Of a DNA stretch of 64,000 nucleotides, positions 1-64,000 are shown in pieces. The stretch's first letter is position 1, and every line of letters starts with the position of its first letter. The position numbers and the translations under genes are program-made. The notes under the pieces are model-generated. The model was not told the origin of the DNA and did no database searches. It saw nothing but the letters and a program-made list of their open reading frames with translations. The stretch comes from Mesobacillus jeotgali (GTDB lineage Bacteria > Bacillota > Bacilli > Bacillales > Cytobacillaceae): contig NZ_FVZC01000009.1 in the NCBI RefSeq assembly GCF_900166585.1, positions 868,001 to 932,000 on the forward strand, in the 5' to 3' direction.

Positions 1-1
1 G

Positions 2-601
2 CATGTAAATTCCCATAAAAATCATTATAATTTTGCCCTAACGATTACAATGGGGTCCTTAATTGCCAATATGGGTTTTAATATGCGTTTGAAATTCAGT
101 GAAATGCTCCTTTCCTTTATCACTTTGGTTGTCATGTATTATATCTTTCTGATACTGGCATACAGAAGCAGGAAAATACGGGGTGTGATAGCAGGACAGC
201 CGACAATATTGATAGAGAAAGGGAGAATCATGGAAGAGAACATGAAAAAAGTCAAGTTTTCTATTGATGATTTAACACAGCGGCTGCGGGAAATTCATGT
301 TTTCAACTTGTCAGAAGTAGATTATGCCATGCTGGAAGTAAGCGGGAATTTATCTATAATTAAAAAAAGTCCTTACCAGAATCCAACACGGAAGGATTTG
401 AATTTTCCATTGGTAAGACAGTCACTGCCTATAGAACTAATAATAGATGGCACGATTATTGAGAAAAATGCCGAAGAGCCCTTTAATATGGACTGGATAA
501 AGGGTGAATGCAAGAAACGAAATCTTCAAATTGAAGATGTATATTATGCTGTGATTAATAGTGAAGGCAAACTTTTTATAGACAAATACAAAGACATATA
601 A
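2..601 (+). CDS. DUF421 (YetF/YrbG-like) membrane protein, 5' truncated by window edge
   Basis: The reading frame is open to the left edge, so the true N-terminus lies outside the window; the first internal ATG (base 50) falls inside the conserved 'ITMGSLIAN' segment and is not a believable start. Visible are part of the membrane domain (a helix around LLSFITLVVMYYIFLILA) followed by the cytoplasmic domain with the family's 'GQPTILIEKGRI' and 'VDYAMLEVSGNLS' blocks. This order, membrane helices then a soluble C-terminal domain, is typical of DUF421 proteins, whose biochemical role is not settled. It ends 38 bases before a small membrane gene on the same strand. Confidence 0.85.
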   Translation, partial: HVNSHKNHYNFALTITMGSLIANMGFNMRLKFSEMLLSFITLVVMYYIFLILAYRSRKIRGVIAGQPTILIEKGRIMEENMKKVKFSIDDLTQRLREIHVFNLSEVDYAMLEVSGNLSIIKKSPYQNPTRKDLNFPLVRQSLPIELIIDGTIIEKNAEEPFNMDWIKGECKKRNLQIEDVYYAVINSEGKLFIDKYKDI

Positions 602-639
602 TCTCCTGCAGAACTAGACTAAGAAAGAGGTGCAAATCA

Positions 640-927
640 ATGGAGGCTTTTCCAATCATACATACAAATTTTTGGGATGCTATCATTGCCATTCCAGTTG
701 TCATACTGGCAACTCAAATTCTGAAAGTATTACTGCCGATTCCCAGGGTTTTTGTACCTGGCATTGCCAATCTTATAGGATTGATTATTTCTGTATTCAT
801 AGCCCATCCTCATAATTTGTGGGCGGGTATCTTCATGGGTTTTTTCTATGGTAATGCGGCAGTGGGGGCGTATGCTTCTCTAAAGACACAAATTTTGGCC
901 TATAGGGGCGGAAAAGAGAGAAATTAA
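640..927 (+). CDS. Small membrane protein of unknown function
   Basis: A 95-residue hydrophobic protein with two or three predicted membrane segments (around residues 12-32, 40-55 and 58-80) and a basic tail ending KERN. The start is preceded by AAGAGGTG at a normal distance. It follows the DUF421 gene closely on the same strand, so the two are probably co-transcribed. The family was not recognised. Its stop codon lies inside a bidirectional terminator shared with the convergent gene downstream. Confidence 0.7.
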   Translation: MEAFPIIHTNFWDAIIAIPVVILATQILKVLLPIPRVFVPGIANLIGLIISVFIAHPHNLWAGIFMGFFYGNAAVGAYASLKTQILAYRGGKERN

Positions 928-942
928 AACATTTCTCTCTTA
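913..942. terminator. Bidirectional terminator
   Basis: Inverted repeat AAGAGAGAAAT / ATTTCTCTCTT with a four-base loop. It covers the stop codons of both convergent genes (stops at 925-927 and 940-942), so coding and terminator sequence overlap. Confidence 0.7.
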
Positions 943-1335
943 GCTCCATACTTGAGATTTCTGCTGGAAGCCCGGTGTCACAATATATAGTGCAGTAAAT
1001 TTCCCATACTTCTGGACGACATAAGGGACAAGCAGAGTTAGGGTTTCCTGCAGACTTTTAACATCCAGATCATAGTTTTGTTCTGAGGTGCGTTTAAGCA
1101 TTGTGTTCATCTCCGCGACCATATCCGCATTTCTATAAATGATAGAAAGGTGTTCCCTAAGTCTTTCCACATCGTCATACGATCTTGATGCCAAATATAA
1201 TTGTTGCAACAGTTCGATAACAAGGATTTTTAATCTGACGATATACGCGTGGTAAGAGTGCGTTTTCTCATATTTATCAATCTCTTTTAACATTTTATCG
1301 GCAACTTTATAGGCAAACTCGATTAACTGGTTCAT
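940..1335 (-). CDS. Helical protein of unknown function, coupled to molybdoenzyme gene
   Basis: A 131-residue, largely helical soluble protein with no signal peptide or membrane segment. Its ATG overlaps the stop codon of the upstream molybdopterin oxidoreductase by four bases (ATGA), which points to translational coupling and a shared job, for example as an accessory or chaperone-like partner. That role is inferred from position only; no family was recognised. Confidence 0.7.
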   Translation of the reverse strand: MNQLIEFAYKVADKMLKEIDKYEKTHSYHAYIVRLKILVIELLQQLYLASRSYDDVERLREHLSIIYRNADMVAEMNTMLKRTSEQNYDLDVKSLQETLTLLVPYVVQKYGKFTALYIVTPGFQQKSQVWS

Positions 1336-3581
1336 AGGGAAGTCCCTCCCTGTAAGATCCTTTCAATTTTACAGGCACCGTTTTTAAAATGTGGCTGCTT
1401 AGAAACCTGGTCCCACGTATCGAGTGTTAGTTCGTTGGCAGCCTGTTGCTCATTAATACCGCCAAAATGAAAGGGGATAAAAACAGATCCCGGGAGGATT
1501 GTATCCGTTACCCGGGCTGGCACGAAAATCTCATTTCTCCTAGTGGAGATTTTCACTATATCACCAGGAAGTATTTCAAATTTTGCGGCATCATCAGGGT
1601 GGATTTCTACATATCCTTCTGGAGCATTCATCTGTAAAAGGGGAGCACGGCCGGTTTTCGTCCTTGTGTGCCAGTGAAAAACAAGCCGGCCAGTGTTCAA
1701 GTAAAAAGGAAATTCTTCATCTGGCAGTTCAGGCATAGGAGCCCAGTCGACACCATAAAGAATGGCTTTCCCCTCCGCGCCAATTCCTCTGAATTCCTCC
1801 CTGGTCCTGCCTCTGCCTGTCAGCATATTCCGGCCGTACGATTCAGCATAATCCAGTTGAGTATTAAAAACCCCATCTGTATAGAGTCTTTCTTTTCCAT
1901 AAGGAAACTTTTCATTGCACGGCCATTGGATTCCCCCCAGCTGTTCCATTTTTTCGTAGGTCATTCCTGACATATCGCAAGGCCGGCCTTTTGAAACAAG
2001 CCGCCATTCATTAAATGCTTCTTCTTGTGTCCTGTATTGGATCAACGGTTTGCCATCTTGATCTTTGAAGCCCATTCTCCTTGAAAATTCAAGCAGAATA
2101 TCAAAATCCGAAGGAAGCGCGAACGGAGGTTCAACCGCTTTTCTCAATACATTCACCCGCCGTTCAAGGTTGGTCATCGTCCCTTCTTTTTCACCCCACA
2201 TGGCAGTAGGCAGTACAAGATCAGCGAATTCAGCTGTTTCACTTAAAAAAGGATCCTGTACAACTAAAAAGACTTTTTTCAAAAGCTGGATAAACCTGCT
2301 TCTATTTGGAAGAGAAACGACAGGGTTTGTGAACATCACCCAGAATAACTTGATCGTTCCTTCTTCAATTAAATCGAGCATTTGCATGACATGGGTTTCA
2401 GAACCGACAGGGAGGGTTTCAGCCGGAACATTCCATAAATCAGCAATTTCCTCGAGGTGGCGAGGATTATCGCTGTTCCGATAACCTGGATAAAATCCCG
2501 AGCCTCCCGTCTCACGGTTTGACATGGCACTTGGCTGGCCAGCGTGCTGAAAGGGACCGCAACCGGGTTTGCCGATTTTTCCCATGATAAGGTGCATGGA
2601 ATTGACCAGGGAAGAAGCTGGGGTCGCATCCATACTTTGATAGACACCTTGAAGCAAAATTGTCAAAACCTTTTTGGAAGTACCAATTAATTCAGCGCAT
2701 TTGATTAATGTTTCAGCTGGAACTTCAGTAATCCTCGCAACGTTTTCGGGAGTATAATGATGAACGGTATTCTTGAGTTCTTCATAGCCAACTGTATGGC
2801 GGGTAATATAATTTTCATCAACCCAACCGTTCCTGATGAGTAAATGGATGAGACCATTCAGAAAAGCCACATTAGTCCCCGGCTTAGGTCTTATACTCAT
2901 ATCTCCCATCCTGGAGCTTAGGTCCAGTCGCGGATCGATTTCAATTATTTTTGTGCCATTTCGACGCCTTGCCTGCAAGGTCCTCTCCCATAATACTGTG
3001 TTGGTTTCATTTGAATTGCGGCCAATGAAAACAATCACTTCTGCCTGGTCTATATCTTCCATACAGGCTGGCGGTCCATCTGAACCAAAACTCTGGATTA
3101 AGGACCATTCTGCTGTGGCAGTGCAAAGTCGGGTGTTGGCATCGACATTGTGCGTCCGGATTCCTGCCCGCATGATTTTTGCGATTGTATAATACTCTTC
3201 AAGGAAGGCTTGCCCTGTGTGATAAAATCCGATGCTTTTCGGGCCATTCTCTTTTAGCTGTTCCTGGACTTTCTCGGCAAGCAGGGAATAGGCATCTTCC
3301 CAGGATGCCTGCACTAATAAACCTTGCTTGTTCCGGATTAGCGGGGTTGTTAATCGATCAATACTATTATTTGCCCACCACTGATTTTCACCTTTAGGTC
3401 CCAGTCTGCCGCGATTCACAGGATAATCCTTATTTCCCTTTATCCCGACAATTTTATTGTTTTTGACAGCAATATAGCATCCGCAGCCATTGGAGCAAAG
3501 ATTGCAGGTGGAATAGACCCATTTATCGACCTCACCCTGTGAATAGATATTGATGTCCTCACGTGACCCATCCCATCCCAT
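1332..3581 (-). CDS. Molybdopterin oxidoreductase (formate dehydrogenase / assimilatory nitrate reductase type)
   Basis: A 749-residue bis-MGD oxidoreductase of the DMSO reductase superfamily. The N-terminus has the Fe-S region CNLCSNGC, but the fourth expected ligand, 27 residues further on, is Gly in 'GRLGPKG' (codon GGA) where most relatives have Cys. The probable molybdenum ligand is Cys in 'NTRLCTATAE', so this is not a selenocysteine enzyme. The C-terminal molydopterin-dinucleotide binding domain begins near 'FPFYLNTGRLVFHWHTRTKTGR'-type sequence. No Tat signal is seen, so it is cytoplasmic. It is the middle gene of a three-gene minus-strand operon. Substrate cannot be fixed from sequence. 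Confidence 0.85.
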   Translation of the reverse strand: MGWDGSREDINIYSQGEVDKWVYSTCNLCSNGCGCYIAVKNNKIVGIKGNKDYPVNRGRLGPKGENQWWANNSIDRLTTPLIRNKQGLLVQASWEDAYSLLAEKVQEQLKENGPKSIGFYHTGQAFLEEYYTIAKIMRAGIRTHNVDANTRLCTATAEWSLIQSFGSDGPPACMEDIDQAEVIVFIGRNSNETNTVLWERTLQARRRNGTKIIEIDPRLDLSSRMGDMSIRPKPGTNVAFLNGLIHLLIRNGWVDENYITRHTVGYEELKNTVHHYTPENVARITEVPAETLIKCAELIGTSKKVLTILLQGVYQSMDATPASSLVNSMHLIMGKIGKPGCGPFQHAGQPSAMSNRETGGSGFYPGYRNSDNPRHLEEIADLWNVPAETLPVGSETHVMQMLDLIEEGTIKLFWVMFTNPVVSLPNRSRFIQLLKKVFLVVQDPFLSETAEFADLVLPTAMWGEKEGTMTNLERRVNVLRKAVEPPFALPSDFDILLEFSRRMGFKDQDGKPLIQYRTQEEAFNEWRLVSKGRPCDMSGMTYEKMEQLGGIQWPCNEKFPYGKERLYTDGVFNTQLDYAESYGRNMLTGRGRTREEFRGIGAEGKAILYGVDWAPMPELPDEEFPFYLNTGRLVFHWHTRTKTGRAPLLQMNAPEGYVEIHPDDAAKFEILPGDIVKISTRRNEIFVPARVTDTILPGSVFIPFHFGGINEQQAANELTLDTWDQVSKQPHFKNGACKIERILQGGTSL

Positions 3582-3818
3582 TTAGGTATCACTCCTCTTA
3601 TTCAATATAATGTTTTGGGGAAGAAGTACATGTCTCATCTGGTTATATGATGGATAACGAGGATATCGGCTGATATTCCGATAAAGCATATAAGGCGGCG
3701 CTTGAGGGGTTTCTGCAGCATAGACAGGTAAAAGGGCAGGATCCATTCCCGTTTCCGCTCTGAATGGAGGGAGAACCTGTTGATAAAAAGGCAAAGCAGG
3801 TAAAATGAACTTTTTCAT
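3582..3818 (-). CDS. Small proline/tyrosine-rich protein of unknown function
   Basis: A 78-residue protein rich in Pro, Tyr and Leu. The ATG at 3818 has a good ribosome binding site (AAAGGAG, eight bases upstream), and the stop codon directly abuts the ATG of the molybdopterin oxidoreductase (TAA-ATG), so it looks like the first gene of that operon. No domain was recognised and function is unknown. Confidence 0.55.
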   Translation of the reverse strand: MKKFILPALPFYQQVLPPFRAETGMDPALLPVYAAETPQAPPYMLYRNISRYPRYPSYNQMRHVLLPQNIILNKRSDT

Positions 3819-3957
3819 TAATCATCTTCTCCTTTAAGAGCAAATTGATTATTTATATGCTTCCTTTGAATACATTAGAAGGCTGATAAGTTAAGAATCT
3901 TGCAGGAATCCGCTTAAAGGAGCAAGAATATAGTAGGAATTGTTAGGAGGGATTTAT

Positions 3958-4854
3958 TTGCCTGAAAGCAGGATTCATCCAGTTTTATTTGTTGTGCTTG
4001 TTATGGTGACTACTTTTCTTATGGGTTCTTCTTTTACGGTAGGTAAAATTGGTTTGCTATATGTCTCTCCATTACTCTTGGTTGGTTTAAGGTTCACCAT
4101 TGCGGGGGTCCTTATGGCCATCATAGTAAAGCGAAAGCCTTTACCTGCAAAATTTTCTGATTGGGCAAGAATCTTTACCATTGGATTGATGCAGACGGCA
4201 GGCGTTATGGGGTGTATTTTCCTTAGCTTACGAACGATCACCGCTGGCGAATCCTCGATTTTAACTTTTACAAATCCCTTGCTGGTTGTGGTGATGGGGA
4301 CAGTATTCCTTGGGATTCGGTACAGGCTTCAGCAATGGATTGGTGCAGTCGTCGGATTTCTCGGTGTTTTCATTACTCTTGGTTTTCATATGCAGCTGAC
4401 AACTGGGACACTTTTAGGACTGGGGGCAGCTATATCCTGGTCGATAGGGACGATTCTTATCAAACAATGGGGAAGCCGATTTAATGTCTGGGTGTTGACC
4501 GCTTATCAAATGCTTTTTGGCGGGACCATCCTTTTAGTGATGGGCTTGACGATGGAAACTCCGCGTCTGACGATTAATATGGTATCAATATCGATTATTT
4601 TATGGCTTGCGATCATGGCGTCGATTGTACAGTTTGCAATCTGGTTTTATCTTCTCAATGAAGGAGACCCTGGCAAAACAAGTGCCTTTCTATTCCTTGC
4701 TCCGTTTTTTGGGGTGCTTACAGGCTGGATGCTGCTTGATGAAGTTGTCGAATGGTATGTGTACGCAGGCGGAGCATTAATTTTTACAGGCATTTTCCTT
4801 GTGAACTGGACTTTTGTAAAAAAACCAAGTTTATCTCACGGTAAGATTGGGTAA
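3958..4854 (+). CDS. EamA/DMT-family transporter
   Basis: About 298 residues with ten hydrophobic segments arranged as two EamA repeats, the usual drug/metabolite transporter layout. An upstream in-frame TTG at 3940 would place the ribosome binding site TTAGGAGGG inside the gene; the TTG at 3958 follows that site at the right distance and is chosen as the start. Substrate is unknown. It is divergent from the molybdoenzyme operon. Confidence 0.88.
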   Translation: MPESRIHPVLFVVLVMVTTFLMGSSFTVGKIGLLYVSPLLLVGLRFTIAGVLMAIIVKRKPLPAKFSDWARIFTIGLMQTAGVMGCIFLSLRTITAGESSILTFTNPLLVVVMGTVFLGIRYRLQQWIGAVVGFLGVFITLGFHMQLTTGTLLGLGAAISWSIGTILIKQWGSRFNVWVLTAYQMLFGGTILLVMGLTMETPRLTINMVSISIILWLAIMASIVQFAIWFYLLNEGDPGKTSAFLFLAPFFGVLTGWMLLDEVVEWYVYAGGALIFTGIFLVNWTFVKKPSLSHGKIG

Positions 4855-5010
4855 AAAGACCTTGTTTGTAAATTGGGTAAATAATCCTTTAAACCTATAT
4901 TCAGGTAAATGTATTTAATTAATAAACATTCTCAACTATAATGAAAAGTATGGAAAACTTCACCAATCCCTTGGTGCAGTTTGTAAATTTTAAACAGGAA
5001 GTGAAGCTCC

Positions 5011-6249
5011 TTGTCTTCAAAAATTGTATTTAACATCAATACAGTTAATAACTCCGTTTCAAGCTTGAGTCATACTATCGGTCGACTTGAAAGCATTCAG
5101 CATAAGGTTGCAGGAGTAGGAAGCAGCGTTGACCCACGAATACTTGGACGCAATGGAATAAGCGGCCAATTTCGGCGTGCCTCTGCTTCCTCTGACAGAA
5201 TCGAAATGCATATGAAGCAGCTAAAATCCTTTACCATTCAATCAGCCGATCGTTACGGAAATTCCGAAAACCGGGTGAATCGCCAGGCAGATGCACTTAA
5301 TAAGGCGATCGAAGCAGCAAGGAAACAGATTGATGGTCGTTTTGCGAGTGATTTATATGAAACGTACAATAACACCTATGGCAGATGGGTGGATTTCCTG
5401 CATGGTGCACAATATGCTGCAGGCGCAGGACTCATGCACTTGCTTGGCTTTAGGTTCGCGGATATTGATGGCGTATTGCGCAAGTTCCAGGTAGTGGATG
5501 ATGTTTTACTGGGAAAGATGAGATTGCCTGTCGCCAGCATTATTCATAAAATCGAAAGTTCGAAATTAAATATGCTTGCCAGGTTGATGGTTAGCCCTAC
5601 AAGGGCCTTTAGCCAAAAGACATTGTCCGAATTAATATATAAGCGGACAGCCAACTATTTTCCTAAGGACATCGCTGGCCTGAGCAATAGTGTTCAAAGA
5701 TTGCTAGCTGATGCTAAAGGCGGGACAATGTTCAATGCAGTGAAAAATAATGCGGGAAGTGTTTTGAAAAACGGGTTGAGGCTCGGGAAATCAAATGCAG
5801 CCCTGGCCGTATTAATTACAGCGGGAGCAGAGACAATTGGTGCGGGGATAAAAATTACTGAAAACTATAATCTCTATAGCGGCGAGAAGCTGAAGGAAGA
5901 AAACGCGAAAGTGGTAGGCAGGGCAGTATATAAAACAACGGTTGTATCCGCGACGTCTGTAGCAGGGGCTGTAGCAGGCGGAGTTGTCGGCAGTGTGTTC
6001 GGTCCTGTAGGAACTGTTGTTGGCGCTTCGATCGGCGGTTTTGTGGGAAGCTGGGTCGGCGACAAGCTTACAGAGAAAACCCCGGCATTTGTTGATACAG
6101 CAGCTTTGCATTTTAAAGATGGAATTCATAAAGGAACAGAGGCTATAGTTTCTGGTGTGAGCAAGGTGAAGGATGGCTTTAATGATGTAAAAGAACACGC
6201 TTCGAATTTATTAGGCGGAGCAAAATCAATCCTTGGATTCGGAGGTTAG
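5011..6249 (+). CDS. Putative WXG/LXG-like type VII secretion substrate with glycine-zipper C-terminus
   Basis: A 412-residue protein starting at TTG behind AGGAAGTG. The first ~110 residues are polar and helical in the manner of WXG100/LXG proteins, without a Sec signal. The C-terminal third has a small-residue membrane segment, roughly residues 310-350, made of repeated G/A-xxx-G steps (glycine zipper) as found in membrane-active or pore-forming effectors, then an amphipathic tail. Downstream lie a probable partner gene and two tandem membrane proteins, an arrangement like LXG toxin loci with immunity genes. Family placement is inference; no enzymatic toxin motif is visible. Confidence 0.55.
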   Translation: MSSKIVFNINTVNNSVSSLSHTIGRLESIQHKVAGVGSSVDPRILGRNGISGQFRRASASSDRIEMHMKQLKSFTIQSADRYGNSENRVNRQADALNKAIEAARKQIDGRFASDLYETYNNTYGRWVDFLHGAQYAAGAGLMHLLGFRFADIDGVLRKFQVVDDVLLGKMRLPVASIIHKIESSKLNMLARLMVSPTRAFSQKTLSELIYKRTANYFPKDIAGLSNSVQRLLADAKGGTMFNAVKNNAGSVLKNGLRLGKSNAALAVLITAGAETIGAGIKITENYNLYSGEKLKEENAKVVGRAVYKTTVVSATSVAGAVAGGVVGSVFGPVGTVVGASIGGFVGSWVGDKLTEKTPAFVDTAALHFKDGIHKGTEAIVSGVSKVKDGFNDVKEHASNLLGGAKSILGFGG

Positions 6250-6258
6250 GAGGGGAAT

Positions 6259-7041
6259 ATGAATAAAATTTCACTTTCTATCGAGGAACTAATTTATTGT
6301 TTTTACAATGAAGGTTATTTTGAACATGGAAACGCATTGAAGCAGGTTTATTTTGGGGATCTTAACGATGAGAAAATGGATCTTTTGCTTCAAATTACAA
6401 CACGTTCACTTCTTTCTAAAAGTCTTTTAGTATACGAAAATCATAAATTCATGTTAGTGGAAGAGCTATCAGAGGTCATCTCTATGCTCAATTACTCAGA
6501 GCAGTCAATTAAAGCTTCCCGTCATGGTCAGAATGGCGGAGAAGAGTCTGTCTCCTTCCATTTCAACGGAAAGACGGTTCTTCAGCATTCTCTGCATTTC
6601 GATGAGCAGGTCCATGTTTTTGAAAAAGTTTCTGCAGAAGCAGCGGCAGAGGTTATTTCATCATTTTACCGAATAAGTGACCACAGTAGAAACAGTGGAT
6701 TTGAACTAAGCCAGGCGGAATTTGAACAGATGCTTGACTCACTGGAGGATAACCAAAAGCTTTTTGAACTTCCTGCGCTGCAAGGGGAAAAACAGGGATT
6801 TTATGAAACTCTTAAATCAACTAATGGATTGTTAAATACTCTGTTATTCATGGAGTTCACGGAACAAAAGGAGCCAGTTGCAAAGAATGTCGTGTTATTT
6901 ACAAATGAGAGCAAGAATAACTGGGTCATTGAAAAATATGAGGATGTCTTTACTATCAATCAGTGTACTAGTTCAAAAGTTATTCAATTAATCAAAGAAA
7001 ATGTCATAGAGTCATTAGAAAAGGTGCCATATGGAGAATGA
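6259..7041 (+). CDS. Unknown protein, possible T7SS effector partner/chaperone
   Basis: A 260-residue soluble acidic protein beginning nine bases after the putative effector, behind GGAGGGG. The N-terminal ~90 residues are helical ('SIEELIYCFYNEGYF...') and a beta-rich stretch follows, a layout reminiscent of EspG-like or DUF5081-type chaperones found at ESX/type VII loci. That likeness was judged by eye and is weak. Its end overlaps the next gene by 11 bases, so all three genes are translated as one operon. Confidence 0.55.
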   Translation: MNKISLSIEELIYCFYNEGYFEHGNALKQVYFGDLNDEKMDLLLQITTRSLLSKSLLVYENHKFMLVEELSEVISMLNYSEQSIKASRHGQNGGEESVSFHFNGKTVLQHSLHFDEQVHVFEKVSAEAAAEVISSFYRISDHSRNSGFELSQAEFEQMLDSLEDNQKLFELPALQGEKQGFYETLKSTNGLLNTLLFMEFTEQKEPVAKNVVLFTNESKNNWVIEKYEDVFTINQCTSSKVIQLIKENVIESLEKVPYGE

Positions 7042-7549
7042 GATTCAAGAAAATAATATAAAAGTTTACGATGATCGAGTCGAAGTGGTTTATACAAGCG
7101 GGGGAGCGGGCTGTCTATTGACTGCAGGTGGAATCATGTTCTTAGCATCCCTCTTTATTTTATTTTACATAGTTCCTACTTCAGGGTTCGTCAGGGCTTT
7201 TATCGGGATTATTATTGGTGGTATTGGATTACTGTTTTTCGGTACAGTAATGTTAAAGGTTGTCGGAGCATTGCTGAGCGGGAAGGCAGTATTTATAGTT
7301 CAGGATGGGTATTTTAAAGGAAAGAAAAAAGCTGTGCGGATAAGTGAAATTAAAGACATGAGATGGGCTGGAAGTTCGTTGAAATATCTTATGATAAAGA
7401 CAACAAACAATAAAACAGTCAAGATGTCATCTTATAACCTTGTGAATGAAGAGAAAGTGAATAGAGTGATAACCGAATACGTAGTTCCTTATGCATCCCT
7501 GGAATTCCAGGAAAACTGGAAAAAGCGTATGAGCAATAAAGGTGCATAA
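7031..7549 (+). CDS. DUF5381-like membrane protein (intact paralogue)
   Basis: A 172-residue protein: short N-terminal beta segment, two membrane helices (about residues 25-50 and 52-80), then a cytoplasmic PH-like domain with 'ISEIKDMRWAGSSLKYLMIKT'. It overlaps the preceding gene and is followed by a terminator and a damaged second copy. The layout resembles small Bacillus DUF5381 proteins; the family name is a judgement by eye. In this locus it is a candidate immunity protein for the effector-like gene at 5011, which is inference. Confidence 0.65.
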   Translation: MENEIQENNIKVYDDRVEVVYTSGGAGCLLTAGGIMFLASLFILFYIVPTSGFVRAFIGIIIGGIGLLFFGTVMLKVVGALLSGKAVFIVQDGYFKGKKKAVRISEIKDMRWAGSSLKYLMIKTTNNKTVKMSSYNLVNEEKVNRVITEYVVPYASLEFQENWKKRMSNKGA

Positions 7550-7554
7550 ATCAT

Positions 7555-7596
7555 AAAAGCTTACAGGCTAAAGTGTTTAGCTCTGTAAGCTTTTCT
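7555..7596 (+). terminator. Rho-independent terminator
   Basis: Perfect stem AAAAGCTTACAG / CTGTAAGCTTTT enclosing an A/T-rich loop that can itself pair (GCTAAA/TTTAGC), followed by TTTTCT. It separates the intact and broken paralogues. Confidence 0.8.
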
Positions 7597-7624
7597 AATA
7601 TATTGATGTGAAAGGAACCTTAGT

Positions 7625-8131
7625 ATGGATGAACATAATATAAAAGTAACAGGAAATAAGGTGGAAGTTGTTTATACAACCCCTGGTGCAGGATGTATGC
7701 TCACTTCTGCTCTATTTGGTACATTATTATCTGGGTTTGTCCTTTTAGTAGTCGCTCCTGATTCAGGTATCGTAAGAGGCTTTTTAATCGGCATCATCGG
7801 AATCGCCGGATTAATCTTTTGTGGTACCATTTTATTAAAGCTCATTATTGTAATCCGGTCTGGAAAAACTTTATTAACTATTGAATCCGGAATGTTATAA
7901 GGAAGAAAGAATAGTATACCAATCATTGAGATTAGAGATATTAGATGGGGAGGTAGTTCCTTGAAATATCTCGCTATAAAAACAATATCCAATGAAAAAG
8001 TAAAGCTATCGACCTACAACCTTGTATCGGAGGAAAAAGTGAATCAGTTGATCAACCAATACGTTAGTCCAGATGCGAATCCTGAATTCAAGATGAACTG
8101 GGAAAAGCAAATGAGCAATAAAGGTGATTGA
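7625..8131 (+). pseudogene. DUF5381-like paralogue interrupted by TAA
   Basis: The frame opened at 7625 aligns over its whole length with the preceding gene (same 'VEVVYT..GAGC' start, two membrane helices and '..RWGGSSLKYLAIKT' block) but has TAA at 7898-7900 where the paralogue has Lys in 'GYFKGKKK'. A single AAA or AAG to TAA change explains it. The downstream frame continues without further damage to TGA at 8129-8131, ending 'MSNKGD' against 'MSNKGA' in the intact copy. The lesion is therefore recent or an error. The product, if made, would keep the membrane helices but lose the soluble domain. Confidence 0.85.
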
Positions 8132-8412
8132 ACCATATGTGAGTAGTTCAGTGTGGTTGACCAGAAATACTCTTAAGGCTAAATGCTATTAGTCTCAGCC
8201 CTGTTTTTTGACAGGTCTGGAGGAAAACGCAAGAAAGCTGTCAATAATAAGTCAGACAGGAATATCCATCTCTTCCAAATGCACAACTTTTAATTAGTTG
8301 AATAAATTATGATTTACCTGAACTAAAATAAATAAAAGGTTTTTACCGAGGCCGTATCTTTTCCTCTCCCTTACCCGTTTAAGGTGCAGAGAGGTTCAAA
8401 GGAGTGAACAGG

Positions 8413-9075
8413 ATGTCGATCGATAAACTCAGGAGTTTGAATAGAGCAGAGGATACGGGGATCATGATCCACTATAAAAGTCTGCAGCAGTATTGCCGTT
8501 TTCTTACCAAGAGCAGCTGGGATGCCGACGACCTGGTCCAGGAAGTAACGGTGAAGGCAATTCGCCATTATGCGCCGTCGCAAATAAGCTCTGCTTTATT
8601 GAAAAAAATGGCTTATCATCAATGGGTAGATACAATCAGGAAGCAAAGCCGGGAGATAAAGGGGATACCAGAGAATCTTGCCTCATTCAATCAGGAGAGC
8701 GTAAGGGATACTGTCGAGTTGGTTATGTCCAAATTGACGCCGAAGCAAGCAGTGATTTTTATCCTGAAGGAAGCGTTCCGATTTCAATCAAAGGAGATTG
8801 CCGATTTGCTGGACTCTACGGAAGTGGCTATTAAAGCAGCACTCCATCGTGCCAGGAAAAGACTCGAAAGGGAAGGAAGCCTTCGTGAAGTGAATCAGGA
8901 ACTCAACGAGGAAGAAGAACAGCTGCTGTCAGAGTTGCTTGCCGAATCGCTTCAATCTGAGGATCCGACTGTACTGCTTGAACATATCCAGGATATCCCG
9001 GTACTTGCTCCATGTTCACCGGAAATGTCCCTGCACTCCTGTTCGCCGCTCTCTACTTTGAATATGGCTGCTTAA
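8413..9075 (+). CDS. Sigma-70 family RNA polymerase sigma factor (ECF-like) with ssrA-like tail
   Basis: About 220 residues. Region 2 is seen in 'LTKSSWDADDLVQEVTVKA' and region 4 in 'LTPKQAVIFILKEAF...SKEIADLLDSTEVAIKAALHRARKRL', a normal helix-turn-helix. A ~70-residue acidic C-terminal extension follows, ending in Asn-Met-Ala-Ala. The last residues resemble the hydrophobic-Ala-Ala end of ssrA tags recognised by ClpXP. The GTG at 8404 lies in the ribosome binding site; ATG 8413 sits correctly behind AAAGGAGTG. A clpP paralogue starts 21 bases downstream, suggesting co-transcription. No anti-sigma gene is adjacent. Confidence 0.85.
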   Translation: MSIDKLRSLNRAEDTGIMIHYKSLQQYCRFLTKSSWDADDLVQEVTVKAIRHYAPSQISSALLKKMAYHQWVDTIRKQSREIKGIPENLASFNQESVRDTVELVMSKLTPKQAVIFILKEAFRFQSKEIADLLDSTEVAIKAALHRARKRLEREGSLREVNQELNEEEEQLLSELLAESLQSEDPTVLLEHIQDIPVLAPCSPEMSLHSCSPLSTLNMAA

Positions 9076-9096
9076 GGCAGGAAAGGGAGGACCGAT

Positions 9097-9681
9097 ATGA
9101 GTACAATTCCTTATGTCATTGAACAATCCAACCGGGGCGAGCGTTCCTACGATATCTATTCCCGTCTGTTAAAAGACCGCATCATTATGCTTGGAGATGA
9201 AATCAATGATCAGGTGGCAAACAGTGTTATTGCTCAGCTTCTTTTTCTTGAAGCGGATAATCCTGAAAAGGATATCTCCATCTATATTAATAGTCCTGGA
9301 GGTTCAACCACAGCGGGTTTCGCGATATTTGATACGATGGAGTACATCAAACCCGATATCAGCACAATCTGTATTGGAATGGCCGCATCTTTTGGAGCCA
9401 TGCTGCTGCTTGCCGGCACAAAGGGGAAAAGGTTTGCATTGCCAAACAGTGAAATCATGATTCATCAGCCGCTTGGCGGTGCCAGAGGCCAGGCGACGGA
9501 GATAGAAATTTCCGCTAAAAGAATCCTGAAGCTTCGTGAACATATAAATCACCTGATCTCAGAACGCACTGGTCAGCCAGTTGAAAAAATTGAAAAAGAC
9601 ACAGACCGTGATTACTTTATGAGTGCCCAGGAGGCGTTGGAGTATGGGGTCATAGATAAAATCATTACACGCACGAGATAA
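9097..9681 (+). CDS. clpP: ATP-dependent Clp protease proteolytic subunit (ClpP paralogue)
   Basis: A 194-residue serine peptidase with the catalytic triad in register with family numbering: Ser98 in 'GMAASFGA', His123 in 'MIHQPLGG', Asp172 in 'DRDYFM'. Length and motifs are those of a functional ClpP, which forms a 14-mer barrel fed by ClpX or ClpC. Being paired with a sigma factor rather than standing alone suggests a second, condition-specific ClpP; whether the main clpP lies elsewhere cannot be seen here. RBS GGAAAGGGAGG precedes the ATG. Confidence 0.95.
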
Positions 9682-9683
9682 AG

Positions 9684-9713
9684 GTGGGCTGCTTTAGCAG
9701 CTCACTTTTTTAT
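9684..9713 (+). terminator. Rho-independent terminator after clpP
   Basis: Stem GTGGGCTGC / GCAGCTCAC (one G-T pair), short TTTA loop, followed by a T tract. It starts three bases after the clpP stop and closes the sigma-clpP unit. Confidence 0.85.
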
Positions 9714-9801
9714 TTTTTTACTAGAACTGAAAAAGCTACACTGTTATAATCGAATTTATATTTTAAAAATTTGAACAATATAAATGTAAAGGGGAGTGTC
9801 C

Positions 9802-10983
9802 ATGAATATTTACGGATCAGAAAAGATCAGAAAAATGACTTCCAGCATTTTTCAGGAAGTGGTAGACCGGAAGCAGGCGGCACTGAGGAATGGCAAAGAT
9901 GTTATTGACCTTAGCATTGGGAGTCCAGATTTCAAGCCCCCGGCATTTGTGATGGAAACACTAGCGAAATATTCATTGGACCCAAGTAAGTACGGATACA
10001 CATTAAAGGGAATTGATGAGTTCAATGAAGCTGTTGCTTATTTTTACAAACAGCGTTATTCGGTCGAACTGGATGACAAAACGGAAGTGCTGCAATTAAT
10101 GGGGTCACAGGATGGACTTGCGCATCTCGCAACCGCTATAGTGGATCCAGGTGACTATGTGCTGGTTCCAGACCCGGGGTATCCAATCTATGAAGCCAGC
10201 GTTACCATAGCAGGCGGGGAGATATATCCAATGCCTCTTTTGGAGGAAAATAAATTTCTGCCAAGGCTAAATGAGATCCCTGAAGAGGTACTGCAAAAAA
10301 CAAAAATGATGATATTAAGCTATCCAGGAAATCCTGTTACGGCATTGGCTGACAGCACCTTTTTTGGAGAAGTTGTTGAATTTGCCAGGGTACATAATAT
10401 TCTTGTCGTGCATGATTTCGCGTATTCTGAGTTGATCTTTGACGGAAATCCACAAATCAGTTTCCTGTCTGTACCGGGGGCTAAAGAGGTAGGCATCGAG
10501 TTTAATTCACTGTCAAAAACTTTCAATATGGCTGGCTGCAGAATTGGCTATGTGGCTGGAAATGCGGAGGTTATAAACTTACTGGCTTCCTTTAAATCAC
10601 ATATTGATTATGGAGTTTTTTATCCGATTCAAAAAGCAGCGATTGCTGCACTTACTTCTGATTTTTCTTTCCTTGAGGATCAGCTGAGGGAGTATCAAGC
10701 AAGGCGGGATGCGCTGGTGGCAGGCTTCCGGAATAGCGGCTGGGAAGTGGCCAATTCTCCGGCAACAATGTTTGTCTGGGCTAAAATCCCGGCTGGCTGG
10801 AAGTCTCGTGATTTTGCCTTCAAGTTGATTGAAGAGGAAGGGATTGTGGTTGTTCCAGGAGATGCCTTTGGACAGCAAGGAGAAGGCTATGTCAGGATAG
10901 CTATGGTGCAGCCACCGGAAAGATTGGAAGAGGCAGCACAGCGGGTAAATAAGTTTTTGATGGGGTTTCCGGTAGGAATATAA
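9802..10983 (+). CDS. Class I/II aminotransferase, LL-diaminopimelate aminotransferase-like
   Basis: About 393 residues of a fold-type I PLP enzyme. Motifs: 'DLSIGSPDF' near the N-terminus, 'PDPGYPIY' substrate region, 'YPGNPVTA', 'HDFAYSEL' with the PLP-binding Asp and Tyr, and the Schiff-base Lys in 'SLSKTFNMAG', then 'RIGYVAGN'. The closest family by pattern is DapL/MalY-type enzymes annotated as LL-diaminopimelate or general aminotransferases; the true substrate is open. ATG 9802 follows AAAGGGGA; the GTG six bases earlier overlaps the ribosome binding site. It stands alone between a terminator and a riboswitch. Confidence 0.85.
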   Translation: MNIYGSEKIRKMTSSIFQEVVDRKQAALRNGKDVIDLSIGSPDFKPPAFVMETLAKYSLDPSKYGYTLKGIDEFNEAVAYFYKQRYSVELDDKTEVLQLMGSQDGLAHLATAIVDPGDYVLVPDPGYPIYEASVTIAGGEIYPMPLLEENKFLPRLNEIPEEVLQKTKMMILSYPGNPVTALADSTFFGEVVEFARVHNILVVHDFAYSELIFDGNPQISFLSVPGAKEVGIEFNSLSKTFNMAGCRIGYVAGNAEVINLLASFKSHIDYGVFYPIQKAAIAALTSDFSFLEDQLREYQARRDALVAGFRNSGWEVANSPATMFVWAKIPAGWKSRDFAFKLIEEEGIVVVPGDAFGQQGEGYVRIAMVQPPERLEEAAQRVNKFLMGFPVGI

Positions 10984-11002
10984 AATTATTTCGTAGAACG
11001 AA

Positions 11003-11031
11003 TTGACTTTTGGCTGAATTTAGAATATTAT
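11003..11031 (+). promoter_or_regulatory. Sigma-A promoter of the SAM-riboswitch operon
   Basis: TTGACT at 11003-11008, a 17-base spacer, then TATTAT at 11026-11031. A start near 11038 would put the riboswitch at the 5' end of the transcript. Confidence 0.65.
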
Positions 11032-11065
11032 CACTTTATCAAACTAAAATTTAATACTAAATGTC

Positions 11066-11176
11066 TTCTTATCAAGAGAGGTGGAGGGAAAGGCCCTGCG
11101 AAACCTCGGCAACAGGTTCTGAATGAATACTGTGCTAATTCCTGCGGACTGATGGTCTGAAAGATGAGGAGAGAGT
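11066..11176 (+). ncRNA. SAM-I (S-box) riboswitch aptamer
   Basis: Classic S-box landmarks are present in order: 'CTTATCAAGAGAGGTGGAGG', 'GGCCCTGCGAAACCTCGGCA', 'ACAGG', 'GTGCTAATTCC' and 'GAAAGATGAGGAGAG'. The 5' strand CTCTTATC-like P1 arm pairs with GATGAGGAGAG at the 3' end. Binding S-adenosylmethionine stabilises the aptamer and lets the downstream terminator form, so the operon is expected to be on when SAM or methionine is low. Confidence 0.95.
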
Positions 11177-11184
11177 ATTCAGTG

Positions 11185-11214
11185 GCTCTCTTCTTTATGA
11201 AGGGAGCTTTTTTT
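11185..11214 (+). terminator. Riboswitch expression-platform terminator
   Basis: Stem GCTCTCTTC / GAAGGGAGC with TTTAT loop followed by seven T. It lies directly after the S-box and before the monooxygenase gene; the GAGAG strand of P1 overlaps sequences able to form the antiterminator. Confidence 0.85.
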
Positions 11215-11306
11215 AAGAGGCTTTTTCATAAGTCTCTATGTTTTTTTAAAAAAACCAACTTAACAGGTTGGAAAAGTAAGTTTAATGGAGCAGAGGAGAG
11301 ATCAGG

Positions 11307-12356
11307 ATGAAATACGGATTTTGGCTGCCGATTTTCGGCGGATGGTTAAGAAATGTTGAAAATGAAGAAATGCCACCAACTTTTGATTATGCAAAAAAAG
11401 TGATTCAATCAGCAGAAAAGTGGGGATACTCGACTACTTTAATTGCAGAACTATATTTGAATGATATAAAAGGGCCTGAACAAGATTCCCTTGAAGCATG
11501 GACAACGGCTGCTGCTCTGGCTTCAGTAACGGAAAGAATTGAAATTATGGCTGCAGTAAGACCTGGATTCCATAATCCTGCGATAACGGCAAAAATGGCA
11601 GCAAACATCGACCAAATCAGCAATGGGCGTTTTACCCTGAATGTTGTCTCAGCATGGTGGGAGGAAGAAGCTCGCCAGTATGGCGGTATTTTTACCGAAC
11701 ATGATGAGCGATATGACCGGACTACGGAGTTTATCGATGTACTAAAGGGGCTATGGAGTAGAGAAAGCTTCTCATATGAGGGGAAGTTCTATCAGCTGAA
11801 GGATACAAAACTGTTCCCTAAACCAGTTCAGCGTCCTAATCCGATTTTATATGCTGGCGGTGAAAGTCCTAAAGGAAAACAAACCATTGTGGAGAAATGT
11901 GATGCCTATGTTATGCATGGAGGCACGGTAGAAGAGATTGACACCAAAATATCGGATATGAAAAACCGCAGGGCTGCCACAACAAATCCTGAACTATCGG
12001 AGTTCGGAATGGCTGCTTATGTAATTTGCCGTGACACGGAAGAAGAAGCCTTAGCAGAACTGGAGCGAATCACAACAGTGAAAGAATCCAGCGCGTATGC
12101 AGGCTTTAAGGATTTCACGAGCAAGTCCCAGCTTGAACAGCAAATCCAGCTGCAGGATTATTCAGTTTCAAACAGGGGTTTACGCCCGAACCTGGTTGGA
12201 ACTCCTGAGCAAATTGCAGAGCGGATCTTAAAGTATGAAGAAGCTGGCTTGGGATTGCTTCTTCTGCAGTTCTCACCCCAACTGGAAGAAATGGAACGAT
12301 TCGCTAAGCAGGTAATGCCGCTTGTTGAGGAAAAAAGAAATCAACTGACAGTTTGA
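11307..12356 (+). CDS. LLM-class FMNH2-dependent monooxygenase, SfnG/SsuD-like
   Basis: A 349-residue luciferase-like TIM-barrel enzyme. Family features: 'KYGFWLPIFGGW' start, 'WTTAAALASVTERIEI', 'NIDQISNGRFTLNVVSAWW' and 'DERYDRTTEFIDVLKGLW', then 'KPVQRPNPILYAGG'. These match the alkanesulfonate/dimethylsulfone monooxygenases that release sulfite from organosulfur compounds using FMNH2. Control by a SAM riboswitch supports a role in sulfur scavenging when methionine is short; the exact substrate is not proven. RBS AGAGGAGAGATC precedes the ATG. An ATP-grasp gene follows within 30 bases. Confidence 0.9.
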   Translation: MKYGFWLPIFGGWLRNVENEEMPPTFDYAKKVIQSAEKWGYSTTLIAELYLNDIKGPEQDSLEAWTTAAALASVTERIEIMAAVRPGFHNPAITAKMAANIDQISNGRFTLNVVSAWWEEEARQYGGIFTEHDERYDRTTEFIDVLKGLWSRESFSYEGKFYQLKDTKLFPKPVQRPNPILYAGGESPKGKQTIVEKCDAYVMHGGTVEEIDTKISDMKNRRAATTNPELSEFGMAAYVICRDTEEEALAELERITTVKESSAYAGFKDFTSKSQLEQQIQLQDYSVSNRGLRPNLVGTPEQIAERILKYEEAGLGLLLLQFSPQLEEMERFAKQVMPLVEEKRNQLTV

Positions 12357-12385
12357 TCATTTAGCAGAACTAGGAGATGAAGAAA

Positions 12386-13345
12386 ATGAGCAAAGTTTAT
12401 ATAATTCATGAAAATACTGAATGGACAATCCATTTAACAAATAGGCTGCAGGAACTGGGAGTTCCATTTGAAGAATGGCATCTGGACGAAGGGGTGCTGG
12501 ATTTGTCAAAGGAGCCGCCAGAGGGGATATTTTATAGCAGGATGAGTGCTTCTTCTCACACCAGAGGACATCGCTTCGCGCCGGAATATACGGCACAGGT
12601 CTTAGCCTGGCTGGAGAACCATGGCCGGATCGTGTATAACGGGACTCGGGCTTTGGAACTGGAAGTCAGCAAAGTAAAACAGTATCTGGAACTGACCAAA
12701 CATGGGGTAAGGACTCCAAGAACCATTGCATCTGTAGGAATTAAACAGCTTTTGGAAGCGGCGAAGGAATTTGAAGGAAGACCTTTCATTACAAAACACA
12801 ATCGTGCTGGAAAAGGTCTAGGCGTCCAGCTGTTTCAATCTGTAGAAGCATTAAAGGCATATGTGGAAGGTCCAGCATTTGAGGTACCTATCGATGGAGT
12901 TACGCTTTTACAGGATTATATTCAATCTCCTGAAAGTTACATCACTCGATGCGAATTTGTAGGTGGAGAATTTGTTTACGCGGTAAAAGTAGATACATCG
13001 GAAGGATTTGAATTATGCCCGGCTGATGCCTGCCAGATCGGTGATTTGTTCTGCCCTGTAGGGGAAGAAGCAGAAGAAAAGCCGAAATTTCAGATCATTG
13101 AAGGCTTCAATGACCCAATTATTGAAAAATATAAGAAAGTCCTTGAAGCAAACAACATCCATGTGGCAGGTATTGAATTCATCCGTGACGAGCAAGGTGT
13201 CATATTCACTTATGATATAAACACAAATACGAACTACAATTCAGATGCGGAAACAAGAGCAGGAAAATTTGGCATGCTTCAGCTGGCTAAGTTTTTAAAA
13301 GATGAACTTCATGCTGAATATGGAGCCGTTACCTTTGAGCGTTAA
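12386..13345 (+). CDS. ATP-grasp family ligase (RimK-like)
   Basis: About 319 residues. The central and C-terminal parts show ATP-grasp features: Lys in 'FITKHNRAGKGLGVQLF' (glycine-rich loop), 'LLQDYIQSPESYITRCEFVGG', and the metal-binding 'YDINTNTNYN'. It resembles RimK-type carboxylate-amine ligases, for which the substrate is unpredictable. ATG 12377 overlaps the ribosome binding site TAGGAGA, so 12386 is preferred. It shares the SAM-riboswitch transcript with the upstream monooxygenase and ends at a strong terminator, so its product probably belongs to sulfur or methionine metabolism. Confidence 0.8.
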   Translation: MSKVYIIHENTEWTIHLTNRLQELGVPFEEWHLDEGVLDLSKEPPEGIFYSRMSASSHTRGHRFAPEYTAQVLAWLENHGRIVYNGTRALELEVSKVKQYLELTKHGVRTPRTIASVGIKQLLEAAKEFEGRPFITKHNRAGKGLGVQLFQSVEALKAYVEGPAFEVPIDGVTLLQDYIQSPESYITRCEFVGGEFVYAVKVDTSEGFELCPADACQIGDLFCPVGEEAEEKPKFQIIEGFNDPIIEKYKKVLEANNIHVAGIEFIRDEQGVIFTYDINTNTNYNSDAETRAGKFGMLQLAKFLKDELHAEYGAVTFER

Positions 13346-13351
13346 CTCTTA

Positions 13352-13377
13352 GCAGGGAATATCCCTGCTTTTTTTTG
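13352..13377 (+). terminator. Rho-independent terminator
   Basis: Stem GCAGGGA / TCCCTGC with a short AATA-type loop followed by eight T; ends the SAM-regulated operon. Confidence 0.9.
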
Positions 13378-13443
13378 TTTAAGAAAAGAGGAAGTTGTGA
13401 TAATTTAGTTTTAACAACTATTGGTAAATGGAGAGAGAAAGAA

Positions 13444-14256
13444 ATGATTAGTCAATCGATTAAAAACAACCTTACTGCTGATTGTGAAAATTGCTTTGGC
13501 CTATGCTGTGTGGCATTGCCATATGCAAAATCCGCGGACTTTGCTTTTGATAAAGAAAGCGGGTCGCCATGCAGGAATTTGCAGAAGGATTTCCGCTGTG
13601 GAATTCATGGAAAACTTAGAGAGGAAGGCTTCAAGGGCTGTACAGTATACGAATGTTTTGGGGCAGGACAAAAGGTGTCCAGGATTACCTACCAGGGACA
13701 TGATTGGCGAAAGCAGCCAGAGAAAGCCAAGGAAATGTTTGACCTTTTTCCTATCATGCAGCAGCTTCATGAAATGCTCTGTTATCTTGAGGAAGCAATG
13801 GCATTGAAGGAAACAAAATCGATTTATCCAGATCTTCATGATATTTATTTTAAAATGGAGCAGCTTACAAACCTTTCTGCGGCGGAAATCCTCTCTCAGG
13901 ATATTCCTGCACATCGCGCGCTTGTAAACGAACTGCTTTTAAAGACAAGTTTACTGGTCCGCTCTAAAATTAAGAATAAGAAAAAACCTAAAGGTAAGAA
14001 TCTGCTTGGGGCAAAAATGCGACACGCAGACCTAAAAGGTTCCGATTTCCGTGGTGCTTTGCTGATTGCGGCTGACCTTAGGGAAGCTGACCTGAGGCTG
14101 TGTGATTTTATTGGTGCAGACATGAGGGATGCTGATTTAAGCGATGCCAATCTTGAAGGCAGTTTTTTTCTTACCCAGGCACAGATTAACTCGGCAAAAG
14201 GAAATGACCGGACAAGACTGCCTTTAACTTTATCAAAACCAAAACATTGGGGGTGA
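13444..14256 (+). CDS. Pentapeptide-repeat protein with Cys-rich N-terminal domain
   Basis: About 270 residues from ATG 13444 (behind GGAGAGAG). The N-terminus has nine cysteines including 'CENCFGLCC' and 'CRNLQKDFRC', like zinc/iron-chelating YkgJ-type domains. A helical middle follows, then at about residues 180-240 a run of pentapeptide repeats of the A(D/N)LxxADL type ('AKMRHADLKGSDFRGALL...', 'ADMRDADLSDANLEG') that form a right-handed beta helix. Function of this combination is unknown; pentapeptide proteins include DNA mimics such as Qnr, but nothing here proves that role. Confidence 0.85.
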   Translation: MISQSIKNNLTADCENCFGLCCVALPYAKSADFAFDKESGSPCRNLQKDFRCGIHGKLREEGFKGCTVYECFGAGQKVSRITYQGHDWRKQPEKAKEMFDLFPIMQQLHEMLCYLEEAMALKETKSIYPDLHDIYFKMEQLTNLSAAEILSQDIPAHRALVNELLLKTSLLVRSKIKNKKKPKGKNLLGAKMRHADLKGSDFRGALLIAADLREADLRLCDFIGADMRDADLSDANLEGSFFLTQAQINSAKGNDRTRLPLTLSKPKHWG

Positions 14257-14260
14257 GCGA

Positions 14261-14347
14261 ATGTCAGCTATAATCATATTAATTGGCAGCATTTTTAGCG
14301 TGCTCGCTGTTGGATATGGGACTAAAGTTTGGAATAAAAAGAAGTAA
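14261..14347 (+). CDS. 28-residue single-pass membrane peptide
   Basis: ATG 14261 follows GGGGTGAG at six bases, the first base after the pentapeptide-repeat stop. The peptide is one hydrophobic helix (IIILIGSIFSVLAVGYG) with a basic end, WNKKK. Its close placement suggests translation from the same mRNA. Function unknown. Confidence 0.55.
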   Translation: MSAIIILIGSIFSVLAVGYGTKVWNKKK

Positions 14348-14398
14348 GTTTGTTTTTTAAGACCTTATGGATTCCTATTTAAATAAATTTTGTAAGGA

Positions 14399-14427
14399 AA
14401 TGCTCAGCAAAAACTGAGCATTCTTTT
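14399..14427. terminator. Bidirectional terminator
   Basis: AATGCTCAG / CTGAGCATT around a six-base A-rich loop, with T-rich flanks on both strands, between convergent genes; it overlaps the stop codon of the DUF2785 gene. Confidence 0.8.
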
Positions 14428-15265
14428 AAACTATTAGATTCTCCTTTAATATACGTTCGATTTCTTTTCGTATTTGACCGCCTTTATTAAGAAATATTAA
14501 ACGGAAATAAAGTGATTTTAAGAATTGTTTTAAATTCGTATTCTTCCGAAAAAAGGTCGGTGTAAACCCATTTTTTCTTTTAATTTCTGTTATTTCATTC
14601 GATAGATTCACAACCCACTCTTTTAAATGGTCTTCTTTCATGCCTTTTTCTAAAAGAGCAGTTATTGCTGAAATCAGCCGCTCATCTTCTTCGTCTGTAT
14701 AGGCAGTTTCTATTAAAATGCATCTCCTGATGGTCTGCAGACATTCACATGTCAAAGTAATATCAAACAAAGGGTGCTTAACGGCTTCATCCATCAAATC
14801 AGCACCATGAGCAATGCTGTGTGCCCACCCTTTTTCCTCGACGTATCCTCGCGTATCTTCTTCCTGTTGAAGATATTTAATGCTGCTTTTGATAGCTTTA
14901 ATGACCGAGTGCTCCGACAAAAATCTTGCATCTCGATCCTGTCCTAAAATAAGGGCAACCACTAAAGAGGAAAATGCCCTGGTAAATACTGAATCATTAT
15001 TTTTTGAACCGATATTATAAAATAAATGGTCCTTGTCAATGCATGTCATCAGTAAATAGTCCATTTGCTGATCATTTAAATAATCCTGCTTAATAAGGTA
15101 ATAAAACGACGTGTAAATCAATTTGTCCCTTAATTCCGGGTCAGTGGAGCCTATATGTTCAACCATGTCTTTGATGAGTCTGTCGAGATTTTTGTTAGTA
15201 ATTGTTTCTGGATTATTAAAATCCAATTCCTTTAATTCTATTTTTAAAAAGCCTGCCGTTACCAT
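14426..15265 (-). CDS. DUF2785 family protein
   Basis: A 279-residue helical, cytoplasmic protein with the family's 'GWAHSIAHGADLMDEAVKHP' block (two His and an Asp that may bind a metal) and helical repeats either side. No enzymatic role is established for DUF2785. The ATG at 15265 is preceded by GAGGTGGAGGATG-type ribosome binding sequence. Stands alone between terminators. Confidence 0.8.
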   Translation of the reverse strand: MVTAGFLKIELKELDFNNPETITNKNLDRLIKDMVEHIGSTDPELRDKLIYTSFYYLIKQDYLNDQQMDYLLMTCIDKDHLFYNIGSKNNDSVFTRAFSSLVVALILGQDRDARFLSEHSVIKAIKSSIKYLQQEEDTRGYVEEKGWAHSIAHGADLMDEAVKHPLFDITLTCECLQTIRRCILIETAYTDEEDERLISAITALLEKGMKEDHLKEWVVNLSNEITEIKRKNGFTPTFFRKNTNLKQFLKSLYFRLIFLNKGGQIRKEIERILKENLIV

Positions 15266-15490
15266 CGTTCATCCTCCACCTCTTTGTTTATTTTACCATG
15301 TTTTTCATATTAGACTAGAAATATCCAGATTCTTTTTATGGGTGACAAAGTTGAGGATAAAGTAAGAGGATATATATTAAATGAGAATTTGGATTAACAC
15401 CTTTTCTGATTTTTAGTGTGCACATGAGAGATAAATAAAATAGTAGTGGATTGTCATCGTCACTAAAACAGTTGATTGAAACCAAACTAA

Positions 15491-15514
15491 AAAACTCTTG
15501 CTGGGCAAGAGTTT
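15491..15514 (-). terminator. Terminator of the 33-residue membrane peptide gene
   Basis: AAACTCTTGC / GCAAGAGTTT with a TGG loop; six T follow on the minus strand. Confidence 0.7.
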
Positions 15515-15519
15515 ATATT

Positions 15520-15621
15520 TCAGTATTTAGCTTTTTCCTTTGATGTGAGAATGAATAGGATAGTCCATTCAATGAAAAAAAGGGTGATGCCCATAATGAT
15601 ATCCAACATTTTTTGTCGCAT
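15520..15621 (-). CDS. 33-residue membrane peptide
   Basis: ATG at 15621 on the minus strand sits seven bases after TAGGAG. The peptide has one hydrophobic helix (about residues 6-26) and a charged tail TSKEKAKY. A dedicated terminator six bases beyond the stop supports it being a real gene. Function unknown. Confidence 0.55.
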   Translation of the reverse strand: MRQKMLDIIMGITLFFIEWTILFILTSKEKAKY

Positions 15622-15904
15622 TCTATCAACTCCTAGAAGAAGATTACATGTTAATTATACGTTTGATAGGAGTTGAACAGTTGGCTTGAAATTGAGAAAT
15701 AAATGAACAAAAGAAGGACAATATGTGAACAAATCAACTTGCCCTCATGATGAGAGCTAGTTGAGTATCAGTCTAAGAAAGTTTAAATATCTCCATAGAT
15801 TTGACAGCATTAATCAAGAGTTTTGAAGTAATTACTATGTAAAATTTCTTTGAGGAGTAGAAATTCTTTTAATGGCAAAAAATGTGGAGGAAGGAGGAAT
15901 GAGT

Positions 15905-16474
15905 ATGAATTTGCTTGAACTGCCTGCACTGCTTGTTCTGGATGTTCAGAAAGGGTTTGACGATCCATATTGGGGAAAGAGAAACAACCTAGAAGCAGAA
16001 GACAATATCGCAAGGCTATTGACAGAATGGCGGAACAGACATGGCGAAGTAATATATACGAAGCACCTATCACTCGACCCAGGATCTCCGTTGCATCACC
16101 GAAATCCATTGGGTACGGAATTGAAAGAAGTCATTAAGCCGGTTGAGGGTGAAGTGATTTTCACAAAAAATGTGAATAGTGGTTTTATTGGGACCGAACT
16201 TGAATCCTATCTAAAACGAAAACAGGTTAAGTCAGTCGTGATCACCGGATTATCGACTCAGCACTGCGTTTCTACAACGACCAGAATGAGCGGGAATCTG
16301 GGTTTTGATACTTACCTTGTATCTGACGCAATAGCGGCTTTTGAAATTACGGATCATAAGGGAGTAAAGCATACAGCTGAGTCAATCCAGGAACATGAAC
16401 TGGCCATGCTTCAAAAAGAATTTGCAACAATTGTTACCACCGATAACTTGATAAAACAATTGGTTCAGCAATAA
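15905..16474 (+). CDS. Isochorismatase-like cysteine hydrolase
   Basis: 189 residues with the family triad Asp13 ('LVLDVQKGF'), Lys88 ('VIFTKNVNSGF') and Cys121 ('LSTQHCVSTTTR'), plus the cis-peptide region before the Cys. Members include nicotinamidase, isochorismatase and ureidoacrylate hydrolases; the substrate is not deducible. Of the two ATGs behind GGAAGGAGG, the one at 15905 has the better spacing (8 bases). Single gene with its own terminator. Confidence 0.88.
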   Translation: MNLLELPALLVLDVQKGFDDPYWGKRNNLEAEDNIARLLTEWRNRHGEVIYTKHLSLDPGSPLHHRNPLGTELKEVIKPVEGEVIFTKNVNSGFIGTELESYLKRKQVKSVVITGLSTQHCVSTTTRMSGNLGFDTYLVSDAIAAFEITDHKGVKHTAESIQEHELAMLQKEFATIVTTDNLIKQLVQQ

Positions 16475-16498
16475 AGCGCAGGAGCAGTCCTGCGCTTT
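16473..16498. terminator. Bidirectional terminator
   Basis: Perfect stem AAAGCGCAGGA / TCCTGCGCTTT with a four-base loop between convergent genes; it touches both stop codons. Confidence 0.85.
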
Positions 16499-17250
16499 CA
16501 TATATTTTTACCCAGGAATTTTAAAACCCTGTGATAAGGGCATTTGGATAAAGAAGTATCATCATCTCTTAGGAAGTATTGACGCCATTCAAAATTATCT
16601 TCGGCACCGTATGTGTTCAAGTCAGGATGAATAGGAATGCTATCATATTTTGAGAGTCTTTTTCTCACCTGATCTTTAATTCTCTGCGCATAACTATTTG
16701 ATTTATTGAATTCCTGCAGGACCCAGCGCGGAGTAATCGCGAGCATCATGACATCAAAATGTCTGCTTTTCCGGTTTTTATGGGCAGGCGTAGCACAATA
16801 CATAAAATATTTTTCACCATTGAAGCAAAACTCCCAGATTGAATCATGTGGATCCTGAGGGATATCTGCTGGCCAATCAAATTCATCCAATGCACTAAGC
16901 CCAGAAAGTTGCTCCCAGAAAAGTTGTTCGAACTCATCGATGGGCAGTTCAAGCATCCATTCGGGGGTTTCATAGAATATAATCAAAGAAGTAAAATTTC
17001 CAAACTCCCTCGAGTGTTTTGTATAGCTATTCAATAAGCCAGCCAATTCATTTAATGTTGTGTCCCTCCTTGGATTTCCAACAAATCCATATTTAAGTTG
17101 ATTCATTGAAAATCCAATCGTGGCCGGTATACAGGGAAAAGGCTTTTCTTTATCACTCATTTTAGCGAAGAATCTTTCCAGTGCCTGCTTTTCCCAATCC
17201 AGCAACTCATTCCGGGAGGAAGAACCATGTGTATACAAGCCAATCATCAT
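16498..17250 (-). CDS. YqcI/YcgG family protein
   Basis: About 250 residues with family blocks 'FPCIPATIGF', 'GNPRRDTTLNELA', 'WEFCFNGEKYFMYCATPAHKNRKSR' and C-terminal 'KCPYHRVLKFLG'. YqcI/YcgG proteins are soluble and of unknown reaction. The ATG at 17250 follows GGAGGTGACT at proper distance; the GTG six bases earlier lies in the ribosome binding site. Confidence 0.85.
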   Translation of the reverse strand: MMIGLYTHGSSSRNELLDWEKQALERFFAKMSDKEKPFPCIPATIGFSMNQLKYGFVGNPRRDTTLNELAGLLNSYTKHSREFGNFTSLIIFYETPEWMLELPIDEFEQLFWEQLSGLSALDEFDWPADIPQDPHDSIWEFCFNGEKYFMYCATPAHKNRKSRHFDVMMLAITPRWVLQEFNKSNSYAQRIKDQVRKRLSKYDSIPIHPDLNTYGAEDNFEWRQYFLRDDDTSLSKCPYHRVLKFLGKNI

Positions 17251-17435
17251 AGTCACCTCCGATAGCTTCTACACTATATTCAAAATATAAAGAATAGGGT
17301 AGATGTCCCGGGACAAATGGGCAAGAATCCAGAACATGCAAATCGAAAATTAAGTTAAGGATGTTTCATCAGGTTGTATAAGGATATATGGTAAAATAAA
17401 GACTATATGACGTCTGAAATTAGGAGGGACATTCC

Positions 17436-17825
17436 ATGCAGCCAGTCATATTATTCGATGGAGTCTGCAACTTCTGTGATGCCAGTGTCCAGTTTATTCT
17501 GGACCGGGATGACAAAGAAATGTTCCGCTTTGCATCGCTGCAAAGTGATGCCGGGCAGGAACTCTTAAAAAAATATAATGTACCTGATGATGTGGACAGC
17601 ATGATTTTAATTGAAGATGGAAAAGTCTATTATAAATCGGCGGCTGCACTAAGAATAAGCCGCCATCTGAAAGGTGCCTGGAAACTGCTTTATGCTATGA
17701 TCATCGTGCCGGCTCCGATCAGGAATCTTGTATATGATCTCATTGCCAGAAATAGATTGAAATGGTTCGGACAGAAAGATAGCTGTATGCTTCCTCCGCC
17801 GAACGTCAGGAAGAGATTCTTATAG
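17436..17825 (+). CDS. DCC-family thiol-disulfide oxidoreductase (YuxK-like, DUF393)
   Basis: 129 residues starting with the signature 'ILFDGVCNFCDASVQFIL': Asp8 followed by CNFC, the DxxCxxC motif that names the family, in a thioredoxin-like fold. A Ser-Arg 'LRISRHLKGAW' helix and basic C-terminus follow, as in other DCC proteins. Role in the cell is not well defined. RBS TAGGAGGGAC. Own terminator downstream. Confidence 0.88.
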   Translation: MQPVILFDGVCNFCDASVQFILDRDDKEMFRFASLQSDAGQELLKKYNVPDDVDSMILIEDGKVYYKSAAALRISRHLKGAWKLLYAMIIVPAPIRNLVYDLIARNRLKWFGQKDSCMLPPPNVRKRFL

Positions 17826-17832
17826 ACAAAAA

Positions 17833-17869
17833 GAACGGAAAAGCCAGTGTAGGCTTTTCCGTCTTTTTT
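17833..17869 (+). terminator. Rho-independent terminator
   Basis: ACGGAAAAGCC / GGCTTTTCCGT, six-base loop, then seven T. Confidence 0.9.
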
Positions 17870-17943
17870 TATAATCAAATTCTGTTACACACTGAACGAA
17901 CTCCGAGGGGGTAATTCTATACAAGGCGGAACTGATAAAAAGT

Positions 17944-19263
17944 CTAGTTTGTAAAAGTGGAATAACGCCAGTGGTGATTAGCCATAGGGTCAGCCATCAT
18001 CTCAAGGCCTTTGCTATGAGTCTGGTGGATGACCTCCCATTTTTCTGTTCCTGGTTCTTTTAGGTAAATTTCATGTTCTGGGGCTTGATCATGAGTTCCG
18101 ATCAGGTCAAATTCATTATCCTTGTAAAAAACTCCGCAAACCACATAATCAATGGCAGGGGAGACGACCAGCGGATTGCTGACAGCGTGCTTCAGAATAA
18201 ACTTAATCCTATCGTCATCTGTCAGGATCTTTTCCAATTGAATACCCTCATCAGAGGCGCTTGCAGATTCGATACGCTCATGCTCACTGCTGAACGCTTC
18301 GGTGACACCTGTGTCCTTGCTTAATAAAGCAGATTCGTTTTCAGCGTCAATGAAAACCTCTGCCCGAGTTCGATACTGGGAAGACTCAGGATTAAATGAA
18401 CGGTGATCTCCTTTAAAGTACTGATCTTCAGAAGCCGCATTGGGGTTTTTTAACCACTCTTCTTTTAAAAAAGTCGTATATCTTAGCTGCCAGTTACCAT
18501 TTTTGTGATTCTGTTCACTTACAGGTTTCAAAAGTTCATTAATAGGCGCAATTCGTTTGGTGATAGAAAACTCTTCGTCAGCAGCCGTTCTGGTTGAAGA
18601 ATCTGGCTTGACTGCTCCTACTGCATTTGCGATAACAGATTTAAGTTCCCATTTCACCTGATCGGAACGCTGCAAAGGACGTCTGGCTTTAATAGTATAA
18701 GTATAAGACTTATCTTCACTTATGCCTCTGTCGGTAAAAGTACAAGAAGAGACTTTGTCCAGTTTTATACCATTTTTAAAGATGGTATATTCCGACACAC
18801 CCTCGATTGGTTCCCACTCAAAGCTGATTTGATCATTCAAAACAATTGTAGTAATGAGAAGGTCCTCCAGAACATTGTCTCTCTCCTTGTAGTTCACGGA
18901 TGTAGTTGTCTGTATCCTCATTCTGTTCCTAACTTCACCCTGTGCAAGAGATTCAATGCAGTAAGAATACAAAGTACCGGAAATTAGGTCACTGTCCACC
19001 AACCTCGGTTCCACTCCTTCATAAATAACCTCCTGGTCCCTGAACACCCGATAGGATTCTCCAGATGATTCCCATTCAAATGAAATACTGTTTGATCCGT
19101 GTTCTATATTCTTAAGCAAGCTAGAATGTGAAGAATCAGCGGTTTTTCTCCGGCGATTTATACTCATTGCATAAAGAGTCCCGGCAAGACCGAGTGCTGC
19201 AAGGGGTAAAACCTTTCCAATCCTTTTTTGTTTAAATAAAGTTGTTTGTGTACTTTCATTCAT
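17944..19263 (-). CDS. Membrane-anchored protein with fibronectin-like repeats and DUF3238 domain
   Basis: About 439 residues. One N-terminal membrane helix ('VLPLAALGLAGTLYAM') follows a short basic cytoplasmic tail, so the rest is likely outside the cell. Two fibronectin type III-like repeats come next ('SISFEWESSGESYRVFRD', 'ISFEWEPIEGVSEYTIFK'), then a C-terminal domain with 'RYTTFLKEEWLKNP' and 'GDHRSFNPESSQYRTRAEVFID' typical of DUF3238. ATG 19263 has GGTGAT upstream; an ATG at 19296 is possible but lacks a clear ribosome binding site. Surface-protein role is inferred. Confidence 0.75.
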   Translation of the reverse strand: MNESTQTTLFKQKRIGKVLPLAALGLAGTLYAMSINRRRKTADSSHSSLLKNIEHGSNSISFEWESSGESYRVFRDQEVIYEGVEPRLVDSDLISGTLYSYCIESLAQGEVRNRMRIQTTTSVNYKERDNVLEDLLITTIVLNDQISFEWEPIEGVSEYTIFKNGIKLDKVSSCTFTDRGISEDKSYTYTIKARRPLQRSDQVKWELKSVIANAVGAVKPDSSTRTAADEEFSITKRIAPINELLKPVSEQNHKNGNWQLRYTTFLKEEWLKNPNAASEDQYFKGDHRSFNPESSQYRTRAEVFIDAENESALLSKDTGVTEAFSSEHERIESASASDEGIQLEKILTDDDRIKFILKHAVSNPLVVSPAIDYVVCGVFYKDNEFDLIGTHDQAPEHEIYLKEPGTEKWEVIHQTHSKGLEMMADPMANHHWRYSTFTN

Positions 19264-19565
19264 ATAATCACCACTTTTCGGTTTATTTCCAGACATGTCA
19301 ATTATTTACCCCGTGAGAGGGAGATTTAATAGATACTCGAGTGAAAAACGGTTGGTAAAATAAGGGTTGCTGCAATGTAAATGGTATCTAGTGATATTTG
19401 TCTGGGAATATCGGCTGCTTTTCTTAATAGTGGATATCATCTGTTCTGGTTGTTTGTGTGGTGTGTGTAATTTTTATGTTAGAATAATAGTTAGTTTGAA
19501 ATGAAACGGAAATTTTACTAGTTTCTAGTCGATACATAAATCATATTAAATAGGGGCGTTCAAAA

Positions 19566-20495
19566 ATGGTGCGATTAAAAGGAATACTAATGATTGTTAC
19601 CGGTGCAATGCTTTGGGGGATGACAGGCTCGATCACCGAGTGGGTGCTGGCACACACCGAAATGTCTGTTCCTTTTATCCTGACAATCCGGATGATAATT
19701 GCAGGAAGCAGCATCCTTGCGTATCTTGCATTGAAGAAAGAGGATATTTTCACTGTTGTGAGAACACCGTACTGGCGCAACCAGCTTATTTTGTTCAGTA
19801 TACTGGGAATGGTTGGATTACAATTCACATTTACGATGGCGATTGAGACGAGCAATGCTGTTGTGGCAACTTTACTGCAATTTTCCGCGCCCATTTTTGT
19901 GGTCCTTTATGTTTCTTTTCATCATAAAAAATGGCCCCCGCGTTACCAGGTATTAGGCATCATTGGTACATTGGGCGGCCTGTTCCTGCTATTGACGAAT
20001 GGTTCAATGAGAAGCTTGCTTGTTAGCACAGAGGCATTGGTATGGGGCGTGGCGGTAGGGCTGACATTTGCATTCTATACTCTTTATCCATCCCGCCTGA
20101 TGAAGGAATGGAGTGTACTTGCAATCGTTGGCTGGAGTATGTTATTTGGGGGAACAATGCTTGGATTGGCCAACAGAGTATGGCTTTCAAATGAATGGAC
20201 CATTCTCGGCGAGCCCAAGATGATATTCATCATGGCTATTCTTATTATCTTTGGAACACTTGCATTCCTTTTGTTCTTAAGCAGTATGAATTATATCAGC
20301 GCGGTCGAAACGAGCATTCTATCTAGCGTGGAACCTTTAACTGTCATGGTTATTTCTATTATTTGGTTCGATACGATGCTCCAAAATGTCCAGTTAATGG
20401 GGGCCATGATCATGCTTGTTTTTGTGACTTGGCTTTCAATTGGTGATAAAAAAGAGTCTGTTGAAGCTAAAGTTGTTAAACAAAATAATACTTGA
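19566..20495 (+). CDS. EamA/DMT-family transporter
   Basis: 309 residues with ten membrane helices in two EamA repeats; 'GMTGSITEWVL' and 'ETSNAVVATLLQFSAPIFVVLY' in repeat one, 'SSVEPLTVMVISIIWF' in repeat two are typical. Related in family, not closely in sequence, to the gene at 3958. Basic Lys-rich C-terminus. RBS TAGGGGCG. Substrate unknown. Confidence 0.9.
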   Translation: MVRLKGILMIVTGAMLWGMTGSITEWVLAHTEMSVPFILTIRMIIAGSSILAYLALKKEDIFTVVRTPYWRNQLILFSILGMVGLQFTFTMAIETSNAVVATLLQFSAPIFVVLYVSFHHKKWPPRYQVLGIIGTLGGLFLLLTNGSMRSLLVSTEALVWGVAVGLTFAFYTLYPSRLMKEWSVLAIVGWSMLFGGTMLGLANRVWLSNEWTILGEPKMIFIMAILIIFGTLAFLLFLSSMNYISAVETSILSSVEPLTVMVISIIWFDTMLQNVQLMGAMIMLVFVTWLSIGDKKESVEAKVVKQNNT

Positions 20496-20496
20496 T

Positions 20497-20525
20497 AAAG
20501 CTGCCATCCAGGCGGCTTTTTTTTT
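20497..20525 (+). terminator. Rho-independent terminator
   Basis: AAAGCTGCC / GGCGGCTTT around ATCCA, then a run of T; begins two bases after the DMT gene stop. Confidence 0.85.
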
Positions 20526-20780
20526 ATATTGTGGTCCAAAGCCGCCTGTTTCTGTTCTTAGATAAAAGTGTAATCTTTCTTCAAACCTAAATATTTTTCT
20601 GCTTTTGTAAGCCTCCAAATCGGTTACACCAATTACAAAATCAATTCCGAACATTAGAAACACCTTCCTTTTTCTTTGTAAACATGTGGATAAAATATTA
20701 TAAAATTTGATAAAAATTTATTGATTATCGATAAATATTTTGTTAATTTCAATATGAAGACAATTAAATGAGGTGCTTTT

Positions 20781-21260
20781 ATGAAACGAGAAACTCTCTT
20801 TTTGAAGATCGTAGTTTTCCTCCTGGCTGTGCCTGTTCTGGGGGCGTGCTTTATTTTGCTACCCTGGCTAATAAGGGACACTTTACAAAGTAACTGGGAA
20901 TTTGCCAATTTTTTATTTCCGATCATTGGGGTTATGTATGCATCAGCTGTTCCTTATTTTATCGCTTTGTATCAAGCGTACCTGCTGCTTGGATATATTG
21001 ACAAGAACAAAGCATTCTCGGAATGGTCAGTAAAAGCTTTGAGAAATATTAAATTCTGTGCTGTGACCATCAGTATTTTATATCTCGTCAGCATGCCGTT
21101 TTTCTTTCTGATTGGTGAGAAGGACGACGCCCCTGGAATGATCTTAATCGGGATGGTGCTTACTTTTGCGCCAATTATAATCGCCGCCTTTGCTGCAGTG
21201 CTCGAAAAGCTTTTAAAACATGCCATTGAAATAAAATCAGAAAATGATTTAACGGTCTGA
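20781..21260 (+). CDS. DUF2975 membrane protein
   Basis: 159 residues with four membrane helices and the family's 'LLGYIDKNKAFSEWSVKALRNIKFCA' loop between helices two and three. DUF2975 genes are usually paired with a small XRE regulator, as here (11 bases apart). The pair probably forms one regulatory unit, but its signal is unknown. RBS GAGGTG before the ATG. Confidence 0.88.
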   Translation: MKRETLFLKIVVFLLAVPVLGACFILLPWLIRDTLQSNWEFANFLFPIIGVMYASAVPYFIALYQAYLLLGYIDKNKAFSEWSVKALRNIKFCAVTISILYLVSMPFFFLIGEKDDAPGMILIGMVLTFAPIIIAAFAAVLEKLLKHAIEIKSENDLTV

Positions 21261-21270
21261 GGTGAGAAAA

Positions 21271-21492
21271 ATGGCAATCGTCATAAATATTGATGTGATG
21301 CTGGCAAAGAGGAAAATGAGTGTGACGGAGCTTTCAGAAAAGGTAGGAATCACCATGGCTAACCTATCTATTCTGAAAAATGGCAAGGCTAAAGCAATTA
21401 GACTTTCGACGTTGGAAGCAATCTGCAAGGCTTTGGAATGTCAGCCTGGGGACATCTTGGAATATCAAAGTGATGAGAAAATGAAAGATTAA
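21271..21492 (+). CDS. XRE-family HTH regulator (YozG-like)
   Basis: 73 residues from ATG 21271 behind GAGGTGAG. It is a compact Cro/CI helix-turn-helix: 'MLAKRKMSVTELSEKVGITMANLSILKNGKAKAIRLSTLEAICKALECQPGDIL'. DNA-binding regulator, partner of the DUF2975 membrane protein immediately upstream. Confidence 0.9.
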   Translation: MAIVINIDVMLAKRKMSVTELSEKVGITMANLSILKNGKAKAIRLSTLEAICKALECQPGDILEYQSDEKMKD

Positions 21493-21509
21493 GAGTGGAG
21501 GCGATGATC

Positions 21510-22310
21510 ATGACAGCAATCATGCAATTATTTCGTTTTGGCAGGGAGCAGGCATTATCGTGCATATTTCCCGCCGTAATCTTTGCCTCCTTAGCGATTA
21601 CCCAGGTCGTAGAACTACCGATTTTGCCTCGTTATGATTGGCTGCTGATCATTTTTCTCGTGATGCAATGGTTGATGGTACGCTCGGGACTTGAAACCAG
21701 AGACGAGCTAAAAGTGATAACATTATTCCATCTCATCGGGTTGGCACTTGAAGTTTTCAAGGTGAATATGGGCTCTTGGTCTTATCCAGAGGAAGGGTAT
21801 TCAAAGGTGTTTGGTGTACCGCTGTATAGCGGGTTCATGTATGCAAGCGTTGCAAGTTATCTTTGCCAGGCATGGAGGAGGCTGAAGGTTGACCTCGTTG
21901 ATTGGCCTCCGTTTTTGCTTGTCGTACCTCTTGGAGCCGCAATCTATTTGAATTTTTTCATCCACCATTTTTGGGTTGATATACGCTGGTTGCTATCAGC
22001 ACTTGTAATCCTTGTTTTTTGGAAATCATGGGTACTATACGAGGTTGGCGGAAACAAGTATCGTATGCCAATCGCTTTATCATTTGTGCTGATTGGATTC
22101 TTTATTTGGATAGCCGAAAACATCGCCACTTTCTTTGGTGCCTGGCAGTACCCAAATCAAGCAGAAGCATGGAGTCTCGTTCATCTTGGGAAAGTCAGCT
22201 CCTGGCTATTGCTGGTCATCGTCAGCTTTCTGATTGTCGCAACTTTGAAGCAAGTAAAAAAGAACCCTTACGTAAACATCGATGCTGCTCAATCGATAAA
22301 GAATGAGTAA
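21510..22310 (+). CDS. DUF817 membrane protein (YoaT-like)
   Basis: About 266 residues with seven or eight membrane helices and the DUF817 landmarks 'FKVNMGSWSYPEEGYSKVFGVPLYSGFMYASVASY' and 'FFGAWQYPNQAEAW'. Two nearby ATGs follow GTGGAGG; 21510 has the better spacing. It follows the XRE gene by 17 bases and may be part of the same transcript. Function unknown. Confidence 0.85.
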   Translation: MTAIMQLFRFGREQALSCIFPAVIFASLAITQVVELPILPRYDWLLIIFLVMQWLMVRSGLETRDELKVITLFHLIGLALEVFKVNMGSWSYPEEGYSKVFGVPLYSGFMYASVASYLCQAWRRLKVDLVDWPPFLLVVPLGAAIYLNFFIHHFWVDIRWLLSALVILVFWKSWVLYEVGGNKYRMPIALSFVLIGFFIWIAENIATFFGAWQYPNQAEAWSLVHLGKVSSWLLLVIVSFLIVATLKQVKKNPYVNIDAAQSIKNE

Positions 22311-22383
22311 TCAATTCTGACCTTCCTGTGCTCAAAAAGGGTTATAATTATAGGTAAATATAAATGGAATCAGAGGTGTAAGC

Positions 22384-22578
22384 ATGACTCTAGGACTTAT
22401 TTTGATTGTGATCATCATTTTAGCTGCATTGCTTTCCACAATAATGCTGTTCGGAAAAGGAGATGATGATTATAGGAATGCGGCAAAGAAGAATACAACT
22501 AACCTTTCCATCATTTACATTGTAGTCATTTTACTGTCCTTTATTGCGGTGGGGGTTTATATAAAATGGTTTGCTTAA
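22384..22578 (+). CDS. Two-helix small membrane protein
   Basis: 64 residues: helix, short polar loop 'GKGDDDYRNAAKKNTTN', helix. RBS GAGGTGTAAGC. It resembles small Bacillus proteins carried in databases as a possible 'BshB3' bacillithiol-related factor, but that link is by memory of the pattern and uncertain, so no symbol is given. Confidence 0.65.
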   Translation: MTLGLILIVIIILAALLSTIMLFGKGDDDYRNAAKKNTTNLSIIYIVVILLSFIAVGVYIKWFA

Positions 22579-22698
22579 TTTCGAGTAAAGTATAGGTGTT
22601 TTCAGTAATATTATTATGTAAACAATTAAATATGCGTAAGAATTAAATGATTAGACGAAATCTGGATCTTAAAGAGCAATCGATCTATGGGGGAGGAA

Positions 22699-22995
22699 AT
22701 GAAAAAACTTCTTACTATTCTACTGTTTTTATTTCTTGTTATAACTGCTTTCGGGCCTTATAACCTTTATTATGAGTTCAATGAAAAACAGGCTCTCCAC
22801 CAATTTATTTCAGAAGAAAGCACTTTTCATGGACTTAAGATCATTGAAATGGACTATCGCGGTTCAGAAACTTATTTTATTCAGGCAAAAGATGAAGAAG
22901 AAATAAGAAATTTCATTGTTATGAACTATCATTCTTCAGTCATGAACGGTCATTGGAAGGTTTTTGAACAGACTTCAAAGGGTCATTATTATTGA
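22699..22995 (+). CDS. Small exported/membrane protein, FGPYN family copy 1
   Basis: 98 residues with an N-terminal hydrophobic signal or anchor (residues 3-18) directly followed by 'FGPYN', then an extracytoplasmic domain. It shares 'FGPYN', a later 'I-x-(D/M)DY(R/K)G-x-x-TY' and overall length with the gene at 55551, so the two are paralogues. The internal ATG 22699 is chosen because GGGGGAGG lies just upstream, although spacing is short; 22687 is the alternative. Unknown function. Confidence 0.6.
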   Translation: MKKLLTILLFLFLVITAFGPYNLYYEFNEKQALHQFISEESTFHGLKIIEMDYRGSETYFIQAKDEEEIRNFIVMNYHSSVMNGHWKVFEQTSKGHYY

Positions 22996-23169
22996 TACAA
23001 GGACCATTAAAGGGGTGTCCCTTTCAAAGGACTATCATAAGAAGCTTTTTAAAACTTTGAATTAAGATTCAAAGGAAATGGAATCCACATTGTAAAAGGG
23101 TAAGATAAATGTTAATGGACCCATTTTTAGGGTATTCTGTAATTAAGCAACCTAAAAAGGAGCACAAAC

Positions 23170-23400
23170 ATGAAGGATTATTCCATAGAAAATCTTATTG
23201 TTGATGACGAAGCATATGACCAGGAACATGTAACCGCTGAAATAACTTTTGAAGAGAAAATGTATATGTTAACCTTTCAAAAATCTGATCTTGAATTAAT
23301 GAACGCCTGGCTTTTGAAAGATGGGTCGTCGATTCCTGCAAACTTATCTGAAAGCGTAATACAAGAAATAAAGGAAGATATAAGTAAAAAAATCCAGTGA
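23170..23400 (+). CDS. Small acidic cytoplasmic protein of unknown function
   Basis: 76 residues, no membrane segment, ATG behind AAAAAGGAGC. Its last codons (…KKIQ) lie inside the terminator hairpin. No family recognised. Confidence 0.6.
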   Translation: MKDYSIENLIVDDEAYDQEHVTAEITFEEKMYMLTFQKSDLELMNAWLLKDGSSIPANLSESVIQEIKEDISKKIQ

Positions 23401-23418
23401 TTATAACTGGATTTTTTT
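23390..23418. terminator. Bidirectional terminator overlapping two stop codons
   Basis: AAATCCAGT / ACTGGATTT with a seven-base loop and T run; shared by the converging genes ending at 23400 and 23401. Confidence 0.85.
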
Positions 23419-24228
23419 ATTTGTAAAATAACCTGCACAAATCAATCCAAAGTAAGTAGGTGCTTCATATGTCAAGAACTCTACATATCTTTCATCAGGC
23501 GGGATGGCTCCTGCAAGCACAAGTGTCTGCCATATGCCATCAGGTTTTGCTGCCTCAATAAAGTCAGATTGGAAACCCGCCATTTCTTCTAATTGATTAG
23601 ATTTAATGTAGTTGACAGCCTGTTCATCCAATTCCTTTGCCGCCGGGTCAAATCCATATGGCCCCATTACATCATGTGTATGTGACCAATCACAGCTTGC
23701 AATCAACCCGATTCGTTTGTTATATTGAGCGGCTGCTTTTCGAAGCGACTCACCAAACTTAATATGATGCAGGAAACTTAGGTCTCTAGGAGATGTGATG
23801 ACTACAACGGGAACATCAGGCATGAAACGAAGCGGCACAATCGCTCCCCAATCTAAAGGCAGACAGGATACGGGACCACTTGATGTTCCATAATTGATAG
23901 TAGAAGAAGGGGATCCATTCTTATTTGCCACATCTTCAATTATTCTTGCCAACTCTCGTTCTACCGTTTTCTCCATCTCGAAAAATCCTTCATTCTCTTC
24001 CCAACTGCCCCTCATCTTCTCCGAATCAGCAATCGAGAAACGGCCCTTAATTCTTGTCCCATGCGGAGTTAGAAGGACAATACAATCAGGGTTGGCCTGT
24101 GCCATATGTTTACCCAGTAATTCCATGCTATCTCTAGTGAGGGCCATCCGGTCTGGATTGGATCCCTTCAACTCTGGAATAAGTTCTCCTCCGTGGGGAG
24201 CAATACAAGCAAATACAAATGGATTCAT
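23401..24228 (-). CDS. DODA-type (LigB-like) extradiol dioxygenase family protein
   Basis: 275 residues. Metal-site candidates of the class III extradiol fold are visible: His in 'CIAPHGGELIPE', His in 'LLTPHGTRI', and the 'ASCDWSHTHD' block. Family members open aromatic rings or, in MEMO/AMMECR1-linked versions, have unknown roles. The ring substrate cannot be stated. RBS GAGGAGGAATAGG-type sequence precedes the ATG. Single gene, divergent from nhaC. Confidence 0.8.
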   Translation of the reverse strand: MNPFVFACIAPHGGELIPELKGSNPDRMALTRDSMELLGKHMAQANPDCIVLLTPHGTRIKGRFSIADSEKMRGSWEENEGFFEMEKTVERELARIIEDVANKNGSPSSTINYGTSSGPVSCLPLDWGAIVPLRFMPDVPVVVITSPRDLSFLHHIKFGESLRKAAAQYNKRIGLIASCDWSHTHDVMGPYGFDPAAKELDEQAVNYIKSNQLEEMAGFQSDFIEAAKPDGIWQTLVLAGAIPPDERYVEFLTYEAPTYFGLICAGYFTNKKIQL

Positions 24229-24371
24229 AACCTATTCCTCCTCTTTAAAAGATAATTAGATATAAAATAAGAACAATCCTTCTTTTTTGTGAAATTTTCC
24301 AATTATTTGCTTGTCTATTCTTTCTAGAATCAGGGTAAAGAAAGCTATCTAGACAGCAAGGAGGAAAACAA

Positions 24372-25790
24372 ATGGGGAAAACCCTAGAAAAGAAAGTGCC
24401 ATTTGGGCTTGCTATTATTCCTTTGTTAGTAATGGTTGCTTCCATGGCAGTAACAATTGTGAAGTTTGAAGGAGATCCGCACATACCGTTAATCATCGGG
24501 ACAATCGCCGCAGGTCTGGTTGCATGGTTTGCGGGCTTTAAATGGAGTTTTATTGAAGAGGGCATATACAAAGGCATTAAAATGGCTTTGCCGGCAATTC
24601 TAATAATTATTACGGTGGGGATGATCATAGGTTCATGGATTGGCGGGGGGATTGTTGCCACAATGGTGTTTTATGGGTTGAAAATATTGAGTCCCTCAAT
24701 GTTTCTTGTATCCATTTGTGTTATTACATCACTGGTGACCCTGGCAATCGGAAGCTCTTGGTCAACAATGGGCACAATTGGCGTTGCAGGAATGGGAATC
24801 GGTATGAGCATGGGCATTCCTGCGCCAATGGTTGCAGGTGCTATCATTTCCGGCTCCTATTTCGGCGATAAAATGTCACCTTTATCCGATACTACAAATT
24901 TAGCGGCTGGAATCACGGGGACAGATTTATTTGAACATATACGCCACATGGTCTATACTACAATACCTGCATTATTTATTGCCCTTGGTGTCTACTGGTT
25001 CCTGGGAAGAGACTTTAGTAATGCAGATGTCGATAATATGGAAATCCTCGAAATCATGAATCTTATTCAATCCAATTTCGTTGTATCTCCATGGTTGTTG
25101 CTTGTTCCGGCAGCCGTGATCCTATTGGTTGCGTTTAAAGTACCCGCACTCCCTGCCTTAATGGTGGGTGTCCTGCTGGGATGGATCGCACAATTCACCG
25201 TACAGGATGGTTCGGTTGCTGATGCGGTTAATACACTTCAGAACGGTTTTGCATTGGAAACAGGAAATTCATCCGTGGATGAGCTTTTTAGCAGGGGAGG
25301 AATCCAGGATATGATGTACACTGTATCCCTGGCGCTGATAGCGATGGGCTTTGCTGGCATTATGGAGCAAACCGGAATGCTGGAGTCCATTGTTGCAAAA
25401 ATTCTAAAGCTCGCCCGTTCTGCCAGGAGTTTAGTGGCATCTACAGTGGCTACCTCATTTTTTACGAATGTTGCCGCTGCAGAACAATACGTATCGATTC
25501 TTTTACCCGGACGAATGTACAACAAAGCATACGAAGACAAGGGTCTGCACTCGAAAAATCTATCACGTGCACTCGAGGACGGCGGTACAGTAACCTCTCC
25601 GCTGGTGCCATGGAATACTTGTGCAGTGTTCATAATATCAACTCTATCCGTTCATCCCTTTGAATATGCTCCATATGCCGTGCTAAATTTCATGGTTCCG
25701 ATTTTAGCCATTATCTTTGCAATGCTCGGTTTCAAACTTGAGTTTGTAAAAGAAAAAGAATCAACGGAAGCAGCAAGAAAAGTATCATAA
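24372..25790 (+). CDS. nhaC: Na+/H+ antiporter NhaC
   Basis: 472 residues with about eleven or twelve membrane helices. NhaC features include 'IGSSWSTMGTIGVAGMGIG', 'ISGSYFGDKMSPLSDTTNLAAGITG' and 'SRALEDGGTVTSPLVPWNTCAVF'. It exchanges internal sodium (or malate/lactate in relatives) for protons at the plasma membrane. RBS AAGGAGGAAAAC. Own terminator follows. Confidence 0.92.
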   Translation: MGKTLEKKVPFGLAIIPLLVMVASMAVTIVKFEGDPHIPLIIGTIAAGLVAWFAGFKWSFIEEGIYKGIKMALPAILIIITVGMIIGSWIGGGIVATMVFYGLKILSPSMFLVSICVITSLVTLAIGSSWSTMGTIGVAGMGIGMSMGIPAPMVAGAIISGSYFGDKMSPLSDTTNLAAGITGTDLFEHIRHMVYTTIPALFIALGVYWFLGRDFSNADVDNMEILEIMNLIQSNFVVSPWLLLVPAAVILLVAFKVPALPALMVGVLLGWIAQFTVQDGSVADAVNTLQNGFALETGNSSVDELFSRGGIQDMMYTVSLALIAMGFAGIMEQTGMLESIVAKILKLARSARSLVASTVATSFFTNVAAAEQYVSILLPGRMYNKAYEDKGLHSKNLSRALEDGGTVTSPLVPWNTCAVFIISTLSVHPFEYAPYAVLNFMVPILAIIFAMLGFKLEFVKEKESTEAARKVS

Positions 25791-25798
25791 CATACTAA

Positions 25799-25824
25799 GG
25801 CAGTGCCAACCAGGCACTGCTCTT
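25799..25824 (+). terminator. nhaC terminator
   Basis: GCAGTGCC / GGCACTGC stem with TCTT following. Confidence 0.7.
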
Positions 25825-25836
25825 ATATTGAAAAGG

Positions 25837-25869
25837 AAAAAGAGATTGGAGCCTGATCCAATCTCTTTT
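25837..25869 (-). terminator. Terminator of the DUF2202 gene
   Basis: AAAAGAGATTGGA / TCCAATCTCTTTT, six-base loop; T tract follows on the minus strand. It could also act on the plus strand. Confidence 0.85.
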
Positions 25870-25873
25870 CAAA

Positions 25874-26395
25874 TCAATTTCTTCCCGCACCTATCTCGAA
25901 AGCCCTAAGATGGTTCCTTGAAGCGTTTCCTAACTGGGTAAAAACGGTTCTTACATCTTCCGGAAGGGACTGTAAACTTTTAAGCTTGTCATACATCGCA
26001 ATATTATCCATTTCCCCTTGGACACCCTGATTGAAAGCTTCCTTTAAGGTTCCAGGGGCCGCAACATATTGTTTCGCATTATTTTCCGGTATTTGTTTAT
26101 TATACTTTTGGAACAAGGCCAACAGGGCATTAATATGCTGCTGCTCAGATGCTTTGATATTGATGAATGGCCTGATGCTGCCGAATTTACCGATTACTGC
26201 ATCATAACGAGCTTGTGCAAGAAATTCATCCTGAATGGCATATGTCAGGGCTTCATCCAGCGTGATCGAAGTGTCCTGGAGTGCTCCCTTGGCCCCGAAA
26301 TCGGCAGGTACCTGTGTCTGTGAGTGTGCAGCACCTGAAAAACTACCTAATAAGACTATGCATAATAGTAACGATAGTAACGATTTTAAATGCAT
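25874..26395 (-). CDS. DUF2202 ferritin-like exported protein
   Basis: 173 residues with a Sec signal peptide (hydrophobic residues 5-22, AHS cleavage region). The mature part is a four-helix ferritin-like bundle with candidate metal ligands in 'DEFLAQARYDAV', 'ASEQQHINAL', 'GEMDNIAMYDKL' and 'NHLRAFE'. Di-iron or similar metal binding outside the membrane is inferred. RBS AAAGGAGCG. Confidence 0.85.
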   Translation of the reverse strand: MHLKSLLSLLLCIVLLGSFSGAAHSQTQVPADFGAKGALQDTSITLDEALTYAIQDEFLAQARYDAVIGKFGSIRPFINIKASEQQHINALLALFQKYNKQIPENNAKQYVAAPGTLKEAFNQGVQGEMDNIAMYDKLKSLQSLPEDVRTVFTQLGNASRNHLRAFEIGAGRN

Positions 26396-26533
26396 TATTA
26401 TCGCTCCTTTTTAAAATATGTTCATTCTATTCTTTTTCGACATAATGAGTTTCATGCATAAAAATGGCTATGAGTTCAAATCACTAACGATTTTCGTTAT
26501 AATAGATATAACTTTTTTAATAGGAGAGATATA

Positions 26534-26728
26534 ATGCTTTCAAATATAGGATTTCCAGGTTTAATCCTTATCCTCGTGATTGCCCTTATTATCTTTGGGC
26601 CAAATAAACTGCCCGAAATCGGAAGAGCAGTCGGCAAGTCGATGAGAGAGTTCAAGAATGCAACGAGTGGTATTACAGATGAAATCAAGAAGGACATCAG
26701 AGAAAACGATAAAGACGAAAAGAAATAA
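26534..26728 (+). CDS. tatA: Sec-independent translocase subunit TatA/E
   Basis: 64 residues: short N-terminus, one membrane helix ('[26 protein letters not shown]'), then an amphipathic helix and charged tail, the standard TatA plan with the [11 protein letters not shown] hinge. It forms the pore for folded proteins with TatC. No tatC is adjacent, so this is an orphan gene or partner of a system elsewhere. RBS TAGGAGAG. Terminator follows. Confidence 0.93.
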
Positions 26729-26730
26729 TC

Positions 26731-26755
26731 AAAGCTGCCCTTGGCAGCTTTTTTG
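26731..26755 (+). terminator. tatA terminator
   Basis: AAAGCTGCC / GGCAGCTTTTTT with a CTT loop. Confidence 0.88.
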
Positions 26756-27034
26756 TTTGGGCGTGTTATTAAAAAATTTAACTGATGACCATATTGAGGA
26801 AACGTTATGAAGTGTCCATTAGGAAGGCTACATCGGACAGACAGGTGAGGGCCTAGAGCATTTATATCCAAGAATCTTTTCGTAGTTCAGTTAAATATCA
26901 CCTCAAACGGCACAAAGGTCTTTAGACCAACCGGTGATGAGATATATTGAATATTACGGTAAGCCATAACTTTTATTGGACAGGGGAGACAATGTAAAAT
27001 ATAAGAGAGGGGAATTTTACCAGGGGGTGCAGAG

Positions 27035-27301
27035 ATGTCTTCAAAGTTGAACCGAAGTGGCCATTCAGGTAAACGAGGACCATCTAAACGGGTGACGACG
27101 GTAAAAAATGAAATGCGATCTTCCCACTTTATACACGAATACGATCAAGATGACCACGATTGGCAAAAAGAAAGAAAGCTTAAAGTTTATCGCTCACACT
27201 CATCCTTGTCACAATTCCCAAACAATAAAACGAATAATTTGAAACAAAAAAGAAGGCAGGCTTGTAAGTCGCATCATGAGGATTTTGAGCTTGGGAAGTA
27301 A
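27035..27301 (+). CDS. Small basic hydrophilic protein of unknown function
   Basis: 88 residues, very rich in Lys, Arg, Ser and His, no hydrophobic segment, probably disordered. RBS GGGGGTG before the ATG. The composition would fit nucleic acid binding or a spore component, but nothing specific is seen. Confidence 0.5.
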   Translation: MSSKLNRSGHSGKRGPSKRVTTVKNEMRSSHFIHEYDQDDHDWQKERKLKVYRSHSSLSQFPNNKTNNLKQKRRQACKSHHEDFELGK

Positions 27302-27515
27302 TTCGATATGAGATGTGTATCAATATGCTAGCAATCGATAACTTTATGTTAGCGAACGGAATCTAATGCCGTCGAGATTTGTTGTAATACGGCGTATACC
27401 CTGATGGATTTAAAAAGATAGTTTAAAATCCTGTGATTATGCCAAATGTAGTTCCATTTGTTTGCTAAACTAAAACGGAGTTGCAACAGTAATTAATTTA
27501 TTATAGGGTGATAGA

Positions 27516-27692
27516 ATGCTGTATATTATGTTTTTAGTATTGCCGGCCTTAGGAGCTATCTGGTATTACAATTTGGTTGTATTGTTGAGGAATTTGAACG
27601 ACAAAAGAGACATCCACAACCAGGTCGTCCTTGGATCATTTTTTAGCTTTGCTTTCGTTTTTATATTGATGGTCATAATATTAGAACATTAG
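27516..27692 (+). CDS. 58-residue two-helix membrane protein
   Basis: ATG 27516 follows TAGGGTG. The translation has two hydrophobic helices (residues 2-24 and 39-56) joined by a charged loop 'LRNLNDKRDIHNQ'. No family recognised. Confidence 0.5.
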   Translation: MLYIMFLVLPALGAIWYYNLVVLLRNLNDKRDIHNQVVLGSFFSFAFVFILMVIILEH

Positions 27693-28351
27693 CTTTTGAA
27701 AAAAAGCGTTAAAGAAAAAGTATTTCCCCATCATGTTGGGTTAAATATTAAGATTTTAATGCTGCGAGTTATGGGGTTCTTTTAATGCTAAAATTCATTA
27801 CATGATAATTTTTAAGTGAAAAGTGGTATAATTGAAAAGTGTGATTGAGCATCCGTCAGGGTTTGTTATGGAGTTAGTTTTTCCTCTTCATGCCTTTAGA
27901 GTCAAAATACTCACTAACATTTTATATTCTGAAAATAGTCCTGCTGTTATGGCAATTATTATGGCCATGAACGTTAATATTAACTCAATTAAAAAAGGTT
28001 TTTAGATCTCAGATGCTCTTTAAAAAATCGGATAAATTGTTTTTTATACTTAAAAAAGGACAAAATTCTTGAATATTTACAAAAAAAAATATAGAGTATT
28101 ATAGTCGCCATTGGTAAGTTTATCTATTCCTTTTAAAAGGTAAATGGAAATAGATAATTCAAGAATACATATTGAACACAGTATAAAAATGCGGATTGCA
28201 CATGGTTTTATGGGTAATTCTAATGTTAATGTGACACTTACTTAAGAGTTCTCATGTTTTATTTGCCACATTTGCTGCTTATCGCTCAAATATCGCCAAT
28301 AGCTGGCGATTTACGCGAGAAGCCTGTGTTAAAGAGGAAGGAGATAGGTTG
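27693..28351. other. A/T-rich intergenic region upstream of terC
   Basis: About 660 bases without a convincing gene. A 45-codon frame starting near 27868 lacks a proper ribosome binding site. A short hairpin CGCCA-ATAGC-TGGCG (about 28300-28315) lies near the terC start. I looked for the yybP-ykoY manganese riboswitch, common before terC genes, and did not see its conserved core. Confidence 0.5.
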
Positions 28352-29125
28352 ATGGAATCAATTTGGCTTGAATATGCCTGGGCATTATTGATATTGATCG
28401 GTCTTGAAGGTTTGTTATCGGCTGACAATGCTCTTGTCCTGGCAATCATCGCGAAACATTTACCTGATGATCAAAAGAAAAAAGCAATAAGCTATGGAAT
28501 ACTCATGGCGTTTGTCTTTCGGTTTGGTGCACTTTTTGCGATATCTTTTATTGCAAACGTCTGGCAGGTACAAGCTATCGGAGCAGCGTATCTTCTTTAT
28601 CTTGGATTAAAGCATGTCATCCAGGCTAAGTTTGGTGCAAAAAATGAAGATATACATAAAGAGGATGAGAAAGAAGCAAAGGGGTTGGGCTTCTGGCCCA
28701 CTGTCGGGAAAATCGGCTTAGCTGACCTGGCGTTTGCAATTGACTCGATTCTTGCTGCTGTCGCTCTTGCTCTTGGACTTCCAGACTCTCCGTTAGGTAA
28801 CTTTGGCGGAATGGATGCAGGAAAGTTCATCATCGTTCTTCTTGGAGGTATTGCAGGTTTGATCTTGATCAAATATGCAGCTACCTGGTTTGTTAAACTG
28901 CTGGATGAGCGTCCTGCACTTGAAACAACTGCATATGCAATTGTTGCCTGGGTCGGTGTAAAATTGGCAGTCATTACCCTTGCACACGAAAAAATTGCCA
29001 TCTTGGATCATGATTTCCCACACAGTACATTATGGACAACGATTTTCTACGGTGTATTGGTAGCCATCGCTTTAATCGGTTGGTTTGCTCCAGGGCAGAA
29101 ATCCAAGGGTGAAGGACAAGCTTAA
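28352..29125 (+). CDS. TerC family integral membrane protein (YkoY-like)
   Basis: About 257 residues with seven or eight helices. TerC signatures: 'EGLLSADNALVLAIIAKHLP' and 'KIGLADLAFAIDSILAAVALALG', each carrying membrane-embedded Asp residues. TerC relatives in Bacillus export manganese, including to load exported metalloenzymes. ATG 28352 is chosen over the adjacent TTG because AAGGAG is spaced better. A strong terminator follows. Confidence 0.9.
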   Translation: MESIWLEYAWALLILIGLEGLLSADNALVLAIIAKHLPDDQKKKAISYGILMAFVFRFGALFAISFIANVWQVQAIGAAYLLYLGLKHVIQAKFGAKNEDIHKEDEKEAKGLGFWPTVGKIGLADLAFAIDSILAAVALALGLPDSPLGNFGGMDAGKFIIVLLGGIAGLILIKYAATWFVKLLDERPALETTAYAIVAWVGVKLAVITLAHEKIAILDHDFPHSTLWTTIFYGVLVAIALIGWFAPGQKSKGEGQA

Positions 29126-29136
29126 ACTAAAAATCA

Positions 29137-29177
29137 AAAAACGCGTAAATCCACGTAATGGATTTACGCGTTTTTTT
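29137..29177 (+). terminator. terC terminator
   Basis: Fifteen-base perfect stem AAAACGCGTAAATCC / GGATTTACGCGTTTT and a seven-T tail. Confidence 0.95.
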
Positions 29178-29488
29178 GATCAGCTTAAAAGCAAGCCTAG
29201 TTGAATAAGTGATTACACCGCTTTCGCAGCGTATAATATGCGCAGAGAAAATACCAAGTATGCTGCGGAAGAAATAAGGGGCTGTGATGGTGGGCGCAAA
29301 TTTATTCTGCTTTTCCCAGTAATAAGGAACCAGGAAGACAATTACAATTGGAAAGCAGTTCGTGTAAGTAAAAATATTGAAATACTAACATATTAATAAT
29401 TTAAAAGGATCATCCTCCAAATAAATATTGGAGAATGATCCTTTTGGTTGTTTTCCGTAATGAATCTAGTAGCTGACAGGTGAGTTAT
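29178..29488. other. Intergenic region with minus-strand terminator
   Basis: No gene seen. At 29403-29446 an inverted repeat (AAAAGGATCAT / ATGATCCTTTT, with further pairing CTCCAA/TTGGAG) forms the terminator of the minus-strand gene that ends at 29489. Confidence 0.6.
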
Positions 29489-30090
29489 TTAACGGCCAAG
29501 CAAACCATTGATTTGATCGAGCAATCCAGTAAGCTTTCCGAGTAATCCAGAAACGTCACTTAGAAGCCCATTGCCATCTAGCAATCCAGTCACCGCGCAT
29601 AAAAGGTTTCCTAGCAGGTTACCTGGTCCAGGAACTGCTGTTAGGTCAAGGACTATTTGGGAAAGGTCTAGCTGCAACCCTAAAAGATCCAGAAACAATG
29701 GCCCAAGATCAAGGAATAGAACTTGGCATCCTTCCTCGGCCTGTTGTTGGTTGGCAACGAGGGAGCTCATGCCTGAATCTGTTTCATTAAGGTTGGCCGC
29801 AACATTATTAAAAGTTTCCTTTACATTTTGGACCGTACCATCAGCTTTTTTTACAGTACCCTTTACCTCACCGTCAGCGATAAGGCCTTTTTCTAAATCA
29901 TAAGCTAAATTCGTAAGAGTTACTTTTCCATCGAAGGTGCTCCCATCTTCCAGAGCACCAGTTACGTTGATGTTTTTTAATATTTTCGAGCCGGTTGTTG
30001 TAGGTGATGCTGCAAATGCTCCTAGTGGGGCAATAAGGAGTGATGCGATAAAAGTAATGTTAAACTAAACATAGAGTAACGAGCTTTCAT
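29489..30090 (-). pseudogene. Exported Leu/Gly-rich protein, frameshifted in signal peptide
   Basis: Translation from ATG 30090 (behind AGGAGGAAAAAG) gives MKARYSMFSLTLLL and soon hits TAG, while another frame continues as 'IASLLIAPLGAFAASPTTTGS' and runs open to 29489. One missing T in the T-run of the gene (A-run at 30050-30053 on the plus strand) would restore a normal signal peptide and a ~200-residue secreted protein. The mature part ends in a Leu-Leu-Gly-rich segment with repeated 'GLL' units ('GLLDGNGLLSDVSGLLGKLTGLL'). It may be a recent mutation, slippage-based switching or sequencing error. Confidence 0.75.
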
Positions 30091-30448
30091 CTTTTTCCTC
30101 CTAAAAAGTATGTTTTTATTCTGCTTGCATTACCTGTCAGCCGTTTGAATTTTACCCATGAAAGGACCTTGTAAACGGTTTAATGTTAATTATCGTTCAA
30201 TATACTTATAAAATCAGATAAATAGGATTGATAGCAGGAAATACAGATTTTAATAAGAAATTCTATTAGTATTTTTAGTACCAATGGATTAATTATCAAC
30301 TGATTTCATTGTTTTATAAATTAAAATTACTATTATTTTTTCTGGAAATTAGAGAAAAAGGTGCGACTTCTAGAGAAAAGTTACAGGGCTTAGAGGAAAG
30401 CTTTCTTGGATAACATCTAAACTTACATAGAAGGAGATAAAAAAATGG
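30091..30448. other. A/T-rich intergenic region, no gene seen
   Basis: Very low-GC stretch upstream of the frameshifted exported gene; it presumably holds that gene's promoter on the minus strand. No ORF or clear RNA structure was found. Confidence 0.4.
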
Positions 30449-30481
30449 AGCCTATTAGACTCCCTCTTTGTCTAATAGGCT
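30449..30481. terminator. Terminator of the minus-strand trio
   Basis: AGCCTATTAGAC / GTCTAATAGGCT with a nine-base loop, T/A runs on both sides; 16 bases beyond the stop of the nucleotidyltransferase gene. Confidence 0.85.
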
Positions 30482-30496
30482 TTTATACGACTACTC

Positions 30497-31255
30497 CTAA
30501 TCCTCCAATATAAGATGCAATAGTGTTTTTATTTTTTCTGGATTTAATACCTCATCTAAAATCCACTCTAATTCGCTGTCTAATAGTCTTCGAATAAAAA
30601 CAATAGCATTCTGATGTTGCTTGGGTGTTATATTTTCCTGAATATGACTAATCGCCTTAACAACATCTTCAGGCAGTGATGTTTCCACTGTTTTAATCCC
30701 CAACTGTGCCCGTTCCGGCTGATATTTATGAAGTAAAACTTTTGCCAGGTGTGCCATCATATGATTGAGCATAGTCACTGACCATAAATCATTGCCCCGA
30801 TCGGAGGATTTCTTATACTGGAAAAGGAACCAGGCTATATCATCTACTGCGTCCTGAAATTCTGCAGCGGATAAACGAAGTGATTGGGAAGCTTTAAATT
30901 TCTCCAGTCGATTATGGGGATCATAGATTACTTTAAAAAAGTCCTTTTCAACAAAAGTTTCCTCGGTAACGGTAAACAAATCAACATGCAGCATATTCTC
31001 ATAGACTGCGATGATTTGCGGAGCGATGATGAAAATATCATCATGAAATATCATTTTGCCGTAAGATTCCAAATGGCTAATCCGCCTCTGGAGGAAGGCT
31101 GAGAGGTCCTGATCATCAACAAGGCAATACAGATCCAAATCAGAATATTCATCCTGCTCTCCGCGTCCAACAGAACCTTTTACGTAAATGGCTTGAACTA
31201 GCTTATCCTGAACAAGGCTATTTGTAATAATATCTAAGGCTTCATTCACCTTCAT
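30497..31255 (-). CDS. Nucleotidyltransferase-domain protein (aminoglycoside nucleotidyltransferase-like)
   Basis: 252 residues. Pol-beta-type motif Gly27-Ser28 … Asp39-x-Asp41 ('KGSVGRGEQDEYSDLDLY') and a third acidic residue in 'HVDLF' near residue 94 give a complete nucleotidyl-transfer site. The helical C-terminal half resembles antibiotic or small-molecule nucleotidyltransferases. Substrate unknown. It starts nine bases after the patatin gene, so they share a transcript. Confidence 0.8.
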   Translation of the reverse strand: MKVNEALDIITNSLVQDKLVQAIYVKGSVGRGEQDEYSDLDLYCLVDDQDLSAFLQRRISHLESYGKMIFHDDIFIIAPQIIAVYENMLHVDLFTVTEETFVEKDFFKVIYDPHNRLEKFKASQSLRLSAAEFQDAVDDIAWFLFQYKKSSDRGNDLWSVTMLNHMMAHLAKVLLHKYQPERAQLGIKTVETSLPEDVVKAISHIQENITPKQHQNAIVFIRRLLDSELEWILDEVLNPEKIKTLLHLILED

Positions 31256-31264
31256 AAAATGATT

Positions 31265-32116
31265 TCACGCACCTATCCAGTCGTTTAGCTGGGTGAATTT
31301 TTCCTTTGCGTCTTCATAGCCAACTTCATACAATCGATTCAGTTTATCTGGATTTCGTTCAACACGGCCCACTTTTAAGTCCATCGATGGCCGAATGACA
31401 ATCACTTCATTCTTCGCTTCAAGCGCTTCTATGTAATCGAGCGTTTCATTGTACATTTTATAGCGGGTTTCTAGAGCTGTGTGCAGCCCTTTATAATCTT
31501 TGTACACATATCGGGGCAGCCAGGAAAAGGACGATTTTTTCTTGCGGTAACCTTTTGGCTTCGTTAAAATAACCACGCTCTTTTGAACTCCGTCTGCCAT
31601 AGCTTTCCGGATAGGAATTGGATCGGAAATGCCGCCATCCATAAGGGTCTTTCCCTGGAATTCAATCGCCGGCGCCATGAAAGGAAGCGTACTTGAAGCT
31701 CTGATGATTTTCAGAATATCCACTGGTACATCATTCTTTTCAAAATAGACCGGTTCGCCTGTGATACAATCAGTTGTGCCGATAAGAAATGTCTCCGCGG
31801 CAGTGTTAAACGTCTCGAAATCAAAGGGTACAAGTTCATTAGGGAGCTTATCAAAAATGAAATCCATTCCGAACAACTCTCGCTTTAAAAACAGGTTCCG
31901 ATAGGAAATATAATCTTGATGGGTAACATAATCAATGGTTACCTGCCTGTTTCGTCCGGGCTGCCTGGCAATATAGGAAGATCCCTGGCACGCCCCGGCT
32001 GAAACGCCAATGACATACGGAAAATATAAATCATTCTCTAAAAAATACTCCAGCACCCCTGCGGTATAGACACCCCTCATGCCTCCACCTTCAAGGATCA
32101 GTCCGCTCCTATACAC
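31265..32116 (-). CDS. Patatin-like phospholipase family protein
   Basis: 283 residues. Oxyanion loop 'LEGGGMRGVYTAG', nucleophile Ser39 in 'GVSAGACQGSS' (GxSxG) and the dyad Asp in 'LMDGGISDPIPI' are all present, so it should be an active lipid acyl hydrolase of the RssA/YjjU bacterial type. GTG start behind AAAGGGGGAATT. Cytoplasmic by sequence. It lies between an AAA ATPase gene and a nucleotidyltransferase gene on the same strand. Confidence 0.88.
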   Translation of the reverse strand: MYRSGLILEGGGMRGVYTAGVLEYFLENDLYFPYVIGVSAGACQGSSYIARQPGRNRQVTIDYVTHQDYISYRNLFLKRELFGMDFIFDKLPNELVPFDFETFNTAAETFLIGTTDCITGEPVYFEKNDVPVDILKIIRASSTLPFMAPAIEFQGKTLMDGGISDPIPIRKAMADGVQKSVVILTKPKGYRKKKSSFSWLPRYVYKDYKGLHTALETRYKMYNETLDYIEALEAKNEVIVIRPSMDLKVGRVERNPDKLNRLYEVGYEDAKEKFTQLNDWIGA

Positions 32117-32188
32117 TCAAATTCCCCCTTTAAAATAATTTATACATGCCATTCTATCACATGTTAGCCAAGATTTAAGCCGTGATGA

Positions 32189-32938
32189 TTACTCACTTAA
32201 TAGGTGATGAATCATCCTTGACCGGTCTTCGAAAAATTGCTTCATAATCCGGTAATGGCTTGTTTCTTCCAGCTTCCTTTCAAAAATACCTTCATCACTG
32301 AATTCATAAATCGTGGCATCTGGATAGGCCATTATGATCGGAGAATGAGTGGCGATAATCAACTGTGAGTTATCACGAACCAGGTCGTGGATTCGGGTCA
32401 GCATCGACATTTGCCTCAATGGTGAAAGAGCTGCCTCCGGCTCGTCCAATATGTAAATGCCGTTTCCGCGAAACCGGTGAAGGAAGGTGGAGAAAAATGC
32501 CTCGCCATGTGATTGCTCATGGAGTGACTGACCGCCGAAAGAATCAATCACCTTGGGACTAGCACCTTCCTCACGATCCATTTCTTCTATATTGGAAGCC
32601 ACATTATAAAAGCTTTCGGCACGAAGGAAAAACCCGTCCTTTGGCCGTTCCACTCCTTTAATGATTTTTAGGTAATTCCCCAGCTCCGAATGGGAATCAT
32701 ACGTGGAAAAATTAAAATTAAATGAACCACCCTCGGGATTAAAGCCAAGCCCTACAGCAATCGCCTCAAGCAGGGTCGATTTCCCCATTCCGTTCTCGCC
32801 TATCAAAAATGTCACCTTAGGATGCAAAACCAAATCATCCAGATTTTTAAAGCTGGGAAGGTTAAAAGGATAAGACCTAAACGATGTAACTTCATCCTTC
32901 TTTAAGCTAATGCTTCGTACATATTGCCAATTCAGCAT
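32189..32938 (-). CDS. AAA-family (ABC-type) ATPase
   Basis: 249 residues with Walker A 'GENGMGKSTLLE' (from residue 47), a signature-like 'SHGEAFFSTF', Walker B 'GIYILDEPEAALSP' and switch His in 'LIIATHSPI'. This is the single-chain AAA/ABC ATPase type found alone or in small operons; function not known. A 72-base gap separates it from the patatin gene downstream on the same strand. Confidence 0.85.
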   Translation of the reverse strand: MLNWQYVRSISLKKDEVTSFRSYPFNLPSFKNLDDLVLHPKVTFLIGENGMGKSTLLEAIAVGLGFNPEGGSFNFNFSTYDSHSELGNYLKIIKGVERPKDGFFLRAESFYNVASNIEEMDREEGASPKVIDSFGGQSLHEQSHGEAFFSTFLHRFRGNGIYILDEPEAALSPLRQMSMLTRIHDLVRDNSQLIIATHSPIIMAYPDATIYEFSDEGIFERKLEETSHYRIMKQFFEDRSRMIHHLLSE

Positions 32939-33018
32939 AAAGAACCAGTCCTAAACAGTTTTCCTTATTTTATCATGAAAAAATTAAGAACTGGAAAAAA
33001 ACGAGCAAAATTTCCAAT

Positions 33019-33110
33019 TCGCTATAAAAACAAGAAAATCGCTATAAAAATTATTTTTTCGCTATAAAAGAGAAAAAGTCGCTATAAAAATTGAAAAGTC
33101 GTTATATAAC
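33019..33110 (+). repeat. Five-unit, 20-bp periodic repeat (TCGCTATAAAA)
   Basis: The motif TCGCTATAAAA recurs with its C at 33020, 33040, 33060, 33080 and, degenerate (TCGTTATATAA), 33100, an exact 20-base period. The nine bases between copies differ and are A-rich. It lies in the gap between the divergent AAA ATPase and ynfA genes. Confidence 0.85.
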
Positions 33111-33178
33111 ATTAGGATAGGTTCTTCAATCCCTTTATTCTAGGCTATAATGCAGTTACAAAACGTTTTTAGGAAGTG

Positions 33179-33511
33179 ATGATCATCTTAAGTGCCATTA
33201 TTTTATTCATTTTAGCTGGAATTGCGGAGATAGGCGGAGGATATTTGATTTGGTTATGGTTAAAGGAAGGAAAACCATTTTACTGGGGAGTTGGCGGGGG
33301 AATCGCGCTAGCTTTATATGGGGTTATCGCCACATTCCAGGCTTTCCCATCGTTTGGCCGAGTCTACGCAGCGTATGGAGGTGTGTTCATCGTCCTGTCG
33401 GTATTATGGGGTTGGGGAATCGATAGGAAAACCCCTGATTTGTACGATTGGATTGGAGCGGCGATTTGCCTAGTAGGCGTATCTGTGATGCTGCTGGCAC
33501 CAAGACAGTAG
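33179..33511 (+). CDS. YnfA/UPF0060 family membrane protein
   Basis: About 110 residues, four membrane helices, with the family's '[16 protein letters not shown]', '[28 protein letters not shown]' and '[16 protein letters not shown]' blocks. UPF0060 proteins belong to the broad small-multidrug-resistance-like group; transport role unproven here. The start may be the GTG at 33176 or ATG at 33179. Confidence 0.92.
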
Positions 33512-33520
33512 GCGATAGCA

Positions 33521-33622
33521 ATGAAAAAAGCAGTATCCTTGATTGGAGTTATATTGCTAATCATCATTTTGCAGGATCCCTTCTACTTCGTTTTTTTTGA
33601 ACAAAATAGGGAAAAACAATGA
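33521..33622 (+). CDS. Possible 33-residue membrane peptide
   Basis: ATG 33521, nine bases after ynfA, encodes MKKAVSLIGVILLIIILQDPFYF…; a basic start and one helix. The ribosome binding site is weak (AGGCGA), so it would rely on coupling to ynfA. Its TGA overlaps the start of a large inverted repeat. Confidence 0.35.
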   Translation: MKKAVSLIGVILLIIILQDPFYFVFFEQNREKQ

Positions 33623-33667
33623 TATCCCGGTGCTAATTTTTTGCAAAAATTTAGCACACCTGGGATA
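33623..33667. repeat. Large hairpin directly upstream of the candidate selenoprotein gene
   Basis: Outer arms TATCCC / GGGATA, inner arms GGTGCTAA / TTAGCACACC and TTTTTGC / GCAAAAA make one extended stem about 45 bases long. It is 38 bases before the glutaredoxin-like start. It could be a terminator for ynfA or part of a regulatory leader; there is no clean T tract after it. Confidence 0.6.
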
Positions 33668-33705
33668 ATACATTGTAGGGTATAAAAAATAAGGAGGCAT
33701 TCTGA

Positions 33706-33939
33706 ATGAACGATATTACAGTTTACACTACAAATACTTGACCTTACTGCACAATGATGAAACAATTCCTTGAGGGTCAAGGATTAAACTACAAAGAAGT
33801 GAATGTTCAATATGATCAAGCTGCCGCGCAAAAGCTGGTAGAAGAAACTGGCCAGATGGGTGTACCGCAAACAAAAGTGAATGGAATCTGGGTTCTTGGT
33901 TTTGACCCGGATACACTTATGCAGTACGTGAAAAAATAG
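33706..33939 (+). CDS. Glutaredoxin-like protein with in-frame TGA at the first active-site Cys (candidate selenoprotein)
   Basis: ATG 33706 sits six bases after AAGGAGG. Codons read MNDITVYTTNT-TGA-PYC and then stay open for 66 more codons to TAG at 33937-33939, giving a 77-residue thioredoxin-fold protein. The later 'MGVPQTKVNG' block supplies the cis-Pro of glutaredoxin/NrdH proteins. TGA 33739-33741 falls exactly where family members have the nucleophilic Cys of CPYC, so selenocysteine (U-P-Y-C) is the natural reading. A hairpin starts at the TGA. Without SelB-type decoding a useless 11-residue peptide would result. The alternative is a Cys-to-stop mutation; selABD genes are not in this window. 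Own terminator downstream. Confidence 0.8.
33739..33779 (+). promoter_or_regulatory. Candidate bacterial SECIS hairpin
   Basis: Bases TGACCTT at 33739-33745 pair with AGGGTCA at 33773-33779 (seven pairs, one G-T), putting the TGA in the lower stem. Inside, AAT 33753-33755 can pair with ATT 33765-33767 around a nine-base loop that begins with G, about 15 bases after the TGA. This is near the usual bacterial SECIS geometry; the upper stem is weak, so folding should be computed. Confidence 0.5.
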
Positions 33940-33949
33940 ATTCTAGACC

Positions 33950-33975
33950 AAAAGAGGCGCAGGCCTCTTTTTTTT
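33950..33975 (+). terminator. Terminator of the candidate selenoprotein gene
   Basis: AAAGAGGC / GCCTCTTT with GCAG loop and eight T. Confidence 0.9.
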
Positions 33976-34061
33976 GCAAAGATTGGAATAGAGAAGAAGG
34001 ATTTCGTTTATTGGATGTGGAAAAATAACTATAAATGAATACATAAAAGGAGGGCAGGTAT

Positions 34062-34607
34062 ATGGTAAAAGAGCGAAATGAACTTTGGGAATGGGTAAAG
34101 GCTTTCCTTGTCGCAATATTGTTGGCATTTGTTATTCGTGCCTTTCTGTTTACACCGATAGAAGTAAAAGGTGCTTCTATGGAGCCAACGCTGCATAGTG
34201 AGGAAAGAATGTTTGTTACCAAAATCGGGGAGCCAAAACGATTTGATATTGTGGTATTCCATGCTACCGAGGAGAAGGATTATATTAAAAGGGTCATAGG
34301 ACTGCCCGGGGATCGAGTGGAATATAAAAACGATGTTCTCTATATCAACGGGAAGCCGTATGAAGAACCATATTTGGATGACATCAAAAAACAATTAGTC
34401 GACTCGCCGCTCACAGGACCCTTTACATTGGAAGAGACCGCAGTAGGCAGTGAGGTGGTACCCGAGGGACATGTATTTGTCCTGGGAGACAACCGTAGGA
34501 ACAGCAAAGACAGCCGCCATATTGGAGCTGTACCAATCGATAGCATTGTCGGGAAAACAAAGGTGATATTCTATCCATTTAAAGATATGAAAATAATTGG
34601 TGACTGA
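34062..34607 (+). CDS. lepB: Signal peptidase I
   Basis: 181 residues. One N-terminal membrane helix (residues 13-30), then catalytic Ser39 in 'KGASMEPTL' and Lys76 in 'DYIKRVIGLPGD', and the C-terminal box 'LGDNRRNSKDSRHIG'. It cleaves signal peptides on the outer face of the membrane; of the Bacillus Sip type with a single anchor. RBS AAAGGAGGGCAGG. Terminator follows. Confidence 0.95.
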   Translation: MVKERNELWEWVKAFLVAILLAFVIRAFLFTPIEVKGASMEPTLHSEERMFVTKIGEPKRFDIVVFHATEEKDYIKRVIGLPGDRVEYKNDVLYINGKPYEEPYLDDIKKQLVDSPLTGPFTLEETAVGSEVVPEGHVFVLGDNRRNSKDSRHIGAVPIDSIVGKTKVIFYPFKDMKIIGD

Positions 34608-34614
34608 AAATGAG

Positions 34615-34647
34615 AAGCGTTTATCCAGAGGGATGAACGCTTTTTTT
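34615..34647 (+). terminator. lepB terminator
   Basis: AGCGTTtATCC / GGATgAACGCT with a short AGA-type loop and seven T; the T run abuts the stop of the converging gene. Confidence 0.85.
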
Positions 34648-34882
34648 ACTCATGCTTTGTGCTGCGTTTTTTTACATACTGTCTTTCAGCAATGAAGCTA
34701 GCCAACAAACCAATCACCAGAGGAATCATGGATCCGCTTGAAACAAAGAATCCTTCGCCATCAAAATGAAATTCGTAATAAAACATTAATGATTCAATTG
34801 AAAAAATATGACCGATCAGGTAAAACAAACCCGTGGATAAAATAAGCGTTCCCAAACTTACAATCAGGCTTTTAAAAGTCAA
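34646..34882 (-). CDS. Small two-helix membrane protein
   Basis: About 78 residues with two hydrophobic segments and a basic end (RQYVKKRSTKHE). A TTG at 34882 is chosen because GGAGGTG lies six bases upstream; the ATG 18 bases earlier would place that site inside the gene. No family recognised. Confidence 0.6.
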   Translation of the reverse strand: MTFKSLIVSLGTLILSTGLFYLIGHIFSIESLMFYYEFHFDGEGFFVSSGSMIPLVIGLLASFIAERQYVKKRSTKHE

Positions 34883-35063
34883 TTTCGCCACCTCCTGCAT
34901 GGTATACGTTTTGAAAGATTAATAAGTTTCAAATACAAGCTCAACCTCAGCCTTCGACGAAATAAAAACTTGCCCCAATTAAGTGGACCGGTATCTTCCT
35001 CTGTTCAGGTTTCAAATTTACATTTTCAGGGAATCTATTCAGTAATTATAGTGAGGGGGGATA

Positions 35064-35438
35064 ATGATGCTGGAGATTCTTAATAGCAGGGATCCTTCTA
35101 CAGTAGTAGTATCATTTGCCGGAAAAGCAACGAAAGAGGATGCTGAAAGGCTGGACAAGCATGTGCAAGTTCAGTTCAAAGAGGATGAAAAGTTCAACGT
35201 TCTTGCTTTTATAAACGATATTGATGGTACGAATTTTTCAGGTATTATTAATGGTTTTAAAGTAGATATAAAGAGATGGAACCAATTCAATAAATTTGCA
35301 GTAATCACTGAAATGGAATTAGCAGGCAATCTGGCATCCCTTGCAAACTATTTGCCAGGGATCCGAGTAAAATATTTTAAACCATTTGAGGAAGAAGACG
35401 CCTGGAGCTGGATTTTGGCCGAGGGTGAGCCAGAATGA
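35064..35438 (+). CDS. SpoIIAA-like STAS/SEC14 domain protein
   Basis: 124 residues in the SpoIIAA-like (pfam11964 type) fold: 'VVVSFAGKATKEDAERL', 'FNVLAFINDIDG', 'KFAVITEMELAGNLASLANYLPG', 'VKYFKPFEEEDAWSWI'. Soluble; members are often annotated as STAS/SEC14 proteins of unknown binding partner. RBS GTGAGGGGGG. Confidence 0.8.
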   Translation: MMLEILNSRDPSTVVVSFAGKATKEDAERLDKHVQVQFKEDEKFNVLAFINDIDGTNFSGIINGFKVDIKRWNQFNKFAVITEMELAGNLASLANYLPGIRVKYFKPFEEEDAWSWILAEGEPE

Positions 35439-35449
35439 ATGTTCAAATT

Positions 35450-35480
35450 GAGGAAACCGACATATTGGAGGTTTCCTTTT
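35450..35480 (+). terminator. Rho-independent terminator
   Basis: AGGAAACC / GGTTTCCT with an 11-base loop and TTTT. Confidence 0.8.
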
Positions 35481-35682
35481 ATTATGGACATTTTCGGTTT
35501 AATTGGAAGGGTCTGGGGTAAAGGGTGGTTGGGTACATAGTCTTAAAGAAATTTTCTAATCAAGGATTCTTCCAATTTGCATCAATTTATTTTTATATAA
35601 ATTGAGGACCAACCCTTTATCCTGCATAAATTTCCCAACTAGAGATAGGATATAGAGGATGAATTTAAGGAGGTATTACATA

Positions 35683-37341
35683 TTGGCTGAAGATAAGAAT
35701 CGAAAAACTTCAAATGGAGAAGAAATGAAGCGTGAAAAGCTCACAACACGCCAGGGACATCCAGTTAGAGACAACCAAAATATACGTACAGTTGGCAATC
35801 GTGGTCCCGCAACACTGGAGAACTATCATTTTATCGAAAAAATTTCTCATTTCGATCGCGAAGAAGTGCCTGAGCGTGTCGTTCATGCTCGTGGGAGCGG
35901 TGCCTTCGGTTATTTTGAAACCTACGGAAAAGCAGGCGATGAACCGGTTGAAAAATATACCCGTGCAAAAGTTTTTTCAGGAGCAGGCAAAAAAACTCCG
36001 TTGATGGTTCGTTTTTCAACAGTAGCAGGAGCGAAGGATTCACCAGAAACTGCAAGGGACCCTCGTGGATTTGCGGTAAAAATGTATACCGAGGATGGAA
36101 ACTGGGACCTGGTCGGCAATAACTTGAAAATTTTCTTCATCCGTGATGCGATGAAGTTCCCTGACATGATACATGCATTTAAAGCAGACCCTGCTTCTAA
36201 CGTGCCCAATCCTGAACGGATGTTTGACTTTGTTTCCCGAACACCAGAAGCAACCCATATGATCACATTCTTGTTCTCTCCTTGGGGCATTCCAGCTACG
36301 TATCGCCACATGCAGGGATCTGGTGTCAATACTTATAAGTGGGTCAACGACAAGGGTGAGGCTGTTCTGGTAAAGTATCACTGGGAGCCGAAGCAGGGTA
36401 TCCGAAATTTGACTCAGGAAGAGGCCAACGAAATCCAGGCAAAGAATGTTGGACATGCCACACAGGATTTATATGAAGCAATTGAGCGAGGAGACTATCC
36501 AGAATGGGAGCTGTTTGTCCAAATTATGGAGGATGACTACCACCCTGAATTGGATTTTGACCCGCTTGATGACACGAAGCTTTGGCCAGAAGATAAATTT
36601 CCATGGCTGCCGGTTGGCCGTATGGTCCTCGACCGTAATCCTGTTGACTTCCATGCAGAAATCGAACAAGCAGCTTTTGGTACAGGGGTTCTTGTAGATG
36701 GAATGGATTTCTCGGATGATAAAATGCTTCAGGGGCGGACATTCTCCTACTCTGATACACAGCGCTATCGTGTAGGGGCTAATTATCTGAAGTTGCCTGT
36801 TAATGCACCAAAAGCACCTGTTCGCACGAATCAGCAGCGAGGGCAAATGGATGTGCGTGATCCTAAGGAATCAGGGGATAATCCTCACATCAATTACGAG
36901 CCCTCAATGCTGGGAGGGTTTGAAGAAGCAAGTCCAGAGAACCATCCGCCACATCAGCCATCCTATAACGCTGCGGTGATGAGTGCTCCAATTGACCGCC
37001 CTAATAATTATGGTCAAGCAGGTGACACATATCGAAGCTTGGAAGACTGGGAACGGGACGAGTTGATCAAAAACCTCTCAGAAGCGCTTGCCGCATGTAA
37101 TAAAAAGATCCAGGATGCCATGATCGGTCACTTCACACAAGCCGATGAAGACTACGGCCGACGTGTGAAAGAAGGCATCGAAATAAGAGTCAAACAACTG
37201 AAAGAGATGGAGAAGGAAGATAGAGTACCTGGCCGTGAATCAGGCAACTCCAAATATGGGCAAGGTGGGCAGGGTTCACTATCTGCCAACGAAGCAACAC
37301 AAGATGCCTTGAAGAAAAGCCGCGAATCAGATCCTTATTAA
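35683..37341 (+). CDS. katA: Monofunctional haem catalase
   Basis: About 552 residues. Distal His in '[16 protein letters not shown]', Asn region '[24 protein letters not shown]', and proximal Tyr helix '[17 protein letters not shown]' identify a clade-3 type catalase that breaks down hydrogen peroxide. The C-terminus has a helical extension with '[17 protein letters not shown]' and a low-complexity Gly/Gln tail. The upstream ATG 35659 includes the ribosome binding site TAAGGAGGT, so TTG 35683 is preferred. Confidence 0.96.
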
Positions 37342-37349
37342 TTAGTAAA

Positions 37350-37381
37350 GAAGGCTGCATTGGATACATGCAGCCTTTTTA
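37350..37381 (+). terminator. katA terminator
   Basis: AAGGCTGCAT / ATGCAGCCTT with a seven-base loop and TTTTT. Confidence 0.9.
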
Positions 37382-37412
37382 ATGTAAATAGAGTAAAATG
37401 TTGGCTGAAGCA

Positions 37413-37553
37413 CTAATCCTTCCTGAGGGTATCAAGCTTTTTCTGCACCTTTGCGTTATGGTATATGGTTAAACCTAATATCACCGTACTCATCACACTT
37501 GAGACGATCGAGCTTCCAACGAGTAATCGTTCTTTTTGTGTGTTTCTCACCAT
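37413..37553 (-). CDS. 46-residue membrane peptide
   Basis: ATG 37553 on the minus strand follows GTGAGGTGAGG (a GTG two codons in is possible). Basic N-terminus, one membrane helix (LLVGSSIVSSVMSTVILGLTI), then a coiled basic tail HNAKVQKKLDTLRKD. Unknown function. Confidence 0.55.
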   Translation of the reverse strand: MVRNTQKERLLVGSSIVSSVMSTVILGLTIYHNAKVQKKLDTLRKD

Positions 37554-37732
37554 CCTCACCTCACTTTCGCTATAGCTAACTTACCCTAAAGGCTTATAGA
37601 TAAGCTTAGTTATCCAAATTCCTTTACAGTAAAATTGACAAGATTGCAGGAAATAGGAAATGGAAAGTAGAATTAATGAAAATAAATCTCAATTTCTTTT
37701 TTTACATAATCTATTGCTAGTGGGTGAATTAA

Positions 37733-38749
37733 ATGGAGATGCAAAAGGATCTTGTTGTTGGCGGCGTGGAACTGAAATGGGATTTAACAAATGGAAAGGT
37801 TTTGTTTGAGGGAGGAGACGTAGTTTTTTTCTGGGTGTCGGCCATGAAAACCTTCTTCGACACAATAAATGAAATTACCGGTAAAGAGGCAACCAATCTC
37901 GTGCTTGAGGCCACTGGTTTTCGACAGGGAATAATTGTTGGCGAAGGATTCAAGGAAATGAAGGAAATTAATACCTCCAACGTTGTGGAATGGCTTTCCA
38001 ATACATATGTACCAGCTGGATGGGGATATGTAAGAGTTGAAAAAATGGATGTGGATTCAAAGCATTTCACCTTATATATCAAAGATGACTGGGAATATAA
38101 AATGAATAAATTAGGTGATGATGAAAAACAGGGAATTTTTGTTCCCGCGCATTACGCAGGCGTTTTTACTGGATTGTTCGGCAGGAATTTCTGGTATAAA
38201 ATCATCGAATACCAAAACGGAGACAATCCATACACGATTGTGGAATACTTCCCGTCAAATGTGAATGTCCAGCAAAATATCCGGGACATGGCGCGGAAAC
38301 AGGAAGCTCTGCATATTAAGGAGCTGGAGAGTCTGGTTGCAGAAAAAACGAAAATCCTCCAGGACCTTGTTAAAGAGCTCTCCTCACCTCTCATTCCGGT
38401 GCTGGAAGGAATCGTCGTCGTGCCGCTGATTGGGAGATACGATGAGGACCGTGCGGAAGATTTGATTAACAACACCCTTAACAATCTTCCAAAGTATCAA
38501 GCAAGGTATGTCTTACTGGATCTCACGGGTTTGAATAAGGAAATTTCCCCCTACACTGCAGAGTTGATTGATAAACTTGGCTCCTCAGCCAGATTGCTTG
38601 GAGTAGAGGTCATTCTCGTTGGAATATCCGCCGAACTCGCAATGGTGATCACACAGTCATTGCCTGGACTTAAGAAATTTGAATGCCTGCAGACCCTTCA
38701 GCATGGGATTTACTATGCACTAGGTAAAAGCGGAAAAAGAATCATGTAG
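37733..38749 (+). CDS. RsbR-like STAS protein with N-terminal V4R-type sensor domain
   Basis: 338 residues. The first ~170 resemble the 4-vinyl reductase/XylR-N small-molecule binding domain ('GFRQGIIVGEGFKEMKEIN', 'FTGLFGRNFWYKIIEYQNG'). A coiled linker 'KELESLVAEKTKILQDLVKELSSPLIPVLEG' leads into a STAS domain with 'YVLLDLTGLN' and 'LLGVEVILVGISAELA'. This sensor-plus-STAS plan is that of RsbR co-antagonists of the general stress (sigma-B) stressosome. No RsbS/T genes are adjacent. The start at 37733 follows GTGGG weakly. Confidence 0.8.
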   Translation: MEMQKDLVVGGVELKWDLTNGKVLFEGGDVVFFWVSAMKTFFDTINEITGKEATNLVLEATGFRQGIIVGEGFKEMKEINTSNVVEWLSNTYVPAGWGYVRVEKMDVDSKHFTLYIKDDWEYKMNKLGDDEKQGIFVPAHYAGVFTGLFGRNFWYKIIEYQNGDNPYTIVEYFPSNVNVQQNIRDMARKQEALHIKELESLVAEKTKILQDLVKELSSPLIPVLEGIVVVPLIGRYDEDRAEDLINNTLNNLPKYQARYVLLDLTGLNKEISPYTAELIDKLGSSARLLGVEVILVGISAELAMVITQSLPGLKKFECLQTLQHGIYYALGKSGKRIM

Positions 38750-38755
38750 AAGTAA

Positions 38756-38782
38756 GCACTTGAGCAATCAAGTGCCTTTTTT
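38756..38782 (+). terminator. Rho-independent terminator
   Basis: GCACTTGA / TCAAGTGC with GCAA loop and six T. Confidence 0.88.
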
Positions 38783-38900
38783 CGGGAGTAATGGTGAAAG
38801 TGACGATGGTCTAGAGCGAATACATGGGAGATGAGAAGTGAATTATAGGAGAGCTCATTTTGACAAGAAGTGTTGAATATAAAGGGAAAAAGGAGTAATT

Positions 38901-39173
38901 ATGCAAGCGCACTCTAGTAGTATTATAAAACCAGTTTTCGTACTGCAATTAGTATGGTTTGTTTTGTTCTTTACTAATATTCTTGGTTTGATCGGTTCCA
39001 GGAGCGAATTACTCCAGGATATTGTGTGGCTGGGAATACCCACGATCGGGGTGTTAGCGTCAGTTAATTGCCTCAGGAAAAGGCAATCCATATATTGGTC
39101 TATCAGTACGATATATTTAGCGTTTATAATTTTTGGGTTGTGGGTTTTGATTTGGGGAATTACTCAAATGTAG
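38901..39173 (+). CDS. Three-helix small membrane protein
   Basis: 90 residues with three hydrophobic helices and a basic loop 'CLRKRQSIYW'. RBS AAAAAGGAG, five bases before ATG. No family recognised. Confidence 0.6.
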   Translation: MQAHSSSIIKPVFVLQLVWFVLFFTNILGLIGSRSELLQDIVWLGIPTIGVLASVNCLRKRQSIYWSISTIYLAFIIFGLWVLIWGITQM

Positions 39174-39205
39174 GTGTTTGTTAAAAAACAAAGCAAAAAG
39201 CCCAG

Positions 39206-39891
39206 AGTCTGTCTCTAAAGGGTTCCGTTTTCGGGTGTTTTCTTATTAATAGACACTGGAATTGACGTATGAATTGGCATACGTCTTTTTCTTTATTTAT
39301 CAAGGTTTCACACTTTAAAAAGAGGGGCGAAACTTCTGTCATTTGCAAAGCCGTTTTAAGCACCAGTTTTATTGATCCTTAATAAGCTGCTGATTTCCGC
39401 ATCTAGGATCAAGAGGGTCGCACTTATCGGTTGGGAGATCAGGTTAACCGCCAGAGCCGATAAGATAGACGGAATAATTCCGCTTAATTAGTAATTAATA
39501 TTAAAAAAGCTAAAATAGACGGAGAAATTCCGCCTATTGACTAAAAAAATTCGAAAATGGGTGATTTTGCTGCGCATAAGCGGAAAACCTTCCCTTATTT
39601 ACCCCGAAACAAGCTCCATTCTGAATTTTACCGGAAAATCTCCGCTTATTTTACTTTTGCTGGTTCTTCGATAAAGGACAAGACATCTTATTTAAAAGAT
39701 TACCATGAACCGTATCACAAGTAAGTTAGGTTTTACTTAAATAAGGTTTTGGTATGCCTAATATAGGTACTCGCCAATTTTACTACGGCGAGTTTTACTT
39801 TTAAATTTACCAATAATGATGCCAATACAACTGTCATTTCGGTAATATTATAAAAAAAGCACCTCAAAACGGAACGGTTTAGTCTGTCTCT
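39206..39891. mobile_element. Possible MITE-like/decayed element with TIRs and flanking direct repeats
   Basis: The 11-base sequence AGTCTGTCTCT occurs in direct orientation at 39206-39216 and 39881-39891. Just inside are inverted repeats: AAAGGGTTCCGTTTTCGGGTG from 39217 and, on the other strand ending at 39880, AAACCGTTCCGTTTTGAGGTG (about 22 of 28 matching when extended). Direct repeats outside inverted repeats around ~665 bases look like an insertion with target duplication. No transposase lies within. The inner DNA holds a CGGA-type repeat array and a terminator-like hairpin (GACGTATG / CATACGTC). Two unrelated terminator hairpins are the alternative. Confidence 0.45.
39420..39645. repeat. 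Degenerate ~50-bp periodic array built on a CGGA…TCCG hairpin
   Basis: The core TAGACGGAnnAATTCCGCYTA or its relative AAGCGGAAAATCTCCGCTTA appears with CGGA at 39470, 39520, 39581 and 39632, and a weak related site at 39428. Spacings are 50, 61 and 51 bases. Each copy is an imperfect palindrome able to form a short hairpin. No coding frame runs through it. Confidence 0.6.
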
Positions 39892-39917
39892 ATAAGCTTT
39901 TCGCTGTTCAGCTAAAA

Positions 39918-40181
39918 TCAGGATTTAATTAGCAGTTTCTTTTCCATTAATTGATTTTTCAGGATTAATATATGGGGGAATGGATCATTTTCAGTACCCC
40001 CAAGTTCAAAGATAGAATCAGTGATTTCAGTTAACAAGGAAGTGTCCGTCACATCATCAAGGAAAGTTTTGAATTCCTGGTAAATTGCTTGTTTTTGAGG
40101 TTCTAAGAGGTTTGATTTAACGTAGAGCTCGTCCAGTTCCAGGTAAATAAAAGATCTTTGTGATTCAGCGATCTTACTCAT
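39918..40181 (-). CDS. Small soluble protein of unknown function
   Basis: 87 residues, mostly helical and acidic, no membrane segment. ATG 40181 is preceded by GGGGTGGG. Sits alone between two repeat arrays. No family recognised. Confidence 0.5.
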   Translation of the reverse strand: MSKIAESQRSFIYLELDELYVKSNLLEPQKQAIYQEFKTFLDDVTDTSLLTEITDSIFELGGTENDPFPHILILKNQLMEKKLLIKS

Positions 40182-40313
40182 TTGTTCCCACCCCTGCTCT
40201 ATTGATATTTGTGAATCTAGTACTATTATATAGAACGGCTGTTCTAAATGTAAACTGACAATTTAAATAATTCTTTATTTGTTATTTCTGAGACAGATTA
40301 GCAGAGGATGAGT

Positions 40314-40625
40314 CAGACAAAACCCTGGCTGGAGTTGATCGTTTTGTCTAAAGCAGAGGCAGTTTCGGACAAAAGGCCGGCTGTTGGCGATTGTTTTGTC
40401 TGAAGCAGAGGGAAGTTCGGACAAAACACTGGCTGTTGGCGATCGTTTTGTCTGAAGCAGAGGCAAGTTCGGAAAAAACATGGGTAGTGGGTGATGGTTA
40501 TGTCTAAAGCAGAGGCAAGCTCGGACCAAACACGGGCATGGACCTATAATATTGTCCGAAGTACAAGCAAGTTCGGACAAAACATCATCAGATTCCCATA
40601 ATTTTGTCCGAACCAAAGTTCTCTA
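40314..40625. repeat. Six-unit, exact 52-bp tandem array of CGGACAAAAC…GTTTTGTCYG hairpins
   Basis: Unit starts (C of CGGACAAAAC or variants) fall at 40314, 40366, 40418, 40470, 40522 and 40574, a period of exactly 52. Each unit reads CGGACAAAAC, about 17 variable bases, GTTTTGTCTG, then a linker like AAGCAGAGGCAAGTT. The two arms are inverted repeats, so every unit can fold. Copies differ by substitutions but not length. The array ends next to the AIM24-like gene's stop. Confidence 0.85.
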
Positions 40626-40641
40626 TCCTATTCTCTATCAA

Positions 40642-41433
40642 TTAATCGCCATCAAGCATGCGGAAAACTCCGCCGAGAACACTGCCTTCGCCTTTGTTTT
40701 GCCCTCCGCCTTGAGGAGCTGCGGCAAAGACTCTGCTTGCAAGTCGGCTGAATGGCAGTGATTGTATCCAAACAGTGCCTGGTCCTCTTAGTGTAGCGAA
40801 GAAAAGTCCTTCTCCGCCAAAAAGTGCGGTTTTAATTCCTTTAACCATTTCAATGTTATAGTCCACATTACTTGTCATCGCGACAAGGCAGCCAGTGTCG
40901 ACTTTGATAACTTCTCCAGGCTGAAGTTCTTTTTTATGTATGGTTCCGCCTGCATGGACAAATGCCATACCATCACCTTCGAGCTTTTGCATTATGAAGC
41001 CTTCTCCGCCAAAGAATCCTGCTCCAAGCTTCCTCTGGAACTCAACTCCAACAGAGACTCCTTTTGCAGCAGCCAGGAACGCGTCCTTCTGGCAGATGAT
41101 CTTTCCGCCATGCTTGCTTAAATCCATTGGAATGATTTTTCCCGGGTATGGTGAAGCGAATGATACGTGCTTTTTGTCTACTCCAGTGTTGGTAAATGTG
41201 GTCATAAAGAGACTTTCGCCAGTCAATAGTCGCTTTCCGGCACCGAACAGCTTGCCAACCAAACCGCCTCCGCTGCCAGAACCATCTCCAAAAATAGTTT
41301 CCATTTCAATTTGCTGGTCCATCATCATCAGACTTCCAGCTTCGGCAACAACCGTTTCGTTCGGGTCAAGTTCAACCTCGACGAACTGCATGTCGTCCCC
41401 ATAAATTTTATAATCAATTTCATGGTTCCTCAT
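40642..41433 (-). CDS. AIM24/TIGR00266 family protein
   Basis: About 263 residues from ATG 41433 (behind TTGGAGGGAAAG). Family features: '[20 protein letters not shown]', '[21 protein letters not shown]', '[31 protein letters not shown]' and '[39 protein letters not shown]'. These proteins have a double-stranded beta-helix fold and unknown function. A longer frame to 41514 lacks a ribosome binding site. Confidence 0.88.
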
Positions 41434-41758
41434 TGCTTTCCCTCCAACCAAATCATATTTACATGTCCATTGTACATCTTTACGTTTCTGGTTGCCGAAT
41501 ATTTTAAGCGTCATTAACTACGTGAACTGAATTTGCACAATACTTAGGCCGTTTTGCTCCACAGAATAACCACTCCTCTGCTGAAAAAATACCCCCATCA
41601 CCCAAAATAGGCTTTTGCATATGTGGCAAAGGCCCTGTTGTCTACATAAATTGATGAAGAGTATTCGAATTAAATATTGTTCACACCTTCTATATAGGAA
41701 TATTTCCAATACGTTACTTGTATCATGGGCCCTGAAAATTTAGAGGAGGTAAAGAAAA
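41434..41758. other. Intergenic region before the thiazole peptide cluster
   Basis: 325 bases between divergent transcripts. No credible gene. It should contain the promoters for the AIM24-like gene (minus) and the peptide precursor (plus); no strong consensus pair was singled out. The precursor's ribosome binding site GAGGAGGT is at about 41740-41748. Confidence 0.5.
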
Positions 41759-42031
41759 ATGATGAATGACTTTCAAAATCAGCTGCAAATGCTCAATGTT
41801 GGTGATTTCCAGGCTACTCAGCCGGTAAGCTGGGACCAGAACCTGTACCAATCAGGTGATGAGCGTTTTCTAGGTTTGGGTTTAGGTGGATTTGGCTCTT
41901 GTTTCGGATTCGGTTTCTCTTGCTTTTTTAGCTGCTTTGGCTGCGGCGGCTGTTTCCGCTGTGGTGGCTGCTTCCGTTGCGGAGGATGCGGTCGTTGTGG
42001 AGGCTGTGGCCGCTGCCATCGCGGAAGTTAA
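41759..42031 (+). CDS. Heterocycloanthracin/sonorensin-family TOMM precursor peptide
   Basis: 90 residues. The leader (about 1-40) has the family pattern 'FQNQLQMLNVGDFQ..QPVSWDQN'. The core has 12 Cys; from Cys62 to Cys86 a Cys appears at every third residue (62, 65, 68, 71, 74, 77, 80, 83, 86) with Gly-Gly, Phe-Arg or Gly-Arg between, plus Ser-Cys pairs at 47-48, 54-55 and 58-59. Cyclodehydration and oxidation of these Cys would give a run of thiazoles. Modification genes follow directly. A partial terminator after it would let precursor be made in excess. Confidence 0.92.
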   Translation: MMNDFQNQLQMLNVGDFQATQPVSWDQNLYQSGDERFLGLGLGGFGSCFGFGFSCFFSCFGCGGCFRCGGCFRCGGCGRCGGCGRCHRGS

Positions 42032-42046
42032 GAACAGGTTAAATAA

Positions 42047-42081
42047 GACCCCTTGCAGAAGTCTCTGCAGGGGTTTTTCTA
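42047..42081 (+). terminator. Attenuator-like terminator after the precursor
   Basis: ACCCCTTGCAGA / TCTGCAGGGGT with AGTC loop and TTTTTCT, between the precursor and the modification genes. Confidence 0.88.
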
Positions 42082-42209
42082 ATGTTTCAGATTTGAGAAC
42101 AGACCAGGGAACTTATATTTACAAAAGACATAAGGGACAAATTGAGATACATAGGATAATAGTGACAGTAAATGAAGGAAGAAGGCAGTTGCGCCTGAGG
42201 AGGTGTGTG

Positions 42210-44120
42210 TTGGTGACATTGGATCCTTCCATGGTTTTGAAGGTGAAAAGGGATACGTTTTATCTTGCTGAACCAAATGTTAGTGTGTACTTCAGGAATA
42301 ATTCATGTTCCTTCCGTCTTGAGGGAAGCGGAATCGATCAGTGGGTTGAAAAGCTATTGCCGATGTTTAACGGAGAGTATTCATTAGGGAATTTAACAAA
42401 TGGACTGCAAGAGCCATACAGACAACGTGTTTATCAAATTGCAGAGGTTCTTTTGCAGAATGGTTTTGTCAGGGATGTAAGCAAGGATGAACCACATCAA
42501 CTATCGGAGCAAGTCTTGAAAAAATTCGCCTCACAAATTGAATTTGTCGATAATTTGGCTGGTTCTGGGCCTTGGAGGTTTCAGTCTTTTCGAAATGCCA
42601 AGGTGCTGGCGATTGGCTCTGGGCCAATGTTAAATTCGCTGGTGTCATCATTATTGGATTCTGGCTTGAAGCAGTTGAATGTCTCAATAACAAGTGACGT
42701 TCCTACGAATAGAAAAAGACTGACCGAGCTAGCTCACCATGCAAGAAAAACAGATTCCGTGCTGGAACTCCACGAATGGGCTGTAAAGCAGGGAGATTGG
42801 AGAGAACTGCTGAGACCGTACGATTCGGTCCTGTATGTATCTCAAAATGGTAACCTTGAAGAACTAAGGAAACTGCAATCAATATGCAGGGAAGAAAAGA
42901 AAACCTTCATTCCCGCTGTCCTTTTCAAGCAGTCAGGAATAGCTGGGCCGATTTTTAATCCAGATTCGGATGCGAGCTGGGAGTCAGCCTGGAGGCGATT
43001 GCATACCTCAGTCCGGATAAAAGAACAGGAGATCCCTGCTGTCTCTTCAACAACTGGAGCATTATTGGCTAACGTCATTACATTTGAGTTGTTTAAAGAT
43101 ATTACAGGAGTCACAACGGCTGAACAAAAACATCGGATTTATTTGCTAGACATAGAAACACTTGAGGGAAGCTGGCATTCATTTTTGCCACATCCGTTAG
43201 AAAAAGGAGAGCCAACTGCAATAAAGGTAGAAGATCCTGAAACAAGGATTGAACACGATATTCAAAGAACAGAACCAGAAAAACTACTGCATTATTTCAG
43301 CTTGCTGACATCAAAGGAAACTGGCATTTTACACGTCTGGGAAGAGGGAGACCTAACACAGCTTCCATTGGCACAATGCAGGGTTCAGGCGGCTGATCCC
43401 ATTTCAGACGGCCCGGCTGAACTCTTGGAAGCGATAGTGTGTAATGGACTCACGCATGAAGAAGCAAGGATTGAGGCAGCGTTAGCCGGTATAGAAGATT
43501 ATGCAGGCCGCCTGGCCGGTTTATTTGGAAAAGAGGAGTTTCAGGGTATAGGAGCTGGTGAAACGTTTGTAGAAGGACTGGGGAGAGGTCTGCAAAAATG
43601 TCTGGCTGAGAAATTAAATGATCGAAAGAACAGGCGAAAAGAATTGATATATCCGGTTGATGCGGACCTAATTGAGGATGATCGGTGCCTTTTTTATATG
43701 AATGCCCTAGGGACGGTGCTGGGAGCACTGAGAGTTGGGATAGGTGAGGACGTCATTGGTTTTCCTGTTATCTGGGTTGGAACGAGAAATGGCTGGTATG
43801 GAAGTACAGGGTTAAATACCACGATGGCATTAAGGAGCGCTTTACAGGAGGCGTTATACGATTATCAAAATAGTTCGATCCCAGAAGGTAAAAGATTCCT
43901 TTGTGAGTCACAGGTCCTCCTTGAAGAAAGGGGAAATCAAAGCATTAAGATTCCTGTTTATCCAGGAAAAATACAGCCTGAAACCTTACAGTCCGCAATT
44001 GAAGTCCTGAAAGAGAACAGAATCGATTTTTCTGTCTGCGAATTAAGAATCGAATCAATCTTTAACCAGCAATTAGCGGGAATATTTGGTGTATCGCTGC
44101 GTGAGGAGGGATTAACTTGA
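42210..44120 (+). CDS. ThiF/E1-like thiazole bacteriocin maturation protein
   Basis: About 636 residues. N-terminal leader-recognition-like region, then a degenerate Rossmann stretch 'KVLAIGSGPMLNSLVSSLLDSGLKQLNVSI' of the E1/ThiF type, and a long C-terminal part distantly like the YcaO partner. The whole matches the 'thiazole-containing bacteriocin maturation protein' family that accompanies heterocycloanthracin peptides. Upstream in-frame codons overlap the precursor in another frame, so the start is taken at TTG 42210 (GTG 42213 also possible) behind AGGAGG at 42198. It overlaps the next gene by four bases. Confidence 0.85.
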   Translation: MVTLDPSMVLKVKRDTFYLAEPNVSVYFRNNSCSFRLEGSGIDQWVEKLLPMFNGEYSLGNLTNGLQEPYRQRVYQIAEVLLQNGFVRDVSKDEPHQLSEQVLKKFASQIEFVDNLAGSGPWRFQSFRNAKVLAIGSGPMLNSLVSSLLDSGLKQLNVSITSDVPTNRKRLTELAHHARKTDSVLELHEWAVKQGDWRELLRPYDSVLYVSQNGNLEELRKLQSICREEKKTFIPAVLFKQSGIAGPIFNPDSDASWESAWRRLHTSVRIKEQEIPAVSSTTGALLANVITFELFKDITGVTTAEQKHRIYLLDIETLEGSWHSFLPHPLEKGEPTAIKVEDPETRIEHDIQRTEPEKLLHYFSLLTSKETGILHVWEEGDLTQLPLAQCRVQAADPISDGPAELLEAIVCNGLTHEEARIEAALAGIEDYAGRLAGLFGKEEFQGIGAGETFVEGLGRGLQKCLAEKLNDRKNRRKELIYPVDADLIEDDRCLFYMNALGTVLGALRVGIGEDVIGFPVIWVGTRNGWYGSTGLNTTMALRSALQEALYDYQNSSIPEGKRFLCESQVLLEERGNQSIKIPVYPGKIQPETLQSAIEVLKENRIDFSVCELRIESIFNQQLAGIFGVSLREEGLT

Positions 44121-46063
44121 GTTCCTTCGTAGTCATCATTGGAGACGGCCAGCTGGCTGACCGTGTGGGGGGAGAGTTATCTTCCCGCTACCAGGTGTTT
44201 AGGCGGCCTGATTTTAAAAATGGCCTCCCTGCAAATTCGGAATTAATTCTGGTCTTGCACGATTTATGGAACCCTGATGCACATCAAAAGGCTGAAGAGG
44301 TGGCAAGACAGACAGGCAGCCCCTGGTTACGCGGCTTTGTTTCTTTTGGAGAGGGAATCATTGGACCACTCGTCCGGCCTGAAACTCCGGGGTGTTCCGA
44401 ATGTGCTGACCTGAGGAGACTGCTGGGGGGACAGGAACGAAGCGAAATGTATGCAGTGAAACAGAAACTTGCTGCAGGAGGTGCTAGCCCAGACCCGTGG
44501 GCTTCTAGAACCAGCCTTTTGCAGCTCACGAATGTAATTGTCGCGGAAACAGACAGAATACTTGAGGGGAAGGAGACTCTTTCAGAGGGCAGGCTGTATT
44601 TTACCGACCTAAAAACTTTAAATGGCTCATGGCATACTTTCCTTGCTGATTCCCTTTGCCCGGTGTGCAGTCCAATACCAGATGATTCAGCCTCACTCGC
44701 ACAAATTCACTTGGAACCGAGTCCTAAGGTCAGTGCAGGCAGCTATCGGACTACTGCGCTCGATCAATTGAAGAATCTGCTCCTGACAGATTATTATGAC
44801 AATCGGACAGGGCTGTTAAATAGTAAAATGTATGATTTGATCACACCATTCGCCGATGCGAGTGTTAATCTGCCAATGATTTCTGGAGGCAATGAGGGCA
44901 CAGCCGGAAGGACTCAATGCTATGCGGATAGCGAACTGACTGCCATTCTTGAAGGCCTCGAGCGCCATTGCGGGTTAGAGCCGCGCGGGAAGAGAACAGT
45001 CATCCATGACAGTTACCGGAACCTCGAGAAGCAAGCAATGAATCCATTAGAAGTGGGCGTCCATGCAGATGAGGAATATGAAAAGCCTGGTTTTCCATTC
45101 GCGAAGTTCGATCCTGACCGGCCGATGGATTGGGTCTGGGGATATTCCTTAATCGAAGAGCGGCCAATCCTCGTGCCCGAGCTTCTTTCCTACTATAGTT
45201 TGGGCTGCGGCTCGGCAGGATTTGTTTATGAGACTTCCAATGGGTGTGCACTTGGCGGAAGCATGGAAGAAGCGATCTTTTACGGAATCATGGAAGTGGT
45301 CGAGCGCGATTCCTTCCTTTTGTCATGGTATGCTAAGCTCAGGCTGCCGCGGCTGGATCTTTCTTCTGCAGAGGATGAAGAATTACAGTTGATGGCAGAA
45401 CGGATGCGAGCAGTAGCTGGATATGATTTATTTTTGTATAACGCCACCATGGAGCATGGAATTCCAAGCATCTGGGCAATGGCAAAGAACAGGAAGGACA
45501 GCGGATTGAATCTGATATGTGCTGCCGGAGCCCATCTTGATCCGGTAAAGGCGGCAAAAAGTGCAATCCAGGAGCTTGCTGGCATGATGCTCAATCTTGA
45601 TGGAAAATTGGAATCAAACAAGGAAGGCTATTTACAAATGCTTGAAGATGATTCACTCGTTCGCCAGATGGATGATCATGGAATGCTTTACGGATTGCCA
45701 CAGGCAGAGGACCGGTTAAACTTCCTGCTTGATGATGATCGGCCATTACAGAGTTTCAAAGAAGCTTTTCAGTGGGAGTCTCGCCATGATGATCTAACGG
45801 ATGATTTGAAGGATATTCTTGGGGTATTCCGCCAATTAGACCTCAATGTCATCGTCATCGATCAGACTCCGCCGGAAATAAGGAAAAATGGGCTTTATTG
45901 TGTAAAAGTATTGATTCCAGGAATGCTGCCAATGACTTTTGGACACCACCTTACCCGCCTTAAAGGGCTTGACAGGGTGTTGCATGTCCCGATGAAGCTT
46001 GGTTATGAAAAAGGGCCATTAACTTTTGAAAAACTAAACCATTTTCCGCATCCGTTCCCTTAG
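44117..46063 (+). CDS. TOMM cyclodehydratase, fused leader-binding/E1-like and YcaO domains
   Basis: 648 residues. The N-terminal third has two zinc-type CxxC pairs ('PGCSECADL' and 'SLCPVC'), as in the C (E1-like) half of cyclodehydratases. The rest is a YcaO domain with ATP-site motifs 'TQCYADSELTAILEGLERH' and 'ALGGSMEEAIFYGIMEVVERDSF', ending in the Pro-rich tail 'FPHPFP' that YcaO enzymes need. It uses ATP to turn Cys into thiazolines on the precursor. TTG start overlaps the upstream stop; RBS GTGAGGAGGG. Confidence 0.93.
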   Translation: MSSFVVIIGDGQLADRVGGELSSRYQVFRRPDFKNGLPANSELILVLHDLWNPDAHQKAEEVARQTGSPWLRGFVSFGEGIIGPLVRPETPGCSECADLRRLLGGQERSEMYAVKQKLAAGGASPDPWASRTSLLQLTNVIVAETDRILEGKETLSEGRLYFTDLKTLNGSWHTFLADSLCPVCSPIPDDSASLAQIHLEPSPKVSAGSYRTTALDQLKNLLLTDYYDNRTGLLNSKMYDLITPFADASVNLPMISGGNEGTAGRTQCYADSELTAILEGLERHCGLEPRGKRTVIHDSYRNLEKQAMNPLEVGVHADEEYEKPGFPFAKFDPDRPMDWVWGYSLIEERPILVPELLSYYSLGCGSAGFVYETSNGCALGGSMEEAIFYGIMEVVERDSFLLSWYAKLRLPRLDLSSAEDEELQLMAERMRAVAGYDLFLYNATMEHGIPSIWAMAKNRKDSGLNLICAAGAHLDPVKAAKSAIQELAGMMLNLDGKLESNKEGYLQMLEDDSLVRQMDDHGMLYGLPQAEDRLNFLLDDDRPLQSFKEAFQWESRHDDLTDDLKDILGVFRQLDLNVIVIDQTPPEIRKNGLYCVKVLIPGMLPMTFGHHLTRLKGLDRVLHVPMKLGYEKGPLTFEKLNHFPHPFP

Positions 46064-46074
46064 GAGGCAGCAGA

Positions 46075-47631
46075 ATGAGTCTTGATGAATTTTTGAAGGA
46101 TTTGCATTTTAATATCGATCGTGCCAACCAGGAAAACTGGGAACCAAACTGGGAGGATGCTCCTCTATCGTATAAGCTTTATAAAGGATTGCCTGTCGTA
46201 CCACTTTCTGCAGAGGTTCCGTTAACCCTATCCGAAAACCGGCTGCCATCAAAGCCGGACCTTGAGGGAATCGGACATTTTCTCTGGTATGTCTATGGAA
46301 TAACACAATTGAGCGAATCTGTTTATCCTGGAGATGATAATCCCGTCCATTCATACAGGAGGTTTGCACCCTCCGGCGGGGCACTCTATCCTAATGAACT
46401 GTATGTATATTTAAAACTAGATGACCTGACAGAGGGAGTCTATCATTATGACCCATCCCATCACCGGCTTGTTTTGCTCCGGACCGGAAATTTTGATTCA
46501 TATATTTCTGAAGCTCTTGGCAATCGATGTGATCTTCCATCCTGCTTTGGTACCGTCTTCGTATCCACGATGTTTTGGAAAAATTTCTTTAAATACAATA
46601 ACTTTTCCTACCGGCTGCAAGGCTTGGATGCTGGAGTGCTTATGGGCCAGCTGTTAGAGACAGCCAAACGTTTTGGTTTCGCTGCAGGGGTTTACTTTCA
46701 ATACCTGGATTCCGCAATCAATCACCTTCTGGGCTTATCTGAACAGGAGGAGAGTGTCTATTCGATTATCCCGTTGTCAGTGGGAACGACCAATTGGGCT
46801 TTAAGTGGTGAAGGATCACCAAATTATAAGACAGCGGAAGTGTTGAAAAGGGAACTGCAACCGGTAGAATTTGATCGTATTGAGAGATCAAAAACAGTTT
46901 TAGAGTTTCCAAAATTGAATGTTATTAATGAATCTGCCATGCTGGAGTCTGCCGAATCGTTTAATAGGTTCTCTAACAATCCCAGAAATGTTCAGGGGCT
47001 TAGCGAGATCCATCTCCCACATGCGGAATCAATAGAGTATGATTTGGCAGAGGTAAGCAAAAAGCGTTATTCACCCGAAATGGACTTTGTTATGGCCAGG
47101 ATAAATCAGCAGCAGCTGGCTGCCCTGTTGGACGGATCGGTATCTGCTTTTACTTACAGGAATGATCTAGACGATATTTCTTATGGGCAGGAAAACAGGA
47201 TATCAATCTATGGCTGCTTATATAATGTGGATGGTATCCCAAATGGTGCTTATTACTACAACCATGCTGAACATAGATTAGAAGGAATACAGGAGGGGGA
47301 CCATCGTCTCCTTTTGCAATCTGGATTATCCTTTGATAACGTAAACCTTCAGCAAGTGCCGCTTTGCCTGCACGTTACTGGCAATATGGATCTTTACCAG
47401 CAAGCACTGGGATACAGAGGTTATCGGATTTTACAAATGGAAGCTGGCATGCTTGTGCAAAGATTGCTTCTAAAAGCCTCAGCTTTAGGCCTGGGAGGGC
47501 ACCCTCTGCTTGGATTCGATGCTGGCATGGCAGATGAGCTTTACGGAATGAACGAGCAAACGTGTCTGATCCAAATCCCAATCGGTCCGTTTCGTCCCAA
47601 GCCGTGGTTAAAAGGGAGTATGCATAGCTAA
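46075..47631 (+). CDS. SagB-family FMN dehydrogenase (thiazoline oxidase)
   Basis: 518 residues with two nitroreductase-like halves: 'YRRFAPSGGALYPNELYVYLKL' with 'QGLDAGVLMGQLLETAKRFGF' in the first, 'LQMEAGMLVQRLLLKASALGLGGHPLLGFD' in the second. SagB enzymes oxidise thiazolines to thiazoles with FMN. It begins 12 bases after the cyclodehydratase gene behind TAGGAGGCAGC. No transporter, protease or immunity gene is seen beside the cluster. Confidence 0.92.
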   Translation: MSLDEFLKDLHFNIDRANQENWEPNWEDAPLSYKLYKGLPVVPLSAEVPLTLSENRLPSKPDLEGIGHFLWYVYGITQLSESVYPGDDNPVHSYRRFAPSGGALYPNELYVYLKLDDLTEGVYHYDPSHHRLVLLRTGNFDSYISEALGNRCDLPSCFGTVFVSTMFWKNFFKYNNFSYRLQGLDAGVLMGQLLETAKRFGFAAGVYFQYLDSAINHLLGLSEQEESVYSIIPLSVGTTNWALSGEGSPNYKTAEVLKRELQPVEFDRIERSKTVLEFPKLNVINESAMLESAESFNRFSNNPRNVQGLSEIHLPHAESIEYDLAEVSKKRYSPEMDFVMARINQQQLAALLDGSVSAFTYRNDLDDISYGQENRISIYGCLYNVDGIPNGAYYYNHAEHRLEGIQEGDHRLLLQSGLSFDNVNLQQVPLCLHVTGNMDLYQQALGYRGYRILQMEAGMLVQRLLLKASALGLGGHPLLGFDAGMADELYGMNEQTCLIQIPIGPFRPKPWLKGSMHS

Positions 47632-47736
47632 GAGCTGGTTTTCAGTTGGGGCGCATAACTGGCAATTGTAAGAATTTCATTTTGCCACAAGTTGAAATGC
47701 GGGTTATTGAAAGACTGTAACCAAATATAAAAAGAG

Positions 47737-47767
47737 AACTGCATCAGTTTATCTTCTGATGCAGTTT
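47737..47767. terminator. Bidirectional terminator
   Basis: AACTGCATCAG / CTGATGCAGTT with an eight-base loop between the TOMM operon and the converging minus-strand gene. Confidence 0.85.
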
Positions 47768-47772
47768 CGTTT

Positions 47773-48294
47773 TTAGTCCTCAACAGGATCAGTAATGACT
47801 CCTTCATCAAAGGGAATATCCTGATGTTGAGTGACGCCGAATTTCTTATAGGTAATCCTTGTTACATTAATATCATTTTCAGGATTATTGCCTCTGTAAC
47901 CCACTGATAAAACGAGATATAAATCCTTATCCGCCGGGTAACCTTTTACCTCAAACAGTTCCTTATTCAATCCTTCTGCCAGGACCTCTGCTTCATCAGA
48001 TCCTGTAATGTGTCCGGCTTTTGAAATGAAGGGTTTAATGACAAATTCATCATCATCTTTAGCAATAATTGTTCCATCTCTCTTTATGAATTCAACCTTT
48101 TCAAGGGCAGGATCTCCGAATCCATCCCATTTAAGATGGTAGGCTAAATAAAATATCCTTCCATCTTTATAATGCTCCAACCCAACGGTAGTGTGGCTCC
48201 ATTTAGTAAATTCCCCATCATATAAACAATAGTCTATCGTCCAAAAGGTCGCGAAGGTAACGATAAATAACACCAGCAGAATAAGTCTCTTCAT
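47773..48294 (-). CDS. Membrane-anchored/exported protein of unknown function
   Basis: About 173 residues from ATG 48294 (behind AAGGGGGGC). N-terminal hydrophobic anchor or signal (MKRLILLVLFIVTFATFW), then a beta-rich extracellular domain with acidic C-terminus. Next to the TOMM operon but converging, so a link to immunity is possible only as a guess. Confidence 0.65.
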   Translation of the reverse strand: MKRLILLVLFIVTFATFWTIDYCLYDGEFTKWSHTTVGLEHYKDGRIFYLAYHLKWDGFGDPALEKVEFIKRDGTIIAKDDDEFVIKPFISKAGHITGSDEAEVLAEGLNKELFEVKGYPADKDLYLVLSVGYRGNNPENDINVTRITYKKFGVTQHQDIPFDEGVITDPVED

Positions 48295-48495
48295 AATGCC
48301 CCCCTTGAAAATCCCCAATGTTAATCTAATATATTGTTACAGTCTTGAAATATGATAAAAACAAGTTAACTTAAAGAAAGCTGTTCTCCCAATTAACCAG
48401 ACTCTCTTGCTTTCTTTTTATGATTTTTGGAAATTTTGCTAGAGAGCAATTTGAGCCTATGGTAAAATTTTCTTTAAAAAATTCATAAGAAATGA

Positions 48496-49253
48496 GTGCA
48501 TATGTCAATGGTTGATAGTTTTGTAATTTCCTTGTTTGGCCATCCAAGAAATATCAGGGTTTATATCCCTTCTGAATGTGACAATAAAAGTTATCCTGTT
48601 TTGTACATGCATGATGGCCAAAATGTATTTGGGAATGAAGAGGCAATCGGTTCTGTAGGATTGGAGCTGGATAATTTACTGGAAGAAAGCAATATAGGGC
48701 TTATTGTAGTAGCGATTGATCAAAATCCGCCTGAGCGGATCAATGAGTATTGTCCCTGGAAAAATGGTGAATTTACAACAAAGCTTCTTGGCAAACCAAG
48801 TACCGAAGGCGGTAAAGGCAAGGGTTATGTTGACTTCATTGTCCATGAATTAAAACCTGTGATTGATTCGAAATATTGCACGAATCATGAAGAAACTTAT
48901 ATGGCAGGTATCTCCTTAGGCAGCTTAATCACGGTTTATGCGGCCTGTACATACCCTCAAATTTTTAAAAGGATAGCTGGTCTATCTTCTGGTTTTTATC
49001 GGAATCAGGAGGAGATTGAGAAATTAGTAGAATCTGCTGATTTATCCCAGATTGAAAAGCTATATTAGACTGTGGCACGATGGAAGGCGGAGAAAAGCTC
49101 GCTGCACCTTTTTTGGAAACCAATAAAGCAATTTATTCATTAATTGAGCAGAAAGGAATCGAGGCAAAACTGTTAGTAATCGAAGGAGCAGAACATATCT
49201 ACACTGCCTTTAAAATGCGGATACATAATGTTATTTCCTATTTAGTGTCTTAG
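48496..49253 (+). pseudogene. Alpha/beta-hydrolase (esterase-like), frameshifted
   Basis: The first 190 codons encode an esterase-D-like protein: 'YPVLYMHDGQNVFGNEEAIG', 'ENPPERINEYCPW'-type loop and nucleophile Ser in 'MAGISLGSLITVYAA'. The frame then stops at TAG 49066-49068 inside 'EKLY'. Reading one base back, the sequence continues as 'LDCGTMEGGEKLAAPF…VIEGAEHIYTAFKMR' to TAG 49251-49253, restoring the C-terminus with the catalytic His (GAEH). One missing T near 49065 explains the break. Start could be GTG 48496 or ATG 48502/48508. Confidence 0.85.
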
Positions 49254-49266
49254 GGAGGAAAAAGGT

Positions 49267-49482
49267 TTGTATAAAAACCGTCGATAGTTATTTAGCTCTT
49301 TTATCTTGTTTTTAATCAGTTATATTATCTGGCAAATAACAGGGGAACTGGCTGAAAAAACGGAAGAAATGGATACTGTTACTTCTTTTGCAATTTATAG
49401 TTTTCTGTCAGCTTTTTTCTTTTTGGTGGCTACCTTCGCTTTGTTAATAAGGGCTGTAGTGATGAAAACTAAAATGCATTGA
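49267..49482 (+). pseudogene. Two-helix membrane protein gene with early amber stop
   Basis: TTG 49267 lies behind AGGGAGGAAAAAGG, but codon 7 is TAG (49285-49287). Without it the frame gives about 71 residues with two clear membrane helices ('LFSSFILFLISYIIW' and 'FAIYSFLSAFFFLVATFALLIRA'). A CAG or AAG to TAG change would account for it. It follows the frameshifted hydrolase, so two adjacent genes look dead. Confidence 0.6.
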
Positions 49483-49571
49483 TATTGAACCAGGTTTTTT
49501 CCCTATAATATGGACAATCATCCATACTATGGTCTCACTCTATGAATATCTTGAAGCATGGAGGTGAGACA

Positions 49572-49826
49572 ATGAAGAGAAATGATAAAACCGGTGATTT
49601 ATCTGATTTGTTTTGTGACGAGAATATCAATAAAGTGCCTTTTCCCAGGATAAAGGTCATTCCTGTAAGGGATGTTCCGGACGATTGTGTATTGGTATGC
49701 GTCTGGCCATTTTGTTTTTTAGCATGCAATGGAGCAGGAGAAGACCCATGGGAGGATTGTGAGATTGTTTGTAACGAAAGTGGTCAATGTTTTATTGTTT
49801 GTCCGGTCATTCCTGATGGGGATTAA
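49572..49826 (+). CDS. Small Cys-patterned protein, copy 1
   Basis: 84 residues from ATG 49572 behind GGAGGTGAG; the ATG 30 bases earlier has no ribosome binding site. Nine Cys at 15, 39, 43, 48, 52, 63, 67, 73 and 77. Seven of them (15, 43, 48, 63, 67, 73, 77) align in exactly equal spacing with the gene at 56042, as do 'KVIPV..(V/L)PDD' and 'C(N/D)E.G.C..(V/T)CP'. No signal peptide. The pattern suggests metal binding or disulfide bonding; unknown family. Confidence 0.7.
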   Translation: MKRNDKTGDLSDLFCDENINKVPFPRIKVIPVRDVPDDCVLVCVWPFCFLACNGAGEDPWEDCEIVCNESGQCFIVCPVIPDGD

Positions 49827-49849
49827 TGATGATTTGCAAATGATAGCTT

Positions 49850-49881
49850 AAAAGGAGCCAATGAAGATGGTTCCTTTTTTT
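49850..49881 (+). terminator. Rho-independent terminator
   Basis: AAAGGAgCC / GGtTCCTTT with a nine-base loop and T run, after the Cys-patterned gene. Confidence 0.8.
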
Positions 49882-49974
49882 GTAACTTTCTTCGGTTGTC
49901 GAAGGGTTAAGGATGTAAAAGTTAGAATATTATGACATAATGTAATTATATTTTAACTGAAGGAGTGGTGCAGG

Positions 49975-51222
49975 TTGGCTAATGAATTTCCGATTGAGCA
50001 GGTGAGGGAAAGATTTCCGGCGTTAAAACGGGAAGACAATGGGAAACAGGTAGTTTATTTTGATGGACCAGGTGGGACTCAGATGGTCGATTATGCACTA
50101 GAATCGATGTATCGATACATAAAGAATGGAATGGCGAACCTCCATGGAACCTTCAATACCAGTGCTGATACGGACGCGTTGTTGGACCAAGCTAGAGAGA
50201 CAGTAGCTGATTTACTTGGGTGCCAGGCGAATGAGGTAGCGTTTGGAGCAAATATGACTACGCATGCTTTTGCAATCGCACGGAGTCTTGCTGGTTTTAT
50301 CAATGAAGGTGATGAGATTATTGTCACGGAGCTGGACCATCGTGCCAATGTTGACCCTTGGATTTCGATGGCAAGGGATCGTGGAGCAGTCATTAAATTC
50401 ATAAAACTTGATTGTGATAACTTTAGCTTAAGGCTGGAAGAGCTGGAAGAAATCATTACTCAAAAAACAAAATTGGTAGCCGTGGGGATGTCATCTAATG
50501 TTACCGGGACGGTCACGGACTTGATGCGGGTTATAAATAGGGCAAAAGAGGTTGGGGCTTGGGCGGTTGTTGACGCCGTCCATGGAGTACCACATTTAGC
50601 AATTGATTTTCAAGAGTTGGGCTGTGATATTCTTCTATGCTCAGCATATAAGTTTTTTGGACCTCATGTTGGAATCGCTGTAATAAGGGAGAACCTTTTC
50701 GAGAAACTTCCAGTTTATAAGCTAAATCCTGCACCTGGTGAGATTCCTTACAAGCTTGAGACAGGTACTCAAAATCACGAAGGCATTGCGGGGGTGATCG
50801 GTGCCATCCGGTTTATTGAAGAATTGGGTTTTGGAGAATCGAGAAGGGAACGAATGTTATCTGGAATGCATGCTATTGATGAATATGAGCTAGAGCTTGC
50901 AGCAGAAGTGGAGGCCTTTCTGCGCAGTATCCCGGAAGTGACGTTGTATCGAAACAAATCGGGAAGAAAGACACCAACTTTTGCTTTTACGGTCGATGGA
51001 CATCATTCCCGCGATGTCACAGCATGGCTTGCTGAGAATTACAATATGTGTGTTGCCGATGGAGACTTTTATGCTTCTACTATGGCTGAGGTTCTCAAAG
51101 TTTATCCAACAGGCGGCTGGGTGCGTATTGGGCTTGCACCATATAATACAAAAGAGGAAATCCAGCAATTTAAAGAGGGATTAACAGCGTATATTGCACA
51201 ACATCAAGAGAATATGGTTTGA
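49975..51222 (+). CDS. Cysteine desulfurase-like PLP enzyme (class V aminotransferase)
   Basis: 415 residues; 'FPALKREDNGKQVVYFDGPGGTQ' at the N-terminus and 'ANMTTHAFAIARSL', 'VTELDHRANVDPW', 'VVDAVHGVPHLAID' and Schiff-base Lys in 'CSAYKFFGPHVGI' match the cysteine desulfurase-like (VC1184-type) family. Whether it releases sulfur from cysteine is not shown. TTG start behind AAGGAGTGG. A LysE exporter gene follows 23 bases later, possibly in the same operon. Confidence 0.88.
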   Translation: MANEFPIEQVRERFPALKREDNGKQVVYFDGPGGTQMVDYALESMYRYIKNGMANLHGTFNTSADTDALLDQARETVADLLGCQANEVAFGANMTTHAFAIARSLAGFINEGDEIIVTELDHRANVDPWISMARDRGAVIKFIKLDCDNFSLRLEELEEIITQKTKLVAVGMSSNVTGTVTDLMRVINRAKEVGAWAVVDAVHGVPHLAIDFQELGCDILLCSAYKFFGPHVGIAVIRENLFEKLPVYKLNPAPGEIPYKLETGTQNHEGIAGVIGAIRFIEELGFGESRRERMLSGMHAIDEYELELAAEVEAFLRSIPEVTLYRNKSGRKTPTFAFTVDGHHSRDVTAWLAENYNMCVADGDFYASTMAEVLKVYPTGGWVRIGLAPYNTKEEIQQFKEGLTAYIAQHQENMV

Positions 51223-51245
51223 TATTTACGAAAGGTAGATGAAAC

Positions 51246-51881
51246 ATGTTTGGAATCAGTCATTTTGAAGTATTTTTGATGACCGCCATCCTGCTTAATT
51301 TGACTCCAGGGACAGATACGATGTACATCATCAGCAGGAGCATTTCGCAGGGCAGGACGGCAGGTATTTATTCTGCTCTTGGCATCTCAGCAGGAGTAGT
51401 TGTTCATACCTTGCTAGCCGCGTTCGGTTTATCCGTTATATTGACTCAATCGGCTTTTTTGTTCACTGCGGTCAAAATAGCTGGAGCGATTTATCTGGCT
51501 TATTTAGGGGCAAGAATGTTACTGGAAAAAAGCAGTACCCATGAAAAAAAGTCCATGCCAATACAAAGCAATAAAAAAATCTTTTTTCAAGGGATGGTCA
51601 CCAATGTAACAAACCCAAAAGTCGCTTTGTTTTTTCTGGCTTTCCTTCCCCAATTCATCCATGCGGATCCGGGGACAGCGAGCCCAATCCCATTCATCAT
51701 ACTGGGATTGACGTTCACTTTGACCGGTGGAACATGGTCTTTGTTGACGGCTTATTTTTCCTCAATGGCAACATCAAAACTCAGGAAAAATGCAAAAGCA
51801 GGAACAGTATTGAACCGCCTTACAGGAATTGTTTTTATTGGAATGGGTATAAGTTTATTGAAGGCAAAAGCTTCATCATGA
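51246..51881 (+). CDS. LysE/RhtB family amino acid exporter
   Basis: 211 residues with six helices and the family start 'LMTAILLNLTPGTDTMYIISRSISQGRTAGIYSALGISAG', then 'GAIYLAYLGARMLLEKS' and 'TNVTNPKVALFFLAFLPQFI'. Exports amino acids or related metabolites; the neighbour enzyme could supply a clue to substrate but none is established. RBS AAAGGTAG. Confidence 0.92.
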   Translation: MFGISHFEVFLMTAILLNLTPGTDTMYIISRSISQGRTAGIYSALGISAGVVVHTLLAAFGLSVILTQSAFLFTAVKIAGAIYLAYLGARMLLEKSSTHEKKSMPIQSNKKIFFQGMVTNVTNPKVALFFLAFLPQFIHADPGTASPIPFIILGLTFTLTGGTWSLLTAYFSSMATSKLRKNAKAGTVLNRLTGIVFIGMGISLLKAKASS

Positions 51882-51886
51882 ACGGA

Positions 51887-51917
51887 AGAGCCTGGACAAA
51901 TGTGCCAGGCTCTCTTT
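51887..51917 (+). terminator. Rho-independent terminator
   Basis: AGAGCCTGG / CCAGGCTCT with an eight-base loop, TTTAAT tail. Confidence 0.8.
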
Positions 51918-51956
51918 AATATAGAAAAAAGACTAAATAGACTGGTGGAATCATCG

Positions 51957-52334
51957 ATGGGAGAAGCGTTGGTCAAATTTAAAAAACGGATGAAAAAAAT
52001 CAAAGAAGATATCTTTATTATTGCCGAAGCATACAAGCATCCAGATACCCCTTTTTTTATCAAAATTTTGGCGCTGATTGTCGTGGGTTATGCATTCAGT
52101 CCCATTGATTTAATACCTGACTTTATTCCCATTCTCGGATATCTCGATGATCTTATCCTGATCCCATTGGGAATTGCCATGCTTTTGAAATTAATACCTG
52201 ATCATGTCATTCATGAATCGCGGGTAAAGGTTGCAGCAACTGAAAAAGTGAAGAAGAAAAATTGGCTGGCGGGATTGGTTATCATCTTGATATGGGCTTT
52301 ATTGTTATACTGGTTGGTTGGGTTAATAAACTGA
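51957..52334 (+). CDS. DUF1232 (YkvA-like) membrane protein
   Basis: About 125 residues from ATG 51957 (TGGTGGA upstream); a longer frame would begin inside the preceding terminator. DUF1232 motif 'KILALIVVGYAFSPIDLIPDFIPILGYLDDLILIPLGI', then a C-terminal membrane helix 'LAGLVIILIWALLLYWLVG'. Function unknown. Confidence 0.88.
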   Translation: MGEALVKFKKRMKKIKEDIFIIAEAYKHPDTPFFIKILALIVVGYAFSPIDLIPDFIPILGYLDDLILIPLGIAMLLKLIPDHVIHESRVKVAATEKVKKKNWLAGLVIILIWALLLYWLVGLIN

Positions 52335-52487
52335 TCCAGGACGCCACTATCGAGATAATCGAAAGCAGTAGATTCGGAAGAGCAGGAACTAATATTGCAA
52401 TCAAAAAAAGAAGGTGGAAGGCGATCTATTTAGTTAATGGGGGGGAGGCCAGTAAATATCATTTAACCTGAAAGAATTCTACCTTAA

Positions 52488-52512
52488 AAAAAACACCAAA
52501 AAGGTGTTTTTA
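52488..52512. terminator. Rho-independent terminator
   Basis: AAAACACC / GGTGTTTT around an A-rich loop; serves the minus-strand STAS gene and possibly the DUF1232 gene. Confidence 0.75.
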
Positions 52513-52534
52513 ATTCTATAAAAATAGCCCTTTC

Positions 52535-53380
52535 TTACACTGTCACATGTTTAAATCCAAGATCTAAAAGAGCATTTTCTAGTGAACTGCTAACTTTTAT
52601 TAAATTGAAATTCAACCCCACTCGTGTCATGGTTTGAGCAATTGTGGGACTAATTCCGGTAATAACGACTTCTACACCAATTAATTTTAGTGTATTCACG
52701 ATTTGAAAAAGGGAATTTGCAACCAGACTGTCAATCATGGAAACTCCTGAAAGGTCCAAAATGAAATACTGAATATCAAGCCTGATGGACTCATTTAGCG
52801 ATACCTGCATAATCATTTTGGCACGATCATTATCAATAGAACCAATTACAGGCAAGACGGCAATCCCTTTGGAAATAGGAACGACCGGGACAGACAGTTC
52901 CTTTAATTCAGTAAAAGTTGATTCCACAAGGCTAAGGTTATGTTTTTCATGAATTTCACCAGTGATTTTAAAGATTGCATCAATCAATCTATCATACTGT
53001 TGACTAATTTGAACCATGGTTTTGCAAGAAATACGATTCTGTTCCAATTCCTCAGTGAATATTTCCCAAATAATCAAGCGGAACAAGGAGACAATTCTTA
53101 ACGACTGTGTTAACGATATTCCAAATGCAACTGTTTGATTCGCTGCCTTTCTCGACCAGTTACAAACAGATTCGTATACAATCTCAGGATTTTGATATAA
53201 TATTTCGCCAAAGTACCCGATGATTTCAGCTCTTAATTCCAAATATTCAGGTTCAGGCATTTTGAACTTCTCAAAATTCTCTGTTGAATTTTTAAGGATA
53301 TTTTCGCTAAATAACTTAGCGAGCTGATACCGGTTACCAAAGATTTTTCTGCCCACCACTTCAGACTCTTCTATAGACAC
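52535..53380 (-). CDS. RsbR-family STAS protein
   Basis: About 281 residues from GTG 53380 behind AAAAAGGAGATG. N-terminal non-haem globin-like helical domain of RsbR paralogues ('ELRAEIIGYFGEILYQNPEIVYESVCNWSRKAA'), then STAS domain 'GIAVLPVIGSIDNDRAKMIM', 'FILDLSGVSMIDSLVANSL' and 'LIGVEVVITGISPTIAQTM'. Likely a stressosome component that feeds sigma-B. Second STAS sensor in the window besides the one at 37733. Confidence 0.88.
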   Translation of the reverse strand: MSIEESEVVGRKIFGNRYQLAKLFSENILKNSTENFEKFKMPEPEYLELRAEIIGYFGEILYQNPEIVYESVCNWSRKAANQTVAFGISLTQSLRIVSLFRLIIWEIFTEELEQNRISCKTMVQISQQYDRLIDAIFKITGEIHEKHNLSLVESTFTELKELSVPVVPISKGIAVLPVIGSIDNDRAKMIMQVSLNESIRLDIQYFILDLSGVSMIDSLVANSLFQIVNTLKLIGVEVVITGISPTIAQTMTRVGLNFNLIKVSSSLENALLDLGFKHVTV

Positions 53381-53708
53381 TTTACATCTCCTTTTTAATA
53401 ACAATTTTTTTTGGAATTGGACATTAGCTTTTAAGGAATGTAAAAAATTAAAGCAAATGAAGAGGGTTTATGGTACTCATGTGGAAAGGGAAGAATCAAT
53501 ATGTGCTCTAAGACTAACACATGGGACTAGTATAAGCGAGGAAAAGATTAAGAGCGTCCGCTTATAGTATTTAAGAAAGAAGCTGCTGTAAAAACAAAAA
53601 CGATTTCGCTTGCTGAAGAATCAATTGAGCAAAAAAAATCAAATGAAAAAGTTCCTGGAGCCCAGTGGACTGAAGGAACTTTCTTGTTGAACAACTATAC
53701 GTTGATCA
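53381..53708. other. Intergenic region with minus-strand terminator
   Basis: No gene seen. At 53647-53683 the stem AAAGTTCCT / AGGAACTTT, followed by T on the minus strand, ends the exported protein gene at 53709. Confidence 0.6.
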
Positions 53709-54353
53709 CTAATTCTTAAACTTCTCAGGGAACTGTTTCAGAACGGCTGCTGAAATGGCATCCGCCATCATGATGATATGACTCATTCCATCATCGATGG
53801 AGACAATTCTCGCTGCCCAATCTTTTTGCAAGCTCGCATCAAGGTCATCAGCTACTAATCCAAGATGCTTATACAGTAAATCTTTTAACTTTTCATTTTT
53901 TAAATTTGGATTGGCGCTGCTCAGAAAAACTGCGATATCATCGGCATTCCGATACCATTTTTTGTTTAGTTGATCCAGCATTGTTTTTTTTCCTGCTTTA
54001 GCCGCTTCGACAATATCGCCGGCAATCACAATATGCTCTTTAAGCAAAGCTGTAAGTTTGTTTCCTGCTTCCTCTCCATAAACAGGTTTGATCGCATTTC
54101 CTATATCCTCCTGATTTTTAAGAAGCCTTGCAAGGACATCTTTTTGATCCTCGGAACCTGCAGTTGTTGCGCTTGTAATATAATTGCTTGTCCACAAAAC
54201 ATGATCCACCCAAAGTCTTCGGAACTCATTTTCAAACTTCACCTGTGACTTAGTAATGCAATGGTTCTGTGGTTTAGCGGATGCCGGTGACGCGCCAATC
54301 GGCAAACCAAGCGCCATTACTAAAAGTAAACCAATAGATAATAATTTCTTCAT
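53709..54353 (-). CDS. Exported helical protein of unknown function
   Basis: 214 residues with a Sec signal peptide (KKLLSIGLLLVMALGLPIGASPASA). The mature protein is all-helical with 'FRRLWVDHVLWTSNYITSA' at its start and 'KKWYRNADDIAVFLSSANPN' midway, a pattern seen in several Bacillus exported proteins of unknown role. RBS AGAAGGAGAATAT. Confidence 0.7.
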   Translation of the reverse strand: MKKLLSIGLLLVMALGLPIGASPASAKPQNHCITKSQVKFENEFRRLWVDHVLWTSNYITSATTAGSEDQKDVLARLLKNQEDIGNAIKPVYGEEAGNKLTALLKEHIVIAGDIVEAAKAGKKTMLDQLNKKWYRNADDIAVFLSSANPNLKNEKLKDLLYKHLGLVADDLDASLQKDWAARIVSIDDGMSHIIMMADAISAAVLKQFPEKFKN

Positions 54354-54446
54354 GCTATATTCTCCTTCTGGTGTTGTTAGGATCTTGTTTATTATTGATA
54401 AAAGACACTATATTATTCGCACAATAAGAATGCTTGGTTATGTAAT

Positions 54447-54467
54447 AAGACCGCCAAATGGCGGTTT
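54447..54467 (-). terminator. Terminator of the LysM/SPOR gene
   Basis: AAACCGCCA / TGGCGGTCTT read on the minus strand, overlapping the stop codon; weak T tail. Confidence 0.6.
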
Positions 54468-55339
54468 TAACGCAATTCTTTTAGGTCAAAGTATTGGACG
54501 GTCTTTCCATCCCGATCAAACTGGATGATTAGTTCAGTGTTATTAAATTGATAGATGAATTGTTCGCAATTAGCTGTTTCATAGCAGGAGGTTTTCTTAA
54601 CTTTGTTTGGATAGCGGTACTCATTAAGTACCTTGGCTTTTTGAGTTGGAAGTGTATTGAGTCTTAAGAACTCCGGATAGACCTGCAGGCCGAAAACGGA
54701 ACCATTTTTCATATTGAAGTTGACACGGACTCCTGCACCTTCATCAATGTAATAAAGAGATCTGATATTTAAATGGTCCTCAGTTTTTAGCGGTTTTCCA
54801 AACCTTTGCAGGACATTTTTATATGAGTCTCCTAGCTGAATTCCGTTAACATGAAGATATTTATTCGTAACAACGTAGGCATCCATAAACCCGCTTTTAC
54901 GCAATATCTTCTTCTGCTTTTCGGCATTTTCTTTTTTTGAAAAAACACCAGCCTGGATGCGATAATATGTTTTGCCATTGATGACTTTCGAAATAACTGT
55001 TGCTTTGATTCCTTCCTTTTTCATACTGGCCAGTTGTTTATTTGCATTGTCTTTATTTGAAAAAGAACCAACGATTACTGAATACATCAGTTCCGTTTCC
55101 GTTAAAGGAGGCAGCAGCAACTTCTGGCCAATATAAATGGTATTATTTTGAAGACCATTGTAATTCCTTAAGTCTTCAATTGTCAGATTATGTTTCTTTG
55201 AAATGCTGTACAAAGTATCTCCCTTTTTTACTGTGACAGCGGCATCTTCAGCATATCCAGATTCATTACCAAAAAAGAGCAATGATCCAATCAATAAGAA
55301 AATCAACCCAAACTGTATGAAATGCTTTATCATCCTCAT
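54467..55339 (-). CDS. LysM and SPOR domain cell-wall protein
   Basis: About 290 residues from ATG 55339 (behind GAGGTGAGG). Signal peptide or anchor, LysM domain ('VTVKKGDTLYSISKKHNLTIEDLRNYNGLQNNTIYIGQKLLLP'), SPOR domain ('YSVIVGSFSNKDNANKQLASMKKEGIKATVI…YRIQAGVFSKKENAEKQ'), then a C-terminal beta domain with 'GIQLGDSYKNVLQRFGKPLK'. Binds peptidoglycan; probably a wall or spore-cortex associated protein. An ATG 36 bases earlier is less likely. Confidence 0.85.
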   Translation of the reverse strand: MRMIKHFIQFGLIFLLIGSLLFFGNESGYAEDAAVTVKKGDTLYSISKKHNLTIEDLRNYNGLQNNTIYIGQKLLLPPLTETELMYSVIVGSFSNKDNANKQLASMKKEGIKATVISKVINGKTYYRIQAGVFSKKENAEKQKKILRKSGFMDAYVVTNKYLHVNGIQLGDSYKNVLQRFGKPLKTEDHLNIRSLYYIDEGAGVRVNFNMKNGSVFGLQVYPEFLRLNTLPTQKAKVLNEYRYPNKVKKTSCYETANCEQFIYQFNNTELIIQFDRDGKTVQYFDLKELR

Positions 55340-55550
55340 TTTCCTCACCTCATATATTTTGACGAGAGGATTCAAACCGAGTTTCGACGGGATAAGCCTG
55401 TTTTTAAAATGGGTTTAAGAATACAAGTATGTCATAAAAATATTATGTTAACATTAAAACTTACTCCTGCCGAAAACTTTTACAGGAATTAATGTTTCCT
55501 TTATAGAAATTAAAGAAAACAAAGTTGATATTTATAGTGAGGATGAAATT

Positions 55551-55856
55551 ATGAAGTTTAATAAGAGGCCATTTGTTATCACAGCATTAATTCTTCTTCT
55601 TTTTGCTTTAAATACTTTCGGTCCATATAATGTTTTGACGGCTTTAACAGCCAATAATCTTGCTGAATATCCTGAGCTTCAGCAGGAGTTGGAAGGAAAA
55701 ATTGTGGATATAGATTATAAAGGGCGCGGTACCTACCAGGTTATAACCGACAGCAAGGATTATATTATTGTTGAAATACATAGTCAGGAATCCGTTGTGA
55801 AATATAAAGTCTACGAACTAAGCAGAGGGGTTGAAATATATAAAAATCCAATGTGA
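55551..55856 (+). CDS. Small exported/membrane protein, FGPYN family copy 2
   Basis: 101 residues: basic start, hydrophobic helix ending 'TFGPYNV', then an extracytoplasmic domain with 'IVDIDYKGRGTYQVI'. Paralogue of the gene at 22699 by these two conserved blocks and equal size. RBS GTGAGGATG-type. Unknown function. Confidence 0.65.
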   Translation: MKFNKRPFVITALILLLFALNTFGPYNVLTALTANNLAEYPELQQELEGKIVDIDYKGRGTYQVITDSKDYIIVEIHSQESVVKYKVYELSRGVEIYKNPM

Positions 55857-56041
55857 AAGTAATTGGCTAAAGGCAAGGGAATCAGCAGATTAAATCAGCA
55901 GTGGGACCATTAACTGTGCTTCCATCCATTGTAAATACTGGTTCTAAATTTCATCTTAACGTGTCTTTTTTTCTTAGGATTAATAACTATACACCACTCT
56001 ACACTCTTGAATAACTTGGTTATGAAGGGGGTGAGAGGAAA

Positions 56042-56290
56042 ATGTCATTTGACAGAAATGATCACCTGCATGATGAAGATAACCCATTATGCAATCCGGA
56101 CCATAGAAACTTTCCATTATCGAAGTTAAAGGTCATACCAGTAAGCCAGCTGCCTGATGATGCCTTTTTGGTATGTATCGGGAAGATCTGCACATTGGTA
56201 TCATTAGGAGAAGACGACCAACCATTTGCGGGCTGTTATATTGGTTGCGACGAGTTTGGAAATTGTGTATTTACTTGTCCAACCGATTAA
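56042..56290 (+). CDS. Small Cys-patterned protein, copy 2
   Basis: 82 residues, ATG behind GGGGGTGAGAGG. Seven Cys at 17, 45, 50, 65, 69, 75 and 79 match seven Cys of the gene at 49572 with a constant offset of two residues. Shared text: 'KVIPVSQLPDD', 'LVC', 'GEDD', 'C..G.C…CP'. No signal peptide or helix. It lies upstream of the spx gene but ahead of that gene's own promoter. Unknown family. Confidence 0.7.
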   Translation: MSFDRNDHLHDEDNPLCNPDHRNFPLSKLKVIPVSQLPDDAFLVCIGKICTLVSLGEDDQPFAGCYIGCDEFGNCVFTCPTD

Positions 56291-56436
56291 TTGATAGTGA
56301 TTGATTGCTTAGCCAGTATCTCAATCAGAAGGGAGTAAGAGCTGTGTCAGCCATCCCTTCCTAACATTGTTAAATACATTCCTGGACAGCAGTTTTCAAA
56401 AATATTTGCACCTTGGTACAGAAATAAAAAATACTA

Positions 56437-56470
56437 TTGACTTTATAAACTGTAAAGATTAATATTACAG
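56437..56470 (+). promoter_or_regulatory. spx promoter overlapped by operator O1
   Basis: TTGACT 56437-56442, 17-base spacer, TAATAT 56460-56465. The palindrome CTGTAA-N9-TTACAG at 56450-56470 covers the spacer and -10 box, the right place for repression. Confidence 0.8.
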
Positions 56471-56509
56471 ATATAAAATATCTTTAAATCAAAGCTTTCA
56501 ATGACTCAA

Positions 56510-56530
56510 CTGTAATTTTTATTTTTACAG
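56510..56530 (+). promoter_or_regulatory. Operator O2 before spx
   Basis: CTGTAA (56510-56515), nine bases, TTACAG (56525-56530), same spacing as O1; 24 bases before the spx start. Confidence 0.75.
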
Positions 56531-56553
56531 TAAAAAGAAGGAGTTGTAGGGAA

Positions 56554-56949
56554 TTGGTAACTCTATATATCACATCAAGCTGTGCATCCTGCCGAAAAGC
56601 AAAAGCCTGGCTGCAGGAACATGAGATTGATTTTATCGAAAGAAATATTGTTTCAGATCCGCTGACTGTTGAGGAGATTAAATCGATTCTTCGAATGACA
56701 GAGGATGGAACGGAAGACATAATCTCAACCAACTCAAAAGCATACCAGAACCTGGATGTGGATATCGATTCACTGCCGCTGAATCACCTTTACGACTTAA
56801 TCAGGAAAAACCCGCAAATGCTTCGACGCCCGATTATCCAGGATCATAAAAGGTTGCAGGTAGGCTACAATGAAGAAGAAATCCGCAGCTTCTTGCCGCG
56901 CAAACTTCGTACATTTGCCGGATATGACTGGGAAAGCCTGGCCAATTAA
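56554..56949 (+). CDS. Spx-family transcriptional regulator (SpxA2-like)
   Basis: 131 residues, ArsC-like thioredoxin fold with the redox switch Cys10-x-x-Cys13 ('[10 protein letters not shown]'), then '[33 protein letters not shown]' and '[27 protein letters not shown]'. Spx binds the alpha subunit of RNA polymerase and switches on thiol-stress genes when its CxxC is oxidised. TTG start behind AAGGAG. Next gene is an Rrf2 regulator, as in the Bacillus anthracis spxA2-saiR locus, so this is probably a second Spx. Confidence 0.93.
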
Positions 56950-56961
56950 AAAGCTTATCAT

Positions 56962-57002
56962 TTGTATTTTGTCTATTTCAACTGTAATATATATTATTAC
57001 AG
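56962..57002 (+). promoter_or_regulatory. Rrf2-gene promoter overlapped by operator O3
   Basis: TTGTAT 56962-56967, 17 bases, TAATAT 56985-56990, with CTGTAA-N9-TTACAG at 56982-57002 covering the -10. Suggests autoregulation. Confidence 0.8.
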
Positions 57003-57036
57003 AATGTAGGAGTAAGCTCTTGTTAGGAGGCAGGTT

Positions 57037-57462
57037 ATGAATAGTGATTTTTCCCTTGCCATTCACAGTTTAACTTTACTTGCACTGCAGCCGGACAGGA
57101 TGTCGACGAGCGATGCAATTGCTGAGAGTGCAGGCGTTCACCCGGTAAGAATTCGTAAAGTGCTGGGGCTGCTAAAAAAAAATGGTTTTATTAAATCAAA
57201 AGAAGGAACCGGCGGCGGATTCATTTTTGCGCTTGACTTAAATGAAGTGAACCTCTGGGACATCTATAAATTGACCTCTGAAGGGGCATTGCAGCCTAAG
57301 TGTCCTGATTCAAATGAGAAATGTATGGTCGGCGCAAATATGCACAAGGTTCTTTTTGCGATTTTCCTCGGTGCCGAAGAACACTTAGGGGAATTTTTGA
57401 AACGTTATACTCTGAAAGAGATTGTTGATTTAATCAAGCAGGAAAAAGATTGCTGTGAGTAA
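57037..57462 (+). CDS. saiR: Rrf2-family regulator, SaiR-like
   Basis: 141 residues. Winged helix 'ALQPDRMSTSDAIAESAGVHPVRIRKVLGLLKKNGFIKSKEGTGGGF'. Cys89 and Cys95 ('KCPDSNEKC') and a terminal Cys139-Cys140 pair are candidate redox or metal ligands in place of an Fe-S cluster. In B. anthracis the Rrf2 protein SaiR represses spxA2 and is redox sensitive; position, family and the operators here fit that role. Four operator copies (56450, 56510, 56982, 57483) mark its likely targets, including itself. RBS TTAGGAGGCAGG. Confidence 0.88.
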   Translation: MNSDFSLAIHSLTLLALQPDRMSTSDAIAESAGVHPVRIRKVLGLLKKNGFIKSKEGTGGGFIFALDLNEVNLWDIYKLTSEGALQPKCPDSNEKCMVGANMHKVLFAIFLGAEEHLGEFLKRYTLKEIVDLIKQEKDCCE

Positions 57463-57482
57463 TTAGCTTTTTCCTGGGTAAA

Positions 57483-57503
57483 TTGTAATTAAAATAGTTA
57501 CAG
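57483..57503 (+). promoter_or_regulatory. Operator O4 before the IDEAL gene
   Basis: TTGTAA (57483-57488), nine bases, TTACAG (57498-57503); one base off the other three copies, same spacing, 20 bases before the next start codon. Confidence 0.75.
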
Positions 57504-57522
57504 ATTAAATGAGGTGACATAA

Positions 57523-57849
57523 ATGAATAATTCGATTCTGAAAGTAGGGGACTGGATTAAGGGGAAATCCCGGGATGGTGAATTAATTATCGGGTATGTA
57601 GAGTCACTTGATATTCTGGACGAAAAGGTGAATGCAACAATAACATCCAGCGATGATGAGACTCTGGTTGGCAAGACAATTCCAATGTCTTCAAACGGAG
57701 TTAAAAAGCTTCCTGAGCCTCAGGTTAAAAATAAAGAGCAAATTCAGTTTCTCATTGATTTGGCCCTTGTCACAGGAGACGAAGAATGGTTCATGGAGCT
57801 TTCCCAGCAACTTAGAGCCATGAGAGAACTTGTTAAGGGGATAAAATAA
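57523..57849 (+). CDS. IDEAL-domain protein
   Basis: 108 residues. N-terminal beta-rich, KOW/YopX-like part ('VGDWIKGKSRDGELIIGYVESLD'), and a C-terminal IDEAL domain 'QIQFLIDLALVTGDEEWFMELSQQLRAMREL', as in YpiB and the ComK tail. IDEAL segments mediate protein contacts and, in ComK-like cases, proteolytic handling. Operator O4 places it in the SaiR-Spx regulon, a link I have not seen described. RBS GAGGTGACAT. Confidence 0.85.
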   Translation: MNNSILKVGDWIKGKSRDGELIIGYVESLDILDEKVNATITSSDDETLVGKTIPMSSNGVKKLPEPQVKNKEQIQFLIDLALVTGDEEWFMELSQQLRAMRELVKGIK

Positions 57850-58058
57850 AAGAAAACAAAAAAGCTCATATTTGTGTAATGGGTTCGGATAACTATCACA
57901 AACCGTTAATTTGGATTGTAAAAAGTAATCTTTGTTGCATATAAAAATATTATTAATTTTGTGACCAAATTGCTATAACGGCGGTTTGGTCTTTTTGTCT
58001 TGCAGGACATTTATTAACCATTTTTACGTAGAAGGATTTACGCGCCTTTTTTATTGAA
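57850..58058. other. Intergenic region with terminator-like hairpin
   Basis: No gene. GACCAAA … TTTGGTC followed by TTTTTG (about 57962-57998) looks like a terminator. Further on, AAGGATTTACGCGCC and a T run resemble half of the terC terminator sequence. Confidence 0.5.
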
Positions 58059-58224
58059 TTTCTTATTAACCAAAATAGAACAAGCAAGAGAATATTGGAA
58101 GGGCAATGTAAAAAACGAACTTCCTGAGCTCTTGATTAATAGAAAGATCGAAGTGGGAGAAATTATTGATGATTTTTCAGCTTATATAGATCATCGTTAT
58201 AGTAGCGATGATCTAAAAAACTAA
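58059..58224 (+). pseudogene. C-terminal remnant of an unidentified protein
   Basis: An open frame without start codon or ribosome binding site encodes about 54 residues of charged, protein-like sequence ('IEQAREYWKGNVKNELPELLINRKIEVGEIIDDF…') and ends TAA at 58222-58224. Codon use is like the neighbours. It reads as the tail of a deleted gene; parent not recognised. Confidence 0.45.
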
Positions 58225-58419
58225 TGGATGTAAGAGGTCAAAATTGTGTTGCGGAACAAATCGGCATTTTTTCTTGTTAACTAAAGGTGCAGTATAGCTC
58301 AATAAAATCTCCGCTTCATAAGTGGGTTAATTGGGTAACAGGTGAATTAATACATCATTGATTCGGTAAAAGTATAAAACAAACAAACAAATAAGAAAAT
58401 GAATTGAGGTATCTTTAAG

Positions 58420-58641
58420 GTGCTTGATATATTAGGTGGCTTATTTACTTTCATATTTGGTGTCATTTTCTTATCGATAGATTTGTTTCGAACTGAGTGG
58501 TTTGTAAAAAACGTGAAGGAATCAGATAGGGGTTTAATTGATTTCCCTGCTTTTATAAGTGATTATTGGTTTTGGAAAATCGCTCTAATTGGATTGGGAA
58601 TACTAATCATTTTTATGACTCTATATTCAATTATATTTTAG
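58420..58641 (+). CDS. Two-helix small membrane protein
   Basis: 73 residues; helix, soluble loop 'RTEWFVKNVKESDRGLIDFPAFISDYWFW', helix. GTG start with GAGGT upstream at a long distance, so the start is uncertain. It ends about 70 bases before the group II intron. Unknown function. Confidence 0.5.
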   Translation: MLDILGGLFTFIFGVIFLSIDLFRTEWFVKNVKESDRGLIDFPAFISDYWFWKIALIGLGILIIFMTLYSIIF

Positions 58642-59222
58642 CATATTGCACTTATAGGTCGATCATTCAAGATGAAGATTGCTCCTTTTCTTATTCAAGT
58701 AACGGCGCAGGTGTGCGGCCGAGCCTAGGTCGTATCATATAGTGGGTGGGATTCCCGCCGAGTAAGAACTAGCCATTCGCTCGTAGCGAGTCTTGGAGGG
58801 CTAAAGGTAACTTTAGTCTTTAAGCGTAGACAGTTAGGTAGCGGGCCGAAAGCCAAATGGTTGAAGGGATTGAGCTCCATAATGTTAGTAAATCGAGAGG
58901 GCTAATGCCTTACGCACAGCAGAAAGCTACATTTTATCTTTCGTTAAAGGCAAGAAGGGTAAAACCTCTCTGGAGTCAGAGACCTTGGCACGTTACACAT
59001 TGATATGATACGGCAACTCGGGAGACCCTACCGGTCTTTTCTTTTTTGTGAAGAGTATGGTCTACAAGCGATAACAAGCGAGGAAACCAAATGCCGATGG
59101 TAGGGAGTCGGATAGCAGCGTAGTACCAATGAAGTTGGGTAATGCCGATGGAGGGAAGGCTAGCTACCAGTTATCACCCTTACTAGGGACACATTTACTA
59201 CACACAGAGGTAGGAATAATAA

Positions 59223-60551
59223 ATGGAAACAAAACTACTTAGGATAGCAGAATTAGCAAAATCTGAGCCTAAAATGAAGTTTACATCTCTTGCACATTTA
59301 TTGAATGAGCAATCTTTAACTCAATGTCATTATGAATTGCCTAATAAAAAGGCAGTTGGTATCAACGGAACGACAAAAGAACAATACAATGACAACTTGG
59401 AAGAAAATATAGAGGATTTAGTAAGTAGGCTTAAAAGCAAAAGTTACCGTCCTGTTCCAGTAACACGAATGTATATTCCAAAGCTCAACTCAAACAAGAT
59501 GAGACCACTGGGAATACCGGAACATGAAGATAAAATTGTTCAAAAGGGCATTACGAAAATACTAAATGCCATCTATGAAAATGATTTTCTAGACTGCTCA
59601 TTTGGGTTCCGACCAAATAGAAACTGCCATGATGCGCTGAAAATACTGAATCAATATATCGAGAAGAGAGCAGTAAGCTATGTAGTCAATGTAGATATCA
59701 AAGGCTTCTTTGATAACGTTGACCACAAATGGATGATGGAGTTCTTGAAACTCCGAATCACTGACCTTAACCTACTGAGAATAGTCAGCAGGTTTCTTAA
59801 AGGTGGATATATGGAGGAAGGTAAGAAATACAAGACAGACAATGGCACACCGCAAGGTGGAGTGATATCTCCGATATTAGCGAATGTCTATCTCCATTAC
59901 GTTCTTGATCTATGGTTTGAAAAAGTGGTTAGGAAACAATGTAAAGGCCAGGCTTATATAGTAAGATACGCAGATGATTTTGTTTGTTGTTTTCAAAATA
60001 AAAGTGAAGCTCAGCAATTCTTCCATTCATTAAAGGCGAGATTAAAGAAATTTAACCTGGAAATAGCCGAGGATAAAACGAAAATAATTCCCTTCGGACG
60101 GTTTGCGGAAAAGAATGCAAAACGTGACGGGACTGGCAAACCAGATACCTTTGATTTCCTCGGGTTTACCCATTATTGTGGGGTAAGTAAACAGGGTAAT
60201 TTCCGAGTGAAACGGAAAACCAGCAGGAGGAAAGTCCAAGGTAAATTAAAAGAAACCAAAGAATGGCTGAAGAATAATAGGAATAAAGATATCCATATGA
60301 TTATGGATAGATTTAAACGCTCACTAACAGGTTATTACAACTATTATTGCATCACAGATAACACCCAAACTGTTAACAACTTTAAAGCGAAAATTGAGTA
60401 CTTACTGTTTAAATGGCTAAACAGAAGAAGCCAAAGGAAATCCTTTACTTGGGATAAATTCAGGCTCTTTCTTAATAAATATCCACTACATTCACCAAGA
60501 ATCAAAGTGAATATCTATGAACTTAGAAAAGAGATTAACTACATTCTGTAA
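59223..60551 (+). CDS. ltrA: Group II intron reverse transcriptase/maturase
   Basis: 442 residues. RT blocks: 'RMYIPKLNSNKMRPLGIPEHEDKIVQKGI', 'CSFGFRPNRNCHDAL', 'VVNVDIKGFFDNVDHKW', 'GTPQGGVISPILANVYLHYVLD', catalytic 'VRYADDFVCCF', and 'FDFLGFTHYC'. The maturase (X) domain follows ('FKRSLTGYYNYYCITDN'). No HNH endonuclease Cys pairs at the C-terminus, so it is an endonuclease-lacking type that must use another priming route. It acts on its own intron RNA for splicing and retromobility. Confidence 0.95.
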   Translation: METKLLRIAELAKSEPKMKFTSLAHLLNEQSLTQCHYELPNKKAVGINGTTKEQYNDNLEENIEDLVSRLKSKSYRPVPVTRMYIPKLNSNKMRPLGIPEHEDKIVQKGITKILNAIYENDFLDCSFGFRPNRNCHDALKILNQYIEKRAVSYVVNVDIKGFFDNVDHKWMMEFLKLRITDLNLLRIVSRFLKGGYMEEGKKYKTDNGTPQGGVISPILANVYLHYVLDLWFEKVVRKQCKGQAYIVRYADDFVCCFQNKSEAQQFFHSLKARLKKFNLEIAEDKTKIIPFGRFAEKNAKRDGTGKPDTFDFLGFTHYCGVSKQGNFRVKRKTSRRKVQGKLKETKEWLKNNRNKDIHMIMDRFKRSLTGYYNYYCITDNTQTVNNFKAKIEYLLFKWLNRRSQRKSFTWDKFRLFLNKYPLHSPRIKVNIYELRKEINYIL

Positions 60552-60565
60552 ATGATAACTAGGAG

Positions 60566-60598
60566 GAGCCGTGTGCGTTAATAGCGCAAGCACGGTTC
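60566..60598 (+). ncRNA. Group II intron domain V
   Basis: 33-base hairpin: GAGCCGTG arm, two-base bulge region, GCGTTAATAGC cap, and CACGGTTC return arm, the standard catalytic domain V layout 15 bases after the maturase stop. Confidence 0.85.
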
Positions 60599-60828
60599 TG
60601 TGAGGGGGGAGGAGTACAATTTACCGCAAGGTAGAAAGGCTCCCTTCAACTCGACTAGTGGAATAAGCAAAAATTGATTTTTATATTAAAGTATTAACGG
60701 AATTAATACAATGGGCAGTCCAAAATAATGGTGGACTGCCTTTTATAGTTAAAGGTTTCAGGAAAAATATGGTGACAAGAGAGTGATAAAAGTGTAAAAT
60801 TACACTAATTGTAAATTGGGGTGATTAG

Positions 60829-61146
60829 ATGAAAGTTATATATACATTTATACTGTGTTTAGTAATATTAATCATTGCTGCTATAGGCTTTGTGCAATAT
60901 AAATTCATCACTACCGAAAATGAAGTAATGGAATATTTAACGGTTAATGAAAAACTTCAAGAAGAATCCATTAAGACAAAGCCGTTTATAGCAAATTTAC
61001 CAGGGGATAAAAATTGGATGGTATCTGTAATGATTAAAGAAGATAATAAAAAGTATTACTACTATGTGAACAATGAAGGTAAGATTGTGTTAGAGTCTAC
61101 CGTTGAAAACGGTACAGAAAATGTTTTCAATAAAATAATGAACTAA
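60829..61146 (+). CDS. DUF3139-like membrane-anchored protein
   Basis: 105 residues with an N-terminal anchor (residues 4-22) and an outside domain with 'YLTVNEKLQEESIKT' and 'KKYYYYVNNEGKIVLES'. The plan matches DUF3139 proteins, judged by eye. RBS TTGGGGTGATT. Confidence 0.6.
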   Translation: MKVIYTFILCLVILIIAAIGFVQYKFITTENEVMEYLTVNEKLQEESIKTKPFIANLPGDKNWMVSVMIKEDNKKYYYYVNNEGKIVLESTVENGTENVFNKIMN

Positions 61147-61365
61147 ATTTAGGCGGGTATTTTCAAGTAGTGATTTTATTAAAAAATTCTTATTCATCCC
61201 TAACGATCCAGGTTAATTGGAGAAGAAATCGTATAAATATTATTAAATCAAGAATAAAATAACCCGACTTTAAATTAAAAATATGAGTTATTTATTGTAG
61301 AACTTAATAAAGAAAATCAAATGGCACTCGAATCAAACTCCAAAATACGTTTAAATGAGGTGAAA

Positions 61366-61653
61366 ATGATGAAAAGAAATAGGCTGATGAGGTCAAATTC
61401 GGATTATGTATTTTTAGGTGTATGTGGAGGAATCGCAGAGGCTCTTTTAACTTCATCCATAATTGTGAGATTGGTATTTATATTCGTGCCAGTATCGCCA
61501 ATACTCTATCTGATTTTAGGAGCACTTATGGAGAAAGAGGATTCATTTTACGGAGATAGTGTAAGAAAGAAGAGTACTTTTAAAACTGCATTGTTAGCAT
61601 TCATTTTTACTGCATTAGTATTTGTAATCTTTTTTAACTTGGGTCTTCTTTAG
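61366..61653 (+). CDS. PspC-domain membrane protein
   Basis: About 95 residues from the ATG-ATG at 61366 (GAGGTG upstream). PspC domain 'LMRSNSDYVFLGVCGGIAEALLTSSIIVRLVFIF', then a second helix at the end. Phage-shock-type envelope stress proteins share this domain. The usual 'Y…P' of the family is changed ('EALLTSS'), so it is a diverged copy. Confidence 0.8.
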   Translation: MMKRNRLMRSNSDYVFLGVCGGIAEALLTSSIIVRLVFIFVPVSPILYLILGALMEKEDSFYGDSVRKKSTFKTALLAFIFTALVFVIFFNLGLL

Positions 61654-61811
61654 GGAAGTGTTTTTTAATTTGAATATTCTCTTCTACTAAAGGGCATTTA
61701 TGTTTAAGAAGAGTATTCATTCTACTTGTTTTAAAATTCTAGCCTTTTCTGAAACAATAATGATTTTCATTCGTAGAACAGTTAGCAGGACTAAATTTAT
61801 CAAAGCTTTAC

Positions 61812-62048
61812 TTGAAAATGCGACAAGGAGTGGGCCTTATTTTTGAAATTTTAATTGGTATTTTAATTATTTTGTTTATACTGGGATTTAGTTTTTTTTT
61901 GATGTATTGGGGAATTAAACGAATCTTAAAATCGCAAAATTCAATACGGACCAGTGATCAATATATAATGCAGGAGCTATATACTTTAAAGGAACGTGTA
62001 GAGTTGCTTGAGAGAAATTGTGTAAGAGATAAAAATGAGCATAACTAA
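61812..62048 (+). CDS. Single-pass membrane protein with coiled coil
   Basis: Up to 78 residues: a long hydrophobic helix ('FEILIGILIILFILGFSFFLMYWGI') and a heptad-like tail 'IMQELYTLKERVELLERNC'. The start is unclear: AAGGAG at 61824 sits too close to the in-frame GTG 61830, while TTG 61812 lacks a ribosome binding site. Unknown family. Confidence 0.5.
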   Translation: MKMRQGVGLIFEILIGILIILFILGFSFFLMYWGIKRILKSQNSIRTSDQYIMQELYTLKERVELLERNCVRDKNEHN

Positions 62049-62254
62049 TTTGTGTTTAAAATGATGTGTTCACTCGTTCCATTCTGCTTACTAATGGAAC
62101 CTTGTTCAATTGTTCCACTAAACCAGCTAATAGTTTGTCAATATTTTTCATTAAAATATCGAAATTCATCGTGATATACTAAAAAAGTGTATACCAAATA
62201 ACCTTCGTATTCTTTGAACTGGAAGGTTTTTCGTTATTTAGTTAGATGTTGTTT

Positions 62255-63490
62255 CTATGCTATATCTTGGAAAGTTGTTCTGTTTTTTAATAGGGCAAAT
62301 ATCCAGTGTAAGAGCTTATTTACACAAGCAATGACTGCTACTTTAAATGGTTTTCCTTCCTCGCGTTTCTTATCATAGAACTGTCGTAATTTCTTATTTC
62401 GAGGAATGATTTCATCGCTTGTTTTACTCTTGCGACAGTCGCGTATAGCACAACGAACAGCCATATATAAAGCGTGGCGCAGCCCGCTGGAACCTCTTTT
62501 GGTGATTCGGTTTTTGGTGGCAGTAAACTTGCCAGATTCGAAAACACTAGGGTCTACTCCAGCGAAAGCCACGAGCTTTTTAGGGTCAGTAAATCGATCT
62601 ATCTCACCAATTTCGGAAATAATCGTTGCCGCGATCTTTTCACCGATACCAGGGATAGATTTGATGATATTATATTCTTCAACTTCTTTAGCGAGGGCAT
62701 CTATCTCAAACTCCAACGTGGATAGGTGCTCTTTGTATTGAAGAATAATGTCAATGTACAAACCTAAGCTTAAAATATGACTCTGATAGACTGTCTTTTC
62801 AAAGGGATTACGAGCTGCCACCACTTTTAGTTGTAAGGCTTTTTCATTGGCCCATCTGATTGAGCGGCTTTTACATAATTCCTTGATCCTATTTGAGAGT
62901 GTGTCATCACTTGCCTCTAATATGTCCTCAGATGACGGAAACGCCTTTAATGTTAAGAGGGATACCACAGAATATAAATCACCGAAGACTCTTCTATATT
63001 CAGGAAATACTTGAACTAGAATAGCCTGGAACTGAAGCTTTGTCTGAATCATGACTCCTGTAATATTTTCGTGTTGTCTTGTAAGATTACGAAGGTTTAA
63101 AAGCTGAACCCCACGCTTTTTATATGGCTCTAACTCCTCCTTGTAAAACAACTCGCAGAGGTGGTAAGCATCGATGGCATCTGTCTTTACTTTCCTTAAA
63201 CTTGAACTTTTCGCCTTATAGGAAATCAAAGGGTTAATAATGATTAATAAATACCCACGTTCCTCTAAATATTGGACTACTGATTTTTGATAGTGTCCAG
63301 TAGCTTCAAGAATAACTGGAGGTTTTAGACCGGATTCTTTTTGTACTACCTCTAAAAACTCTACAAGTAAATCAAGACCCTGTAGTGTATGAGCTACTTT
63401 AAAGCTCTTACCGAATGGTTTGCCTTTATCTACAAAAGCTTGAACCTGACTTTCCCCCTTTGAAATATCCAGACCAACGACTGGATTCAT
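62255..63490 (-). CDS. IS110 family transposase (DEDD type)
   Basis: 411 residues. N-terminal RuvC-like domain with Asp8 in 'PVVGLDISKGESQVQAF', 'VILEATGHYQKSVVQYL' (acidic Glu) and 'KVKTDAIDAYHLCELF' (DxxD). C-terminal Tnp_20 domain with 'IKSIPGIGEKIAATIISEIGEIDRF', 'LVAFAGVDPSVFESGKFTATKNRITKRGSSGLRHALY' containing the Ser used as nucleophile in this family. Full length and undamaged. Acts with the leader-encoded bridge RNA to recombine donor and target DNA. Confidence 0.95.
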   Translation of the reverse strand: MNPVVGLDISKGESQVQAFVDKGKPFGKSFKVAHTLQGLDLLVEFLEVVQKESGLKPPVILEATGHYQKSVVQYLEERGYLLIIINPLISYKAKSSSLRKVKTDAIDAYHLCELFYKEELEPYKKRGVQLLNLRNLTRQHENITGVMIQTKLQFQAILVQVFPEYRRVFGDLYSVVSLLTLKAFPSSEDILEASDDTLSNRIKELCKSRSIRWANEKALQLKVVAARNPFEKTVYQSHILSLGLYIDIILQYKEHLSTLEFEIDALAKEVEEYNIIKSIPGIGEKIAATIISEIGEIDRFTDPKKLVAFAGVDPSVFESGKFTATKNRITKRGSSGLRHALYMAVRCAIRDCRKSKTSDEIIPRNKKLRQFYDKKREEGKPFKVAVIACVNKLLHWIFALLKNRTTFQDIA

Positions 63491-63494
63491 CCTG

Positions 63495-63671
63495 TATCAT
63501 CTCCTAATCTCTTATTTGCCGGTACCCCTTGTCCTTCTTGCAGTGTCACAGTTTCGCTTGTTATACGAGATCTATGTCCCAACCAGCCTCAATCATGTTT
63601 CTACAAGTAGGGGGCAAACTGTTTAGCTGACGGTATCCAAGTCCCACGGGCAGTTACGTTTAACCCCGCCT
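63495..63671 (-). ncRNA. Candidate IS110 bridge RNA
   Basis: The ~175-base gap between a promoter and the transposase start on the minus strand has the size and place of IS110-group bridge RNAs. Two nested fold units are visible: ACGGTA/TACCGT closing 63630-63676, and ACAGTTT/AAACTGT closing 63548-63622 with a ~60-base internal loop. This fits a 5' stem-loop followed by guide loops. Which loop bases pair with target and donor was not worked out. Confidence 0.65.
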
Positions 63672-63677
63672 ACCGTT

Positions 63678-63705
63678 ATAATAAGACCATATAAAAAAAG
63701 GTCAA
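63678..63705 (-). promoter_or_regulatory. Promoter for bridge RNA / transposase
   Basis: On the minus strand TTGACC (63705-63700), 16 bases, TATTAT (63683-63678). Confidence 0.5.
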
Positions 63706-63735
63706 CCAGAAATATTTGCATATCTGGATGACCTT
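63698..63735 (-). terminator. Strong hairpin at the outer edge of the IS leader
   Basis: AAGGTCAaCCAGAaATAT / ATATcTGGaTGACCTT with TTGC loop; on the minus strand seven T follow. It would stop minus-strand transcription from outside just before the IS promoter. Confidence 0.7.
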
Positions 63736-63817
63736 ATAATACGAACGGGGAGTTTAAGAAGGAAGTTATTGAAAACTCGTAGACTTTAAATAAAAAATAT
63801 TAGAACGTGGTGAATTT

Positions 63818-63952
63818 ATGGACATAAAAAATAAAATAAAATCATTACTGAGGGAGACTGTAAAAGATTTTGTCCAAGGCGATTTTATTAAAATTAAATC
63901 AAGGTTAGAAAATGGGCTTTCAATCAGTGACCTTAAAGAAGAGATTAGTTAA
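63818..63952 (+). pseudogene. Short remnant or truncated DUF7668-like protein
   Basis: ATG 63818 (GTGGTG upstream) opens 44 codons: 'MDIKNKIKSLLRETVKDFVQGDFIKIKSRLENGLSISDLKEEIS', then TAA. The text looks like the N-terminal third of small ~120-residue proteins often tied to immunity gene clusters; the rest is missing from this frame. Family placement is by eye. It sits 120 bases outside the IS110 leader. Confidence 0.45.
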
Positions 63953-64000
63953 ACAGTTAGGCTTGAAGATGCGGGTTGGTTGTGATGGATAATATTAATT

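Follow-up and report, generated by a model that had tools for sequence, protein, structure and literature searches.

An in-frame TGA at the catalytic position of a Mesobacillus jeotgali glutaredoxin gene: a probable selenoprotein with a conserved downstream hairpin

Does a small glutaredoxin-like gene with one in-frame TGA at the place of its catalytic cysteine encode a selenoprotein, or is it a broken gene? The question is raised by a locus of Mesobacillus jeotgali within a stretch of 64,000 nucleotides, analysed as a whole and called here the window; the gene and the elements described with it lie on its forward strand. The gene occupies positions 33706-33939 and is preceded by a ribosome binding site, AAGGAGG (33691-33697, read from the sequence). 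An ATG at 33706 is followed by 11 codons, the TGA (33739-33741), 65 sense codons and a TAG ending at 33939. Re-reading the sequence bears out the binding site, ATG, 11 codons and in-frame TGA of a preliminary description of this DNA. The open frame that it reported behind the TGA is also there, but its 66 codons include the stop. As for the dedicated terminator proposed at the same time, a 9-bp hairpin with a T run is seen by eye at 33950-33975 and is probably an intrinsic terminator, but the terminator scan did not list it. Upstream, at 33020-33105, an A+T-rich stretch between two genes contains several near-identical copies of TCGCTATAAAA, as judged by eye.

With the TGA read as Cys, the 77-residue product matches the profile PF00462 (Glutaredoxin) at 65 bits, well above the cut-off of 22.9, and can be counted as a member of that family. 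Its best NCBIfam match, over residues 4-75, is the YruB-family glutaredoxin-like profile TIGR02196, at 84.0 bits, just below the cut-off of 88.55. Two other profiles are also related, although the protein scores under the cut-off of both. Uxx-star proteins (NF041212; 46.9 bits, cut-off 66) are likewise small and glutaredoxin-like, with Sec at the same place, but a second Cys is present in the window protein (U-P-Y-C). NrdH-redoxins (TIGR02194; 48.6 bits, cut-off 85.75) are likewise thioredoxin-fold CxxC proteins, from which the window protein would differ by Sec in place of Cys. A G-F-x-P stretch near the C terminus is what we take to be an NrdH-redoxin-like motif. The TGA, as putative Sec codon, specifies residue 12, the first position of U-P-Y-C, and a TGC at 33748-33750 encodes Cys15, presumed from the glutaredoxin family to be the resolving cysteine. 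The placement of the TGA at the first position of a CPYC motif, already proposed from the sequence, is confirmed by 113 distinct related sequences, in which this column holds TGA in 44 cases, TGT or TGC in 69 and nothing else (L150, L162 and L180 do not reach it). Thus, the gene shows one of the marks of a bacterial selenoprotein, a conserved in-frame UGA at the position of a redox-active Cys.

Another such mark is the presence of the selenocysteine machinery in the genome, here 4.63 Mb in nine contigs. The search found all four components: selA (560 bits), selB (364 bits, with SelB winged-helix domains) and selD (399 bits), each above its cut-off, and one tRNA-Sec match above the Rfam cut-off, with anticodon tca (UCA), 14 kb left of the window. 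Fifteen weaker tRNA-Sec matches fall below this cut-off, and those checked with ARAGORN sit among ordinary tRNA genes. selD has an in-frame TGA of its own, and the loop of a hairpin, GACGCAG-GTT-CTGCGTC (7 bp, 3-nt loop), stands 33 nt after it; a second, weaker one could form at 17 nt. Two formate-dehydrogenase-like genes, L127 and G000:C8:149452-150204, carry one in-frame TGA each. In L127, the one inspected in this respect, a hairpin with loop GGTCT is found 18 nt behind the TGA.

A lone in-frame stop is the usual sign of a dead gene, and it may be asked whether a Cys codon was here mutated to TGA or misread as TGA in sequencing, all the more as two relatives are damaged, L086 by a frameshift and L093 by a broken start. 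Against this stands the distribution of the codon. In a protein search, at least 40 of 193 family genomes, among the matches listed, carry a copy of the gene with one TGA, 80-99% identical; the carriers that are named include species of Mesobacillus, Neobacillus and Bacillus. The closest relatives would likewise place the organism in Mesobacillus. Within that of the window, a TGA copy occurs in 20 of 21 genomes among the matches listed, the remaining genome being 66% complete. Four further carriers, all with selA, were met outside the family (G195, G314, G564 and G224, in a sample of 397 genomes of the order), the copy of G564 also having a broken start. Selection argues in the same direction: over 41 forms (820 pairs; L086, L093/L173 and L175 left out), pN/pS amounts to 0.067 for the codons preceding the TGA and, with the hairpin codons left out, to 0.118 for those that follow. 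Since purifying selection acts 3' of the TGA, the region behind the stop is expected to be made as protein. Judged from these comparisons, the TGA is shared far beyond chance, with purifying selection on both sides. A chance stop or a pseudogene is rejected on these two grounds, conservation and selection, and a mutated or misread Cys codon has become an extremely improbable explanation. Co-occurrence with selA, found in 40 of 40 listed TGA-carrying family genomes versus 132 of 153 others (Fisher p 0.0056, kinship uncorrected), is weak evidence because selA is so common in the family.

Some copies call for separate mention. In the Sec-glutaredoxin copies L086 and L161, from Mesobacillus boroniphilus JCM 21738, the frame is lost near the C terminus, either because the gene is really damaged or because of an error in sequencing. 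A TGA form with an intact hairpin and no open frame before residue 9 is represented by L093 and L173 (Salirhabdus sp. Marseille-P4669). L146 and L147, Cys glutaredoxins of the family, have an internal in-frame TAA and are perhaps dead genes. Finally, the Bacillaceae-like copies L055 and L084 come from records whose titles name Chryseobacterium sp. ISL-80 and Pseudomonas sp. ISL-84, probably wrongly.

UGA might also terminate translation in the ordinary way, the product being a 61-residue protein started at the ATG pair (33754-33759) behind it. This open frame, 33754-33939, is the form listed by gene callers: among the best 120 of 391 protein database matches, four 61-residue entries (P0019, P0041, P0049 and P0070) start behind the TGA. 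None of these 120 matches is a full-length entry above 89% identity, and P0002 has Trp at the place of the TGA, as expected if TGA had been translated as Trp. However, a 61-residue fragment would be deprived of the whole active-site motif, and the strong purifying selection on codons 1-11 (the value of 0.067 above) does not fit a product that begins behind the TGA. Termination with downstream restart thus retains hardly any likelihood, and read-through of the UGA is the preferred reading.

If the UGA is recoded, a signal should be found behind it. The bacterial SECIS model calls for a stem of 4-16 bp, a loop of 3-9 nt with a G in its first two positions, a distance of 16-37 nt from the UGA and an MFE at most -7.5 (PMC13188914, section 5). 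Downstream of the TGA, at 33767-33783 (loop 33774-33776), a hairpin scan finds TCCTTGA-GGG-TCAAGGA, which has this geometry with its 7 bp, its loop GGG and its distance of 32 nt. With respect to energy it is borderline, at -7.6 kcal/mol for a 52-nt stretch and -6.8 kcal/mol for the bare hairpin. Pairs were counted by script in the relatives: all 7 pairs around the 3-nt loop, at positions 28-44 from the TGA start, are present in 44 of 44 distinct TGA forms. The sequence TCCTTGA-NNN-TCAAGGA itself occurs in 42 of the 44, the exceptions being L093, with a single G-U pair, and L175, in which two pairs are changed. L175 is a TGA glutaredoxin of another family, 50% identical, whose loop also lies 32 nt from the TGA and whose changes are compensating, A-U and G-C pairs having become C-G and U-G with pairing kept. 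Throughout the 44 forms the loop starts 32 nt after the TGA, with G first and then G or T, and the loop codon varies in amino acid (Gly, Ala, Ser, Asp).

The stem is also marked by its codon usage. Among 41 TGA forms, synonymous heterozygosity at stem codons +9, +10, +11, +13 and +14 is 0, 0, 0, 0 and 0.048, versus 0.427 on average outside the interval from +7 to +14, and five random columns were equally low in 2 of 200000 draws. In 64 Cys forms, where other codons are used, the corresponding values are 0.435-0.746. Low synonymous variation also reaches +7, +8, +12 and +16, of which +7, +8 and +16 are outside the stem, so that the constraint may exceed the stem. From its geometry and its conservation, the 33767-33783 hairpin is likely to be the SECIS of this gene.

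The preliminary description had pointed to another stem, pairing TGACCTT with AGGGTCA and beginning at the TGA itself. These segments can indeed pair (33739-33745 with 33773-33779, the whole spanning 33739-33779), and in the window's sequence this longer stem is the more stable fold (-11.4 versus -7.6). It might therefore be imagined that Sec is inserted by means of this element. It is complete in 20 of 44 TGA forms, 18 of which come from the window's genus; the other 24 break at least one of its pairs, whereas the 33767-33783 hairpin is intact in all 44. Moreover, its 5' arm contains the UGA and, with the UGA in the A site, would presumably lie within the ribosome. The longer stem is thus not the conserved element and is rejected as the SECIS; insertion by way of it is very improbable. 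Folding energy as such is not informative here, neither 33739-33778 (z 0.07) nor 33739-33790 (z -0.52) being separated from shuffles. Because they share bases, the two structures exclude each other. Positions 33739-33783 hence offer, in the window's genus, two mutually exclusive folds of which the longer is the more stable, an arrangement that might tune read-through.

The machinery genes, a catalytic column restricted to TGA and Cys, and a downstream hairpin of the SECIS type thus support the idea of a probable selenoprotein. The gene very probably encodes a dithiol glutaredoxin in which Sec replaces the nucleophilic Cys and is inserted at the UGA through SelB and the 33767-33783 hairpin. Starting from what is observed here, namely the TGA, the machinery genes, the conserved hairpin and the two-sided selection, the insertion, the chemistry and the reductant may be envisaged as follows. 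Once the ribosome arrives at the UGA at 33739, SelB with its Sec-tRNA-Sec would bind the hairpin, and selenocysteine would be inserted in place of termination. In the protein, the U-P-Y-C selenolate would act as the attacking group on disulfides, with Cys15 resolving the intermediate and thioredoxin reductase or bacillithiol ensuring the recharging. These reductants are suggested because WVLGFDP stands where a glutathione-binding GG motif would presumably be, and because Bacillus-type cells use bacillithiol rather than glutathione. A glutaredoxin fold that has U-P-Y-C and lacks such a GG motif would point to the function of an NrdH/YruB-like disulfide reductase. The gene neighbourhood, considered as a further clue to function, suggests no partner: no conserved partner gene appeared within 3 kb on each side when eight neighbour proteins were followed across 73 loci, the matches being confined to nine TGA loci, all close to the window, and one Cys locus (L105, LepB at 44%).

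Selenocysteine-containing glutaredoxins are not new in bacteria, as was pointed out at the outset. One of the UxxC type (PF00462) is that of Clostridium oremlandii (Kim et al., 2011, as cited in PMC9312934 and PMC13188914), and the same reviews place Sec-glutaredoxin among the verified families, in a limited number of species. With the C. oremlandii protein, the window protein shares the glutaredoxin fold, as deduced from sequence, a putative Sec as first residue of UxxC, and a TGA followed by a SECIS-like hairpin; it differs in belonging to a lineage of Bacillaceae nested among Cys forms. TGA glutaredoxins are common in the phylum, where 398 sampled genomes gave at least 44 matches with one TGA outside the window's genus; in 21 of 21 examined among those 44 listed matches, the TGA is at the same column. 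In these 21 sequences the loop lies 19-23 nt after the TGA, versus 32 nt in the window lineage, the former figure being that of the best-scoring hairpin per sequence by the same script, several of these hairpins being weak.

How the Bacillaceae acquired this protein may be approached through trees. When the TGA column is masked, a DNA tree of 105 rows (L086 left out of this and the other trees) requires 3 changes of the Sec label. Removal of the hairpin codons raises this to 4 (4-5 in the bootstrap, of which no fewer than 2 are forced) and leaves the Sec group with weak support. In a protein tree of 146 rows, from which L093, L146 and L147 were left out, 41 Sec rows cluster with 3 Cys rows in a single group nested within the Cys forms (SH-aLRT 83), with L175 apart; the protein is short, and the root, set with 37 rows taken from other parts of the phylum, relies on an outgroup that is not clean, one row falling on the wrong side. 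The Cys members of the TGA clade all have TGT. Stem and loop are intact in L047/L068 (Niallia endozanthoxylica); the stem is intact in L174, with a loop TTC devoid of G; and the stem has decayed in L131. All 7 pairs are kept in only two of the 69 Cys forms, L047/L068 and L174. selA gave no match in G258, the genome of L174, and is present in G003, to which L047 belongs, and in G007, to which L131 belongs. Because three Cys relatives within the TGA clade still have a hairpin, whether intact or in decay, Sec has seemingly been lost again. The simplest reading of these sequences would be one Cys-to-Sec gain in the lineage, then two or three reversions leaving a remnant SECIS. Since the TGA glutaredoxins sampled from the phylum have the loop of their best-scoring hairpin at 19-23 nt, a separate origin of the 32-nt hairpin fits, and the lineage seems to have passed from Cys to Sec independently. 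Other families, too, include Cys homologues that retain remnants of a SECIS hairpin (PMC1794560); for glutaredoxin, Table 1 of that paper gives three Sec forms and three Cys-to-Sec events, none in reverse. On balance, we lean towards the view that Bacillaceae converted a Cys protein into a Sec glutaredoxin of their own, the choice of codons encoding the SECIS, and that this step was undone at least twice, the graded decay of the hairpin recording a recent series of gain and loss in one small protein.

Sec-glutaredoxins are thus a known kind of protein, of which the Bacillaceae lineage is poorly annotated. No title on a Bacillaceae Sec-glutaredoxin was found in the open-licence literature, and it may be in print in subscription papers. 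A well-conserved selenoprotein would be added to the Bacillaceae, in place of the 61-residue fragments without active site shown by databases. Finally, 20 of the 21 genomes in the window's genus also have, among the matches listed, a Cys paralogue that is 68-77% identical. Because this paralogue is in the same cell, and because Cys forms with remnant hairpins exist in three near relatives, direct comparison is possible between Sec and Cys versions of what is nearly one protein.
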